Assembly (NCBI GenBank): GCA_026874595.1
Contig: CM049318.1
Span: forward strand, 60,484,250 to 60,548,249
Direction: 5' to 3'
DNA length: 64,000 nucleotides
From: Sipunculus nudus
Taxonomy: Eukaryota > Annelida > Sipuncula > Golfingiida > Sipunculidae
Part shown: in pieces, positions 1 through 64,000 of the stretch
How the letters are laid out: each line of letters starts with the position of its first letter
Numbering within the stretch: the first letter of the stretch is position 1
Program-made: the position numbers and the translations under genes
The notes under the pieces: generated by a model
Database searches by the model: none
What the model saw: only the letters and a program-made list of their open reading frames with translations
Told to the model about the DNA's origin: nothing

Positions 1-585
1 ATGATTAGCCTATTGGTATTTTGGTGGCATTCATAGTATATATTATTAAAATATGTAATATTATATAAGTGAACCAATGATTACACATAGCAATCATTTA
101 AACATAATTAGATTAATTATTGTAACCTGTCATTATAATCAGTGTTTCAGTAAGTTCTCTAAGATGTGAGATATAAAGAATATTTTAGTATATACTTTTA
201 AAGAATAATTACATCAAATATTGAAAATGCTGCAAGTAAACCATATTTTCAATTGTGCCAGGTTATCATTTTACTAATATGTTGATTATAAAATAATGTG
301 TAGTCAATTATTCAAATGTTTTGTTATTATTTGACACAAAACAGGGTTTTGTTTACATGTAAACCTGTGTTAGTATGGCTAATCTAATATTAGCATGTGA
401 GATCAGAATCCATCAGAGATTTGTCGGTTTAACAGGTGAAAATGGGCAACAGTTTTCTTGCCCTTTCATGAAATGTACAAGCAGAATTTAGTGATTTTGC
501 CCATATTTCATAAAACTGAAATATATTAGCTAATAAATAAGAAAATCTTGTTGTACTCTTAGACTGAATCTGATATCATTTGTCC
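1..585. other. AT-rich non-coding sequence
   Basis: No open frame, tandem repeat or transposon end was recognised here. It probably belongs to the long first intron or 3' flank of the EPB41L5-type gene whose first exon is at 18682-18831 on the minus strand. Around 430-480 there is a fragment with 'ttgcccttt' wording that resembles the ACTTGCCC repeat family seen at 8740-8960, but it is too short to call. Confidence 0.5.
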
Positions 586-790
586 TGATAGGATTTCAAA
601 TTCACCTACTAGGATTGGAAATTGCCCTAGTGGAATTTTAATTTCCCCTAGGAGAGATTATAACTGTGATTTCCACTGGGCTTAAGCCAGAGGAGATCCC
701 AATTGTGATCTCTCTTAGGGGAGATCCCAATTGTGATCTCACCTAGTCGAATTTCCAGTCCCACTGGATTGTAATCTCCACTGTGAAAGA
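586..790. repeat. Degenerate palindrome cluster (cctaggngagat type)
   Basis: The segment alternates short inverted words such as 'cccctaggagagatt', 'gagatcccaattgtgatctc' and 'cacctagtcgaatttcc'. The same vocabulary in sharper form occurs at 29268-29435, so both look like members of one palindromic repeat family. No coding potential was seen. Confidence 0.6.
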
Positions 791-1645
791 TATATTAATC
801 AGATGATCTAGGTACATAAAGAGGTGATGGATATTTAAGCAGTGAAATTAAAGATGTGATCTGTATATTGCTGTGGTGATGGGGATGTTGATCTGTGATG
901 GATAATAAATTAAAGAGACGATCTGGACATCAAAGATGAAGGATGTTAAGGAGGTGTGATGGAAATTAAAGAGATGTGACTTGTAAAGGTGTGATGGATA
1001 TTAAAGAGGTATGACTTGTTAAGGTGTGATGGATATTAAAGAGGTATGACTTGTAAAGGTGTGATGGATATTAAAGAGGTGTGACTTGTTAAGGTGTGAT
1101 GGATATTAAAGAGGTGTGACTTGTAAAGGTGTGATGGATATTAAAGAGGTATGACTTGTAAAGGTTTGATGGATATTAAAGAGGTGTGACTTGTAAAGGT
1201 GTGATGGATATTAAAGAGGTGTGACTTGTTAAGGTGTGATGGATATTAAAGAGGTGTGACTCAAAAGGTGTAATGGATATTAAAGAGATGTGACTTGTAC
1301 AGGTGTGATGGATATTAAAGAGGTATGACTTGTAAAGGTGTGATGGATATTAAAGAGGTGTGACTTGTAAAGGTGTGATGGATATTAAAGAGGTGTGACT
1401 TGTAAAGGTGTGATGGATATTAAAGAGGTGTGACTTGTAAAAGGTGTGATGGATATTAAAGAGGTGTGACTTGTAAAGGTGTGATGGATATTAAAGAGGT
1501 GTGCTTTGTCAAGGTGTGATGGATATTAAAGAGGTGTGACTTGTAAAGGTGTGTTGGATATTAAAGAGGTGTGACTTGTTAAGGTATGATGGATATTAAA
1601 GAGGTGTGACTTGTAAAGGTGTGATGGATATTGAAGGGATGGTCT
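790..1645. repeat. 35-bp tandem array
   Basis: About 20 consecutive units of 35 bp run from about 940 to 1640. Each contains the core 'gtgatggatattaaagaggt' followed by 'gtgacttgtaaaggt'. Units differ by one or two bases (gta/gtt, gtg/atg). The 790-940 flank has degenerate versions of the core. No frame stays open through the array. Confidence 0.9.
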
Positions 1646-2431
1646 GGATATTATTTAAAGGGACATAATCAGGAGCAATATTAATATTGTGTCTATTCTT
1701 TCACCCTATCAGTTGACTTTTGCTTTAATACAAAGGTTTCCAGGCAAAACCAAACCAGCACACCGTCTCAGTACCTCCCATTGAACTGTTAACAGTTTAA
1801 CACCTTGTTATGGTTTTGGGTGTTACTGTTAGTAAACATAGTCCACTTGTGTCAGTTTACAATAACAAGGCTGAGTGACCTTTGTGACCAGAGGTCTGAT
1901 TTTGCCCATGTGCAACAGATCCCAAAAAAAGAGTACCCCATACATGGACCTTCATGTCTTCTAATTTATTTCTGCTGGATGGACATTATAGTCTAAGGGC
2001 CCAATATAAAATCATTGTAGAACTAGTTACAACAGATTTGTACAATAGGTCTAGGGGTCACAGCAGAAAATACATATGTAACACAGGTCCTTCCTGGTCA
2101 TGTATTGGGTCCCAGACCTGAATCACCACAACATGCAATGTTTCAGCCAGCAGGAACATGTTTTACATTTTTGGGGCCAAGTCCGTCAGGGCATCTCCTG
2201 ATTGACAGGTGTTGTGGCCCAGGTGATGCACAGATACCCACACCCTGTTTTTTGTTGAGAAATGGCAACCTGTGATCGAGCCCGGTCCACTTTTTTTAAC
2301 ATATGTTTACAGGAGTAACCAAACAGTTTCAGGACAATATTTTGGCAGGTACCAACCAATTTATTTAAAAGAGAAGACGCTATTTTTTGTGTCAATGCAA
2401 CATGCTTTATAGGTGATTAGGCCCCTTTTAA
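1646..2431. other. Unique spacer between two related arrays
   Basis: This stretch separates the 35-bp and 55-bp arrays and has no copies of their shared core. Short open frames exist on both strands, but none has recognisable protein content or splice context. Nothing else is seen. Confidence 0.45.
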
Positions 2432-2720
2432 GTTGTGATGGATATTAAAGAGGTGTAGATATTTAAGAGGTGATCTGGATATTAAAGTTGTGATGGATAT
2501 TAAAGAGGTGTAGATATTTATGTGGTGATCTGGATATTAAAGTTGTGATGGATATTAAAGAGGTGTAGATATTTAAGTGGTGATCTGGATATTAAAGTTG
2601 TGATGGATATTAAAGAGGTGTAGATATTTTAGTGGATATCTGGATATTAAAGTGGTGATGGATATTAAGGTATGAGGATAGTGAATATCAAGAGATGATC
2701 ATGATTTTAAAGTTGTGATG
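2432..2720. repeat. 55-bp tandem array
   Basis: Four to five units of about 55 bp combine 'gtgatggatattaaagaggt' with 'gtagatatttaagtggtgat' and 'ctggatattaaagtt'. The first core is the same as in the 35-bp array at 940-1640, so the two arrays share an ancestor and differ in the linker. Confidence 0.88.
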
Positions 2721-5700
2721 GACATAAAACAGATGTCAGATACAGATATTAAGCAGTAAAGCATTAAAGGTCTGTATATAAATGCCTGTAACACACATCA
2801 GAAGTGGTTTGAATGCACTGGTTTTCACTGTATAATCTTATCACAGACAGTACACATGATGGAGGTAAGCCGTGCACCGACTCACTCTCTACAGATTAGC
2901 CACTCAGGCCCACAGAGAAGCTTATTAGGACATCGGCCAGAGAAGGGTTTTATTTGAGCATGCCAAATACTGATCCTCTTGACACAGTCCGTTCGTGAGA
3001 GCTGGCCGGCCAATGAACCAGTGTTACCTGAACTCTGGCGGTCAGCTGATGATATACACTATATACATTTACTTGATAAACAAATTATCCTTTATAATAA
3101 ATCTTAGTCCTTGCTCTTTGTCACGTACTTCTTCTATTATCAGCTCTTCTGTCCAGAGGGACACCGAAATTTACTATTGCAGGGTTTGAAATTTGTTGAT
3201 GATGGTGAGCCTGTATTAACATGCAGCCTTTGGCATACACTTTAAACGAAACATTCTTATATTATCTGCTGTTCCCGCACTTGACACCATTGTTTTTAAT
3301 ATAAAGCAGGGTTTGAAATTTGTTTAGAAAGTTACAGGCCAGAAAGGTCTGTAGTTTACAGACTTCCAACAATGTGAATTTCTTAAGTCCATGAAGCCGT
3401 ATAAATGTCTTTATGGTATTTAAACATCAAAGTATGAAAATTACACTGAGACGCCAATGTTTACATCCTAAATACAACTATGGCACACAGTTTATTATGT
3501 ACATTTTTTTTTGGTTTACACCATTCAGACCATGTCTTTGAAGCAACTTCAGGACCAAAGGCTCTAAGTTACACATACGAGATACTGGTGTCCCGGGTTG
3601 CTTGTAAAATCAAGTTTAACAATTGAATGATAACAAACAATTATAAGTTACTGCAAAAATGCAACAAATTTAATTTATTATGAAAGAAACAATCAATCAT
3701 CAATAAACTCAATTGACTGAGACACCAACTCCAGTTACCTGAAGTGGGAACATCTGTGCTTCTTAGAAGTCTAATTCTAATTAATATTCAAGAAAGTAGA
3801 AGATCCCACAAAAGGTGCACCTCTACAACAAAGCTTTTACAACAGCTGGAGTTTCCACAGCAAAGTATTCCATGGAAGATGCACCTAGAGCTACAGTTTA
3901 TAAAGCATCCTTCACAGGAAGCACCTCTAGTGCCCCTATATGTTATTGTTTAAGTATTTTGCATCGTTGGTATCTCTATGGTTAAGCACCCTGCAGAGGG
4001 TGCACTTCTGATGGGTGCACTTCTTTTGTAATGTATTCCATATATTCATTTGAGGGCGTAATTCTTCAACACAGTATCCCACACTGGGTGCACATCTACA
4101 CTCAACAGTGAAGGGCCAAGGATACCAACGGGGTGTGTTCTAAACAGCAAATCAACCCAAAAAGAATGTAGTTAAATGTAAGGTTTCAAGAGATGACCCA
4201 GCAAGCTGTGTACTACTGACCCTATCAGTATGTGTCTGTCTAACAGACATATATACTTCTCACACAAGTCATTTAGTATAACTCATAATTTTTTTTTCAT
4301 TTTCACTACTCTATCATGGGATCTGACAATCTCTGTACTGGTGGGGATACACATGTCCACTTTCAAATGCAATTTTTACCCTGTCCCTGCAAAGCCAGGG
4401 TTATTAGCTTTTGGTCTGTATGTCCATGTGTATGTGTTAATGTTCTGAGGAGCAAGGTCTCTTGCAGTGCAGCTAAGTGAAGATGAGCTGTTATTGAACC
4501 ATCACCAGATGTGGCCTGTTTCTGAAGGCTGTACCATTCTTTGGTAATCTCAACCTGTTGATCTGGTTCTGTTATCTCAGCACTGTCGTACTAACCTCTT
4601 TAACATCACTGTCAGCAGACTAACTTAGTAAGTCACAATCTTTGGAAGGAACTGAAGTGACATGTTTGCGTAAGAAAAAAAAATTACATGAATAAAGTCA
4701 CAATGTTTATTACTGAACCAGACACAAACTTAATGGGAGAAAAAATACCCCTTAAATTCTCACTTTTTCAAATTTTTATATTTCATTGTAATACAGGACT
4801 GAAGAGACTTTATTTCCTTCAAAAGTTTGTGACTTTTTTCTGTGGCTTTACTTCCCGCCTATAATGATTACTTCCTGATACTTTTTTCTGGCCATCTACT
4901 TTAACTGATGTCACATTTTAATCTAAAACTTTGTCAGGAGGGTGTTTAAAACAGGAAATAAATGTACATGGTGTTCATAGTGTAGGTGAATGTGCAATAT
5001 AGATCAAACGCTATACTGTGACCTACTCTGCTCTGCAAAACAAAACAGTTCCTCTTTAAACATATACATATATGTTAAACATTGACCATTTCCTTCACAA
5101 TCCCTGATGTTCAGCTTGAGATTTCTACAATACAATTAAAGTTAAAAAATTATCCCCTGCTAGGAACATACTATTGATAGGACTCCCTGAACCTTGGACC
5201 TAACGTAACTTTCTTGTCATATATATCACCATAGTTAAGATTTGCACTGAAAACTGAAAACGCCAGGTCTGACCTACAATGACCTTGGTTCAGTCAATGC
5301 GACCATCTGGCATTAAGATATTATCAGGGCAAACAGTACTTACTACAGGTAAAGTCTTGTTAGAGTACATGTCAATATTTGATATTGATATCTGTGCAAA
5401 CTGGAAACATTAACAAACACTGAGAGTGATATCTTATCAGACAGTTCACAATTACAGCTGGCTTAGTATCAGCTTTTCATGAAATAAACACCTAGGATCC
5501 AAGTTAAACCTTTAGAAAACAAGCAAATTATACACATACTATTGCACTTGCTGTATCATGAGACCCTCGATATTCTTTCCAAATTCCATTTCATTATTAC
5601 TAGCGATATACCCTTAATTCCACCATACAACTTGTGATATCCAGTCCATAAAAAAAAAGTGAATGGATATGAATAGTTTTGAAATGCCTGTGTGATCAAT

Positions 5701-7068
5701 GAATCTGAGAGAGATAGAAAAGGTGTTGAAATATGATACAAAGATACTGCAAGGACAGTCTCAAGGCACCAATCTATTTGTGGAAAAAATCTGGTGGTGA
5801 CTGGACCCATAACATTAACAGTTGAGAAGAAGCCAGAGTTAAAGCTTTAGGGTGAAAATACTCACTTAGCAAATTATAGCAGCAGACAGACAGTGAATGT
5901 TATAAATTTAGGATGGGAAATGACAGCATCTGTAGACAGAATTATTTTGAATTTGACCAAGAATACCACCTCAGAACAACACAGAGGGTCACAATATGAG
6001 CTCTTATGTATGGTCAGTTTAACAAAGACATGAATGACAATATATGACAATATGTGACAAGTTGACAATGCTCCCAGGCCAGCTGACACACAACCTAGAC
6101 CTATTCTGTATCACCAGAACATGCTAATACCCAAAGCTAACAGTGACATATAAAAGCTGTATATTTACCTGAGCCCAAGCTGTCAATAGCTACTTAATAC
6201 CTTATGTGTCTCATTTACAGTTCACCCACATTTGGGTAGGGGGATATATATACCTATACATAAGAAGTAGGTCTGCTTCTCACATATGCTAATGAAGTTG
6301 TGTTTAAATGCACAGGGAATCTTACCTAATTGTATCCAGCTACATCTTATGATCATGTTTTATACTGTGTATTTAATTCACTAAGCCCCTATATGACAGG
6401 GAGGTCTACATGGGTTTAATGAGTTTATTTCATATTTGGGTAAAAAATTTTGTGGGTGGACCTTTTTAGGTATCCCCATATGAGAAACCATCAATTTCAA
6501 TTTTTTAATTAAATTTTTTACCGTCTTCTTTCTTCCATTTTTTTGTGTTAGATCTCCAATATGACTGATTTTCAAAAGGTGCAATCTCGGCACAATATAA
6601 AGGGGAAGGCTCTCAGTAAATGCTTGCCGCTTGCATACATATAGTTTATTTAACTGAATGCTGCATATTTGTGAGCCAATTTTATTGTTCACCTGAACAG
6701 AACAATCAACATCCTTTTTAAATGATATCCATTACTTACTGATCTGAATAAGCAGCTGCAAAGATTGACCATATCCAACAGGGTCAAAAGAGAAATTTGG
6801 CAGAAATACAGATCATACAACACATATGGACGGATGAGAGAGATACCTTGAACATATTCCAGCACATACCATTGGTAACAATAAACATGTCATGCTTCCT
6901 GATGCAGTTTCCAAAGAATTTCATTGTTATTAAAGAAAACCTGATATATGCCACGCAGAAAATAACAAATTCTTTGTCCTAGTTGGCCAAAATGGACATT
7001 TTATAAGAAAATAAAGTATACACAAATGCACACCTTATCTTTGTTTTTCTAGCAAATAGGTACAATGA
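2721..7068. other. Non-coding sequence, no gene recognised
   Basis: AT-rich sequence with only short chance open frames. A small direct repeat, 'gcagggtttgaaatttgtt', occurs near 3180 and again near 3307. A stretch at about 3740-4100 repeats 'tgcacctct'-like words. Neither forms a clear element. This is probably intronic to the minus-strand EPB41L5-type gene or downstream of it. Confidence 0.45.
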
Positions 7069-7665
7069 ATTGAAGCTAGTGGTGGAAGTCGGTTCCTTTT
7101 TCATAATCGATCATCGGTTTGAGCAAACCGATAGATGATTGATTAATAATCGGTTCAGGCAAATATAAAGAAACATGCAGTTTTCTGTGAAACTGTACTT
7201 TCTTAACCAAGCCCGCATGTCTTAGTAATTCTACCTTAAGAAAAAAGGTTTTTGCCTTTTTTTTATATTTTTTCCTATTATTAGTAAAATATGCTTTTGA
7301 AAATTTCATTTTAATTATTTATTATAATCAAGAATTAAACCACAATCCAGGATATCTACTTGCTGCATAGACCCAGAGAATTTATGGTGCATTTTAACGC
7401 CATACCACCCATACTGTGCAATGTACATCTCGTTACAAAACTCCCCGCTAATTCTGAAGCTCCCTGCCAGAGGTTTATTACGTCCTCCGTTCTCGCATCT
7501 ACCGTGGTAAACTCAGTTACATACGGAAGTTATTTGGGAACACAGATTCATTATTATGCTTATGATGTAATCGACAGTTGGCTTTGGTAATCAAGCGCTT
7601 GAAAGTGGCAGCAAACCGACTGACTTTCGATAAAACTCGATGATCGGCCCACCACTAATTGAAGC
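7069..7665. mobile_element. Non-autonomous hAT-type element with 8-bp target duplication
   Basis: The element body is 7077-7657 (581 bp), opening TAGTGGTGG and closing CCACCACTA. It is flanked on both sides by the identical 8-bp duplication 'attgaagc' (7069-7076 and 7658-7665). Subterminal 'cgatcatcgg' and 'cgatgatcgg' extend the inverted symmetry. An 8-bp duplication with short terminal repeats is the hallmark of hAT transposons. No transposase frame is present, so it would need a helper element. Confidence 0.85.
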
Positions 7666-7780
7666 TTACTAAAATACTACCAGAACTTACTGGCCAATAT
7701 GGTAGTGTTTTGGTTTATTCCTATAGAAATTCTTAAGTCAAGGGTCAGTGAATACTGGTAGCTGTCTTTAATTATTATAT

Positions 7781-8100
7781 TACACACACACACACACACA
7801 TATATATATATGGTCCAGACCAAATCCCATTTGGGAATCAGTCCAGCCTATACCCCAATTGGGATATGGGCTGGACAAGGGCTAGATTTGATTTGATAAT
7901 TAAAATGAGCCTTGTGGACATAAAGTGAGCAAGTAGACAGAGTTATGAGCTGGTTCAGGGGTATGGGTAGCCATAACCTTCATCTGATTGGACAGGAAGT
8001 CATTCTCTTTGTTATCAATTGAAGATCAGGATTTACGCCGAACGGAATCAAGATCAGGATCTGGTTTGGACCAATTCCCAATTTGTATATATATATACTT
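7781..8100. repeat. Dinucleotide repeats flanking an inverted-repeat segment
   Basis: A (CA)n(TA)n microsatellite at about 7783-7810 is followed by 'ggtccagaccaaatccca', which recurs in inverted and diverged form near 8055-8085 ('ggtttggaccaattccca'), next to another TA run. This suggests a small MITE inserted in a TA microsatellite. No duplication of target could be defined. Confidence 0.45.
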
Positions 8101-8622
8101 ATCAATAAACCTGACTTTCATGGCTGGTGATCACAGTAAGTACTATGCATGCAAGACAGAATGATATCCTAGATATAGAACAAATACTGGCAGGTTAGCA
8201 TTCTTGTTACTATATTATTTTCTCCTGAGTCATTAAGTGTCCTTGATTAGACACAGATGTGGGTCAAATGTCACAGTTCTTGCCCTGGGACTGGGACCTG
8301 TATTGCTTGTTCAGGGACATGTCATTAAAGCCAGATAAAAACATCTGCTGCTTAGGTTACACTTAAAGAACTCTTCAGAGTTGAGACTTGTAATCCAATA
8401 TCAAAGATTTAACTAGCAATGTATGAATACAGCCATGACCTTATTTTATTTACTTTATTCCAGTATTGATGGTGCCCTGACTCATAGTAAACATTTAAAG
8501 CTCCCATAAAATTATTAACCTCGTTTGTTTATAATTCTCACATGATCCTATTGTTTACAAATATGTATACTTACTCCAAGGTTACAACTGCAATCAGCAG
8601 AATGACAGTCACCGAGTTGCAT
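8101..8622. other. Non-coding sequence
   Basis: No gene, array or transposon end recognised between the inverted-repeat segment and the poly-G tract. Confidence 0.4.
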
Positions 8623-8641
8623 GGGGGGGGGGGGGGGGGGG
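8623..8641 (+). repeat. Poly-G tract
   Basis: An uninterrupted run of 19 G residues. Similar C runs occur at 18272-18285, 19488-19503 and 27178-27190. Length in the assembly may be unreliable. Confidence 0.9.
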
Positions 8642-8729
8642 TTAAATGATCTGATTCTCATTATTTTTTTTATATAATTATTGGTCCATGGTCAGTCTGA
8701 GCACAATTTACTGAATGAGGATGAATGCA

Positions 8730-8965
8730 CAGGGTTTCACATTAACGGGCAAGTAACATCATGCTTTTACTTGCCCTACATGAATTTTTACTTGCCCTAC
8801 AAATAGTGTTGATTGTATTCAAGAACACAAAGGTCCTTTTACATGCCTTTGGTATAAGTTTATGTTGGACTCACTTGCCCAACTTCTAGTTGCCCTACCA
8901 ATATTTTCTGTAACTTTACTTGCCCCAGGCAAGCGGTTAACCATTAATGTCCAGCCCTGACACAA
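8730..8965. repeat. ACTTGCCC-type interspersed repeat
   Basis: The segment contains several copies of 'acttgccc' and 'ttgccctac' between 'cagggtttcacattaac' and 'ccattaatgtccagccctg'. These outer words are imperfect inverted repeats with hAT-like CAGGG ends. Related wording bounds 60930-62395. No matching target duplication was found. Confidence 0.55.
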
Positions 8966-9009
8966 CCATATGATAAGATTCATGTTAATACTTGGCCTCT
9001 GGGATTTCA

Positions 9010-9140
9010 AGTTTTGCATGCACAGGACAAGGAATAATCCAGAAGTCATAACCTCTTAAATTATGACATAGAGCAAATCTCATAGGGTCTTTTGAGTGTT
9101 CACCATTTTGCCATTGTTAAATGAAATCCTACCGTAGTAC
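9010..9140 (-). repeat. Fragment of the 'agaagtcataacct' SINE-like repeat
   Basis: Contains 'aatccagaagtcataacct' and a following segment similar to those at 47298-47460 and 60395-60550, but it lacks the tRNA-like portion seen in those copies. It is therefore read as a truncated copy. Confidence 0.5.
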
Positions 9141-9191
9141 AAGGTCTAAAACATTAGGCTATGTACAGCTGTGAATGCATGACTCAGTAGA

Positions 9192-9613
9192 CATTAATAC
9201 ATGACCAAAGCCAAAAGAGGTATACGCTCATCGAGCAGCTACAGGTTGCTGTGGTCAAGACCTCAGCCCTGCGCGCTCCTTAAGCATGTTCTCCGAGCCA
9301 ATAGTCACAGTGCCACGCCAAGCCAAGCAGGGATCCGTAGAGGGTGCCATCGTCTATCCCGAGCCGTTGTCCTTTTAGAAAGCTACAGCATCCACAGCCA
9401 CAAAGCCAGAAGCAACCCACATTCCCTCCACTGATCCCAGCAGCGGAGACCCAGCCATGTCATTCGAGAGCCGAACTCGATCCTCGTGAACAACACTACT
9501 TAGAGACCCATAGCCCTTTTACTTGCGGTTTCGGCCATTTGGACCGTATTAACCAGGTTTCCCAGTTATGCAAGTTTTAGCAAGTTTTTTCGTCATCGGC
9601 ATTAATACATGAC
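9192..9613. mobile_element. 394-bp GC-richer insertion flanked by 14-bp direct repeats
   Basis: The 14-bp word 'cattaatacatgac' occurs at 9192-9205 and 9600-9613. The 394 bp between (9206-9599) are visibly richer in G and C than the neighbourhood and carry overlapping open frames of 77 and 78 codons on the plus strand. I recognise no protein, tRNA or rRNA in it. A duplication of this length points to target-primed reverse transcription (a SINE or processed transcript) more than to a cut-and-paste element. No poly-A tail is seen, though 'agttttttcgtcatcgg' closes the right end. Confidence 0.6.
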
Positions 9614-10900
9614 ATGTGAGCCTACTTGAGTCATAACACAAGTCATACAGGGACATGAACTGTAATGACCATCAATCCTATTGCATTGATATTGTGGTAA
9701 AAAGCCCGTAATCTTAGCATTTGTCTAAGATTGATGAATTAACACAAAAGAATACATCTGAACTAACAAACACAAGTGAAATCCATCCCTATTGTAACAA
9801 GTAATTGCCTGTGCTGTGTACAAGTTGGCTATCACCCAGTTACCTTGTGAGCCATGCTTATAATCATGTAGTCAGAAATTCAACAAATATGTAGGGGGAT
9901 TTACCTAATTAATATGACAAGTTACAACAGTATTTTCTTGAATATGGTAGGTGTTGTTAGAAAGTACACAAATATATCTAATGCTTGGTCTGGTTTATAT
10001 TTGGTGACAGTGTCCCTGTAGGCCATGAAGCCTTGTCAAAAATAAGGAAAATAGTTGAAATCCTTATGTAGCTGTTCTTGCCAAACCTTGACAAGGCACT
10101 CTGACATCGAAAAACTCTTTTATGTCAGAGGGCTGGAATGGGGCTGGGCTATGTCCTGTTCTCACACATGATAAATATGTGTAAACTTACTTATAACATA
10201 ATACCTATGTTTACAATAGAAACACATAGGCTACAGGATTATCTCATATATTAACCAACATATGGACCTTCACATCCGTTGAGAGGATGTTCAGTTCTGT
10301 ATATGGTCACAAATATCACACTCCAAAAACAACCAACTGATTCCGATTATCAGTCGGTTTATAGGTCAACTGAATTTTACTGATCAGCAATCATGACATC
10401 ACAACAGATTTCCCAACACTACCATATAATATTAGTGACTCACGCTTGTGCCCAGCCTGAAGAAGCAAGGCCATACACCAACACTGGTGTAAGTCAGCAC
10501 GATTCAATTAGGTTACTGGGATAACTAAGATGCTTGTGAGCAGTTCTAACACAGTAACCACACACCTATACACGAGGCCCAGTAGCTCAGTAGCTTTCGG
10601 GCCTCAAGACAGTGTCAGGTTACACTGGGCTGGAGTGATTCACAGCCAGCTGTAGACATGTCACAGAGAGTGCAAAATAAACACCCCAATTGTGCCCTAA
10701 CAATTTACTAACCCACTTTACTTAATGAGTGACGTCACCTATATCTCCATGGCAGGAAGTAGGTACTCAGATTTAAAACCCTAATGATGACAGTGGTTAT
10801 ATAAAGACCCTCAAGAAGGCTCCTGTGAGAAAAAAAAAATACATAGGCAATTGAAACTTAAACCTGCCTGTCAATATTGTACTATAATCTGACAGTTCCC
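9614..10900. other. Non-coding sequence, no gene recognised
   Basis: Only short unconserved open frames. No array or transposon boundary was identified. Likely intronic or flanking sequence. Confidence 0.4.
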
Positions 10901-10939
10901 AGATTAAAGACACAGGTAGGTGCTGTGATAAATCAAACA

Positions 10940-12400
10940 GTTTCCACTGTAATAAGACACTAGCAGGTGCTGATCAGAAAATGCCCCATCAGAAGACACA
11001 AGTTGGTACTGATCAGACAATTTCCAGTAAGAAGACCCACATTTACCAGTGCTGGTCAGGCAGTCTCTAGTTCAAAGACAAGTACATGCTAATCAGACCA
11101 TTTTGAGTCAGAATACACAGATAGGTCGTGATCAGACAGGCTGAATTCATATGACACAAGTAGGTTCTGACAAGTCTCTAGTTCAAAGACAAGTAGGTGC
11201 TGATCAGACAATTTTCGGTCAGAATACACAGATAGGTGCTGATCAGACAGTCTGAATTCAGAAGACACATGAAGGTGCTGATTAGTCGTCTAGATAGATG
11301 ACAACTAGGTGCTGATCAGACAGTCTGCATTCAGAAGACACAAGTAGGTGCTGACAAGTCTCTAGTTCAAAGACAAGTAGGTGCTGATCCGACCATTTTC
11401 AGTCAGAATACACAGATAGGTGCTGATCAGACAGTCTGAATTCAGAAGACACAGGAAGGTGCTGATTAGTCGTCTAGATAGATGACAACTAGGTGCTGAT
11501 CAGACAGTCTGCATTCAGAAGACACAAGTAGGTTCTGACAAGTCTCTAGTTCAAAGACAAGTAGGTGCTGATCATACCATTTTGAGTCAGAATACACAGA
11601 TAGGTGCTGATCAGACAGTCTAAATTCAGAAGACACAGGCAGGTGCTGATTAGTCTATAGACAGATGATAACTAGGTGCTGATCCCACCATTTTGAGTCA
11701 GAATACACAGATAGGTGCTGATCAGACAGTCTGAATTCAGAAGACACAGATAGGTGCTGACAAGTCTCTAGTTCAAAAACAAGTAGGTGCTGATCAGACC
11801 ATTTTCAGTCAGAATACACAGATAGGTGCTGATCAGACAGTCTGAATTCAGAAGACAAAGAAAGGTGCTGATTAGTCTATAGATAGATGACAACTAGGTG
11901 CTGATCCGACCATTTTGAGTCAGAATACACAGATAGGTGCTGATCAAGTCTCTAGTCCAAAGACAAGTAGGTCCTGATCAGACCATTTTGAGTCAGAATA
12001 CACAGGTGCTGATCAGACAGTCTGAATTCAGAAGACACAAGTAAAAAAACAAGTAGGTGCTGATCAGACCATTTTGAGTCAGAATACACAGATAGGTGGT
12101 GATCAGACAGTCTGAATTCAGAAGACATAAGTAGGTGCTGATAAGTCTCTAGATAGAAGACAAGTAGGTTGTGATCAGACAGTCTGAATTCAGAAGACAC
12201 ATGAAGGTGCTGATTAGTCGTCTAGATAGAAGACACAAGTAGGTGCTGATCTGGTAGTCTCCAGTCAGAAGACATATATTCCATTCATGTGTCAGCGCTG
12301 ATCAGACAGGTTCAAGTTAGAAAGACACATGAAGGTGCTGATCTGACAATTTCCAGTTAGAGGACACACTTAAAGAAGTGCTGATCAGACTTGTATTTCT
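10940..12400. repeat. Higher-order tandem array, 184-bp super-unit
   Basis: Monomers of roughly 40-50 bp all contain 'aggtgctgatcagaca' followed by variants such as 'gtctgaattcagaagaca', 'ttttgagtcagaatacaca' or 'gtctctagttcaaagaca'. Between about 11231 and 11599 the monomers repeat in a fixed order, with the same type returning at 11231, 11415 and 11599 (184 bp apart). The edges are degenerate. Minus-strand open frames here only reflect the repeat. Confidence 0.88.
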
Positions 12401-13370
12401 TATTTTATCTCTCTAAGCAGTAGTTTTAAAGCTAATCTGCGCCCTAAAACATCAATTTCAATTCATATATTGGTTCTAATTAATACAATTCAACAGTGAT
12501 TTTTTACAATTCCAATTTTACTCAAAACTTACCGTAACTCTAAATTTGCAAATGCAATAGTTGACATGCTATTGAAGTAAAACTGAAACTAGATTTACTC
12601 ACTGTTTACAAAAGCCTGTATATTGTGCAAGTGCAGAATACTAATATAGCAAATACCTCACAGTTTATCTGAGCGTTACAACACTTGAAGGGCTATAAAT
12701 CCTCAGAAAAGGAAGCTTTCCTGTGAAAACAACCTTAATGTTGTGCAGCTTTCAAGTTATAAATGTAACAGTACACAATCTGAAGTGGTACAGTCAGCAT
12801 GAACTAAACACTGTTCCTCAAGTGTTCCAGTTTACTGTGTATAAACTTTGAAAGCTAGAACATTGGAGACATGCAATGTCATAAATTTTATTTTTATTTG
12901 GAACAAAATTTAAACTATCCAAAAATACAACCTTAAAGATCTTCAGTTATGTTATTGAACTTGCACTTGATTTCAGTCAAGTGGTTTGAATAAGCTGAAC
13001 TGTAATAACAATGGCAGGTTTCTATAAAACTTGGCAGCCCTTAACAGTGCTGTGATAAGTTGGTACTGCTGCATTCAGCAACTTGGTGCTAGGACAAACA
13101 TCAGCAGGCCGATAAACAAATTTGAACACAGGGCTTTGGTATATGTTATTTATTCCATACTGACAAAGAGAACCTGTCTGATTCAGTGCACCTGTGGGAC
13201 ATTTTGGTGACCTTTACAGGTGTCATGTGGGACATTTCCTAATTTGTGGGACATAGATTTTGCTGTCAGAGAAAACAAGTTTGTGCAACTGCCATTCCAA
13301 GCTGTCATAGTTTCTGACTGAAAATTACCTTGAGACTGCCATGTTTCAGCCAGCATGGCATAAAAACTGT
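12401..13370. other. Non-coding sequence
   Basis: AT-rich sequence between the 184-bp array and the interspersed repeat that begins near 13371. No gene or repeat structure recognised. Confidence 0.4.
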
Positions 13371-15357
13371 CATACAAGTGACTGTGTATCCATCAAAAAC
13401 AGAGTTGGACAGGTGAAGTGTGGCATGAACTGAGTGGCAAGGGGAAATAGAATGAGATGTGTTGCATATGAGCAAGGATGTCTGCCACGTAAACATGATT
13501 GTAGGTGGTGCCACTTGTTATTTGGAAGAGAAAGCTTTCCAAGATGTATACATACGCAAAATTTCAGGTAGATAAGTCAAACAACTGGTGAGATGTGATT
13601 TTTACCTGTGGCAGATGAAGATCATGCAAGAAAGTTGTAAGTTGGACTACTAAATTTGTACATGTTGTAGGGCTATGTAAGATCTATACTCATGCAAAAT
13701 TTCAGGCCTATACATCAAACCAGTCCTGAGATATCAGCATGGATGTCTGCAGTGTAAATGTGAATGGTGGTGCCACCTGCCACAAAATTGAGAAAGCTAT
13801 CCATGATGTATACAATAGCAAAATTTTAGGAAGATAAGTCAAACCACTCCCAAGATATGAGTGAATTTATCCCACAGCAGACAAACAGAAATATACTGTG
13901 TACAAATGGTTGCAGGTGGTGCCTCCAGTTTTGTGTATGATAAATATCTGTGTGAGATCTATACACATGCAAAATTTCAGGAGGATACATCAAACCAGTC
14001 ATGAGATATTAACATGGATGTCTGAAGCTTAAATGTGAATATAGGTAGTGCCACCTGTCATAAAGCAAGCAAGCTATCCAGGATGTATACACATGCAAAA
14101 TTTCAGGTGGATATGTCCAACTACTGCAGACAGTGCAGAGATATTAGTGACTTTATCCCATGGCAGACCAACAGATGGACGCTGTGCAAAAATGATTGCA
14201 GTTGGCTCCACCAGCTTTTTATTTGACACTAGCTGATAAACCCGGTATACCGGGCTTTTTACCGCGGTTTGGGAGATATATTTACTGAGATATTGAATGT
14301 TGGCTCATTTTATTATTATAAAAGTTAAAAGGAAATATAGATTTTTAGTGGGATACTCTCGGAGTACGATATGTACAAATTATTTTTTACTGTTATTTTG
14401 TGGCGCTGTGCTCGTGACAAAAATCATATCCCGTCATGTTTACCTTAAAGACCTGGTCAGTGATGGTTTACATTGCGAACCGAAATGGGACGCGGAGGCA
14501 TACAGTGTTTCGTTGATATTTGACTGGTTTCTATCGTTTGACGTATAAAGAATAGGTTGATGTGAGGAACACATTAGATTAATTAAATGTACCTTGCAAG
14601 GAAACTGTTCCTGAAGAAGGAAACAGAAATATGCATACATCGTAAGTAGCAGAAGCGGACCCAGCGGGACTCCATACAGTGGGACCTTGAATTAGGTTTT
14701 GTCATTAATCCTCCTGGGTTGAACTCTCCATTTCATAAAGCGAGAAACATGTGTTTTTCTCTTTTACTGACCAAGCACGTGGGTCAAATCCCTCATTGAA
14801 AGCAAGCGTTATTCATATGAACAATAGTCCTTCGTGTTAGAGGTTAAGTGACCACGATGCACGCATTCTGGCGATTGCCGATGGCAGTTCGGTTGTGCTC
14901 GGTAAAAAACGGTAAAATCACTCAAAATTATAAGTAAATCAAAAATTATTTATTTTCATATGGCCTATGTCACTGCGGGAATAATAACCTTTAAAATGAT
15001 GTATGGCACAATATTGTACACAACGCGGTTTTAGAGAACACCGCGAACAAACGTGAACTGAATTCCTTTTATAAGTATTAGATAAAGCTATCCAACAGCT
15101 ACACTCAGCTACACTCATGCTAAATTTCACCCGATTGGTCAAACAAGACCAAAGGTATGTGGGTTAAAGTGTGAAAACAGATGCAAAGATGGACACTTTG
15201 CAGAGAGGAAAGGTAAGAGGTCAATGCAAAATGGTTAGGCACGGGTTCACATGGCCCAATAATGGGGTCAAGTTTTGGAAACAAGGAGTCTCAGAAGAGT
15301 TCTCTTGAAATGAACCCGGCGGCAACGGAAAGAGGTCAAAAACACAGTATTCGCAAA
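13371..15357 (+). repeat. Long interspersed repeat R1, interrupted by R2
   Basis: The repeat starts with 'gactgtgtatccatcaaaa' and runs through several internal subunits, each with 'tgcaaaatttcaggtagata', 'cagacaaacag' and a 'gtgccacc' motif. It resumes after an insertion at 14229-15083 and ends near 'ggtcaaaaacacagtat'. Copies with the same order lie at 33248-33840 and 43480-44405, and a fourth begins at the right edge of the window. No protein is encoded. It looks like a non-autonomous dispersed element built of internal subrepeats. Confidence 0.75.
14229..15083 (+). mobile_element. Interspersed element R2, copy A, nested in R1
   Basis: Starts 'ctagctgataaacccggta' and ends 'ataagtattagata'. 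A second copy is at 29514-30496, with shared blocks such as 'acagaaatatgcatacatcg' and 'gtgaccacgatgca'. The R1 sequence on either side ('gctccaccagctttttattt' and 'aaagctatccaacagc') is contiguous in the R1 copy at 33540-33580, which shows that R2 inserted into R1. The ends resemble those of RTE-like retroelements in other invertebrates, but the class is an inference. Confidence 0.7.
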
Positions 15358-16190
15358 AAGATACAATTACTGAGTTTTAAATATATATGTTTACCTAAAA
15401 GTAGTATACTAATACATATTAAAAATCATAATATAAACATAAAATTGCTATTTAAAAATTCTCAATACACCATGAAAATTAAACTAAAAATATAACTGTA
15501 TAAGAAATTAAGTTTAAAAAGAAGCTATTATTAACACATTTTCTGTAGTGTGTTGTCTTAAAATCTGATACTCTCTGTATCATTTCTATAGCCTTGAAAT
15601 GCCTGTCCCATAGGACAAAACTGTTTGATATATTATATGTTTATGTAAGTTAACACTTCTGCACCTAGCCATTTGTCTTGCCTCCCAGCTGTCAGGCTTC
15701 TAAATATGGTTGCCCTCACTTCTCTAGAGATACTGACATAGACTCAAACATCTGCTACAAAACTAGCTTAATAAAATGTAAATAAAACAAGAGATCAACG
15801 AAGACATTTGTTGTGTAAAATAGAAAAATTATTGATTAAAAAGTGTTTATAATAACATAGTTAATACTTATTTTAAAGGAGTTATTTACTTTTTGTCACA
15901 AAAATTTTGTGCAGTGTAACACTTTGTAAAAGTGTAAATTTATGCTTAGCATTGATATACCGCAGGGCTTCATGCAACGTGGGTCTAACTTAGAGTATAA
16001 CATATTTATTCTGCTTCATGGATGGGAGTCTGACCTCCGTGGTAGCATTTTTAACAGACTTGACATAAAGCTACCACAAACATAGAGGTGCTCATAGTAT
16101 CTGAGCTTCAGGCCGCCACTGACCTATAAGGCTTTACCATGTGGCATGTATAGTGTTGGGACAATATGAGTTTTTGATATCATGATAATT
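15358..16190. other. AT-rich non-coding sequence
   Basis: No feature recognised between repeat R1 and the candidate minus-strand exon that ends at 16304. Confidence 0.4.
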
Positions 16191-16303
16191 ATTTAAATTT
16201 TATTGTGATTCACTGTAATATAACAATATCATTAATATTAATATATAATGGACCATCAATAATTTAAACAGCCGCCTTTACAGTCTTGACTTTAGACAAG
16301 GGG

Positions 16304-16520
16304 TTATCTATTAATATCATTTATACCCATTGTGTCAGTATCACTCAGTAAGTGATGTAAGTTGCATGAAGGCACTGCAGGTGTGCCAGCTTGAGGTGCT
16401 GGAACTCCTGCTCCAATCATCAAAACACGTTTGTCAGAACTTTCCACCATGTTTCCTATAACTACATTAAAGCCGGAGAATCCTTGAGAGTTTTCAGAGA
16501 GCTTGTCATAACCATCATCT
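16304..16520 (-). CDS. Candidate terminal coding exon, product unknown
   Basis: Read leftward from 16520, a frame of 71 codons runs to a TAA at 16304-16306. Upstream is a pyrimidine-rich stretch ('cttttcttcctgcttg') and an AG that could be an acceptor, and about 100 nt past the stop there is a minus-strand AATAAA near 16199. The residue mix looks protein-like (GFSGFNVVIGNMVESSDKRV, then APQAGTPAVPSCN). I recognise no family. It lies just downstream of EPB41L5 exon 1, yet there is no room for a FERM domain between them. It could be an alternative last exon, another gene's exon, or chance. Confidence 0.28.
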
Positions 16521-16724
16521 CTAAATATCTTCAAGCAGGAAGAAAAGCCTAAATATATTTTGCATTGGGTCATAAATCTGAAGGAATTTATACATATATA
16601 TATATAGTAAGACATATTATACAGTGGTTGACTTCATATGCATACTTATTTTTTTCTCAATGTTTACAAATAGTTCAATGTTCACTCTCTTACTATATTT
16701 AGAACTCAGTTGACACTTGGTCAA

Positions 16725-18005
16725 GGTGTCACTAGGGTTGGCACAACCTTCCCAGATGGAAAGGAAGGGAAGGGAAGAAATTTTTTCCCAGAAGGGAAGA
16801 AATGCTTTCTTCCCACAATTTCTTTCCAAGGAAGAAATAGTCACATAATCTATGTTTTTTTTTTGTTTTTTTTAAATGATATTTTGGCCTTTCACATCAA
16901 TACAAAATAGGAGGATTGTTTTTACAAACTTTAATATGTAAAGGATGTGCAAGGACATCTTTTGGTGCCTGAGAAAGAAACTGGGGTGTGTTTGTAGTGC
17001 TCAGTGGGGACCTTGGGTAGTCTTTAGTTGAACAATTCATATGAAAACAGTTCAAGGGGTGAAATGTGGTTTATATATTTTTAACAGTCTCCAGTTGAGT
17101 TGTAACCCTTTTTCAGGTTATCTAAACTACAATATAGGCACTCCAGGGCTGTTTTGTACAGTATGGTTAGCTTTAAGCTGAGTAATTATACTTTAAGTCA
17201 AATTAAATAATCACTTCAGTTTAATTTGGTTAAAAGCAGAAGCAAACAGTTTGAGAATTTACTGACTGTTGGGAAGACTGCATGCTTACTTTTTTTTGTC
17301 CAGTAATGAGCAGATCTAATCTATCTATACAAACACTGAGCCCCCCCCTAATGTCTGCTCCCAAAATATCTAAACTTCATTCTCCTAAAACATCAACTAT
17401 AGAAAATGAGTGAAATCCCTAAATGCCTAAAGGCTCTATTACTAATCTATTACTTATTATTTTTATTCTTAATGATCAAGGGCTATTTACACTTCAGCCT
17501 TCTTTAACATAGATTTGTTCAATTATTTAGCATTGTGAACATGCGGGAATCCATTCAGCTATGAATGATTATCAAACTGTAAGGTTACAAGCAGCTTCAT
17601 TTATTAATTACTGGTACCAGCTGGTTAAAGAATAATTATATGTTTAGCATATATACCCAGGAATTTTAGGAATGTGGGAAAGAACTGATTATCACCCTAT
17701 TACTGGTAGATCATATCCAGTTTTATTTATTTAATTAATTAAATTTGATAATATTACAGTCTAATTCAATGTATAAATAATAAATAACAGTGTGTAAATA
17801 ATGAATATTTGTAATACATTATTCAGTTATTCTCTATTAAATATGTGTATATGTTTAATAAAAGTTTGTTGAAAATGTTAACAGTTTCTTCCCTAGTTTC
17901 CTTTTCATCCCAGAAACTTCCCTAACTTCCTTTTCTTCCTGGAAACTTCCCTAGGAAGAGAAGAAATACCTATCTTCCCGGAAGAATGCCAACCCTGGGT
18001 GTCAC
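16725..18005. mobile_element. Non-autonomous hAT element, 1265 bp, perfect 8-bp target duplication
   Basis: The body at 16733-17997 begins TAGGGTTGGCA and ends TGCCAACCCTG (inverted repeats with one mismatch at the first base pair). It is flanked by identical 'ggtgtcac' at 16725-16732 and 17998-18005. Subterminal runs rich in 'cttccc' and 'gggaag' lie at both ends. No transposase frame was seen; the interior is AT-rich. The structure is diagnostic of a hAT-superfamily insertion. Confidence 0.88.
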
Positions 18006-18271
18006 AGGTTGGAAAAAAACAGCTGAGCACTATTACCCAGGAGTCATTTGAATTATATAGCAATAGCAGTTTGGAGTAAATCTAACAAACACTTTTTCAT
18101 TTTATTTTATTAAGTTCTCAATATAAGTTGTCAGTTTTAATCACGTTTATTCAATTGACAATTTTGGTCTGTTGGAGAAATTCGTCTAAACATGATTTTA
18201 AAATAGACAGACTGGGCCTGGGTTCCAGAATATATAAAGCTGATGTTTGAGTGGCAGGCTGCTGCTACTAA

Positions 18272-18296
18272 CCCCCCCCCCCCCCTTTTTTTTTTG
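18272..18296 (+). repeat. Poly-C/poly-T tract
   Basis: Fourteen C residues are directly followed by a T run. It sits between the hAT element and the first exon of the EPB41L5-type gene, so in that gene it is early intron 1 sequence. Confidence 0.85.
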
Positions 18297-18681
18297 TTTT
18301 ACCTGTTTTAATTTGCTCACGTCAATATTCATAGAATCATACCGGGATATCTGGATCACTGTAATCTGAAGCTGTCAAAATAAGGAAACAACAGATCTGA
18401 TCAATAAACAGTTCTTGCGATTACGCAGGTATCTCAATTTGAACTCGCTCTGCGGATGCTATCCCACCTGTTACATAACACAGACAAAACACCAGACAAT
18501 CAATTTAAATGTTTTGTTATTATGCCGCCGCTGACTCACCCAAGAGCACCAACGAAACACTTGACAGTCGATCAAATATTCGAAACTAACACTTAAAATA
18601 CTTAAATAGATACTCAAATCTGACGTTTTTCATCCTCACAAAATGTCTCTCAAATAATATTACTGTTATGGAAGTACTCAC

Positions 18682-18831
18682 CGGGACGCAAATGGTACAA
18701 TCTGTTCCATCCAAGAGTAAAACTTTGCAAACCATTTCATGTTTCTTTGGGACTGGGCCGTCGCCGTAGCTCCCTTTTTGGTCTCTGCGGCCAGTTTTGC
18801 GACGGCTCAGAAAGCGAAAGAACCGCGACAT
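18682..18831 (-). CDS. EPB41L5: EPB41L5/yurt-type FERM protein, first coding exon
   Basis: Fifty codons start with ATG at 18831 in a good context (A at -3) and end in frame at a canonical donor, CCG|GTGAGT, at 18682/18681. The peptide opens with MSRFFRFLSRRK and ends with VCKVLLLDGTDCTICVP. EPB41L5 and EPB41L4B begin with a similar basic FxRR-type leader followed by CRV-LLDGT-VSVDLP, the first strand of the FERM F1 lobe. These proteins bind the Crumbs tail through FERM and act in epithelial polarity. The remaining exons must lie to the left or outside the window; I could not identify them. Synteny with TMEM177 and PTPN4 supports the assignment. An EPB41L4-type paralogue is the main alternative. 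Confidence 0.72.
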
Positions 18832-19150
18832 GGTTTCAATCGCTGTTACCTCATATCAAATCCGAAAAGAACAAGGAAAGGCCTTTTAGTCTCACAGGTA
18901 CGCCTTGCTGGTAATGCCCCGCTCAATTTATCGATGGTATAACCGTATTTGTTGTGAGACGTTTCAACTTTTCTCAGACTGCCATTTCTATTGCAGGAGT
19001 GCCAGAAGTACTTCCTGCGCATGCTCAGTGACCCAGTCAAAGATACATTGGGAAATTCCCTGTTATGTATATACTAAATATAAAAGTATTATGAGGCTTT
19101 TCGGACTATGCCAACTGCATTCCTGCGCTGTGTGACAGAGCTTTGATAAT
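18832..19150. promoter_or_regulatory. Probable promoter/5' UTR region of the EPB41L5-type gene
   Basis: Immediately upstream of the minus-strand start codon the sequence is less AT-rich than its surroundings and contains several CpG dinucleotides. The nearest gene on the other side, TMEM177, is transcribed away, so a divergent promoter is possible. No TATA box was seen. The assignment is by position. Confidence 0.35.
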
Positions 19151-19278
19151 TATTGTAGTGTTTCCTGTATAGTTATTATAATATGATTATTATACTGTTT
19201 GTATTATTCATTGTTGTAACGTTAATGTTTCATTCATTCAATCACCGTCTTTTTGTGACGGTGATAATGCTGCTGCTG

Positions 19279-19319
<41 letters not shown>
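19279..19319 (+). repeat. (AAT)n microsatellite
   Basis: Uninterrupted 'aat/taa' trinucleotide run following 'tgctgctgctgat'. Confidence 0.92.
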
Positions 19320-19320
<1 letters not shown>

Positions 19321-19487
19321 TAAGTATAATTACTATAACTGTTTGTATAATTATTAGAAATAGACGAAGATTATATTGTTTTCTTTAGAATACAGAAAAT
19401 CATCTAAAATTAATTTAAATTATAAAAAGGCCACTGGTTACGATTAAATTCCAGTCATAATTTTTAAACTTAACGCAGATCAGGTTG

Positions 19488-19503
19488 CCCCCCCCCCCCC
19501 CCC
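19488..19503 (+). repeat. Poly-C tract
   Basis: Run of 16 C just upstream of the retrotransposon remnant that starts near 19520. Confidence 0.9.
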
Positions 19504-19519
19504 GATATGTAGTATCATT

Positions 19520-21275
19520 AATAGAAACAGTCAAATTTCCGGATAGTCTAAAATTTTGCTGAAGTAGTTCCTGTCAGACCATATGTTACAGAAGAATAAT
19601 AAAGGCCTGTGATCGAGTTTATCCATTACAAAGCATCTCCAAAGATTTTGAAAAGATTATAAATGAACAGATGCAGGAATTTTTAAACATTGTAGTTAGT
19701 CCGGAGATACCTGCATAAATAGAAAAGGGCATTGTACTGACAGTGTTCTATTATATCTTACTGACATGTGGAAAGAAGCATAAAAAAACAGAAAGTATAG
19801 GAGCAATCCTAATGAACATAAGTAAAGCTTTTAATTGTTTACCATTTGACCTATTGGTGGCAAAACTGAAAGCCTGTGGCATGTAAGATAAAACTCTTCT
19901 GCTTATAACTAATCATATAAGAAATAGGAAATTGAGAGTAAAAGTTGGGGGTATAGTCGTAGTAAGTGGAGCAATATGACCAAAGGTACTCCACAGGGCT
20001 CGATTGTTGGCCCGGCACTCTTCCGCTTTTTAATGAATGATGTTACGTGTGTCTTCAGCAGAGGTAAAATAGGTAAATATGCTGATGACAACACACTTTA
20101 GGTAACTGCAAACAATGAGCTAGGGTGAACTTGTAAAAACTCTCACAAATGAAACAAAATTAGCTATTCAATGGTTTATTCAAAACCATATGCAGGCAAA
20201 TCCAGAAAAATTTCAACTTCTTTATTTTGGAAAATACTCAGAACAGAAAATATATGTATAGATAAAGTTGTCATAAAACTGTCACAATCTGTAACCCTTT
20301 TGGGCGTATAAATTAATAGAAATTCAAGTTTTACAGAACACATATCCAACATTTTCAAAAAAAGTGCAAAAGCACTATATAAGAATCTACATAGACTCAG
20401 ACTGCTGTCTTACACTGTCTAGATGTTATATATATATTGAGTCACATCATGTATTGTTGCACTGAATGGCACTTTACTTATAAGAAAATTTAAAAAATAA
20501 TAATAGAAAAAAAGCAGGAACGAGGTCGACGGTATGTCTTTAAATACTAAAAAAGTACATATAAAAAAAACTCTTCTTAAAATCATATTTTACTTCTCTG
20601 GAGACAGTCAGAAAAAGAACAGTACTCATTGCAGTGTTTAAAATACCCTCGGCCTAGGCCCAGTGTATTTAAATGAATTACTCTGTAAAACAAACAGACA
20701 TAATAATTTAAGAAATAGTGAAAACAAACTTCACTACACCAATATAAAAAAAAAACAAAAAAAAAAACAAAACAAAAAAAAAAAAAACAAACACACACAC
20801 AGAAACATGGGGCATCAGGTCTCTTCAAGATCAAGGTGTTAAAGAGTGTATCTCTCTACCTGCACAACTTAAGGCTCCTTCAGAACTCAACTTTTAAAAT
20901 GATCTTGTACAATGTATTGTCTTAAACATTTTAAAATTTTTATCATTCTCTAGTGTTTTATTATTCCAGTATATCATTTTAATTAGATCATCATAGTCTA
21001 TATATATATTTCTTATCTGTCTCTGTCTATGATTGCAGTATCTTTTTAAAATCAGTATCACCATATCTACTATACACGAAGGATGGACTATGACTATAGT
21101 GGAATGTGTAAACATCATACTTGTTATCATGTATTTTGACTCTTACATTTTAATGCATTGGTTCTTCATTATATCTCTCATGTATGTAGTCGGTGACAAA
21201 AGCTCTGTTTTCTGTTGAACATAGATAACCGACATTAAATAAAACTTATCTTACCTTATCTTATCTTATCAATAA
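19520..21275 (+). pseudogene. Decayed non-LTR retrotransposon (reverse transcriptase remnant)
   Basis: Across several frames with many stops and shifts, conserved pieces of a LINE reverse transcriptase are readable: FEKIINEQMQ near 19650, a TDSVLLYLTDMWKEA-like segment near 19750, KGTPQGSIVGPALF at about 19980-20025 and KYADDN near 20075 (the polymerase ADD motif). Near 20850 'SLPAQLKAPSELNF' resembles the C-terminal end of jockey/CR1-type elements. The 3' end at about 21235-21272 carries a TTATC-type simple-repeat tail. It is too broken to be active. The 5' boundary is approximate. Confidence 0.72.
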
Positions 21276-21893
21276 ATATATAGACTATGCAATTGAATAT
21301 GCTTTTATATCTAGCAATGAAAGCGCCTTTTCAAATTGTTGAGATTTTCATCGTAACTGTGGTTACTTTGGCATTTTAGAATCATTATAAAATGCATATG
21401 CAAATAAAAATAAGGAATTCCTCATTATATATCGATCTGCATTTAAATCAGAATTTTCAACTCGTCTTTGCTGTAGGCCAGTGGGCCACTTCATATATAT
21501 ATAGAGCTCGGTCTGCACATGCTCAGCAATTTGTACATAAGCAGTCATATAGGCACGTACTGCAGTTTGTACACATCGAAGTAGACTGGTTAAACTGGAT
21601 GAAAGTTCAAGGTTATTTAAATTCTATTCGATAAACCTTTAGCTCAACTTGGAACGGTCAAATCTTAAAAGAATGAGGCGAACCGTAGACATATACAGCT
21701 GTAGTTGTATATAATACCAAAAAAGTTACAATTATCCATATATTCTAATGACTGATCACCGAAAAAAAAGAGCAAATTTAAAATACATCGGACTAAATAA
21801 ATTATAATTCCACATTAGCCTGTTGTGAAATCATCATTCAGAGACTAAGATAGGGACATACACAAAGACAGAGCCCTGAACTAAATATAGACT

Positions 21894-21896
<3 letters not shown>
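21276..21896. other. Non-coding intergenic sequence
   Basis: Lies between the retrotransposon tail and a TA microsatellite. No gene recognised. Confidence 0.4.

Positions 21897-21960
<64 letters not shown>
21897..21960. repeat. (TA)n microsatellite
   Basis: About 32 uninterrupted TA units. Confidence 0.95.
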
Positions 21961-21962
<2 letters not shown>

Positions 21963-22708
21963 GTTCGGTGGAGACCGACAGACAAACAGGGGCCGCGTCA
22001 GGTTTGAACTCCACGATTTCTCAAACCACCTCCAAAATTTGGTGTACCAAGAAAGGGCTTCCCCACTTCCCCATGTGTATGGTAACGTTGTGAATGTCAA
22101 ACTGACATGACAGGCAGGTTACAAAATAGACCAGGAGACGGTGTTTCTGTCAGCTGATATCAGAGGAACCTGTTCAGGTATATGGCTGCTGAACTACTCT
22201 GTTAAGGTATAATATAAAACATAAATTGAGTCTAATATCCAAGGATACTTTTATCTTTCAATTTCTTATTTTCATACCCAAGCGAGCTGTCCCAAGCCAG
22301 GGTACGGACAAACTGGCGAAGGGGTTTCTTGTCAAATTCTTGTCATCTGTGTATAAGTTTGCAAATTTAAACACAAAATGTTGGTATAAAGTTTTTATCC
22401 CAGGGAGTTTGAAGGTACTGGTTTACGCTTATTCCGTAACTGGCTGATAGCAATAAATAAACATAAGCAAACAATTTAAATTGATTTTTTTTTTAATTCT
22501 GAAAAAGCCAATAGACAGATCAGTCTTGGCAGACCGGACTAATCTCAGACAAGCATTTGCAGTGTTAGAATTTCTTTGATTTCTTTTACAGACTAAAAAC
22601 AAATAACCAACACTGATCATTTTAACAAATATTAAGCCAAACATGTTTAAAATTCAAACCATATTTTTTATGCCTACAGCCAACCAGAACTTATCAGACC
22701 ATTTTGTT
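21961..22708. promoter_or_regulatory. Upstream region of TMEM177, possible 5' UTR exon
   Basis: Because the TMEM177 start codon sits five bases or less downstream of a good splice acceptor, a non-coding first exon must lie upstream, here or nearer 19 kb. No TATA box or unambiguous donor could be fixed. 'cctgttcaggtatatgg' near 22168 contains one possible donor. Confidence 0.25.
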
Positions 22709-23235
22709 TACACTTTTTGTTTCAGATGTGGCATGCTTGTTCCAGCTATCCATGCATTGAACTATTTGAGAGATATTGTTGTGAACTTTTTATTCCAAAC
22801 AAATGGCAGGCTAAATTTGTACCAGCTGTCCATTGAATAATTTGAGACAATGATATAAACTTTTGTTTCAGACATGGCAGGCTTGTACCACCTATCCATT
22901 CAGTTATTTGAGATATTGATATAAACTTTTGTTTCAGACATGGCAGGCTTGTACCAGCTGTCCATTGACCTATTTGAGACATTGTTTGTTTCACTTTTTG
23001 TTTCAGACATGGCAGGCTTGTACCAGCTGTCCATTGAACTATTTGAGACCTTGTTTGTTTCACTTTTTGTTTCAGACATGGCAGGCTTGTACCAGCTGTC
23101 CATCGAACTATTTGAGACATTGTTTGTTTCACTTTTTGTTTCAGACATGGTAGGCTTGTACCAGCTGTCCATTGAACTATTTGAGACCTTGTTTGTTTCA
23201 CTTTTTGTTTTAGACATGGCAGGCTTGTACAGGAC
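22709..23235 (+). repeat. Eight-copy tandem array of the TMEM177 acceptor/start-codon segment
   Basis: A unit of 66-75 bp, exactly 69 bp in the last copies, repeats with 'ctttttgtttcagacatggc' followed by 'aggcttgtaccagctgtcca'. The ATG-equivalent positions are 22728 (GTG), 22803, 22874, 22940, 23009, 23078, 23147 and 23216. Each unit carries a pyrimidine tract plus CAG acceptor two bases before ATG GCA GGC TTG TAC. The last is the true TMEM177 start; the four before it are in frame with it and without stops. Confidence 0.93.
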
Positions 23236-23404
23236 GTTCAAAAGTAAAACCCAGCAGGTTGTGGGAGTAGCACTCGGCGTGGCATTTGCTGGCTCCATGT
23301 ATCCCAACACTCTCGGCCTCAACAATTATCGCAAACTGACCTCCATGTACAAGGATGGCGAGCCAGTTCCAGTGATCCAGAGTCTTAAAGATCTAGTTCA
23401 ACAG
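23216..23404 (+). CDS. TMEM177: TMEM177 coding exon 1
   Basis: Sixty-three codons from ATG to VQQ, ending CAG|GTATAT. It encodes the N-terminal hydrophobic stretch VVGVALGVAFAGSMYP and the PVIQSLKDLVQQ helix, which continues in exon 2 as VLLDIRM. The human counterpart reads similarly (SLFQEVLQDIGV), which confirms the join. Confidence 0.9.
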
Positions 23405-26400
23405 GTATATAGCTTTATTGGAATTTTATGCATGTTATCCAGCCAACCAGGTCTTTAGGTTTAAAAGTCAACAGACAAAGACTGATTTTATGAACAGTAA
23501 CATGTTACTTATAAATTAAATATTGACATAAAAAATAATATCTGATCATTCATATTATCTGCCTTTAGGAGAAAAGAATTCCTAATCGTTTATGTGGGTC
23601 CTCGTAAAATTGTTAAAGTGTGATTGGGTAAAGATAATTCCCAGAACCTTATATCAAAATAGGCCAGAAAATGCCAATCACATTGCCCATAGGTTACTCC
23701 TTTTGTTTATATCCACATGACAATAACATTTGGGGGCACCAAAATAATACAAACACATTCAACAAGGACATTTGGTGGCAAGTTACGCTCCCAAGGCAGC
23801 GGAAATCTTGCGCTTCTAAAGAAGCAACTGATTTTCAGCTTTGACCGTTTATGATATATTTAGACACCAGATGGCGATTTGTTGTCCACTGAAATAAACG
23901 TGCGTACGATGCGACAAGCAGCCAATCAGATGCCAATAAACAAACACTCGACAGGCATCCTGGCTCCGCCCATTGCCGCGCTTCAAGCGACATTTGATGA
24001 GTTTCCTGTCGAATTTAAATTGCTCCCTCTGCATTCTCGCATCATTGATCGATTCGATTATGACATTATGACTGTGTTAGCGACGCGTAGCCATGTATCT
24101 GTTGTCTGTAGAACTGAAACCAGCCAGCGAGGTGTGCACGCAGCCTTTGTTGTTACGTTTCGTTTGAATTACAGCTCACCGGCCGAGCATCCTATGTGCC
24201 CAAGGCCCTAAGCAAACCACGTCAGGGGCAATTCTCTCTGAGCCTGTGGCCTGTTTAGACGGTTACGCTGGGGGATAAACTGTCACTCAAAAAGAAATGA
24301 ATATGATTGGCTCCGTGTATTCCTCGCTTGGCTTTGTCTTCCAGCACAAAGTTTCATCTGATTGGACAAAAATACAGTGCTCCCGTCTAGTGTTGCAAAG
24401 CAGGATACGAGGTCATAACAAACAGCGCCTTACGATATAGGAAGTAGCCGTATAGGTAAAGCGCTGTGTAAAGAGCGTAGTGGCAAGTCAGATGAACCAG
24501 AGGGTGTCTTGCAACTAGTGACCTTTCAACTTTGGCATGTGTGCAACCAACCACCTTAGGTTTCTTGTATTTTTCAATTTCCAGAGGCATGCATATAAAT
24601 AAGGCAGTCTCGCTTTGCCAACTCTCTCACTATGGCCTGATATGTTAATATAGCTAAATCTTCAATTTCATTAACTTTAAAGCCAGCTATTTTCCAACCT
24701 TTTCTGCAGTTTATGTGATTTCTGGCTTACTCTACACACATATACTGTGGTTGCCTTTATATCGGCGGGGCTGAATTTTCGCGGTTTTCTTATTTTTAAA
24801 ACTTTCACGGGGTTCCTTTTTCGCGCTCTGTCATAAGTATAGTAGTACATTTTACTTATCAAATATACAAATTTTTAAAATGTACTGACCAAATTATTTC
24901 ATAAATTGCTGATTTCACTTTTATCTATTGTATGCTCACTATTTCTCTGTACGGATATCGCATGTTTAAACAGCCACGGACGGCTGAGCCGACGCGTGCA
25001 GGGAGCGTTGACCACGCTGGCTGTAATTAGTTCAAGGCCAAGTCTCAATCAAAACAACTCACATGTCAGTAAAGGTGTGAGAAACCAACCTGTGACTACA
25101 CAACCGTGTTATAAGTTTAGGGAAACTGTCTTGATAAGGCTAGTATTAAAGTTATCAAACATAGCCTGGCATGTCATTGGATTTCAGTAGTGACATCGGC
25201 ATCAGCCCTTTATACAGATACAAGGTGGCCCGACTCTAGCAGCTACGTTTACTACTTTAGGTAGCAAATTTTATTCATTTATAATAACAAAATACGGCAC
25301 AATATGAAAGATTACCTACCATTAAATATTCGTTTTAAGCGCCACTGGATTTCATATAGCTTGGCACACATGCATACACTTCAAAAGAATCCGATAGGGG
25401 TCACTATTTGAAATACAGGTGAAACACTGCGAGAAAAACGTGCACGCGTTTATATTATTGCCGGGCATGCATTTACACTTTCCATTCGTGCTGGGAGGCT
25501 GGAAAAAATGCAAAAGGTCACGGTTTTCGCGTCAAAGCAAAACGATACTACTATAAATGGCACCCGTTATTCTCCATGAATCACCTTAAGTTAAAGTAAA
25601 TACACCAGGCACGATGGATATCACTACGTGGCTGAAGATTAATCACGAATATCGGCAGTTTCTAAAGTTTATGCTCATGGCCTGGTATGCATTTAAATCT
25701 GCGTGGTTTCAATTTTGCGGTCACAGGGCATTGGCGAAAAACGCGAATTTGAAGCCACCGCAAGTAAGAAGGCAACCACAGTATATGAATTATAGGTAAA
25801 TTACTGTCAGGAAAAGTATCACACATTTGGAAGGATATATACATGTGCTTGTTTATCTGCAAGCTGTTTGTAAACACAGCTATGTTGACAAACAGAAAAA
25901 CCATGTAACCTGAGGTGGTTGGTTGCATGTGCTAATTAGTAGCCATGTATCCCATGCCTATAGCCCTGAGTAAAAAAAAAAGGCTATTATTATGGTTATG
26001 CAAAAAGACATTAATAAACCTGTGACCTTTTTTCATCTGTTTTGTCATTATTATTAATAATTGAAATATAGATTATTTAATAATTAACAGATATTTGATT
26101 GCTAATCATTAAAATTCACAATAAAAAAAGCTCCAAAAGTTTAAATAGGAAGATACTTCAACTGAGAAGCTGGGGAAAAAGCTGGGAAAAGTTTCCACTT
26201 TACAGAATATAGAGGTGCCCACATTAGCTAAAAAGTATACAGAGAAGAGAAAAATGGGGCTGCCCAAAAGTGCCCACTTAACAGAGGTGCACACTTTATG
26301 GAGGTGCCCACTAAGAGAGGTTCGACTGTATGTGGAAGCTGAATTGTCACTACAGTGGAACCTGTCAAAAAGACCACCTGTCTTATAAGACCACATTTGC

Positions 26401-29400
26401 ATTTACAATGGTTGCAGTTTACCTATCTAATATGACCACTTGTGTATTAACCAATAACACTTTTCCCCAGTCCCACAGGTGGTCTCATCTCACAGGTTTC
26501 ACTGTATATATATGTAAGAGACGAGATTGAGTTGATACACAGAGGTATGCAAGTGAATATTTCTTTGTCTTATTTAGTCTTTTCTTATAATGTATATAAT
26601 ATTCTTCTGATCTTTTTTTTTAATGTTTTGTGAGCCATTTTGTGAAGCTTCAATATTTATGTAGACTGTGTTACAAGATAACTGCCTTTTTTGGACAGTA
26701 TTATATCATATCAGAAAAAATATGATTTCTAGATTCATAGAGTAATAGATCATTTATGCATGTGAACATGCATTGAATTATATTGATAAAAAATAAATGA
26801 GCTATGTTCCTTTTGTCTTTTTAAAATACTACATTACTAATATTACTAATACCAGTTTCCCTTCAAATTAATGTTGACAACAAAAGTATTGTGTAAATAA
26901 TCAGCAGCAGCCCACATCATATATCATTTGAATATGCCATATACAATACCAATGTAAGTTTCTTATTACATAGTTTATAAATAAAATTATAAAATAAAAA
27001 AATGAATGTTAATTATTACATAAATATTATAATATTATGTAAATAATATTAAATATATATTACTTGTGAACTATACATAACCATATTAATAAAAAATATA
27101 TAATATAAAATATTCCATTTACAAAACTAGACATTTCTTGGCACCGCAGGTGCCAGAGTATCCCGAGACGTAATAGGCCCCCCCCCCCCCTTCAAGAATA
27201 GACCCCTATTTTTAGCAGCATATACTGACACTTGGCATATTTATTGTTTCTTCCATCTAACAATCAACAATCTTGTTGAAGATGTTGGTCCTGTGACCTT
27301 GATCTTTTTAAAGATGTGTCCTGTGACCTTGACCTTTGACCTCATGACCCCAAAATCAAATCGGGTCTTGCTTTTCCAATGGGACATATGCAAGTCAGGT
27401 TTGAAATCTATACATCAATAAGCAGGAATTATCATCCAGAAACTAATTTTTGGACAGATGGCTCCTGTGACCTTCACCTTTGACCTTGTGACCTCAAAAT
27501 TGATAGTGTTCTTCCTCTCTTGGCAGGAGAACTATATGTGCAAGATGAAAGATCTGAGATGAAATGTTTGGCTGAAAATGCATCCACATCTTTTTAAAGA
27601 TGTGTCCTGTGACCTTGACCTTTGACCCCAAAATCAATTTTGGTCTTGCTTTTCCAATAGGACATATACAAGTCAAGTTTGATATCCATACATCAATAAA
27701 AGTAGGAATTATCATCCAGAAACTAATTTTTGGACAGATGGCTCCTGTGACCTTCATCTTTGACCTTGTGACCTCAAAATTGATAGTGTTCTTCCTCTCT
27801 TGGCAGGAGAACTATATGTGCAAGATGAAAGATCTGAGATGAAATGTTTGGCTGAAAATGCATCCACATCTTTTTAAAGATGTGTCCTGTGACCTTGACC
27901 TTTGACCCCAAAATCAATTTTGGTCTTGCTTTTCCAATAGGACATATACAAGTCAAGTTTGAAATCCATACATCAATAAAAGTAGGAATTATCATCCAGA
28001 AACTAATTTTTGGACAGATGGCTCCTGTGACCTTCATCTTTGACCTTGTGACCTCAAAAATTGAAAGGGGTCTTCCACTCTTGGCAGGTGAACTTTCTAT
28101 GCAAGATGAAAGATCTGAGATGAATTGTTTGGCTGAAAATGCATCCACATCTTTTTAAAGATGTGTCCTGTGACCTTGACCTTTGACCCCAAAATCAATT
28201 TTGGTCTTGCTTTTCCAATAGGACATATACAAGTCAAGTTTGAAATCCATACATCAATAAAAGTAGGAATTATCATCCAGAAACTAATTTTTGGACAGAT
28301 GGCTCCTGTGACCTTCATCTTTGACCTTGTGACCTCAAAAATTGAAAGGGGTCTTCCACTCTTGGCAGGTGAACTTTCTATGCAAGATGAAAGATCTGAG
28401 ATGAATTGTTTGGCTGAAAATGCATCCACAATCTTTTTAAAGAGGTTTCCTGTGACCTTGACCTTTGACCTCATGACCCCAGAATCAATTTTGGTCTTGC
28501 TTTTCCAATAGGACATATACAAGTCAAGTTTGAAATCCATACATTAATAAAAGAAGATATTATCATCCAGAAACTAATTTTTGGACAGATGGCTCCTGTG
28601 ACCTTCACCTTTGACCTTGTGACCTCAAAATTTATAGGGTTCTTCCTCTCTTGGCAGGTGAACTATATGTGCAAGATGAAAGGTCTGAGACGAAATGTTT
28701 GGCTGAAAATGCATCCACAATCTTTTTAAAGATGTGTCCTGTGACCTTGACCTTTGACCTCATGACCCCAAAATCAATTGGAGTCTTGCTTTTTCAATAG
28801 GACATATATAAGTCAAGTTTGAAATCCATACATCAATAAAAGCAGGAATTACCATCCAGAAACTAATTTTTGGACAGATAGCTCCTGTGGCCTTGACCTT
28901 TGACCTTGTGACCCCAAAATTTAGATCATCCACTATTGGCAAGTGAGCTATATATTCAAGATGGAAGACCTAGGATGAAAGTTTGGCTTAAAATGCATCC
29001 ACAGTATCTTTTAAAATGCAAGTCCAGTGACCTTGACCTTTGACCTCATGACCCTAGAACCTATAGGGTTCTTACTTTAGTGGTGCGCCATACATAAGTC
29101 ATGTTTGAAACCCATATGGCTATCAACACTGGAGATATCATAAGAGGTGTGTGATTTTCACCATATATGGCAATATTCAAGGTCAAGGCCACTATCATAG
29201 GAAAGGTCATGACCGCAATTTAAACAAACATCATCCCATAAGCCATACCTCAATGGCCTGCTCAATGATGGATTTTAATCTCGCCTAGGCGAGATTGCGA
29301 TTGTGATCTCGTCTAGGCGAGTTTAAAATCTGTCTAGCCGAGATCACAATTGCAATCTCGCCTAGGCGAGATCGAAATCGCAATCTCGTCTAGGCGAATT

Positions 29401-31976
29401 TAAAATTCGCCTGAATTTCAATCTCGTCTCTGACATATATATTACTAGCTGATAAACCCTTGATGATGTGATATGTTTAGTAGGACAGAAGAGAGAAAAG
29501 AGTTCATGTTGTACTAGCTGATAGACCCGGTATACCAGGCATATTACCGGGTTGGGGAGATATATTAACTGAGATGTGGAATGTTTGCTCATTTTTTATT
29601 CTAAAAGTTAACGAAAATATGAGTTTTCAGTGGGAAACTGTTTCAATAAGATATGTAATAATAATTTTACATTTATTTTGTTGCCCTGTGCTCGTGGCAA
29701 GAAATTCATATCCCGGTATGTTTATCTTGAAGACCTGGTCAGTGATTATGTTTACATTTCAAAACGGAATGAGACGCGGGGCATTCCAGTTTTTGATGAT
29801 ATTTGACTGGATTCTATCGTTAGACGTAAGATAAGGTTGATGTGAGGAACACATGAAAGATTTATTAAATGTATGTTGCAAGGTAACTGTTCCTGAAGAA
29901 AGAAACAGAAATATGCATACATCGTGAGTAGCAGAAGCGGACCCAACGGGACTTCATATAAAAAATACTTCCGTATATCCCATTTTCAGCCACCACAACG
30001 TTTTTTCTTCATCATATCAGACATATTTTGAGGCCTTAAACCCCTGCTACCCCTACTCAACACTGTTCCTGAAATTTGGACTTTGGTTTAGGTCAGTAAT
30101 CCTCCTTGGTTGAACAGTGAGAAACATGTGTTTTTCTCTTTTACTGACCACGCTTGTAGGTGAGAGCCTCGTTCAAATGTAATGCCCGACATGCTCAAAT
30201 CCCTCACTGAAAGCAAGCTTTATTCATATGAACAATAGTTTGAGGTTGAGTGACCACGATGCATGCTTTCCGGTCATTGCCGAAGGCAGTTCAGCTGTGC
30301 ACGGTCTAACCTTAGTGCAAGTCAGTAAAAACGGAAAAAATCACTCAAAATTATATGTACATTAAAAATTATTTATTCTCATATTGCCTATATCACTGCG
30401 GGGATAATAACCTTTAAAATGATGTATTGTACACAGCGCAGTTTTAGAGAACATTGCGAACAAACGTGAACCAAATTCCTTTTATAAGTATTAGATAGTG
30501 TCCAATGTGAATAACAACAAGAACAAACTGAACAGAATTTGTGATGAATGTTGGTAAAAAGAGAACATACAATAAAAGCTAGCATTCCATATATGCATAT
30601 TTGGTGTGTATGTGTTTGCAGGGCAAATGCACATGTAACTAGAAAATGGACGCCTGTGATTCCATAAATATGTATGGATATGTGGTGCATATACAGCTAA
30701 ACTTGGGATATAGTGCAGTGCTGCTTAGGTAGAGAAGTATTATGCCAGAGGAATACCCTGTAACTGATGTCAAAGTGATGAATTTCCCCTCCATTACCAT
30801 GCAGATGTGTTTTCAATCTCTACATTGAGCCATCGAAATGTGCTCTGTAGATTGAATGTGTCAGATTCCCAGCTGCATACACATAAGTCCCACATATAAA
30901 CTGCATATGCATATATGGAATGCCACCTTAATGGGAAATTTATGAAAGATCTGAAACTTACCAACAACTAATGCAAAACAGAGCTTTCTTCTGATCTGGA
31001 ACATATTACGAAACTTAATCTACAATTATGAACTTTGAATATATTACAAATCTGAAACTACAACTTCTATTGAAGATATCACAAGACTTTTTAAGTTGAA
31101 TTGGAGCTGCTTATGCATGTTATATTATTTTTTTATATATTTATTGTTATATTGTTTATTTTTTCATATATTGTTATTTTATTGCAGGTGTTGCTAGACA
31201 TAAGGATGGACCCGACAAAGGAGGTGAACATTGAGTTTTACATGGCTCATGGACAGAACATCATTCATCGTGGTTCAGCTAATGCGCGTACAGGAGCTGT
31301 TGTGGGATTTCCGGGAAACTTTACATTCACAAACATGGAGGACGTGGAGAAAGAGCAGGTACAGGTGTCAGGACAGGTCGTAGACTGGACCACTCCTGAG
31401 GGAGAAGCGTTACAGGACGCAATGGTGTTGTCGGATAAGGCGAAACGCTTTGGAATCGCTAGAGAGTTACACTACACTCTGCATCATCATGTCCTCGTAA
31501 AACCAATCATGCAGGCGGGCTGTGCGTTTGGTGCCTATGCCTCTGGGTTTGCGCTCAGTAATCTTTTTGCACTTAGAAACAGACTAAAAGGCTGGGCTCG
31601 TGTGGTAGTTTACGGAGTGGTAGCAAGCACTTGGGGTGCATTTTACTTGACAGTCCGGGATGCATATGAACAGAGAAGAGACATCAAAGCAGACCGTCAT
31701 GCTGCCGAGCTAGCCTATAGCTATGCAATTGGTGGTGTGGAATTTTACGATAAAATATTAAAACGAAATATAGCAATCCGCAAGCTGATGAAACATGAGG
31801 GAGAAAAATTGTACACAGTTTATGGTAATGACGTTGCAACATGGCGCCAACCTCATGTCCAAAATTCACGACGACTGGACTTAATGAAAAAAATTGTGGA
31901 GAAGTACAAATCAGGAGAAATCGAGGGCACAGCACACATAAGTAAACCAGTCAAGAAGGATACATTCAGCTTTTAG
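23216..31976 (+). CDS. TMEM177: TMEM177, two-exon gene (join 23216-23404, 31188-31976)
   Basis: The joined frame gives 325 residues; human TMEM177 has 311. In the human family the protein sits in the mitochondrial inner membrane, associates with COX20 and supports COX2 assembly into complex IV. Family landmarks are clear: GAVVGFP at about 99-105, VDWTTPEG at 128-135, RFGIARELHY at 150-159, YSYAIGGVEFYDKIL at 240-254 and GEKLYTVYGN. Likely membrane segments are residues 15-30, 169-192 and 199-219. The intron (23405-31187, GT-AG, phase 0) holds many repeats. An ATTAAA at 32084-32089 is a probable poly-A signal. The start at 23216 is chosen because it matches the family's MAG start, though four upstream in-frame ATGs exist in the tandem array. 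Confidence 0.93.
23405..23759. other. TMEM177 intron, 5' part
   Basis: AT-rich intron sequence after the donor; nothing else recognised. Confidence 0.5.
23760..24340. promoter_or_regulatory. CpG-rich patch with promoter-like motifs inside the TMEM177 intron
   Basis: CpG-containing words cluster here against an AT-rich background. A CCAAT-type box ('agccaatcag', near 23920), a GC box ('ggctccgccca', near 23965) and 'caccagatggcgat' (CTCF-like core, near 23865) are visible. A 110-codon plus-strand frame (23879-24211) spans the patch; I recognise no family in it. It may be an internal promoter or enhancer, or an exon of an unknown transcript. Confidence 0.35.
24341..25530. other. TMEM177 intron, middle part
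   Basis: No repeat or exon recognised. CpG-containing words continue sporadically to about 25530. Confidence 0.4.
25547..25799 (+). CDS. Candidate small TATA-led ORF, 61 codons, unknown
   Basis: 'ctataaatggc' at about 25551 is a good TATA box. An ATG at 25614, about 60 bp downstream, opens a 61-codon frame beginning MDITTWLKINHEYRQF and containing KFMLMAWYAFKSAWFQF, an aromatic, hydrophobic segment. CAA|GTAAGA near 25763 could be a splice donor, in which case this would be a first exon. No homologue is recognised. It lies on the same strand as TMEM177, within its intron. Confidence 0.25.
25800..26185. other. Intron sequence
   Basis: AT-rich; nothing recognised. Confidence 0.4.
26186..26335. 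repeat. Mariner-MITE-like remnant
   Basis: Contains repeated 'gtgcccac' words ('aggtgcccacattagc', 'aagtgcccacttaacaga', 'gaggtgcccactaagag') and ends 'ggttcgactgta', resembling the ends of the neighbouring TA-flanked MITE. The left end is not defined. Confidence 0.45.
26351..26506. mobile_element. TA-flanked mariner-type MITE
   Basis: Starts TACAGTGGAACCTGTC and ends CACAGGTTTCACTGTA, so the ends are imperfect inverted repeats bounded by TA, as expected of Tc1/mariner insertions. The internal 'aagaccacctgtcttataag' wording recurs in the related copy at 50656-50799. There is no coding capacity. Confidence 0.78.
26507..27177. other. AT-rich intron sequence
   Basis: Very AT-rich. No element boundary or exon recognised. 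Confidence 0.45.
27178..27190 (+). repeat. Poly-C tract
   Basis: Run of 13 C shortly before the 280-bp array. Confidence 0.9.
27280..29070. repeat. Tandem array of ~280-bp units carrying DR1-type half-sites
   Basis: Six to seven units, with equivalent points near 27312, 27599, 27879, 28160, 28442 and 28731. Units two to four are nearly identical; the first and last are more diverged. Each unit has 'tgaccttgacctttgacc' and, about 150 bp on, 'tttgaccttgtgacctca'. TGACCTTTGACCT is, on the other strand, AGGTCA-A-AGGTCA, a direct repeat with spacing 1. Open frames on both strands across units are by-products of the period and are not genes. Confidence 0.92.
29071..29267. other. Diverged continuation of the array
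   Basis: Retains 'aaggtcaaggcc' and 'gaaaggtcatgacc' (AGGTCA-like half-sites) but no clear period. Confidence 0.4.
29268..29435. repeat. Cluster of perfect and near-perfect ctaggcgag palindromes
   Basis: Units such as 'atctcgcctaggcgagat', 'gatctcgtctaggcgag' and 'caatctcgcctaggcgag' are separated by about 16-20 bp of 'attgcgattgtg'-like spacer, itself partly self-complementary. The whole tract can fold into several alternative hairpins. A weaker relative lies at 586-790. Confidence 0.88.
29445..29513 (+). repeat. Abortive/truncated R2 start
   Basis: 'ctagctgataaaccct' at 29445 repeats the first 15 bases or so of R2, 69 bp before the full copy begins. It then continues into unrelated sequence, so it is a truncated copy or a duplicated end. 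Confidence 0.5.
29514..30496 (+). mobile_element. Interspersed element R2, copy B
   Basis: Same ends and internal order as copy A at 14229-15083, with an extra block around 29960-30060 ('ttccgtatatcccatttt'). It starts 'ctagctgatagacccggta' and ends 'ataagtattagata'. No intact frame. It lies 0.7 kb upstream of TMEM177 exon 2. Confidence 0.72.
30582..30923. mobile_element. 342-bp MITE with perfect 19-bp inverted ends
   Basis: GCATTCCATATATGCATAT at 30582-30600 is exactly reverse-complemented at 30905-30923. A diverged relative is at 51657-51911. No open frame. It ends 264 bp before the TMEM177 exon 2 acceptor. Confidence 0.78.
31188..31976 (+). CDS. TMEM177: TMEM177 coding exon 2
   Basis: Acceptor 'ttttattgcag' precedes GTG TTG CTA GAC. 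The exon codes 262 residues and ends with TAG at 31974-31976. It carries all strongly conserved parts of the protein. The frame is also open upstream through intron sequence to an ATG at 31101, but those codons are AT-rich intron and not family-like. Confidence 0.93.
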   Translation: MLLDIRMDPTKEVNIEFYMAHGQNIIHRGSANARTGAVVGFPGNFTFTNMEDVEKEQVQVSGQVVDWTTPEGEALQDAMVLSDKAKRFGIARELHYTLHHHVLVKPIMQAGCAFGAYASGFALSNLFALRNRLKGWARVVVYGVVASTWGAFYLTVRDAYEQRRDIKADRHAAELAYSYAIGGVEFYDKILKRNIAIRKLMKHEGEKLYTVYGNDVATWRQPHVQNSRRLDLMKKIVEKYKSGEIEGTAHISKPVKKDTFSF

Positions 31977-32083
31977 AATCCAAAGATTAACATATATTCA
32001 AACTGTCAGAGTTGGCTGGAGTCATGAGAGAATTAGTTATATAAATTCAAATTTATTTGTAAACCCAGTTGTCTTTTATTTTT

Positions 32084-32089
32084 ATTAAA
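32084..32089 (+). terminator. Putative TMEM177 poly-A signal (ATTAAA)
   Basis: The common variant ATTAAA occurs 108 nt after the TMEM177 stop, followed by an AT-rich then T-rich stretch. No better AATAAA lies nearer on the plus strand. Confidence 0.45.
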
Positions 32090-32114
32090 CAAGAAAATAC
32101 CACATTCTTTGTCT

Positions 32115-32118
<4 letters not shown>

Positions 32119-32158
<40 letters not shown>
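32119..32158. repeat. (TA)n microsatellite
   Basis: TA run just downstream of the putative TMEM177 poly-A site. Confidence 0.9.
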
Positions 32159-32160
<2 letters not shown>

Positions 32161-32199
32161 AGTGCCAATAAGTTCGCCATCTTTAATTTTTGGTCCCTT

Positions 32200-33010
32200 T
32201 CCATTTGGACACTGAACAAATCCCTGTACAAATGCATATTCAAACTTTTCCTTCTCTAATTGGACATTTCAACTTGTCACTATCTGCATGGACATAACAC
32301 AACTAATAGCATTTTCCTACTTGTCTCTGTCTATATGGATATAACCACTTATCCTATTATTCTATATGCAAATTACCCATTTGCCCCTCTCTCTATGGTC
32401 AGTTCCACTTGTCTCTCTGTATATGCACCTTCCCACTTGTCCATTACTGTTTGAACATGCCCACGTCCCAAGGGCGGATACAGGAATTTAGAAAAGGGGG
32501 GCTCACTATGCCAGGCTGCGTAAAGGCCTGGGGTGGGGGGGGGGTAATGCCCCAGGTGTCGATATTTAAGGTTGTAATCCTGCAATCTAGGGTCGCTTAA
32601 ATGCATTATAAACAAACGTACATTGTAACTGTTCTGATCACTTGGTGTACTATGAGTTTTTCCCCCTTGAGGTCGAAAAGGGGGGGGGGGGGTGAGTGCC
32701 CCCTGCGTCCCCCCCCCCTAAATCCACCCGTGTCCTTCTCTGAATGCACCTTCCCAATTGTACCTCATTGTAAGAACATACCATTTGTCCTGCTCTATAT
32801 GCAAATAATCATTTTTCCCTCTCTGTATGCAAATTCCCACTTGACCCTCTCTGTTTGGACATGCCCACTGTCCTTTTCAATATACATATTCACACTTGTC
32901 ACGCTCTGTATGGACTTGTCCATATGTCCCTTTTTATGAGCACATTCCCATTTATCCCTCTTAATGCACATTTTCAATTTGTCCTCAATATTGACATTCT
33001 TACTTGTACC
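32200..33010. repeat. Degenerate ~35-bp tandem array, split by a MITE
   Basis: Words such as 'cccacttgtc', 'tctctgtatgcaaattccca' and 'atgcaccttccca' recur at roughly 35-bp spacing from about 32210 to 32460 and again from 32745 to 33010. The gap between is the G-rich element at 32466-32740, so the element appears to have entered an existing array. Confidence 0.65.
32466..32740. mobile_element. G/C-tract MITE ('gggcggatacagg' family)
   Basis: Left end 'gggcggatacaggaattta' and right end 'taaatccacccgtg' are imperfect inverted repeats. The interior holds long G runs near 32526-32536 and 32680-32691 and a C run near 32710-32717. A relative lies at 34164-34355. Ends of this type are seen in hAT-like MITEs. 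No target duplication could be confirmed. Confidence 0.6.
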
Positions 33011-33247
33011 AGCTTTAAAGATTGCCCTGGAATCTGTCATGCATTTTAAACATGGATAATCTGTTGAATGTTTTGTCAACCAGAATGTGTACCACACTTC
33101 AGACCCAGAAATTTTTGGTAATCTAGGTAGCAGTAGATCACCATTAACTGGCCTTTCAGTATCAACCTTGATAGCTTCAAGGAGAAGGGCTTCCTGGAAA
33201 AAAACTAAAAACAATCTTGATCCATATAGATCCAATAAAAGCTTGCT

Positions 33248-33840
33248 GAAACTAGAATATGGGTAGTTGACAAGCGACTAAGTGTATCTGCCAAAATCAG
33301 AGTGTAACGGGTGAAGAAAGGCATGGATTGAGTGGCAAGGGGAAATAGAGTGAGGTATATTAGCATGGCAGTCTGCAGCCGAAATGTGTATGTAGGTTGC
33401 AACACCTACCACAAATCCAGAAAGCTGTGCAAGTTGTATACATATGCAAAATTTTAGGCAGAAAGTCAAACCGCTACATGTATATGAGTGATTTTATCCT
33501 ACAGAAGACAAACAGGACTTGTGCAAAAATGGTGGCAGGTGGCGCCACCAATTTTGTGTTTGTTATAAAGCTATCCAAGGGCTACATTTGTACAATTTTT
33601 TTTCCCTGATGGGTCAACTGGTTCCCGAGATATGTGGCTTTATATGTTGAAACAGACGCACAAATGGACGCTGGGCAGAGAGGAAAGGTCAGAGGTCAAT
33701 GCCAATTGATTTGGCACCAGTTTACATGTGACCTGATAATTGGTGTAAGTTTTGGAAAAATCCGTCAAGTAGTCTCAGAGGAGTTCTCTGGAAATGAATG
33801 TGGTGGCGGCGGCGGTGGCGGAACCCGGTCAAAAACATAG
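33248..33840 (+). repeat. Interspersed repeat R1, copy 2
   Basis: Begins 'actagaatatgggtagttga' and shares with the 13371 copy the 'gagtggcaaggggaaata', 'tatgcaaaattttagg' and 'ggtcagaggtcaatgcc' blocks, ending with 'cggtcaaaaacatag'. This copy lacks the R2 insertion and so gives the empty-site sequence near 33560. A short GGC-repeat run lies near 33802-33817. Confidence 0.75.
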
Positions 33841-34158
33841 TATCTGCAAAAATTTGTTTTGGCGGATACAAATACTGGTAACAGGTTGAATGTGCAAGCT
33901 GTTCATTTAAATATTCATGCTGCATTCAAACCAAGAATTTTCAGTGGGTTTTTCAGTGATGTCCTGTCATAATCTCGTATGAAATCTGGTACAAGTGTAT
34001 AAAGTACACATTTAATAATGACAGGGAAGTGAAGTATGGGGAGGGAATATGGTTGGCAACTTTTAACAGCTTAAAATGCAGTTTGCCTGGGGATCCATTT
34101 TTCATAACCATGCCTTTGAACCAGTGTATCATTTCTTCACAACTATCTCAATCACCAG
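33841..34158. other. Intergenic sequence
   Basis: Nothing recognised. Confidence 0.4.
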
Positions 34159-34163
34159 TGCAG

Positions 34164-34355
34164 GGGCGTTTCCAGGATTTAGGAAAAGGGGGGGGGGGGT
34201 GTGTCCAACCCAGGAGGACTAATGAAAATCCTTAAAAAAAGGTCATCAGGTCCGGAAAAGAGGGGGTCCAGGCCGCAATATTTCGTCTAAAACCCTTCAA
34301 AAAAGGTTGCTCTGGATGAAAAAGAGGGGGGGTCCGGACCCCTGGATCCGCTTCT
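34164..34355. mobile_element. G-rich MITE, 'caggggcg...ggatccgcttctg'
   Basis: Left end CAGGGGCGTTTCCAGGATTT, right end CCTGGATCCGCTTCTG; the reverse complement of the right end (CAGAAGCGGATCCAGG) matches the left imperfectly. 'cagtg' is present on both outer flanks. The interior is rich in G runs. Probably the same family as 32466-32740. Confidence 0.6.
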
Positions 34356-34416
34356 GCAGTGTCCCTTCTGATCAGTTTGTCATCTTCAGGAAGCATGACA
34401 TAAAATCATTTCATAT

Positions 34417-34480
34417 TACAGTGAAACCCCGGGCTGCGGACACCCCTCTGGGGCGGACACCTTTCTCAGCTCTCCTCAAA
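34417..34480. repeat. Single mariner-like end
   Basis: 'ttacagtgaaaccccgggct' followed by 'gcggacacc' resembles one end of TA-flanked MITEs that start TACAGTGAAACC. No opposite end was found. Confidence 0.35.
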
Positions 34481-36281
34481 TCCCATCATTTCACAAGACT
34501 TCCTCAGAAAACAAACTTCCCATCAACTCACTACCTATCTCAAAATCCATTCCATCATGCCACAACCTCCCATCATGCCCCAAACCCTTCCCTCAGAAAA
34601 CAACTTCCCATCACCCCTTCTCAAAATCTATTACTTCATGCCACAACCAACTCATTATGTGAAACAAAGAACAAATCAATTAAGTAAGATTTCTGGTTTA
34701 TTATTAGCTTCATATAAATCTCTGTATACATTCCACGTGAAACAAATGCCACGCAGAAATTTACCATAATAACAGAGCAACTAAATAGTGCTGCAGCTTT
34801 TTAATCAGTGCAGTATACCTTTATGTACAAATCATGGTACACCCTCAATGTTGTCACAGTCAACTGTATCCCCTGTGACAAAATATTAATTTAATAAGAT
34901 ATTAACTTTTAAATATTTTTGAAATTTTTAATTTACATGTATTTTCACAATGCTACATACTCAGCTTTCTATAGGTTAACCATGCATACTGAAAAGTAGT
35001 TGTTTCAGATGTGTATTCGGATGTATCTGGTTTGTGCTGAGCAAGCGATATTCCACACCATATACCAGTTTTCATATACCTTGCTCACACCAACCATATT
35101 TTAAGGTTTTAAGGGATACAGAACCAGCTAAGATTAAGGGTTTCCTACCACCATGACAGCTCTTAGATGTCTGTTTAATTTTGCAATGATAACTGGTATA
35201 CTGTGACCTTACATCTGGATGGATCATTTTTAGTATACCTTGGCCAGTTATGAGCTTACATTAAATAACTGCAGATGGGTCAGCTTGTTAACACTCAAGG
35301 CAGTGCTCGGGTCAAGTAAGGTATACAGTGTTTGACATTACAGATAAGCTGCAGAGTGGTAGATAACGGTAATGGTAAGTTCAAAGAAACACTGCAGGGA
35401 TTTACAAATATCTCTTAGTAAATGGGTAATAATGCCAAGTTCCACTGACATCTTATTCACTCTATGATCTATGTATAAATAACAGCTACACATATCACCA
35501 ACTAGTAAAATAGCATGTTCACCTAATGGAAAATGCTGATTCTTGTACCTAATTGCTTGGATGCACATCACATGTAACGACAGCAGCTGAGTGATAACCT
35601 CGCAACGTCAAATTGGTCTTCAGGTATATGACAGAACCAGATTAAACCTGGGTCGCTAATACTGATGGGTCGGGACTTTCACTTTCAAGAAATATTGATT
35701 TTTTCAAAACTGCTTCTACACAATTGGTGATCATTATAAGAGACTGTATGAAATTATTATATGTAATAAAATATTTGTAAACACTGCAGCTTTTTACATA
35801 CATTCCACCATGTGGCACAATAACCAATAACTGAACTTCTCATCATTGTCTGCGGTATTATAATTAACATTATTAATATGAACAAGATGGATGTGATCTC
35901 ACACAGATATTAGTGTTACACAACAGGGACATGTCAAACAGAAACTGCTTACTTTACATAGAGTGAGGAACTCAAATCTACAGCACAATTCAAGCTTCAA
36001 AAGCTTTATAAAAGCTGGCAAGGGATCTTTAAATAAAGCTGTTATTTTTAAGCATCAACTTTTCTGTAAAAGCAAGTCTGGCTAATCTCCTGATATTTAC
36101 AATGTAATTTTTGGCTAATCAGGTTTTAAATTAAGTGTGAATTAGTAAATAAGCATATAATCTGATTTAATTAATCCACCTTCTACAAAATCCAAGTATG
36201 TTACGTTCCTGTGACAGTGACACTTGCACACAGACAGATCTGCAATCCAGTTCTAGTTTGTGTAGTTTTCAACTTGGATCA

Positions 36282-36378
36282 ATGGTCACAGCTGGTATTG
36301 GAGGGTCACAGCTGCTATTGGAGGGTCACAGCTGGTCTGGGAAGGTCACAGCTGCTGTGTGAGCATCACAGCTGGTAA
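36282..36378. repeat. ~24-bp tandem repeat with ggtcacagctg
   Basis: Five consecutive copies of 'ggtcacagctg' or a close variant at about 23-25 bp spacing. Each contains CAGCTG, an E-box. Confidence 0.8.
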
Positions 36379-39300
36379 CCAAGGAGACCCTCAGTATACA
36401 TATTGCCCATACTCATGTCATGATCAATATTAATTTACATTATACAATCATCTTCCTATCGTACGGAGTCCTGGGCAAATATATACATATGAATACAGTG
36501 GATACAAAAGAATGAATAATGCTGATTAAGATACAGGCATCGGTGATCTTAGGTTTCTCAATGACTAGAAATTCAGATCCTTTGTTAATGATACATCAGA
36601 TTACTGACATGCCCAAAGATATACATACATAAAAATGCCTATGATACAGAACAAGCTGGCAGGATATCTTGAGGGGGTTTACATAATATTCAGTGTGCTC
36701 CCAATAACACAGTATTTCATCTGTATCATCATCATCATCATCATCATATAAAAATAATATCTGGACCAATTCCTGATGTTATGACCATTTCCAACTTAGC
36801 TGCTAATATAATTTCAGCCAAGAAGTGTACAGTTTTATAAGATAATATAACAAATTTATGGCTATATATTATTGTTTTATTAATAACATAATTTCATCTT
36901 ATTTACAATAAATTTACCATAATTTTTGTGAACTGTTTCTTCAATAAGAAATGCCAATGTGACTAAGATTAAAACATATCCAGTAGTTTGTATGTTTATT
37001 TAAATTACATGTCATGATATTTATATATATATATTTTATATATATATATAAGCACAGTATATATGAAGATGTTTTCAATTAATGGGAAAACTATAAAATA
37101 ACCAGTTTTAGTATTTGCATAAACTGGTTTCATTTTGAGTTAATTTAATACATAAATAATCCATGATCACATCAAACTGAAATTGTCTTGTACCCAGAAA
37201 CTATAAATAATTTAGTTTTCCCTGGGTACAATTCCTGAATCATTTTTCATGAAGCAAATAGCCCATGTAACAACCTTCAACAGGACAACTGGGTGGTCTA
37301 AAAAGCCACCAAGGTGAAACATTAAACAATTCAACAGCCTCACAACACAATTATCACAAGCCAACTAAAACAGGCTTATACAGGTGGGCCTAACCAAGAT
37401 GTTCTGCTAGAAACAAGCACACACACATACACACATGCAAACACTCAAGTCTCGCTGCACACACTGGACCACAGTGATAGTGGTGAAGCTACATGTCTCA
37501 GCTGTCAATCACAGTCTTATTTAGATGATTAGTGAACTGTATGAGCATTATCACTCTCATCAATACAACTGCTGATAGAAAACTGTAACTGTGTTCATAT
37601 TTACAGGGTTAAATTTTCAAGATTTCCATTTTCAGTGTTGTGAGAACTCCATTTTCACTCATTGCTGTAATAAAATTGGTTATCCATACAAATCACAACT
37701 CACTGTGTACGTCACACCATTGCATGTTTGTTAATAAAGCTTTTGACTCTAGTCAAAATGGCAGGAAGTTGATGAGTTCACTTTGGTGATGAGGATAATA
37801 ATCAAACACAAGAGTATATCCATTATTATATAAACTATTTAGAACAATTTCATGAGGACACACGGAAACCTGAAACGAATGGAAATTCTCTTTAATTACT
37901 GAGAGAAAATAAAACAGATTAAATTTGATTTATGAGGCACCACTGAAAGTTGGAATATGCATGCAAATCACCCACATGATCAATGTGTGAATAAATTTGG
38001 AGAAGATACCTGACAGACTTTGCCACTAAAATATATAACAAAAATGTGACTAAATGCCTTAGTAATGGAGTCCTGAACTCTGGTCTGAGGACCATAAATT
38101 AGTAATATGAATTTGCAACCAGGTGGCAGTGCCTATCCTAGGTATTGCCATGTGGCTACAGTAAGTCTTATTAGCTTAACTGATTGGGCCAGTCTCAATC
38201 CTGGATGAATGGAAAGACAGACAATTGGACATATAAGTAATTACTTTTGACTTGGTCCCAAACAGCTGGTTGAGCATTTTGTAAAATACTACAGTGCCAC
38301 TGAGTATTTCAAATTCTTCTGACTTTATTTGTAATAACATAATTAAGAAGTTTTTTTTATGGAAGAGTAGAAGATGGCAAGTGTTTTGTTTTTCCCTTCC
38401 GTGACATCATGTGCATACTATTAACAACAGATCATATGAATAAAGCTGAGAACACATAGCTTCATCACTAACAAACAGAGGTACAGAAATTACAGCTAAA
38501 ATTACATGCAGGATAATCTAAATCTGAACGCATTGTTTACTATTGAACAATATGACTGTACACGATTGATACAAAACTTCGTTATACACGCCAGGTGAAT
38601 ATGTCACACCAGAAGGACTCACACCTGCATCATATACAGCTTCTCAAATGTACAAACTGCACACCTTAATGGTGTAAATAAAAAATACCAAATGTACAAA
38701 ATCTACAGCACTGAGCAGTTAAAGCCAGAGTAGGAGTGGCAGCCAAACAGCCTCACAATTATCAGTATAGTTCATTCCACTACCCCTGTCCATGTTTTTT
38801 TTATCACTATTATTTTTGGGAAGTCAAACTGGCCAGACAAAGCTTCTACTAGGCACAGAAGAGGGAAATGTGTAATTTTTTGCACCATACATTGTTACGA
38901 AATAAATACCAGCCTGAACCTCTGAGTCAGGGTGCGACTTGTAATAAGGATGCGACACCTGCAAGGAACTGTACGGAAGTATTCATTAAACAGCCTCGTT
39001 CACTTGTCTGTGTATATATATTATCTGTGATATATGGCGTCTCTGATGAGTGACCTCTGTATATCCTCAAAGAAAGCGGTAATGAGGTGTGATGCAACAG
39101 TGATGAGCTTGAAAAAAACAAGTATCACTTTAAAAGTGTTCTGCAGTTCTTGATAATTGGTTCTGCACTTATGACTGCATCTTTTGTATGTAATGTCCTC
39201 TTATGACATCATCACTAATTGCTGCCAAGTCAATTTCATTTGGACAGCTAACTGTGGAATCGGTACACTAAATCAAGTGAGTGTTGATTTTTCTCAATAC

Positions 39301-40309
39301 TTAATTACAAGTTTTCCTCTTTCAGCCTTTCTTGCAAAAACGATTTAGGCTTGGGTTCCTTAAAAAATAAAATGCCAAAAATCAAGTGGACAGGGGTAGT
39401 GGAACGGACTATAGTATCAGAGAAGCAGATGTTCCTTGTGACAGCTACTGCAACAGGTGACAACAGCCAGTAATCAATATTTGAACAACTCATGATCATG
39501 TTGGATGTTTCACATACAAACCATGTATGACCAGTGAATCTGTGTCCTTGAACTGATAAAAGATCTTTAAAGGACTACTATCACCCGCTGGGTCCATTAT
39601 ATTTACAATGATATCATATTTTACCTGCATTGTACTTTATCTTTAAAAGTGAGGTCCCTGTTGGATACCTCGAGATTGTATTTCAGTTGACAGTACAAAC
39701 ATGACTGACTCACTATACCTGAAACAGAGGAAACACCAATCACTATGCACAGGCTGGTGGAAAGCTCTTTTTCTGATAGCTTGGGGATCAGTCCTTAAAT
39801 ATTGTACTGAATGGCAGCAGATTAACAGTTAGGTTGGCTCTTTAATTAAATCTAATCAAATTGAACATGGGAATTACTTTAAATAAGACTCATTAAGATA
39901 ACATGTTCAACTTTGGATGTCTGAACGAATATTTATGATATCTGCCTGATGACAATTGCCATGTTTTCTAACAGATTTGCTAAATGAAGGATTCATTCTT
40001 CATTCCTGGTTTAATATCTCAATATAGTTATCCATATTGTCTCTTTATTGATCTGATCATTTTCATTGGTGTTCTCATACATTTCACTGTCTTATTATAT
40101 TATTTTTCTAGTCTTTCCAATGTTTTACTGATCTGATTACAATTTTCATTTGGCTGACATGATCACCAATTTTTACTAAGCTGGTGAAATTTGTACACAG
40201 ATGGTCACATTCTTTCCCCTTTCTGACAGGAAACCTGTTGTGGTTCCAATGATACACAATGCTCCAATGATTTCCTGGGAGTCAAACTTAGTGGCTCATA
40301 TAACATCTG

Positions 40310-40520
40310 CTTTGATTGGTTAGCACTTTTGCAACATGGTCAATCATTGGACAGTTGTGACACAACCATCGGACCTAACATGCTCTTTCTTAGATGATTG
40401 TGACACAACAAAATCTAAAACGATTCTTCATTGGATGAAAGTGCCACAACAAATAAATGTAACGCAGTTTCTCATTGGATTATTGTAACACATGATCACT
40501 TCTCCACTCTAGTGATTGGC
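40310..40520. repeat. Degenerate ~55-bp repeat
   Basis: The words 'tcattgga', 'attgtgacacaac' and 'gtgccacaac' recur four to five times just downstream of the PTPN4 stop codon, in what may be its 3' UTR. Confidence 0.5.
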
Positions 40521-40657
40521 TGAGCTGGCTACACACTGGTGCTTGTGGTGAGGCTGCCAGGTGACTGTGGGCATGCTTTGGAAGCCGGGCCAGGCTGTGT
40601 GTGGACGAGGGTTTCTGGGGCTGGTTGGGGGCTGCAGTCAGACTGCTCCCTGTATTG

Positions 40658-40698
40658 TCACCTGGACTGGTATTCTGGGAGTGGCTTCACGAAACCTT
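40658..40698 (-). CDS. PTPN4: PTPN4 last coding exon
   Basis: 41 nt, acceptor 'ctttttcag'. Completes the glutamate codon and reads [12 protein letters not shown] then TGA at 40658-40660. Human PTPN4 has EGFVKPL at the same place, so the C-terminus is secure. Confidence 0.93.
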
Positions 40699-43600
40699 CT
40701 GAAAAAGGATAAATATACTAAATGTTTCATCACACGTTGATATCAACCTATTCCAAAATGTGAGAAAATGACTGAATAATAGACATTGTAATATTTAAAT
40801 CTCACATTAAAGTTTAATGTTGGTTGATTATGACCCTATCAACATTATCATTAAACTACAACCATTAAACCACTTTTTCATACCAATCAGTTTCATTGTG
40901 GTTATACCTCCACACAATTTCCCTGGGCTACATGGTTGGTTTTTCTGTTAGCAAATGAACTCAGAAATTATGAATAGATTATGATGACACTTTCTGAAGG
41001 GTTCGGGTAACATTCAAGGAACAACCCATTGAAGTCTAAATTTAATCTGGGTCACCATAATGTTTTTAATTCAAAGGATTCTTTAGGTATATAAGGGCAA
41101 TTTCTATATCCCAGGCAAGGGCCTCAGCCATTCACTAGAATTAGGAACCACCTTTGTTCTATAACTGACCTATGATGCAACCATGCATGTAGTTGGTGAG
41201 CTGTGACATATATTAATTCATATGTGTAGCACAAAGTTTAATAATGATCCTTGTGATGGTTGTTGTCTATAACTGTTTTCTAGTATATTTAACATGCAAT
41301 GTTACAACAACCATGGAAATGCTACATAAATGCAGGATGCAAGAACGAAAGATATACAACATCTGTTGAACAGAACAAAAGTTATATACAACATCTGTTA
41401 ATCAATATAACCTGTATATCTGCAATGGCAACACACTTATTGTTCTCTTTATTATTCTTTTATATGGTATTGCACCTGCATATCGGAACCTGCAGTCTAT
41501 AACAAATTGGAATTCAAGATTCCATTCATAATACAACACAAGTATGCATGTAAAAAGAGACATTTCACTCTGTCTATTTTCTTCAGCTGATGAGTTTCTG
41601 GTAGTGGATGAAATCTTAATTTCAATAATGAACATCAGCTCCACAACTGATTATCAACAGAATATAAATTTTAACAGGAGAATCTTTTCAATCTTTTTAA
41701 ATATCTGCCCTTGACCTCAAATTAGTTGTAGTTAGTGAGTTTTTTCATCCTTGGTGTCAGCCCCCTTGAAAATGTAGTGCAAAATCTTGTTGTTTAAATT
41801 TTGGCCACCAGATGGCCTTGGTTTACAAGGAAGAACCTAGTACATCTAAACATCTTTCTCAGTGAAAAGAACACCAAGTATAATGTCATGTGACCCTTAC
41901 AATACTGTCCTTTCAACACCTGATAACATAGGGCTGTGCCTAGTATATAACACCTGTATTGTATTTACTGTAATATTTCTGAATACATGTAAACACGTAC
42001 CATTGTGGACTCTAAGGATGGCTTCACATACAAATTTGTATTGGCTCTGAAAAGTGGAAGTGAAAATATGGTCAACATACATCAGTGCTTCACCTGATAC
42101 AACTTGGTACAAGTCAATAGTGGTCTCTACTGCAATAATGTCAGTGTGCAAATAAAGTAATTACAAGTATTATAGTAAACATTTTATAGAACATACAATT
42201 AGGGCTATATATAGCTGTACAGCAAGACTTGTTTATAAATCCTCATAGCAATGGCATGAATCTTTTTTTTATTATTATTATTATTATTTCATTTACATAC
42301 TGACAAATTTAAGGCACAACTTTTTTTAATGGCTGTTTCTGATGAAACAGGTAACATTCTTTTAATTTTGTGCCTTTAGGAAGATTCAGAACAGATATTA
42401 AAACATATAATTCAGTACTGCTGAATTACTCAACACAAAATATTTTCACATTCAAAATTAAAATTAATGAAAAATATTTTATTTTTTTCTTAATAATGAT
42501 ATCAACATTTTTTAAAGACAAATATGCAAACAAGTAAAAAGGACCTCAATACAAACAGGCATGTTCTGTAATATATTTCTACATGTTGTTCACTAGCTGT
42601 ATAAAAAAATATATAAAATTTTGAAGAAAAAGTACTGCCTACTTACAGAATTTTGTATAAGCATTGCTCGCTGGTCTCTCATCTGTCTGACGATGTCTAG
42701 TGGATACACCGGCTGGTTGGCCTCAATTAAACACATTGCTGTTTCCATAGTGATCAGCACACCTGTCCGGCCGATGCCCGCACTGATAAAGTAAGCACAT
42801 AAATTTATGTAATATATATCAGATAGTTTATCTATATAATAAATAAAAAAGTGAGCAAAAAGATAATGCGAATAATTTTTGGAGTAAGCCAGATCATATT
42901 TATAGAAGGACATTGTTGATAAAGATAAGAAAGAAGAAAATATTCAAGTTATGTAAACAATGTTTTGTGTTTCAATCATAAGCTATGTTTGGGACTCTGT
43001 GATCCAATATTGAAGGTTTTGTTAATGATAGCAATTACCAGCCATACAGAATATTGCTTATACAGATACTCTTGTGCGTGGAGGCAATAAATGACTGCCT
43101 GTTTGAAAACTGCAGGCAAACAACTAGTGCTCCCTAGCGTCCAGCCAGACCAGCCCATTCATTTAATACAGCAGTGCAGGCACTGGAAATAGTGTTTTTA
43201 ATTGCTGATCATTCTGATGCTTAATATTTATCATATTAATAACGCTGTGTTAAAACATATTACAGAAATATGAAAAGAAATCAGAAATTGCTGCATTTGG
43301 CATGGTTTGTATTAGAATTTGATCTTGAATCAACTGCCTTGTATGAAAATGTAAGGGAAATGTACACAGGGTCTTTCAGTCATTGATAAAGAGCAAATTT
43401 TACAAGTTTCTTCAATTGTCGTACATTCTGGTACCAAACAAATTTAACCTTGTATTTATTCAATATCACACTAATTAACTAGAATACAGGTAGTCAACAA
43501 GCGACTATGTGTATCCATCAAATAACAGAGGCATGGGTAAAGTAAGGCATCAAATGTTCCTGACATAACATAACTCCAAATTTGTGACATCAGTGATGCC

Positions 43601-46456
43601 AATTAAACTCCCCATATATTGGCAATTTTCACCAAAAAAAGATTTACAGATGGATACATGCAAACATTCAGGCCGAGAAACAAAACCACCACTAATGAGA
43701 AAATGGGTAGTGATTATTTTCCAAGATAGATGGACATGCCAAATTTCAGACCAATACATTGAACCACTCCTGAGATATGAGCAATCTTCACCCAAAGCAA
43801 ATGTACCAATTGATGCCAAGCAAAAACCATTGCAGAGAGTGCCACCAGTCTTGAGTACAAGATGGAGGTATTGAAGATGGATATGTAAAATATCAGACCA
43901 ATACATTGTACCACACTCCTGAGATATGAGCATTTTTCACCCTATGCAAACGTATGGATGGACGCAACACAAAAACTATTGCAGATGGCGCCACCAGTCT
44001 TGAGTAGGAGATGGAGGTATTCAAGATCTATGGACATGCACAATTTCAGCCCAATGTATTGAACCAATCACTAAGACAAACAGATGGCAAATGTATGAAT
44101 GGACACGACACGAAAATGATTGTAGATGGCGCCACCAGTCTTCAGTTAAGGATGGAGCAATCCAAGTTTTATGGACATGAAAAATTTCAGCTTAATACAT
44201 TGAACCACTCCTCAGATATGGGCTGTTACCACAAAGACACCCAGATTCATACTGCACATAAAGAATTGCAGGTGGATTCACATGTCTTTGTCAGGCACTA
44301 CTACATAGGTGAACAAATAACTATACCAGGAAAATCGGTAGAAGGGTCTCAGAGGAGTCCTCCGGAAATGATTGCTGTGACGGAACCCAGTGAAAAACAT
44401 AACATCAGTCCATAGTGCATATAAGCTAACAAAGTGGGGATTGTCAGTTTCGTCTGTGCAAATGAGTGTCCGGCTGAATCACTTTTGCCTGCACAAACAA
44501 GCTTCCTATTGCCCAAGCCGGTTGTTTTTTTCCTCCATCTACATGAGAAGCTGCATTAGCAATTTCCTGTTTTGAAACTGACAGGTACTGCTTTTAGTAG
44601 ATAAGCTTTATTACCCTCATCCTTTGAGACTAAACTGATACAAATTTTATGATTATAGCAATCCACAACACCTAGTGTCAGTCACCACCAACAGATGTCA
44701 CTAGAGTATTGTTAATGACAGAGCTGCTGTAGTATGCTGGTGCTGTCATCATCATGCACATTTTTTCCATGTGCTTAATTACTGAGCATCATGAATGTCT
44801 GGTGTGTTTGGGTGAAATAAAACAGCACTGCAGATTTGTCCAATTATTAAACCTGATACCAGTAAGGGACTCTGACAAGATCTTTGCCATTATAAAGAAA
44901 TTATATTTTCAATTTGAGATATGACTTGTGTGATTTTTTTTTGTTCCTGTACCCGACCCAAACACTTAAGTGTCATTCTTTGCATATAGATGTCACTAGT
45001 CTAGTGAGGAAGGTCTGCTGAATTCCACTCAAATAAGTTAACACATAAACAACAGAACCCTAAACTGTTCAATATGATATACAACATTTCTGTATCATCA
45101 TTTTTATGATATTTGTATGACTGAATCTTCCTATTTTTTTTAAATACAAGTGAACCACAATCTATATATTTATTAACAGGGAAAAACTGGTCTGGGATTG
45201 TTCTGATGTAATGCATCTTTCACCTGCAGTGGACAATGGTGGGTTCCACCATTCCTGTTCGATGCTGTCGTACTCGTATCACAAATTGGAGGAAGTCGCT
45301 GCTGTCTTCAGGCACTCCGTGGTCAGGCCAGGCAATGTACTGCATCTGTGTGATATGCCTCTCCTGGCCTCCGTCCTACAATGCATCACACAAACAAAAC
45401 ATGTCACATACAAAACATGTCACATGGTCACATGAAAATATGTCACACAGTCGCATACAAAACATTTCACATGGTCACATGAAAATATGTCACACTGTCA
45501 CACACAAAATATTTCACATGGTCACATGAAAATATATCACACTGTCACATACAAAACATTTCACATGGTCACATGAAAATATGTCACACTGTCACATACA
45601 AAACATTTCACATAGTCACATGAAAATATGTCACACTGTCACATACAAAACATTTCACATGGTCACATGAAAATATGTCACACTGTCATACAAAACAAGT
45701 CACATGATCACATACAAATTAAATCATATGGTCATATGGTCACATACAAAACATGTCACATAAAAATTACACATAATTACTTTGTCAATAGAGTCCTGGT
45801 GAAATTAAGCACATTTGTTAACAGATTTGTCTCTCTCTCTTTAGAAGGTTATGTTTTGCTCATGCCTAACTAGAAACAAGGAAACACATTTTCCAGTTTA
45901 CTTTGATTACTGGAATTGCTGGGAACCTCACATTAGATGAAGATCACAAAAAGTTACCCGATGGACATTAGCATATGAAATATGTACAGAAATGTCCATA
46001 ATTAACATGCAAAATCATTGGAAACTGCCAGGAACTTTTACTTATACACACAAAAACAATGTCTGGTCATGGGTATCTGTCAAACAATTCAATACAATTT
46101 TTTTCTGAGTAATTTTGTTAAACTTTTTTTTTACAAGGATAGGTCCATGGCCTGTTGGTGGCACTGTCTTTATTATAAAATGAGGATGAGGGTATCCATA
46201 TGATAAGAATGATGTGTTATTATTAAGACTTATGATTTCAGGTTTTATATGCCAGGGTCAGGGTTGGGTCCAAATACTTTTAAAATAATCGATTACAAAT
46301 ACAATTACTTTTAAAAATAATCGATTACAATTACAAATACTTTTGTGTTTTCAAAAAAGTAATCAATTACAATTACAAATACTTTTTAAAGTAATTGCCT
46401 AGAAAAAATCCATCATACTATACAAACACAAGTCTCCTGATAAAAACAAATTATGT

Positions 46457-46508
<52 letters not shown>

Positions 46509-49500
46509 GTATAAATGAGAATTACTAAATGTTAAATAAATTATTTCTCTCTCCTCTCTTTTTCAAATTGATTCATTGTTGTAAATTTGTAATATATCGT
46601 GTACGTGTCAAAATAATAAAATACTATCTCAATCTATCCCTTTATTTATGGTTGTTTTAATCATCAAATGCAGATAGAGTCAATAAGTTAGCGTTGGCTG
46701 AAACCTGCGTTCTAGTACTCTCTTGCAAATTGCAGCAACTGTTATCATTTTTGAAATAACTTGCCTTAAAATTGGTACATCATATAGGAGATCACTGGAA
46801 CAGAACAAAGCCTGTTAAGCAATACTTGCTCTTCTGCTTAATGACCTAAGAGGGAATGGAAAATAAGTGTACATGTATTACTCTAAATATTACTTTGCCT
46901 TCTGTTGTGAGGTGAGGGGGTGTCTTTATCCATGTTTGGTTATTCAGAATAGCATGTTAAATATTCTTCACTGCATAGCAGTAAGAACAGATCCATGAGA
47001 AGATCTATTTTAGTAATAGCTCTTCAAATTTCTTCCTCTCAGCAACAACCAATTTAACTCAAAGTGAGCTGTTCAGCACTACAGGTTGGCAGAGAGTTAT
47101 GCTTCAATAACATGGACAATTTGATGGTTTTATTCCTGAGTCAAATATAACAACAGAACTTAAAAGTAATTGAAAAGTAATTGTTTAAATAATTACTTTT
47201 CAAAAGTAATCAATTACAAGTACAATTACTTGAAAAAGTAATTGTAATTACAATTACTTCAATTCCAATTACTTTTGGACCCAACTCTGACCAGGGTTAG
47301 AATTGATCCAGAAGTCATAACCTGTCATTAAGACATTAAGAGTGAATCTCTGAGGTTCAACGAGATTTCACCATTATGCCACTGAGGCACCAATGGGGTT
47401 CCAACCAGGGACCTTCAGTTAGGAAGTCTACTGCCTTAATTACCAGGCTATGTCCTACCCTTATTCTGTTAAACTTACTTCTACGTTAGCCAGGGTCAGC
47501 TCTCTGAACGCAAATGATGGTGTCAGCTCTTCTTTGAGGCATGACACCTGTAAGCTACCGAAGTCTTGAGTTTCATAAAGTTGTGGCCAGTACTGGTGGC
47601 ATTTCACCTGAAAAACAGATAACAACAAATACAATGACTAGTTGGTCCTTGATACTCGAGCTCTAACAGGAAATCATGATTACTGTCCACCAGAATTTTT
47701 CACCTGTTTTTTTTGTAATCATACAGAACAAAATAGCCATAGTACCAAAGGCAGAAAGAGGAACATTCACAATATAAACATGTATTTCAACTGTGTCACA
47801 TATAATATTATAATTTTTTAATTATAATTTTTTTATTATAATTTAAGCATGTATTCCAGCAGTGTTAAGTACAATATTAACCATGTATTTCAGCAATGAT
47901 AGTGTCAAAATTATCCTACATTTTAGCATGCCCAACTGCCAGACCAGCAGTTGTTATAAATAACGTTCATGACAAAGGAGAAAGGCAGAATGGGCGAACA
48001 GTTAACGACGCACAGTTAACGTCGTACAGGTGACGGATATACTCACCCTCCCTCTCTCCACATTCGTTGTCAACATGACTACCAATGTAGAGTGCTGCTC
48101 CCAAACCATCTACAAAAACAAAACGATAGATTAATTAACCATCTCCAAGTCTCCAACTCTAACACAGTATTATAAGGCCAAAATAAAAAAAAGGTATGGT
48201 TCTCAGGCACTTTTTTCAGAAATCAATGCGGGCGGGCGCTTTTTTTATTTTAAATTTTTTGGTGTTTCGACAAAAATTTCAAATGATAAGGGAAAAGCAT
48301 GAAAATAACCGTTTTATTTTGCTAAATAAGTAAAAGCACTACAAAACCAAAGAAATTGTATGGTTTATCTTCTTGAAAGAAATGTCAGAGCTGCAGCAGC
48401 TCAAAATTGGAAAGTTTTTTTTGAAAATCAAAATAAAAATTTTTGATGCGGGGGTTTAAAATTGAAGCGGGCGGTGCCTGAGAACCATACCTTTAATTTT
48501 TTTTGGCCTAAACAGTATAATTTTGTTCCACTTGAAAGTCCAAGGGACTGATTAAACAGCTTCAACACATCAGAGGTGTGACAAATGCCTGTTTTACTTG
48601 GTAATAACGTAACTAGATATATATGTATTTCATTTCTCGTGACTTTGACATAAGTAAGCTATTTTGCCAAAAAGGTTGACTTACGTCGGCTATTCCACAA
48701 AAGAGTTCAATGTCAGCAGAGCATTCCCCCATATATTTGACATGGGAACGTTTTGCTGTATATACAATATTGCTTTTTTCATAGGCTTTTGGTGTAACAA
48801 GATTGTAGCTGGACTGATGTAAACTGTTTATTAAATAGTAGGGCTGTAACAATGCAGTGGTAAACAAATATATACCATGATGCAATATAAGCATCATCAG
48901 TTATTCTACGATCATTATCCTGATGATATTTTACTATTTGTCAGTCTCATCGTAAAGGCATAACCAATAGTGATTCACATGCAATTAAAATTTCAATTCC
49001 TTGCTATTATGTTCATATTGCAGCCAAATTGACTGTGTATGTCTTTTTAATATTGTAATAAGTGAAACTATGTAATACTCAGAGTACTTGCCTGCCAAAA
49101 ATCTGCACATGTATTAGGAAGTGGCCCCTGTGCTGCTACATAACGATTAACAATACCAGAGCCCGGGATCTCCATCTGAATCAGACAACACAGTTACAAT
49201 ACAATTCAGTAACACATGTATTAACTGGTCATACAAGTATTATGGTAACAGAACTGTAACATGCATGCATAAGCATTGTTTGGTTGTTCCTTAACATTTT
49301 AGAAGCTACTGTTCTAAGACCCTATAGAACATATTTCCAAAGCTTAAAAAGTCTTCATAAAACTGGATTTTTCCATTACTTTTCCACAACTGACTAAGAG
49401 TCATCGCTTTACATCAGTATGACAGAAAGTCAGCTGAATTAAAAAGCAAACATGAGTGTTAGTAATCTCTTCAAATTAATATCTTCAATGCATTCAGCTG

Positions 49501-52500
49501 ATATCTGGTTAACAAATCTTACTCACTTATTCCTAAAGGTTAATGTAACTTGCATATATAGGACCAGTGAAGTCACTCACTGAATGACTATGGTTACAAG
49601 AATGGATGCTGTAAAAACTCTGATAACTATTATTACAAGTTACTCACATTGACATAGTTAGCATTAATGTAGTCACCAGCTGCTCCTTTTATCACCACTC
49701 TGGTCTGGTCATCTGGAAAATATACTTCATGTAAGTAGGGCTGTGATGACATTATCTCACGACACAAATAGATATCATGATGATTTACTCATGACATCAT
49801 GAACCTTCACTCATGATATCATGATACTTTACTCATGATATCATGATATTTTACTCATGATATCATGCTACTTCACTCATGATATCCTGATACTTTACTC
49901 ATGATATCATGAACCTTCCCTCGTGATTTCATGATATTTCACTCATGATATCCTGATACTTCACACATGATATCATGCTACTTCACTCATGACATTTTAC
50001 TCATGATATCCTGATACTTCACTCATGATATCATGATACTTCACTCATGGTATCATGATACTTCACTCATGATATCATGATACTTCACTCATGGTATCAT
50101 GAACCTTCATTCATGATTTCATGTTATTTCCCTCATGATATCCTGATACTTCACTCATGATATCATGATACTTCACTCATGATACCATGATACTTCACTC
50201 ATGATATCATGATACTTCACTCATGGTATCATGAATCTTCACTCATGATTTCATGTTATTTCACTCATGACATCCTGATACTTCACTCATGATATCCTTA
50301 TACTTCACTCATGATATGATGAACCTTCACTCATAATATCATGATACTTTACTCATGATATGATGAACCTTCACTCATGATATCATGATACTTAACTCAT
50401 CAGATCACAACTCTGATCCGGTTCAACTTCTTTGTGAAAAGTGATACTTCTTATTACATGCCCTGTTTGGGGCTGAGAGACTATTATCAAATGCCAGACA
50501 TCACTTTCCATGAGATGATCCAATATTAATGTATGGTATCTAAAAAACTGATATAATATTTTACTTTGTACTGCATTGTATCGTTGCATCAGCATATCCT
50601 TAAAATCCACACATGAACAAAAGCTAAACTGAATTTTCCTTATATATAAAAAGACTACAGTGAAACCTGTGTTCTGAGACCACCAAAAGGACTGGACAAT
50701 CGTGGTCTTAAATCACAGGTGGTCTTATTAGACAGGTCAGCAATAACCAGTGTGAATGTTTTAATAGACTGGTGGTCTCATAAGACAGGTTCCACTGTAT
50801 ATAAAAGTAAACATGACTATATCAATCAGAACTTGAGCATGTAGTCAAAAGTACCAAATCCCATGCCAAGCTGAAATCATTGTGCTTTTGCTATTAAGAA
50901 ATTCTAAAATTAGGAAAACTAAATAAAAACATGAAAATGGAAACATCCATGAAGAATCATACATTAAACTTGGTATAATATCTGTGTCTTTGTTGTTAAA
51001 TTATAGATTCAACTCACATGGGGATATATCCCTGTATCTGTTCTTTGACACGTTATCTGTGTGTCTCGCTGCGTTCATTGTCATCCCTGGCTTCTTCCTG
51101 TACATTTGCTGAAATTGATAAAAATCAGAACTGGATGACAATCATTCACTGAAAAAATACTATCAATGATAGAATGAGCATACTTAAAGTATCATCTCCG
51201 GCACAAAACTCTTCATTTAAATCAATTAAAAAGTAGATTTAATTCATGTTTGACTCCAAACTTTCAAGTTTAATTGCCAATTTTCAAGTTATCAATCAAC
51301 TCAAACAATACAAATCTTCAACAGGGAAAGCTCGCCTAAAATGTTTTAATCACAGTATATTAATAATTCTGTGACTGGATTTACTCTCATACAGAATATG
51401 ACAAATATAACAATATTCAAACACTCGAAGGTGAAAATACCTCAAACTGAGCCAAGGCTGCCCCGCTTTCCAATCCTTCGCTGAGTAACAGGAGGGACCC
51501 GGCCAAGGCATCGCCGTGGGACAGAGTGCTGGAGATGTGATGAGTATCAGGGATGTACTGAAAGTCGGGCTCCTCAGCCTGCTCCTCTCCAATATAAACT
51601 GTAATAAAGAAAATTTACATATGTTATGTCCCCCACTTGGGTACACTCCTAAAGCTAGTATTCCATATATGCGTATGTGGTACATATGCGATATGTATGC
51701 ATATAAATATAAACTTATTTATTTTACATGGATTGTACAAATAGTTATTATGACTAATCGCGGCACTCTCCATGGCTCAGATTTTGGCATTCGGTAGACT
51801 GTATGGGTGGAGGAAACCGAAGAACCTTGAGAAAACCACTGGCCTAAGACAGGCAACTACAACCCACTCTCATAGCCATGCTGGGGATACTGCATACGCA
51901 TATATGGTATCACTCTAAGAGAATATCATGTGTGTGATTCTTAGATGCATTTAAGCATCTGTAATGCATACAAGGCAATACTTGGCAAGGGCCAAGAATA
52001 ATCTGACCATTGAGAATGGGGCATTGCAATTTTGCATCCAAGTTTGGGACCTGCAACGTCTCGCTTTCAAGCGGCTGAACAGTCTTGGCCTTGTGCCAAC
52101 TGCTCGGTGGTGTAACCCAGCAAACCCTGCTATAGCAAGCAGTGGATGAGGGAAGGAGTAGAAGAATACATAAAGTAGATTAACACTATGTAAGGAGCAC
52201 ATACCTTGGTTCATTATTAGTATAATATAATTAGGGAAAGTATAATATTAGCTGTCAATGGAGAACAGATACTTAATAATTGGCAGGATGGAATTTCTTC
52301 ATATTATAATATATACAGTGAAAATAAATTTCATTTGTAGTACATGCAAGAATATGAGTTGAAAAAGTGCATATTTCTGATTAAAAATTTCAAGCACACC
52401 TGAATATCCTTGATATTTCATATGCCTGAATTTTTCTTTTTATTAAATGCTTTTTTTCAAAATCCTGCATAAAATTCCACAAACAGATAGTTAAGGGGAA

Positions 52501-53051
52501 AAAAATTTTATAAAATGTTTAATCTATAGGCATGTACAGATTTCATGCATGGTTGAACAAGAAAAATTTACAAAGGTGTACTTTCAGTAGCAAGGTTCAT
52601 ATTAAATCAAATGAAGCAATCCATTGGTTTTTCATATATTTGTAATGCTAATGTTTCCATTTACATGTGTTCCCACACAAGGTGTGTTGTGATAAGCATG
52701 TTTTTCCAGATTTTTTGTGGAATTTAATGGGTCAAACATACCACAGACTGAACTTTCAAACACCATAACATACCAAATAGTAATGGCATAGAGACTTGAG
52801 ATAACGTGTGTTTGTGTTAGGACTAATGCAAATAGTACAGAGCTGTACGTAAAAACAAACATTCCTCGCCGTACCTTCAGTAAATGGAGTGCCGGGCATA
52901 CCTCGAGCAATGAGTCAAATAGGGGCTTGTACTGCAGAAAGACTCACTGGCCTCAGGTTTAACTATGGAAATCATATTACACCAAGTGCCTTAAGATGAT
53001 TTTCACAAAATAATGCCATGAAATCAATAATAGTTAATTCATAGATAATCC

Positions 53052-53125
<74 letters not shown>

Positions 53126-56100
53126 GGATTTCAGGCACCAAATTTCTGGGGTTCTTACACATCTATAAATTCAGCCCCTTTAATTACACTCCATAGCTTG
53201 TTCCCTTATTTGGGATAAGAACAGGAGGTGGAAAAGGAGGGTTTCCTATGTTTCTTATCATTTAGTAGATGAATTGAAACTTTCTTGGCCAAGGAGGGAA
53301 AGGCCACTGGTGAGAGCAAGAGCAATTCTTCCTACGCTGGATTTTTAAAAATTAAGACCAGTGATTGGGCTGTTATTCTCTGCATTATTTAAATCAGTGT
53401 GAAGCACTTAGCGTGCAGAACTAATGAACATTAGATAGCATTCATAGACTGCATATTTCCGCCAATTTTCTGGGTCACGAGATCAGGCATATTAGCAGGT
53501 TCCTGTTCAAACACGGAGTGTGCTACATAGGCTTAGGAAAAATAAGAATAAAAACCAAGAGATATGTGCCACATTACACCATCTCCATGGTTTCATCACA
53601 GGTCAGCACTGTTGCCAGAACAAAAGCATCTCCAATAAGGGTTCATCTGAATACCTTGCAAGTGGGATAAACTTAAACTTTCAGTCTCCACTAAAACAGT
53701 TGAATAAAATATGTTCTTGCCTTTGGCCAGGGGGAAAAGAAAGACAAACTGCCAACTCTGTCAACAATAAAGAAACCTTTGAAGAAAAACATATGGTGAT
53801 CAAGATAACCTTACAAATTTAATTAATTCGTTCTTAGGGATAGCCCTTACCCTTCAAGATATTTCATCAAAATATGTTCACAACATCTGGAGTTGAGTTG
53901 TTCACAGACAAACAAACCTAGCAAACAGTGGCAAAAACATAATACCTCCTCATATAGGTCATTTACAGTTGACTTACCATTAGGTCTCACAACCAGGACC
54001 AGTTCCCCTGAGTGAAGTTCCCGAGACGCTCGGATGAACATAACAACCTGTAAATGAGAAAGATCAACTGATAACTCATCAATGTCACACCTTGGTCTAT
54101 AAAACAGTACCTTCTGCAATCATGGGCATATCCATGACTCACATAATAGTACATACTGACATTAAACATGGGAAAACACAAGGATTCCAGGAAACATGGA
54201 ATATGACAAGCCATTGTATATATAATACCTGTTCTCTAGTTTGATATTTGATATGGTCTCCTCCACTTTAAATTGGGCTTAATGTTGGATTATTACATTG
54301 TTGTGTAATATTCATATTATTAGTGTTCGAAGCAGACACAGGTGCAGCTGTGCACAGGAATAGTTTTTATTATTTTCTATTCAAGGGTGTTACAACAGAT
54401 CATGTTACTCTGATAATAATACTGATAATAATAATAATAATTATAATGATATCTGCCATGTTGTGCATAATCAACATTTGAAATGCATGTAAGTATATGT
54501 TGTGTTGTTAGCAAAAAAAACTATAAACACTGAGTCATATACCTTTATTTCTTGCCAGTACAAGTAAACATTTGTTTAAGAGGGAAGCCTTTTTATGTAT
54601 TTTTAGCCTTAACACTTATCTGGTCCCACTGAAATAGGAACCTCGTTAAAAGATTCGTGGTTGGTTAAATAACAATATTGTGGTTTACAAATACAGGACA
54701 AAATCAAATAAGCCTGGGTAAATATCACGCCAGTTTAGCTGAGCAAGCATTAAAGTCAACAGAAAAGACAGCCCTGCTTTCCCATGTAAATATCATAGTG
54801 TCAACATAAAGTCACCATCGACCATAGGGAAATCCTTCAATCTGGTCAAGAATGAAATATCTAACAAATCTCCCTATATGCATGACTGCATGGATAATAC
54901 ATGGTTATTACTGAAACCAAGAAGGTTAAATTTTAACCCCTGTTTGTTTTGACTATGCAAAAACTACAGTACCAATTTCAGGAAAAAAACATTTAATTAT
55001 TTAAAGACATTTTTTTTCTTGTTTTTACAATTTTTTGTTCCACACCTCTCATTTTATATCTTGGTTAACCAGGCCTGGTGATTACTGCACCTGCAGGCCC
55101 TGGGCATGTAATTGTCCACATTGCTGTGTCATACCACTGAGGAAACTCCTGGTACACTCATTTACAAGGAAACACGGTCATTGGCACAGCCTTCCCAATG
55201 AGCCTGCAACACCACTGGCTCACTCTGGGAGATTTAAATGTTGGTATATCTAAATGCAAGTATGAGAGTTTTGCCTTGGCAGAGAGGTACAGGCTCTACA
55301 GAGTACTATTCACATTCTGCATGTTATACGATGGTTTCAAATAATTTCCTGTTATTGGCATAGTGTTTCCTGTCTAGCTGTTTTGAACTAACCTAAAAAA
55401 GATCCAGAGTTGTCAATATAGTTTAAGTTCAATGATTCCCTGTATTAGATCTTGACCCAATGGTAATAAACATTACATGTTGTTGATGGCAATGTGTGCA
55501 CTAGGCTGCCAAATATTGTTAACATGACGAACAAGAGCACTGTAAATGTGCATAATACGGCCATCCTGAATCTGGTGACCTCTGACCTCATTTAATATGC
55601 ATGAATTTTGAAGAGAAGGTAATTCAGGTAAGAAACTATTGGTAAATATGCATGCATTTCATGAAAATCCATAGGGTTTTGGTAAGTCACCAAGGTGCCT
55701 CCGAAGTGCAATGACCTCTGACCTCATTAAATATGCATACATTTCGCTGGAAATCGAACTTAAGAGATATTTTATTGATTAACATTGCTGATGAGTTTGA
55801 TCAAAATCCTTCAGTCATCATTAGTTATCGCGGCAACACCACAAAATAGCCTAGTGACCCATGACCTCATTAAATATGTGTGGATATTGCCCATTATTGA
55901 ACTCGGGCTAGATAATGTTAATTGTTAGATAATTGTTAAGTAATTATGGTGAGTTTAGTGAAAATCCATCAGGGCCCCAAGTTATTGTGGCGACAATAAA
56001 AGTTAACGGATGGACAGACGGGCAGACAAATTACATATAGCGGTGCCACCAGTACATATTGATCACATTTTTTTTTCATAACAAGCATCTGTTGTAATGG

Positions 56101-59100
56101 TTGATTTAACTCTCAACAATAAGGTAATACAGATCAATTAAACAGTTAATAAAAAGGGTCTCTGAATGATACCACAGATATCACCAAACATGCACAGCTG
56201 ATATTATACTTGCCTATACTGTAAATCAAAAGTTATTGTGAATGAACATTTGTGTGTGTTGACATCATGCTGTGCTGAAAGTGGATAAAAAGTCTAGGGG
56301 GGGGGGGATAAATACACTACTTATTTATATATTATGTACAAACCATGGCAAATACAAATACTAACAGCTGTGCCATAACCCAGGATTTGAAATTCAAACA
56401 ATGTTAGTAAGTGGGTATATAAATATTAAAATGTGTCTGGGTAAATTTTCAGTAATCAAGGGAACACTTATCTAAAGACATGAGGATAAAATATAGCAAG
56501 TATATCCAACTACACAATAGCTTCATAAACATAATATCTGACTCATCCCGATCAAATCTTCCTCAATTCAACTAAACCTAGCACACACGATACTTCCTCT
56601 ACTCATGTTGCGTTGGACCAAGAGACCGTTCAGATCGCTCAAAACTATAGAGTCAGGCCATCTGTACCAAGTCAGGCCCAAATCTGGCCTTGTTGTTACA
56701 CACAGACTTAGCTGGCATATATCACAATCTATACTGGTCCCTCCATTAAGAGCATGAGTAAAACCCCTCCCATTCTTCTTAGTTTTGTCATCCATAAAAT
56801 TCCATGACCCTAAAATTTAGGCTGTTAAACAGACACTTTCCCCCTTGCAGGTCACTGAAAATCCCTCTGTATTCTCCTGAACATGCATATCAAACCATCA
56901 TTGGCTTTGCCCTTCCAAAAAAGCACAACCAGCATTCATTTGTTGTGACAACTTTAAAATAACTAACAATGAAGCATTTTTAACATAAGATTTTTGCATC
57001 ATGGTTGTTCACTGCAGTCTCCTTAGCCTTAAAAGTGCAAAAGTGTCCCTTTTCTTCTTTCGTCCAGCTTCCCTTGTGTTATCCCTCCAGAACTGGCGGC
57101 ATTTTCACTGGACGCAGCCATCTTGATGAATGCTGCTGACAGGCCGTAAATTTCCAGTCATATGACAGACCCAATAGTTCTTGAAGAGCACTAAATTTAA
57201 AGCTACCTCTACAATTCTTATTACCCATATATGGAGAATGATTATAGCATGTCTCAAAGAGCAGCTTCAAAAGCACTAGAATGTACACCCATGGTTTCCC
57301 ACCTCAGTTCTGCCAGTTTAGTTTTGGACATTCTAAACTAAAATGACATGCATTCTGCCCAGATTCAGGACATGTTGAGGATGCAGAGTGATCCAGATCA
57401 TGTGTAAATGGGGATAATATGATAAGCAAGTAACTACATTAATGTGATAAAGAAGATGAAGTGAGGCTCTTATGGTATGCAGTAACAGATCCACAGGGGC
57501 CTGACATACAAGATCATATTAAACTCAAAATATAACCCACTGAATTGTAAACCACACTCACAATGCCTTATAACAACACTTGGTGGATAAGGGCTACAAA
57601 TGTTGCCAAAGACAATCATTACTGCTTTGCATTATTTTTTATATAATGTATAATAACCACTAGTCACCTGGTGGCAAAAAATTAAATGCACACACCTGCA
57701 CCACAGAACTGTCAAAACTAATGGTTATTTACTGTAAGGTAAACTGATTTTTTGCATATCTGCTTGGTAGAATTATCTGTGACAGGGCCACTTTCTGTGA
57801 CAGGGCCACTTCATGTGCATGTCGACTTGGAGGAAAATGTCCCATCATGCATGGCAAGGGAAATGAAATCTCCGCAGGTAATTTTATGTGGAGACAAACT
57901 ATACTTGGATTCAAAGCAGATTTATAATATTTTCAAAGTAACATGGCATGTTTCAATAGCATCATAATCTTTTACCATGCATCTTGAGATTGCTCACATA
58001 TCACCTGATATGCCCAAGTCACCCTGATTCTAAAAATTTAGGAACATGTTGAAAACTATCCCGATGTTTCCCTGTTCCTCTCTCTCTTCCCAAATTCATC
58101 TGGAAGTGTCCCGGTGTTACCCCCAATATCAGCCCAATGTCACATCTCTGCAATCTGATGTGACACCAGCTAAGTGTAAGCCCTGTTTAATTATTTTCTA
58201 CCAGTGTTTATTTTACCAGATTTTTTTTCTTTAAATATGTAAAAATAAAACAATTAAGTAAACCCAGTCATGGGGATGACGTTTGGAGCACTAATCTCCC
58301 TTGTGTTGTTATGCAGTCATCATAAAGGCGGTATAAAACCCAGCAGGTTATATTATTGGGTTTAATTTTCTAATCTTGTACTACTGTCCCTGCAAACAGA
58401 ACTATGTGCGCGTGATGAGCCCTTCACCAGTGATGTAATGGTCATGTCCCAAAGTACAAGCCAGTGCGCACAGCCCACATCACCTGTGTTAAGTGACCCT
58501 CCACCGTAACAACCCAGTGACGAGCTGAAAGCCCTAACGTTTACCTCTGCGTGACTTAAACCAGTGTAGTAGGTGTCTGCTGCTCTGACCTGTTCGTGCG
58601 TGTGTTGCGACACATCCCGACCGTTAATATACAGTACTTGGTCGCCCTCGTTTAGCCGCGGTATACATAGATCGGCAGGCGTACCCGGCGCTACTCGTGA
58701 CACGATGATGGGCATACCCTGGTCTGCTCCCCCCTGTAGACATAAAGATATCTTATAATGTTACAGTGAGTCAGATGACAAGTCACTGAGAATAAACACT
58801 GTCAGTGAATAAATATGAGTCAGACGAGAATCATATAACCACTTAATGAATTGACTTAACAAACATGGCACTAGACAGTTATTTAGTCGAGTTATGCGTC
58901 ACACCACTAAATTGTCTCTTAATGAATTGACATGTGTCTCATGGAACAAACTGTCACTCAAGAATTAACATGTGTCAGAGGGAACAAAAGTGTCACTCAA
59001 GGATAAATGTGTTGCTCAATAATTAACATATGTCACATGGAACCAAACTGTCACTCAAATTAACTTGTGTCATAGGAAAATATAGTCATTCAAGAATCCA

Positions 59101-59484
59101 CAAATGTCACAAAGAAACTAAAAAGTGACTAAATAATTAGCATGTGACACAAAACAATGAAACAAATAAGTCAATGACACATGTCACAGAGAATGACAGT
59201 CACTCAATGAAATGTGTCACTCAAACTGAAACAGTCTCTTAATGAACTGACATGTCCCGTAGAATGAAAGGGTCACTGAATAACATGACATATCACACTG
59301 AATCAAACAGTGTCTAACTGAACCCAATTAACATGATACTTAATTAAATGGTTACTCAGTGTATCAAGTGACGAGATTATAATGGCATTCCTACCTTAAC
59401 ATTGAAGCCGAATCGCCCCTGCTCATCAGGCTTCATTCGTATCGTGACTAGACCATGGCCATCTTGGTAAGCACTTCCGTTTGG
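40658..59484 (-). CDS. PTPN4: PTPN4/PTPN3-type (Ptpmeg) tyrosine phosphatase, 3' thirteen exons, partial
   Basis: Exons in transcript order: 59484-59395, 58733-58590, 54047-53978, 51598-51441, 51108-51018, 49712-49648, 49175-49092, 48109-48047, 47607-47479, 45375-45224, 42782-42647, 42046-42001, 40698-40658. All phases match, giving 422 residues and a stop. PDZ: about 12-100, with the RFGFNV carboxylate-binding loop at 24-29. Phosphatase: about 155-410, with pTyr loop KNRYRD (176-181), WPDHG (314-318, general acid D316), [12 protein letters not shown] with nucleophile C348 and R354, and Q-loop glutamines 392/396. The family dephosphorylates phosphotyrosine on membrane-associated substrates; its PDZ domain binds target C-termini. 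The FERM half lies beyond the right edge. Vertebrates have two paralogues; an invertebrate would usually have one, so PTPN3 and PTPN4 are equally apt names. Confidence 0.95.
42001..42046 (-). CDS. PTPN4: PTPN4 exon: [11 protein letters not shown]
   Basis: 46 nt, acceptor 'cacttttcag', donor AATG|GTACGT. The last helix of the catalytic domain, ending in phase 1. Confidence 0.95.
42647..42782 (-). CDS. PTPN4: PTPN4 exon: P-loop remainder and Q-loop
   Basis: 136 nt, acceptor 'ctttatcag', donor TCT|GTAAGT. Encodes [20 protein letters not shown] and [18 protein letters not shown], including the phosphate-binding arginine. Confidence 0.97.
43480..44405 (+). repeat. Interspersed repeat R1, copy 3
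   Basis: Begins 'ctagaatacaggtagtcaac' and repeats 'catgcaaaatttcag'-type subunits with 'gcgccaccagtcttgagta'. It ends with 'acggaacccagtgaaaaaca', matching the ends of the other copies. It lies in the PTPN4 intron between exons 45224 and 42782. Confidence 0.75.
45224..45375 (-). CDS. PTPN4: PTPN4 exon: WPD loop to catalytic cysteine
   Basis: 152 nt, acceptor 'gcattgtag', donor CAG|GTGAAA. Contains [20 protein letters not shown] and ends TIVHC plus two bases of the next serine codon, so the intron falls directly after the nucleophilic cysteine. Confidence 0.96.
45380..45780. repeat. 47-bp tandem array directly upstream of a PTPN4 acceptor
   Basis: About eight units with 'catttcacatggtcacatga', 'aaatatgtcacactgtcaca' and 'tacaaaa', period 47 bp, decaying to shorter units after 45690. 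The array reaches within roughly 15 bp of the acceptor of the exon ending at 45375. Confidence 0.9.
46125..47460 (-). repeat. tRNA-derived SINE-like repeat interrupted by a hAT element
   Basis: The minus strand of 47298-47460 opens 'ggtaggacatagcctggtaa' and has 'ccctggttggaacccc', which resemble tRNA A- and B-box promoter segments. The repeat continues left of the hAT insertion (46125-46258, 'aaatgaggatgagggtatcc'). The same order without the insertion is at about 60290-60550, which gives the empty site. Confidence 0.65.
46251..47297. mobile_element. 1031-bp hAT element with 8-bp target duplication (one mismatch)
   Basis: The body at 46259-47289 opens CAGGGTTGGGTCCAAA and closes TTTGGACCCAACTCTG (inverted repeats with one mismatch). 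Flanks are 'gccagggt' and 'accagggt'. Many 'aattactttt/aaaagtaatt' words lie near both ends, and a TA microsatellite sits at 46459-46505. No transposase frame. Confidence 0.82.
47479..47607 (-). CDS. PTPN4: PTPN4 exon: VKCHQYWP and E-loop region
   Basis: 129 nt, acceptor 'tgtttttcag', donor GAA|GTAAGT. Begins VKCHQYWP, the family signature after VERGR. The later part ([20 protein letters not shown]) is less conserved. Confidence 0.93.
48047..48109 (-). CDS. PTPN4: PTPN4 exon: MVWEQ...VERGR
   Basis: 63 nt, acceptor 'gtttttgtag', donor AGG|GTGAGT. Encodes [20 protein letters not shown], the conserved PTP core strand and its surroundings. Confidence 0.94.
48176..48508. mobile_element. 333-bp MITE with ~35-bp terminal inverted repeats
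   Basis: Left end 'ggccaaaataaaaaaaaggt' then 'atggttctcaggcac'; right end is the near-exact inverse ('gtgcctgagaaccatacct' then 'ttaattttttttggcc'). Inner 'gcgggcgggcgc' and 'gaagcgggcgg' extend the symmetry. It ends 67 bp upstream of the acceptor of the exon at 48047-48109. Superfamily unknown. Confidence 0.82.
49092..49175 (-). CDS. PTPN4: PTPN4 exon with GC donor
   Basis: 84 nt encoding [20 protein letters not shown] then NTCADFWQ. Acceptor 'ctgattcag'. The donor reads CAG|GCAAGT, the usual form of a GC-AG intron; no GT donor would preserve FWQ-MVWEQ. Confidence 0.92.
49648..49712 (-). CDS. PTPN4: PTPN4 exon: DYINANYVN strand
   Basis: 65 nt, acceptor 'ttttccag', donor AAT|GTGAGT. Encodes [20 protein letters not shown], a standard PTP core motif. 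A tandem array starts about 25 bp upstream of its acceptor (49735-50400). Confidence 0.92.
49735..50400. repeat. ~22-bp tandem array, 'actcatgatatcatgata'
   Basis: About 30 copies of a 22-bp unit whose core CATGATATCATG is a perfect 12-bp palindrome. Variants replace 'ata' by 'acc' or 'atat' by 'attt'. It lies in the PTPN4 intron just before the exon at 49648-49712. Confidence 0.93.
50656..50799. mobile_element. TA-flanked mariner-type MITE, second copy
   Basis: Starts TACAGTGAAACCTGTG and ends GACAGGTTCCACTGTA, with internal 'ggtggtctca' and 'agaccacca' inverse words as in 26351-26506. Confidence 0.78.
51018..51108 (-). CDS. PTPN4: PTPN4 exon: phosphotyrosine-recognition loop
   Basis: 91 nt, acceptor 'caatttcag', donor CCAT|GTGAGT. 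Encodes [11 protein letters not shown] and [10 protein letters not shown], which includes the KNRY loop that stacks on substrate phosphotyrosine. Confidence 0.94.
51441..51598 (-). CDS. PTPN4: PTPN4 exon: PDZ-phosphatase linker
   Basis: 158 nt, acceptor 'tttattacag', donor GAG|GTATTT. Contains [10 protein letters not shown] and ends LAQFE, matching the family's EPDFQYIPE and LTQFDQL. The middle is less conserved. Confidence 0.88.
51657..51911. mobile_element. MITE related to 30582-30923
   Basis: Left 'gtattccatatatgcgtatg' and right 'catacgcatatatggtat' are inverse with about one mismatch. The interior carries 'ggtggaggaaaccgaagaac', a phrase I associate with common invertebrate repeats. It lies just upstream of the exon at 51441-51598. 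Confidence 0.65.
51950..52170. repeat. GC-richer unclassified segment
   Basis: The stretch 'gacctgcaacgtctcgcttt' to 'agcaaaccctgctatagcaa' is less AT-rich than its surroundings and not repetitive within the window. An 87-codon minus-strand frame crosses it without recognisable content. It may be an inserted, decayed element. Confidence 0.35.
53056..53122. repeat. (TA)n microsatellite
   Basis: About 33 TA units in a PTPN4 intron. Confidence 0.95.
53978..54047 (-). CDS. PTPN4: PTPN4 exon: end of PDZ domain
   Basis: Seventy nt, acceptor 'catttacag', donor AATG|GTAAGTC. Encodes [20 protein letters not shown], the last helix and strand, and ends in phase 1. Confidence 0.93.
54050..55560. other. 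PTPN4 intron sequence
   Basis: AT-rich with a short (AAT)-type run near 54415-54445. No exon recognised. Confidence 0.45.
55565..56060. repeat. Three-unit ~140-bp repeat with DR1 motifs
   Basis: 'tgacctctgacctcatttaa' near 55578, 'tgacctctgacctcattaaa' near 55711 and 'tgacccatgacctcattaaa' near 55855 head successive units, each followed by 'tatgcat' and 'gaaaatcc' words. It ends 'gttaacggatggacagacg', a phrase typical of dispersed invertebrate repeats. TGACCTCTGACCT is a direct repeat of AGGTCA with one-base spacing. Confidence 0.75.
56061..58361. other. PTPN4 intron sequence
   Basis: No exon recognised. It includes a short G run near 56297-56307 and a duplicated 'gtgacagggccact' near 57780-57808. 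Confidence 0.4.
58590..58733 (-). CDS. PTPN4: PTPN4 exon: core of PDZ domain
   Basis: Forty-eight codons, acceptor 'gtctacag', donor CAG|GTCAGA. Contains [17 protein letters not shown] and [15 protein letters not shown], nearly identical to vertebrate PTPN4. Codons are more GC-rich than in neighbouring sequence. Confidence 0.95.
58880..59340. repeat. Degenerate gtcactcaa/catgtgtca repeat
   Basis: 'tgtcactcaa' and 'aattaacatgtgtca' variants alternate about ten times at irregular 30-50 bp spacing between two PDZ exons. It is an old tandem array. Confidence 0.65.
59395..59484 (-). CDS. PTPN4: PTPN4 exon: linker and start of PDZ
   Basis: Thirty codons, acceptor 'catttcag', donor AAG|GTAGGA. Encodes [19 protein letters not shown], the first PDZ strand and the binding loop. 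It is the most 5' exon I can place; exons for the proline-rich linker were not recognised between 59485 and 64000. Confidence 0.92.
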
Positions 59485-60289
59485 CTGAAATGACAAAACA
59501 TCACCCTTATAATCAGCTTACTGGTAATCCACATTGCAACAATTCTGTGAGCAGGCGAGCTTTTCAGGCAATAAACCTCACTCTCTTTGCATATCTTTTG
59601 TGTAAAGTGAATTCCATCTCATTTACAACTCAGTATCTTAAACAAACCTTTTTGTCCCACAAATCAAAACCTTCATACAAAAAAATATACAAGTGACCCA
59701 TGGGTCATGCTGCTCAGCTGACTCCATGTCTCATAGCAACAAGTCCACAAGTTATAAAAGAAGCAAACAATGAGAAAGCCAAACACAGCAGAGGCCATTT
59801 TTACTGAAGGGAATATTTTCTAGAATTTACAACTGTTACAGGAGAGTTTCGGATAATTGATAAAACTTATTTTTTGTTACTCTGAACAGGAACATAGATG
59901 AACTCCACTCCTTGTGTAGATGTCATGCTACATTTGTTCTACAACAATTTCACTAAACCACTGCTTTCAAGAGCAGATTTTGCTGTGTGTTGCCATCAGA
60001 ATATTGGAACAGGGCCAATAGTGTTCTATTTAATAAGCTGAGTATTGCAGGTCTGACCAAGTCTGAAATAACTTTTTATTTCCCATAATCAGGTATGTGA
60101 AAATTCTGCAATACTTGCTAAGGAGCTTAGCATAGTGAAAAGAACAGATATACAAATGTTATATTAAATGTTTGTACTATAGAAAGATTATCTTTTGGGC
60201 TAAACATCTTATAATAAAGTAATCTAAGCAGGTATTGTTTTAGCTCTTGTCTTGTTCAAAACCGATATATATTTCTTCAATTTCTTTTT

Positions 60290-60550
60290 AAGGACACGCC
60301 CATGACATTCTTTGCAAAATGAAGATGAAGGGAATAATATGATAAAAAGTTATAATTAAGCCTTCTGGATTTCATTTTTTACATACATGGGGCTAAAAAT
60401 AATCTAAGAAGTCATAACCTGTCATTAAGACATTAGGCTAAATTTCAGAAGTTCTAGTGAGACTTTACTATTTATAAGCACTGGCAAGGTCTGAACAGGG
60501 GCCTTTTGCTCAGCAGTCCACTGCCTAAACCAATAGGCTATATCTTACCC
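60290..60550 (-). repeat. tRNA-derived SINE-like repeat, uninterrupted copy
   Basis: The minus strand starts 'ggtaagatatagcctattgg' and contains 'ggcccctgttcagacc' (B-box-like). On the plus strand it shares 'agaagtcataacctgtcatt' and 'aagacatta' with 47298-47460 and extends left to 'aaatgaagatgaaggg'. It lacks the hAT insertion found in the other copy. Confidence 0.62.
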
Positions 60551-60925
60551 CATTTTCCATACTACTTTAAAATTTCACAGATATATACTTTTAGGAAACG
60601 CCTTCATATGCTTGGTTTTAGATATCTATATATACATATACATATCACAGGACCAAGCACCCACAGATCTTTGAGAGTGAGTCCTCTGACAGACAGTCAT
60701 GCTAGCTTCAGTGTTATTCAGGTGTCTGGTTATTCAGGTGTGAAGTCTAATACAACAAGACAGAATAAGTGCAAGACTTTGCCACCTCTTGGTGTGCTGG
60801 CATTCACGCACATTCTACAATACATACCATTATAAAACCACGCAGGCTTCCCAAGTGCAAGTCCCAGACACCTGAGAATACAACATACCTACCTGTACAC
60901 TAACCAGCCTGCCCCTTATGGGTTC
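60551..60925. other. PTPN4 intron sequence
   Basis: A 109-codon open frame crosses this and the SINE; it has no recognisable content. Confidence 0.4.
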
Positions 60926-60929
60926 AACA

Positions 60930-62395
60930 TTAACTTACAAAACTACTCACCCCATTGGGCAAGTAGCATCTTCCTTTAACTTGGACTAAATAAATGTTAC
61001 TTGCCCTGCAAGCTGCCGCTACTATCACAAGGGCTGTGTCCACATGATTACTTTGCATGCTTTTCTAAATATTTAACATTAAATGAGTGTTTAAATGTTT
61101 GTCTATTATTTCTCTTTAGTACTTAACTTTATATACAACATACAGGTAATTCAGTTAAAGATATATCACCAATATGATTTCATTTCTCCTAGAAATAAAA
61201 TGAAAGATGTGTTATGTAATATGTTGGACACACATGCAGGGTGACCTTGATTTTAGCAATTTTTACATTTTTAAATGTTTAATATGGGTTATATCTGATC
61301 AAGTTTTATGATCCCCTATACAGCATCCTACTGGTACACAGAGTGTCTTTGTGTATAAATTATTTCACCATGATTGGGTAATTTTCTGTGATTTTTATAC
61401 AGCAATAAATATTGGAAGGAGTGCAAGGGAACATCAAATGAATGGAAATATTGACAAATAATATAAAAGTTCTGATAGCACATATATTGACACCAAATGT
61501 ATTTTATGAATAAAGTACACCAGGTATCAGTGAATGTTTATGAAAACATAAATGTTCACCTGTAATAATTAGGCATCTTATTCAAAAGATTTTAATTTTA
61601 TAATATTTCATTTTTTTTATAAAAAATTTCTAATCCTTGTGAATATTAAGCCATGCAGCTGCAGAACCACAGCACTTATATGGGAATAGTGTAAAAGTGC
61701 AGGAATGGCAATATGATGTGTCAATAGTGAAAGGAATTATATATCTGATCTGATGCTTGGCCTTGCCTGTTTCAAGAAAGAAACATATTCTAGTACAGGT
61801 TGTTTATAAAGCACATTTTGTAACCTGCAGGATTACAATCCACTAATTTGACATTTAGGAATTTGATGAAAAATATTCCAGCAAATCATGAAATATGCCA
61901 ATATGACTGGGAAGGTGTACCAATTACTAAGGCAGGGCTCCACCATAATAGTAAACCACTAGCCCAGGTGAAGAAAAACTTTCAGATAATGGTAGAAGGT
62001 CAACCAAAAGTAAGTTCCCACTTGCCTGTCAGGGCTAGTGAGGGCAAGCGAGTCTTTTAAACCTAAAAAGAGAGGCCTGAATCATATATAATCTTCAGTT
62101 TTTTTTCCATGGACAAATGAATCATATTGATAATATCTCTTCACCTTTAATAACCTGTTCATTCATCTGTACAAATACTAGAGAGATATAATGAACAAGC
62201 AAACATATGAACTTGTTTAATGTCTAACATGTAATTTTAAAACAAATGACACAATCATGTGGAACCATATGTGTTTGTGGCTGTGATCACTGATTACTGT
62301 AGGACAAGTAAAAATCCACCTAGGGCAAATAAAAGTGAGATGTTACTTGCACGAGGGGGCAAGTGCATCAAAAGTTAACATTTGCCCTGTAACAG
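60930..62395. mobile_element. Possible ~1.46-kb element bounded by ACTTGCCC-type inverted ends
   Basis: The left side has 'caacattaacttac' and 'ttgggcaagtag'; the right has 'gggcaagtgcatcaaaagtt' and 'aacatttgccctg', which is roughly the inverse. Shared wording with 8730-8965 suggests one family. The interior near 61990-62045 also contains 'cacttgcctgtcagggctag'. Ends are too diverged to define a target duplication. Confidence 0.45.
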
Positions 62396-62785
62396 TGGGC
62401 ACTTTAAGTAGAAGTAACCTCTAGAGCTACTGTTTTGACAAGTGAAGTCGGATCAGGATTAACCAAGCTAGCTTAATTATAAATACTGAACCCTGCTTAT
62501 ACATTTATGTACTTTGTATTGGCTGAACAAAAGACTTTGAATGGTCATATTATTTCAAGCCTCTAGAGCTGTGGATTTTGTCAAACCCTGTAATGGCAGG
62601 CACTTTCAGTAGATGTAACCTCTGGAACTGTGGTTTTGACAAGTGAAGTCAGATTAGGATTAACCTAGCTAGCTTAATTATCAATGTTGAACCCTACTTA
62701 CATATTTATGTACTTTGTATTGGATGAACAAAAGATTCTGAATAGTCACATTATCTCAAGCTTCTAAAGCCATGGGATTTAAACC
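62383..62785. repeat. Two-copy ~201-bp tandem duplication
   Basis: Both copies contain 'ccctgtaa', 'ttgacaagtgaagtc', 'taacctctagagct' or its variant and 'tatttatgtactttgtattg' in the same order. Equivalent points are 62385 and 62586. The copies have diverged by scattered substitutions. Confidence 0.82.
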
Positions 62786-63240
62786 TGCGGATCTGTGAGA
62801 GAAAAGCTTCGTGGATTGTTAGAGGATCAATACCTGGGGGATCAATGGTTGTTCCTGCATTAGTCCTGTAATAAATATTAAGGAGACCTTTTAACTAACC
62901 CCTATTAGTCTCCCACTGTAGGTGTATATATATCAATCATATTAGTTCCAGTGAAATAACTTGCTGGATTAAATGTTTAAACTTTTAACAAGGGTCATTA
63001 TGCTTACTAGGACACAAACTGCAAGTCCCTACATGCGCAACTACATATCTGTAGAATGGTAGCTCTAGGAACATGATATTATATAAATGGTTAATTTGAC
63101 TCTCAATTGCTGTTTGGTAGAGGTCGCTGCCTCCTTTTTTTTTAAAATGCTTGCTTAACTAATTACTGTGTACATCTGCAGAATTCCATTCACGTTTCAG
63201 ACTGTGACAAGGGCTTACATGTGATAATCCTGGCATCAAC
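62786..63240. other. Intron sequence
   Basis: Nothing recognised. Confidence 0.4.
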
Positions 63241-63244
63241 CAGG

Positions 63245-63475
63245 CTCGGTGCTGCTGGGTCATAACAAAGAGGAACCCCCTAAAGGCTTACTCGTTTGTG
63301 AGTGAAACACAACTTTTGGGCAAAGTCTCCCTATTGAGCCTGCAGAATGCACATCCTGGGTGGGGGCCGGCCATGAAAAATCTCACTCCTTCTCGGCTCA
63401 GATTTGAACTCACAACTCCCTGCTTTAAGCCCTTTACTTTCCCCTATGACCACAGAAGCCAGTCTTTTACTTCTA
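63245..63475 (-). repeat. Second tRNA-derived SINE-like repeat
   Basis: The minus strand reads 'actggcttctgtggtcatag', then 'gttgtgagttcaaatctgag' (close to the tRNA B-box GGTTCRAATCC) and 'ggccggcccccacccagg'. It differs from the 47 kb/60 kb family. No true tRNA fold was found, so it is not called a tRNA gene. Confidence 0.5.
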
Positions 63476-63970
63476 CTCTTAATGCTGTCAATAATATTGT
63501 ACTTCTAACATTTGTTATCATACACACTGATGGGGATCTCTAAATTGGTCTTGGTTTCCAGATGGATTATAAGACCATTCAGTTTTGGTCTGGATGGACT
63601 CAGCCTTGATGCTAATTGGTCTTGATCTCGAAATCCAGTCTTGACTTGGACAGCAAGCAGATATTCAGATTTTATAAAGTATACACCATAATTTTTCTTC
63701 ACTCAACTAAAGGCTACAAGTACACACTGCATTGTTGATCAAGTAGCAATTACATACTAACTGCTATTTAAAGGTACAGTGATACCTTGTGAGGACACTG
63801 ACAATATTATAAGGGATTATATGAGTCAATTAAGGGATTAATAGCTGTTCTTTTGAACCTTTGTCTGCAGCAGTTATCTGATGAGTGGGATACTGTAGTA
63901 TACATAGGCAGCTACACAATCACACTATAGCCAGATCACTTCTGGTATTTACTTGTCTCTGTGTCTGTCT
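63476..63970. other. Intron sequence
   Basis: Nothing recognised apart from a short local repeat of 'ttggtctt' and 'cagtctt' words near 63540-63645. Confidence 0.4.
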
Positions 63971-63975
63971 CATAG

Positions 63976-64000
63976 TAAACTAGAATACGGGTAGTCGACA
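63976..64000 (+). repeat. Start of interspersed repeat R1, copy 4 (cut by window edge)
   Basis: 'actagaatacgggtagtcga' equals the opening words of the R1 copies at 33248 and 43480. Confidence 0.6.

Follow-up and report, generated by a model that had tools for sequence, protein, structure and literature searches.

The window analyzed here is a stretch of 64,000 nucleotides from Sipunculus nudus (contig CM049318.1). It carries a TMEM177-like gene on the + strand and exons of a PTPN4-like phosphatase gene on the - strand. The exons were:

23214 to 23404, + strand: first coding exon of the TMEM177-like gene, boundaries predicted (acceptor AG ending at 23213, donor CAG/GTATAT, start codon ATG at 23216)
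31188 to 31976, + strand: second coding exon of the TMEM177-like gene with stop codon, predicted; the joined protein matches human TMEM177
42596 to 42943 and 58365 to 58760, - strand: exons of the PTPN4-like phosphatase with a PDZ domain, from Pfam and solved-structure matches

The coding exons of the TMEM177-like gene were delimited by homology and signals. Joined, the two exons encode a protein of 325 aa, which agreed with human TMEM177 in 95 of 309 columns (31%, E 2e-34). A Pfam search of this protein returned no family. For the proteins of the neighboring gene Pfam returned a phosphatase and a PDZ domain, and among solved structures PTPN4 chains were the top match of both pieces, followed by PTPN3. 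The PTPN4-like neighbor fits the human gene order, in which TMEM177 and PTPN4 presumably adjoin. Human TMEM177 is reported to reside in the intracristal space, and its knockdown to reduce both the density of cristae and oxygen consumption (PMC12368266). Mistargeting of the protein would therefore plausibly matter.

Tandem arrays are frequent throughout the window. In total, 26 arrays with a period of at least 10 were counted after the rows of Tandem Repeats Finder (TRF) had been merged by hand and an A-rich run at 20746-20807 left out. They covered 12.1% of the window, and nine of them, including the one at TMEM177 described below, were at least 200 bp in size. Since the window is this rich in arrays, one on an exon edge is not startling. 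Among the others, TRF placed a 281-bp array (6.2 copies, 92% matches) at 27302-29054 inside the TMEM177 intron and overlapping higher-order arrays with periods from 36 to 295, built of a GGTGCTGATCAGAC-type repeat, at 11062-12390. A 22-bp array of 637 bp at 49771-50407 was also reported with periods of 44 and 66 bp. An AT-rich array at 31118-31184 stops three bases short of position 31187, where the acceptor AG of the second coding exon ends, and does not reach into that exon. The TMEM177 intron additionally holds an open stretch of 115 codons (23864-24208) with a GC content of 49%, compared to 37% for the whole intron.

Immediately upstream of the first coding exon, a segment with an acceptor-like sequence and a start codon is repeated head to tail. 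The copies were, from left to right:

22687 to 22727, + strand: remnant of the unit's intron part at the left edge, decayed but with a pyrimidine tract and a CAG (AG ending at 22725)
22728 to 22802, + strand: copy 1, 75 bp, GTG mark, out of phase, stop after 10 residues
22803 to 22873, + strand: copy 2, 71 bp, ATG without an AG in the 8 nt upstream, reading MAG-stop, out of phase
22874 to 22939, + strand: copy 3, 66 bp, behind a weak acceptor (AG ending at 22871), reading MAGLY, in phase, stop after 16 residues
22940 to 23215, + strand: copies 4-7, each of 69 bp, without stops and in the TMEM177 frame; starts at 22940, 23009, 23078 and 23147, behind AGs ending at 22937, 23006, 23075 and 23144

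Inspection of the sequence gave eight ATG or GTG marks (22728, the GTG, and 22803, 22874, 22940, 23009, 23078, 23147 and 23216), which delimit seven whole units of 75, 71, 66, 69, 69, 69 and 69 bp. TRF reported a period of 69 at 22817-23230 (6.1 copies, 91% matches, score 625) and a period of 138 at 22703-23230 (3.8 copies, 82% matches, score 638). Furthermore, a 34-nt probe across the junction, searched on both strands with up to 3 mismatches, had five matches, all inside the array, and none in 100 shuffles. The eight-copy head-to-tail array of 66-75 bp units given in a preliminary description of this DNA is thus real on the evidence of the marks, the TRF rows and the probe. The left edge reaches further than given there, to 22687. 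Local alignment of the left-edge copy scored 48 for region 22641-22727 (best of 300 shuffles 29) and 34 for region 22401-22719 (best shuffle 28, none of 300 reaching the score); for region 22561-22719 the score was likewise 34, with a best shuffle of 40 and one of 300 reaching it.

In a clear unit, intron-type sequence with a terminal AG makes up 52 nt and exon sequence the other 17 nt. Beyond TTGTAC, the TMEM177 sequence continues in the gene-proximal copy only. An AG lies close upstream of the mark in seven of the eight copies, six times as CAG and once as TAG, the latter being the TTTTAG of the gene-proximal copy; copy 2 has none. The sequence MAGLY was read in five copies, the remaining three giving VACLF, MAG-stop and MVGLY. 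Both motifs had been ascribed to every copy, which holds for six copies in the case of CAG and for five in the case of MAGLY. Taken together, the data support a tandem duplication of a splice-acceptor-like and start segment of the TMEM177-like gene.

A known RNA element was rejected as an explanation of the array, as an Rfam search with gathering thresholds gave no match in the whole window. In a set of viral contigs (viral_contigs) a 26-nt probe of the unit had no match, and four stretches fitted a pattern for TMEM177, none of which was confirmed.

Splice sites were scored with acceptor and donor matrices. The acceptors ending at 23006, 23075 and 23144 each scored 6.7 and the gene-proximal site (23213) 5.5, compared to 6.5 for the second coding exon, 4.6 for the left-edge site at 22725 and 1.1 each for 22871 and 22937. 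Among the 3666 AGs on the + strand the three sites with 6.7 ranked 21 (tied) and the gene-proximal one 32. By these scores, the acceptors of the three nearest upstream copies seem to equal or surpass that of the gene itself. That all copies are equal as acceptors was rejected, since copy 2 lacks an AG close by and the scores at 22871 and 22937 are low. The gene-proximal acceptor ends in TAG, whereas CAG was read at three other acceptors of the window, two of them exon edges of the neighboring gene identified by eye. Six of the eight marks stand in the context GACATGG, the exceptions being 22728 and 22803. Starts behind TTTCAG have a G at both -3 and +4, and an upstream ATG would, if included, probably be translated for this reason.

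The acceptor-like look of the units could be deceptive. Transcription might start in or near the array, in which case an upstream intron would be absent and the repeat would be a minisatellite of promoter or 5'UTR. This would agree with the fact that no upstream exon was identified in an inspection which was not systematic. The gene-proximal site, however, has 12 pyrimidines in 15 positions, two bases lie between its AG and the ATG, and the nearest AG before it is 28 nt further upstream. Together with its rank by the acceptor matrix, these features make an intronless start very unlikely.

The last five starts share one open frame that runs into the first coding exon without stops, as the preliminary description had stated. 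An open frame as such needs little explanation, as three of the six frames are free of stops over copies 4-7. Among 20,000 random 69-mers, the share without a stop in a given frame was 21% (composition of intron 2) or 34% (composition of the array). The open frame was therefore rejected as evidence of selection. Five codons vary among copies 4-7, two of them synonymously and three with a change of amino acid, compared to 49 synonymous and 147 amino-acid-changing single changes that are possible. These codon differences give no signal of constraint, yet are too few to exclude it.

From the starts at 22940, 23009, 23078, 23147 and 23216 the two-exon products would have 417, 394, 371, 348 and 325 aa. 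N-termini with one to three, at most four, extra repeats of 23 residues are possible as judged from the sequence; of the one to four additions proposed initially, all are in frame, but the start of the fourth (22940) lies behind a weak acceptor. One 23-residue unit has a net charge of -3 and a mean hydropathy of 1.10. With one added unit, the first 20 residues go from a net charge of +3 to one of -2, the first acidic residue moves from position 47 to position 10, and the best 19-residue hydropathy in the part encoded by the first exon rises from 1.34 to 1.66. An added unit would accordingly be expected to weaken the basic, presequence-like start. The earlier proposal that the repeats are hydrophobic and alter targeting agrees with the computed N-terminus, which becomes more hydrophobic and also more acidic; the effect on targeting is predicted from composition.

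These properties would suit a functional cassette of several acceptors, in which splicing picks among the copies and produces TMEM177 with 0 to 4 N-terminal repeats and changed targeting. That three duplicated acceptors outscore the gene-proximal one, that copies 4-7 are open and in frame, and that an added unit shifts charge and hydropathy as described all speak for it. Against this, openness is cheap in the present array, and the few codon differences can neither show nor exclude constraint. Furthermore, mirages, which are minisatellite duplications of intron/exon boundaries known from lancelet genes, are reported without disturbance of splicing (PMC3087553, PMC3902484). We regard a functional cassette as rather unlikely.

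The copies differ in age by appearance. Identity to the gene-proximal unit was, from left to right, 74, 69, 77, 78, 96, 99 and 94%; the three units nearest to the last one are hence 94-99% and the four leftmost 69-78% identical to it, a gradient as expected of an array renewed near the gene. At one codon ACA and ACC alternate across copies 4-7. This alternation and the 138-bp TRF row suggest a growth step of two units, on a single informative site. A likely history would begin with a single duplication across the junction, after which the array grew close to the gene and its distal copies decayed.

The assembly may also have multiplied or collapsed the near-identical units beside the gene, so that the copy number would partly be an artefact. 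The 94-99% identity of the three units before the last one speaks for this, and one lancelet mirage is reported to appear aberrantly assembled in the genome draft (PMC3087553). However, five codons differ among copies 4-7 and the left copies are well diverged, which argues that the array as such is no stutter. A copy number that is partly an assembly artefact is most improbable.

Copy 7 differs from its neighbors in one further respect. Alone among copies 4-7 it has GTA in place of GCA, which creates GTAGGC and a candidate intron:

23150 to 23213, + strand: possible nascent intron of 64 nt, predicted, from the donor-like ATG/GTAGGC to the gene-proximal TTTTAG

By the donor matrix the site of copy 7 scored 2.35, close to the 2.39 of the exon-2 donor, which itself ranks 158 among 3534 GTs. 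Excision of the 64 nt would shift the frame of the product from the first ATG, so that the segment could at best provide material from which a new intron might evolve. Internal tandem duplication as a route to intron gain was reportedly described by Rogers in 1989, Zhuo et al. in 2007 and Gao and Lynch in 2009. The array resembles it in having duplicated splice signals from which an intron could arise; unlike in that process, the copy 7 intron is only predicted and its removal leads to a frameshift. A stronger version of the cassette would have the three strong duplicated acceptors compete with that of the gene in a live start-codon cassette, with the number of hydrophobic, acidic 23-residue repeats varying by individual and tissue and the mitochondrial inner-membrane share of the protein shifting. 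We hold it to be distinctly unlikely; if it were true, the new donor of copy 7 would be an intron in the making.

We consider it probable, as far as can be judged from the DNA, that the array is a mirage-type intragenic minisatellite of which the last acceptor is used mostly or only. A segment of about 69 bp, comprising the last 52 nt of a 5'UTR intron and the opening 17 nt of the first coding exon, would have been duplicated in tandem. Slippage or unequal exchange, perhaps moving by one and by two units at a time, would then have expanded and homogenised the array, and copies far from the gene would have decayed meanwhile. Most transcripts would use the gene-proximal acceptor (AG 23212-23213), resulting in a protein that starts at 23216. 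The acceptors ending at 23006, 23075 and 23144, strong on paper, may be used in a minority of transcripts, whose products would carry one to three 23-residue repeats ahead of the usual start. We infer in this model the upstream 5'UTR intron, the mechanism of growth, the choice of acceptor and variation between individuals.

The mirage-type reading is favored by the clear copies, each of which carries a pyrimidine tract with AG and 17 nt of exon, and by the lancelet globin gene BflGb6, which has the same layout and for which regular splicing is reported to be kept (PMC3087553). It is weakened by the score of the nearest three upstream acceptors (6.7 vs 5.5), by the TAG of the gene-proximal one, and by the probable translation of an included upstream ATG. 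The same source also considers it possible that the repeated signals serve as cryptic sites and yield alternative transcripts (PMC3087553), which weakens it further.

Were the duplicated acceptors in use, the N-terminus of a mitochondrial protein, and with it perhaps its location, would be determined by a minisatellite. The locus would then allow one to study, in a natural setting, which of several near-identical acceptors the spliceosome selects and how new introns or protein ends might arise from mirages. If they are unused, this is one more genome that tolerates repeated splice signals without evident harm.

Tandem alternative acceptors of the NAGNAG type are competing 3' splice sites near one exon as well. 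The copies described here, however, lie 66-75 nt apart, and the clear ones have their own pyrimidine tract and start codon. The closer match is with mirages, of which three features were found. The TRF rows extend to 23230 and overlap the predicted boundary at 23213/23214. Many but not all repeats keep the splice signal (seven of eight, two scoring low), and homogenised units (94-99%) are combined with a diverged edge (69-78%).

Lancelet genes with mirages comprise Adh3 and the globins BflGb6 and BflGb9 (PMC3087553) as well as TnC and PGBD5 (PMC3902484). The unit of BflGb6 contains the 3' end of an intron and the 5' part of exon 2 and occurs six and three times in two haplotypes (PMC3087553); the present array has the same layout, an intron 3' end with the 5' part of the following exon. 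Units of the Adh3 mirage measure 10-72 bp (PMC3087553), compared to 66-75 bp here. Adh3 data and RT-PCR of the globins are reported to suggest that regular splicing is undisturbed, and mirages were proposed as a source of new introns (PMC3087553); no aberrant mRNAs are reported to be generated by the mirages of Adh and TnC (PMC3902484). A search of open-licence literature gave no record of an array at TMEM177, nor of a mirage with a start codon and a period that is a multiple of three. The structure is of a known kind. Particular to the present array are the TMEM177-like gene, the start codon in the unit and the period divisible by three. As the start codon lies within the duplicated part of the exon and a period of 69 bp leaves the frame intact, an included copy would extend the N-terminus.
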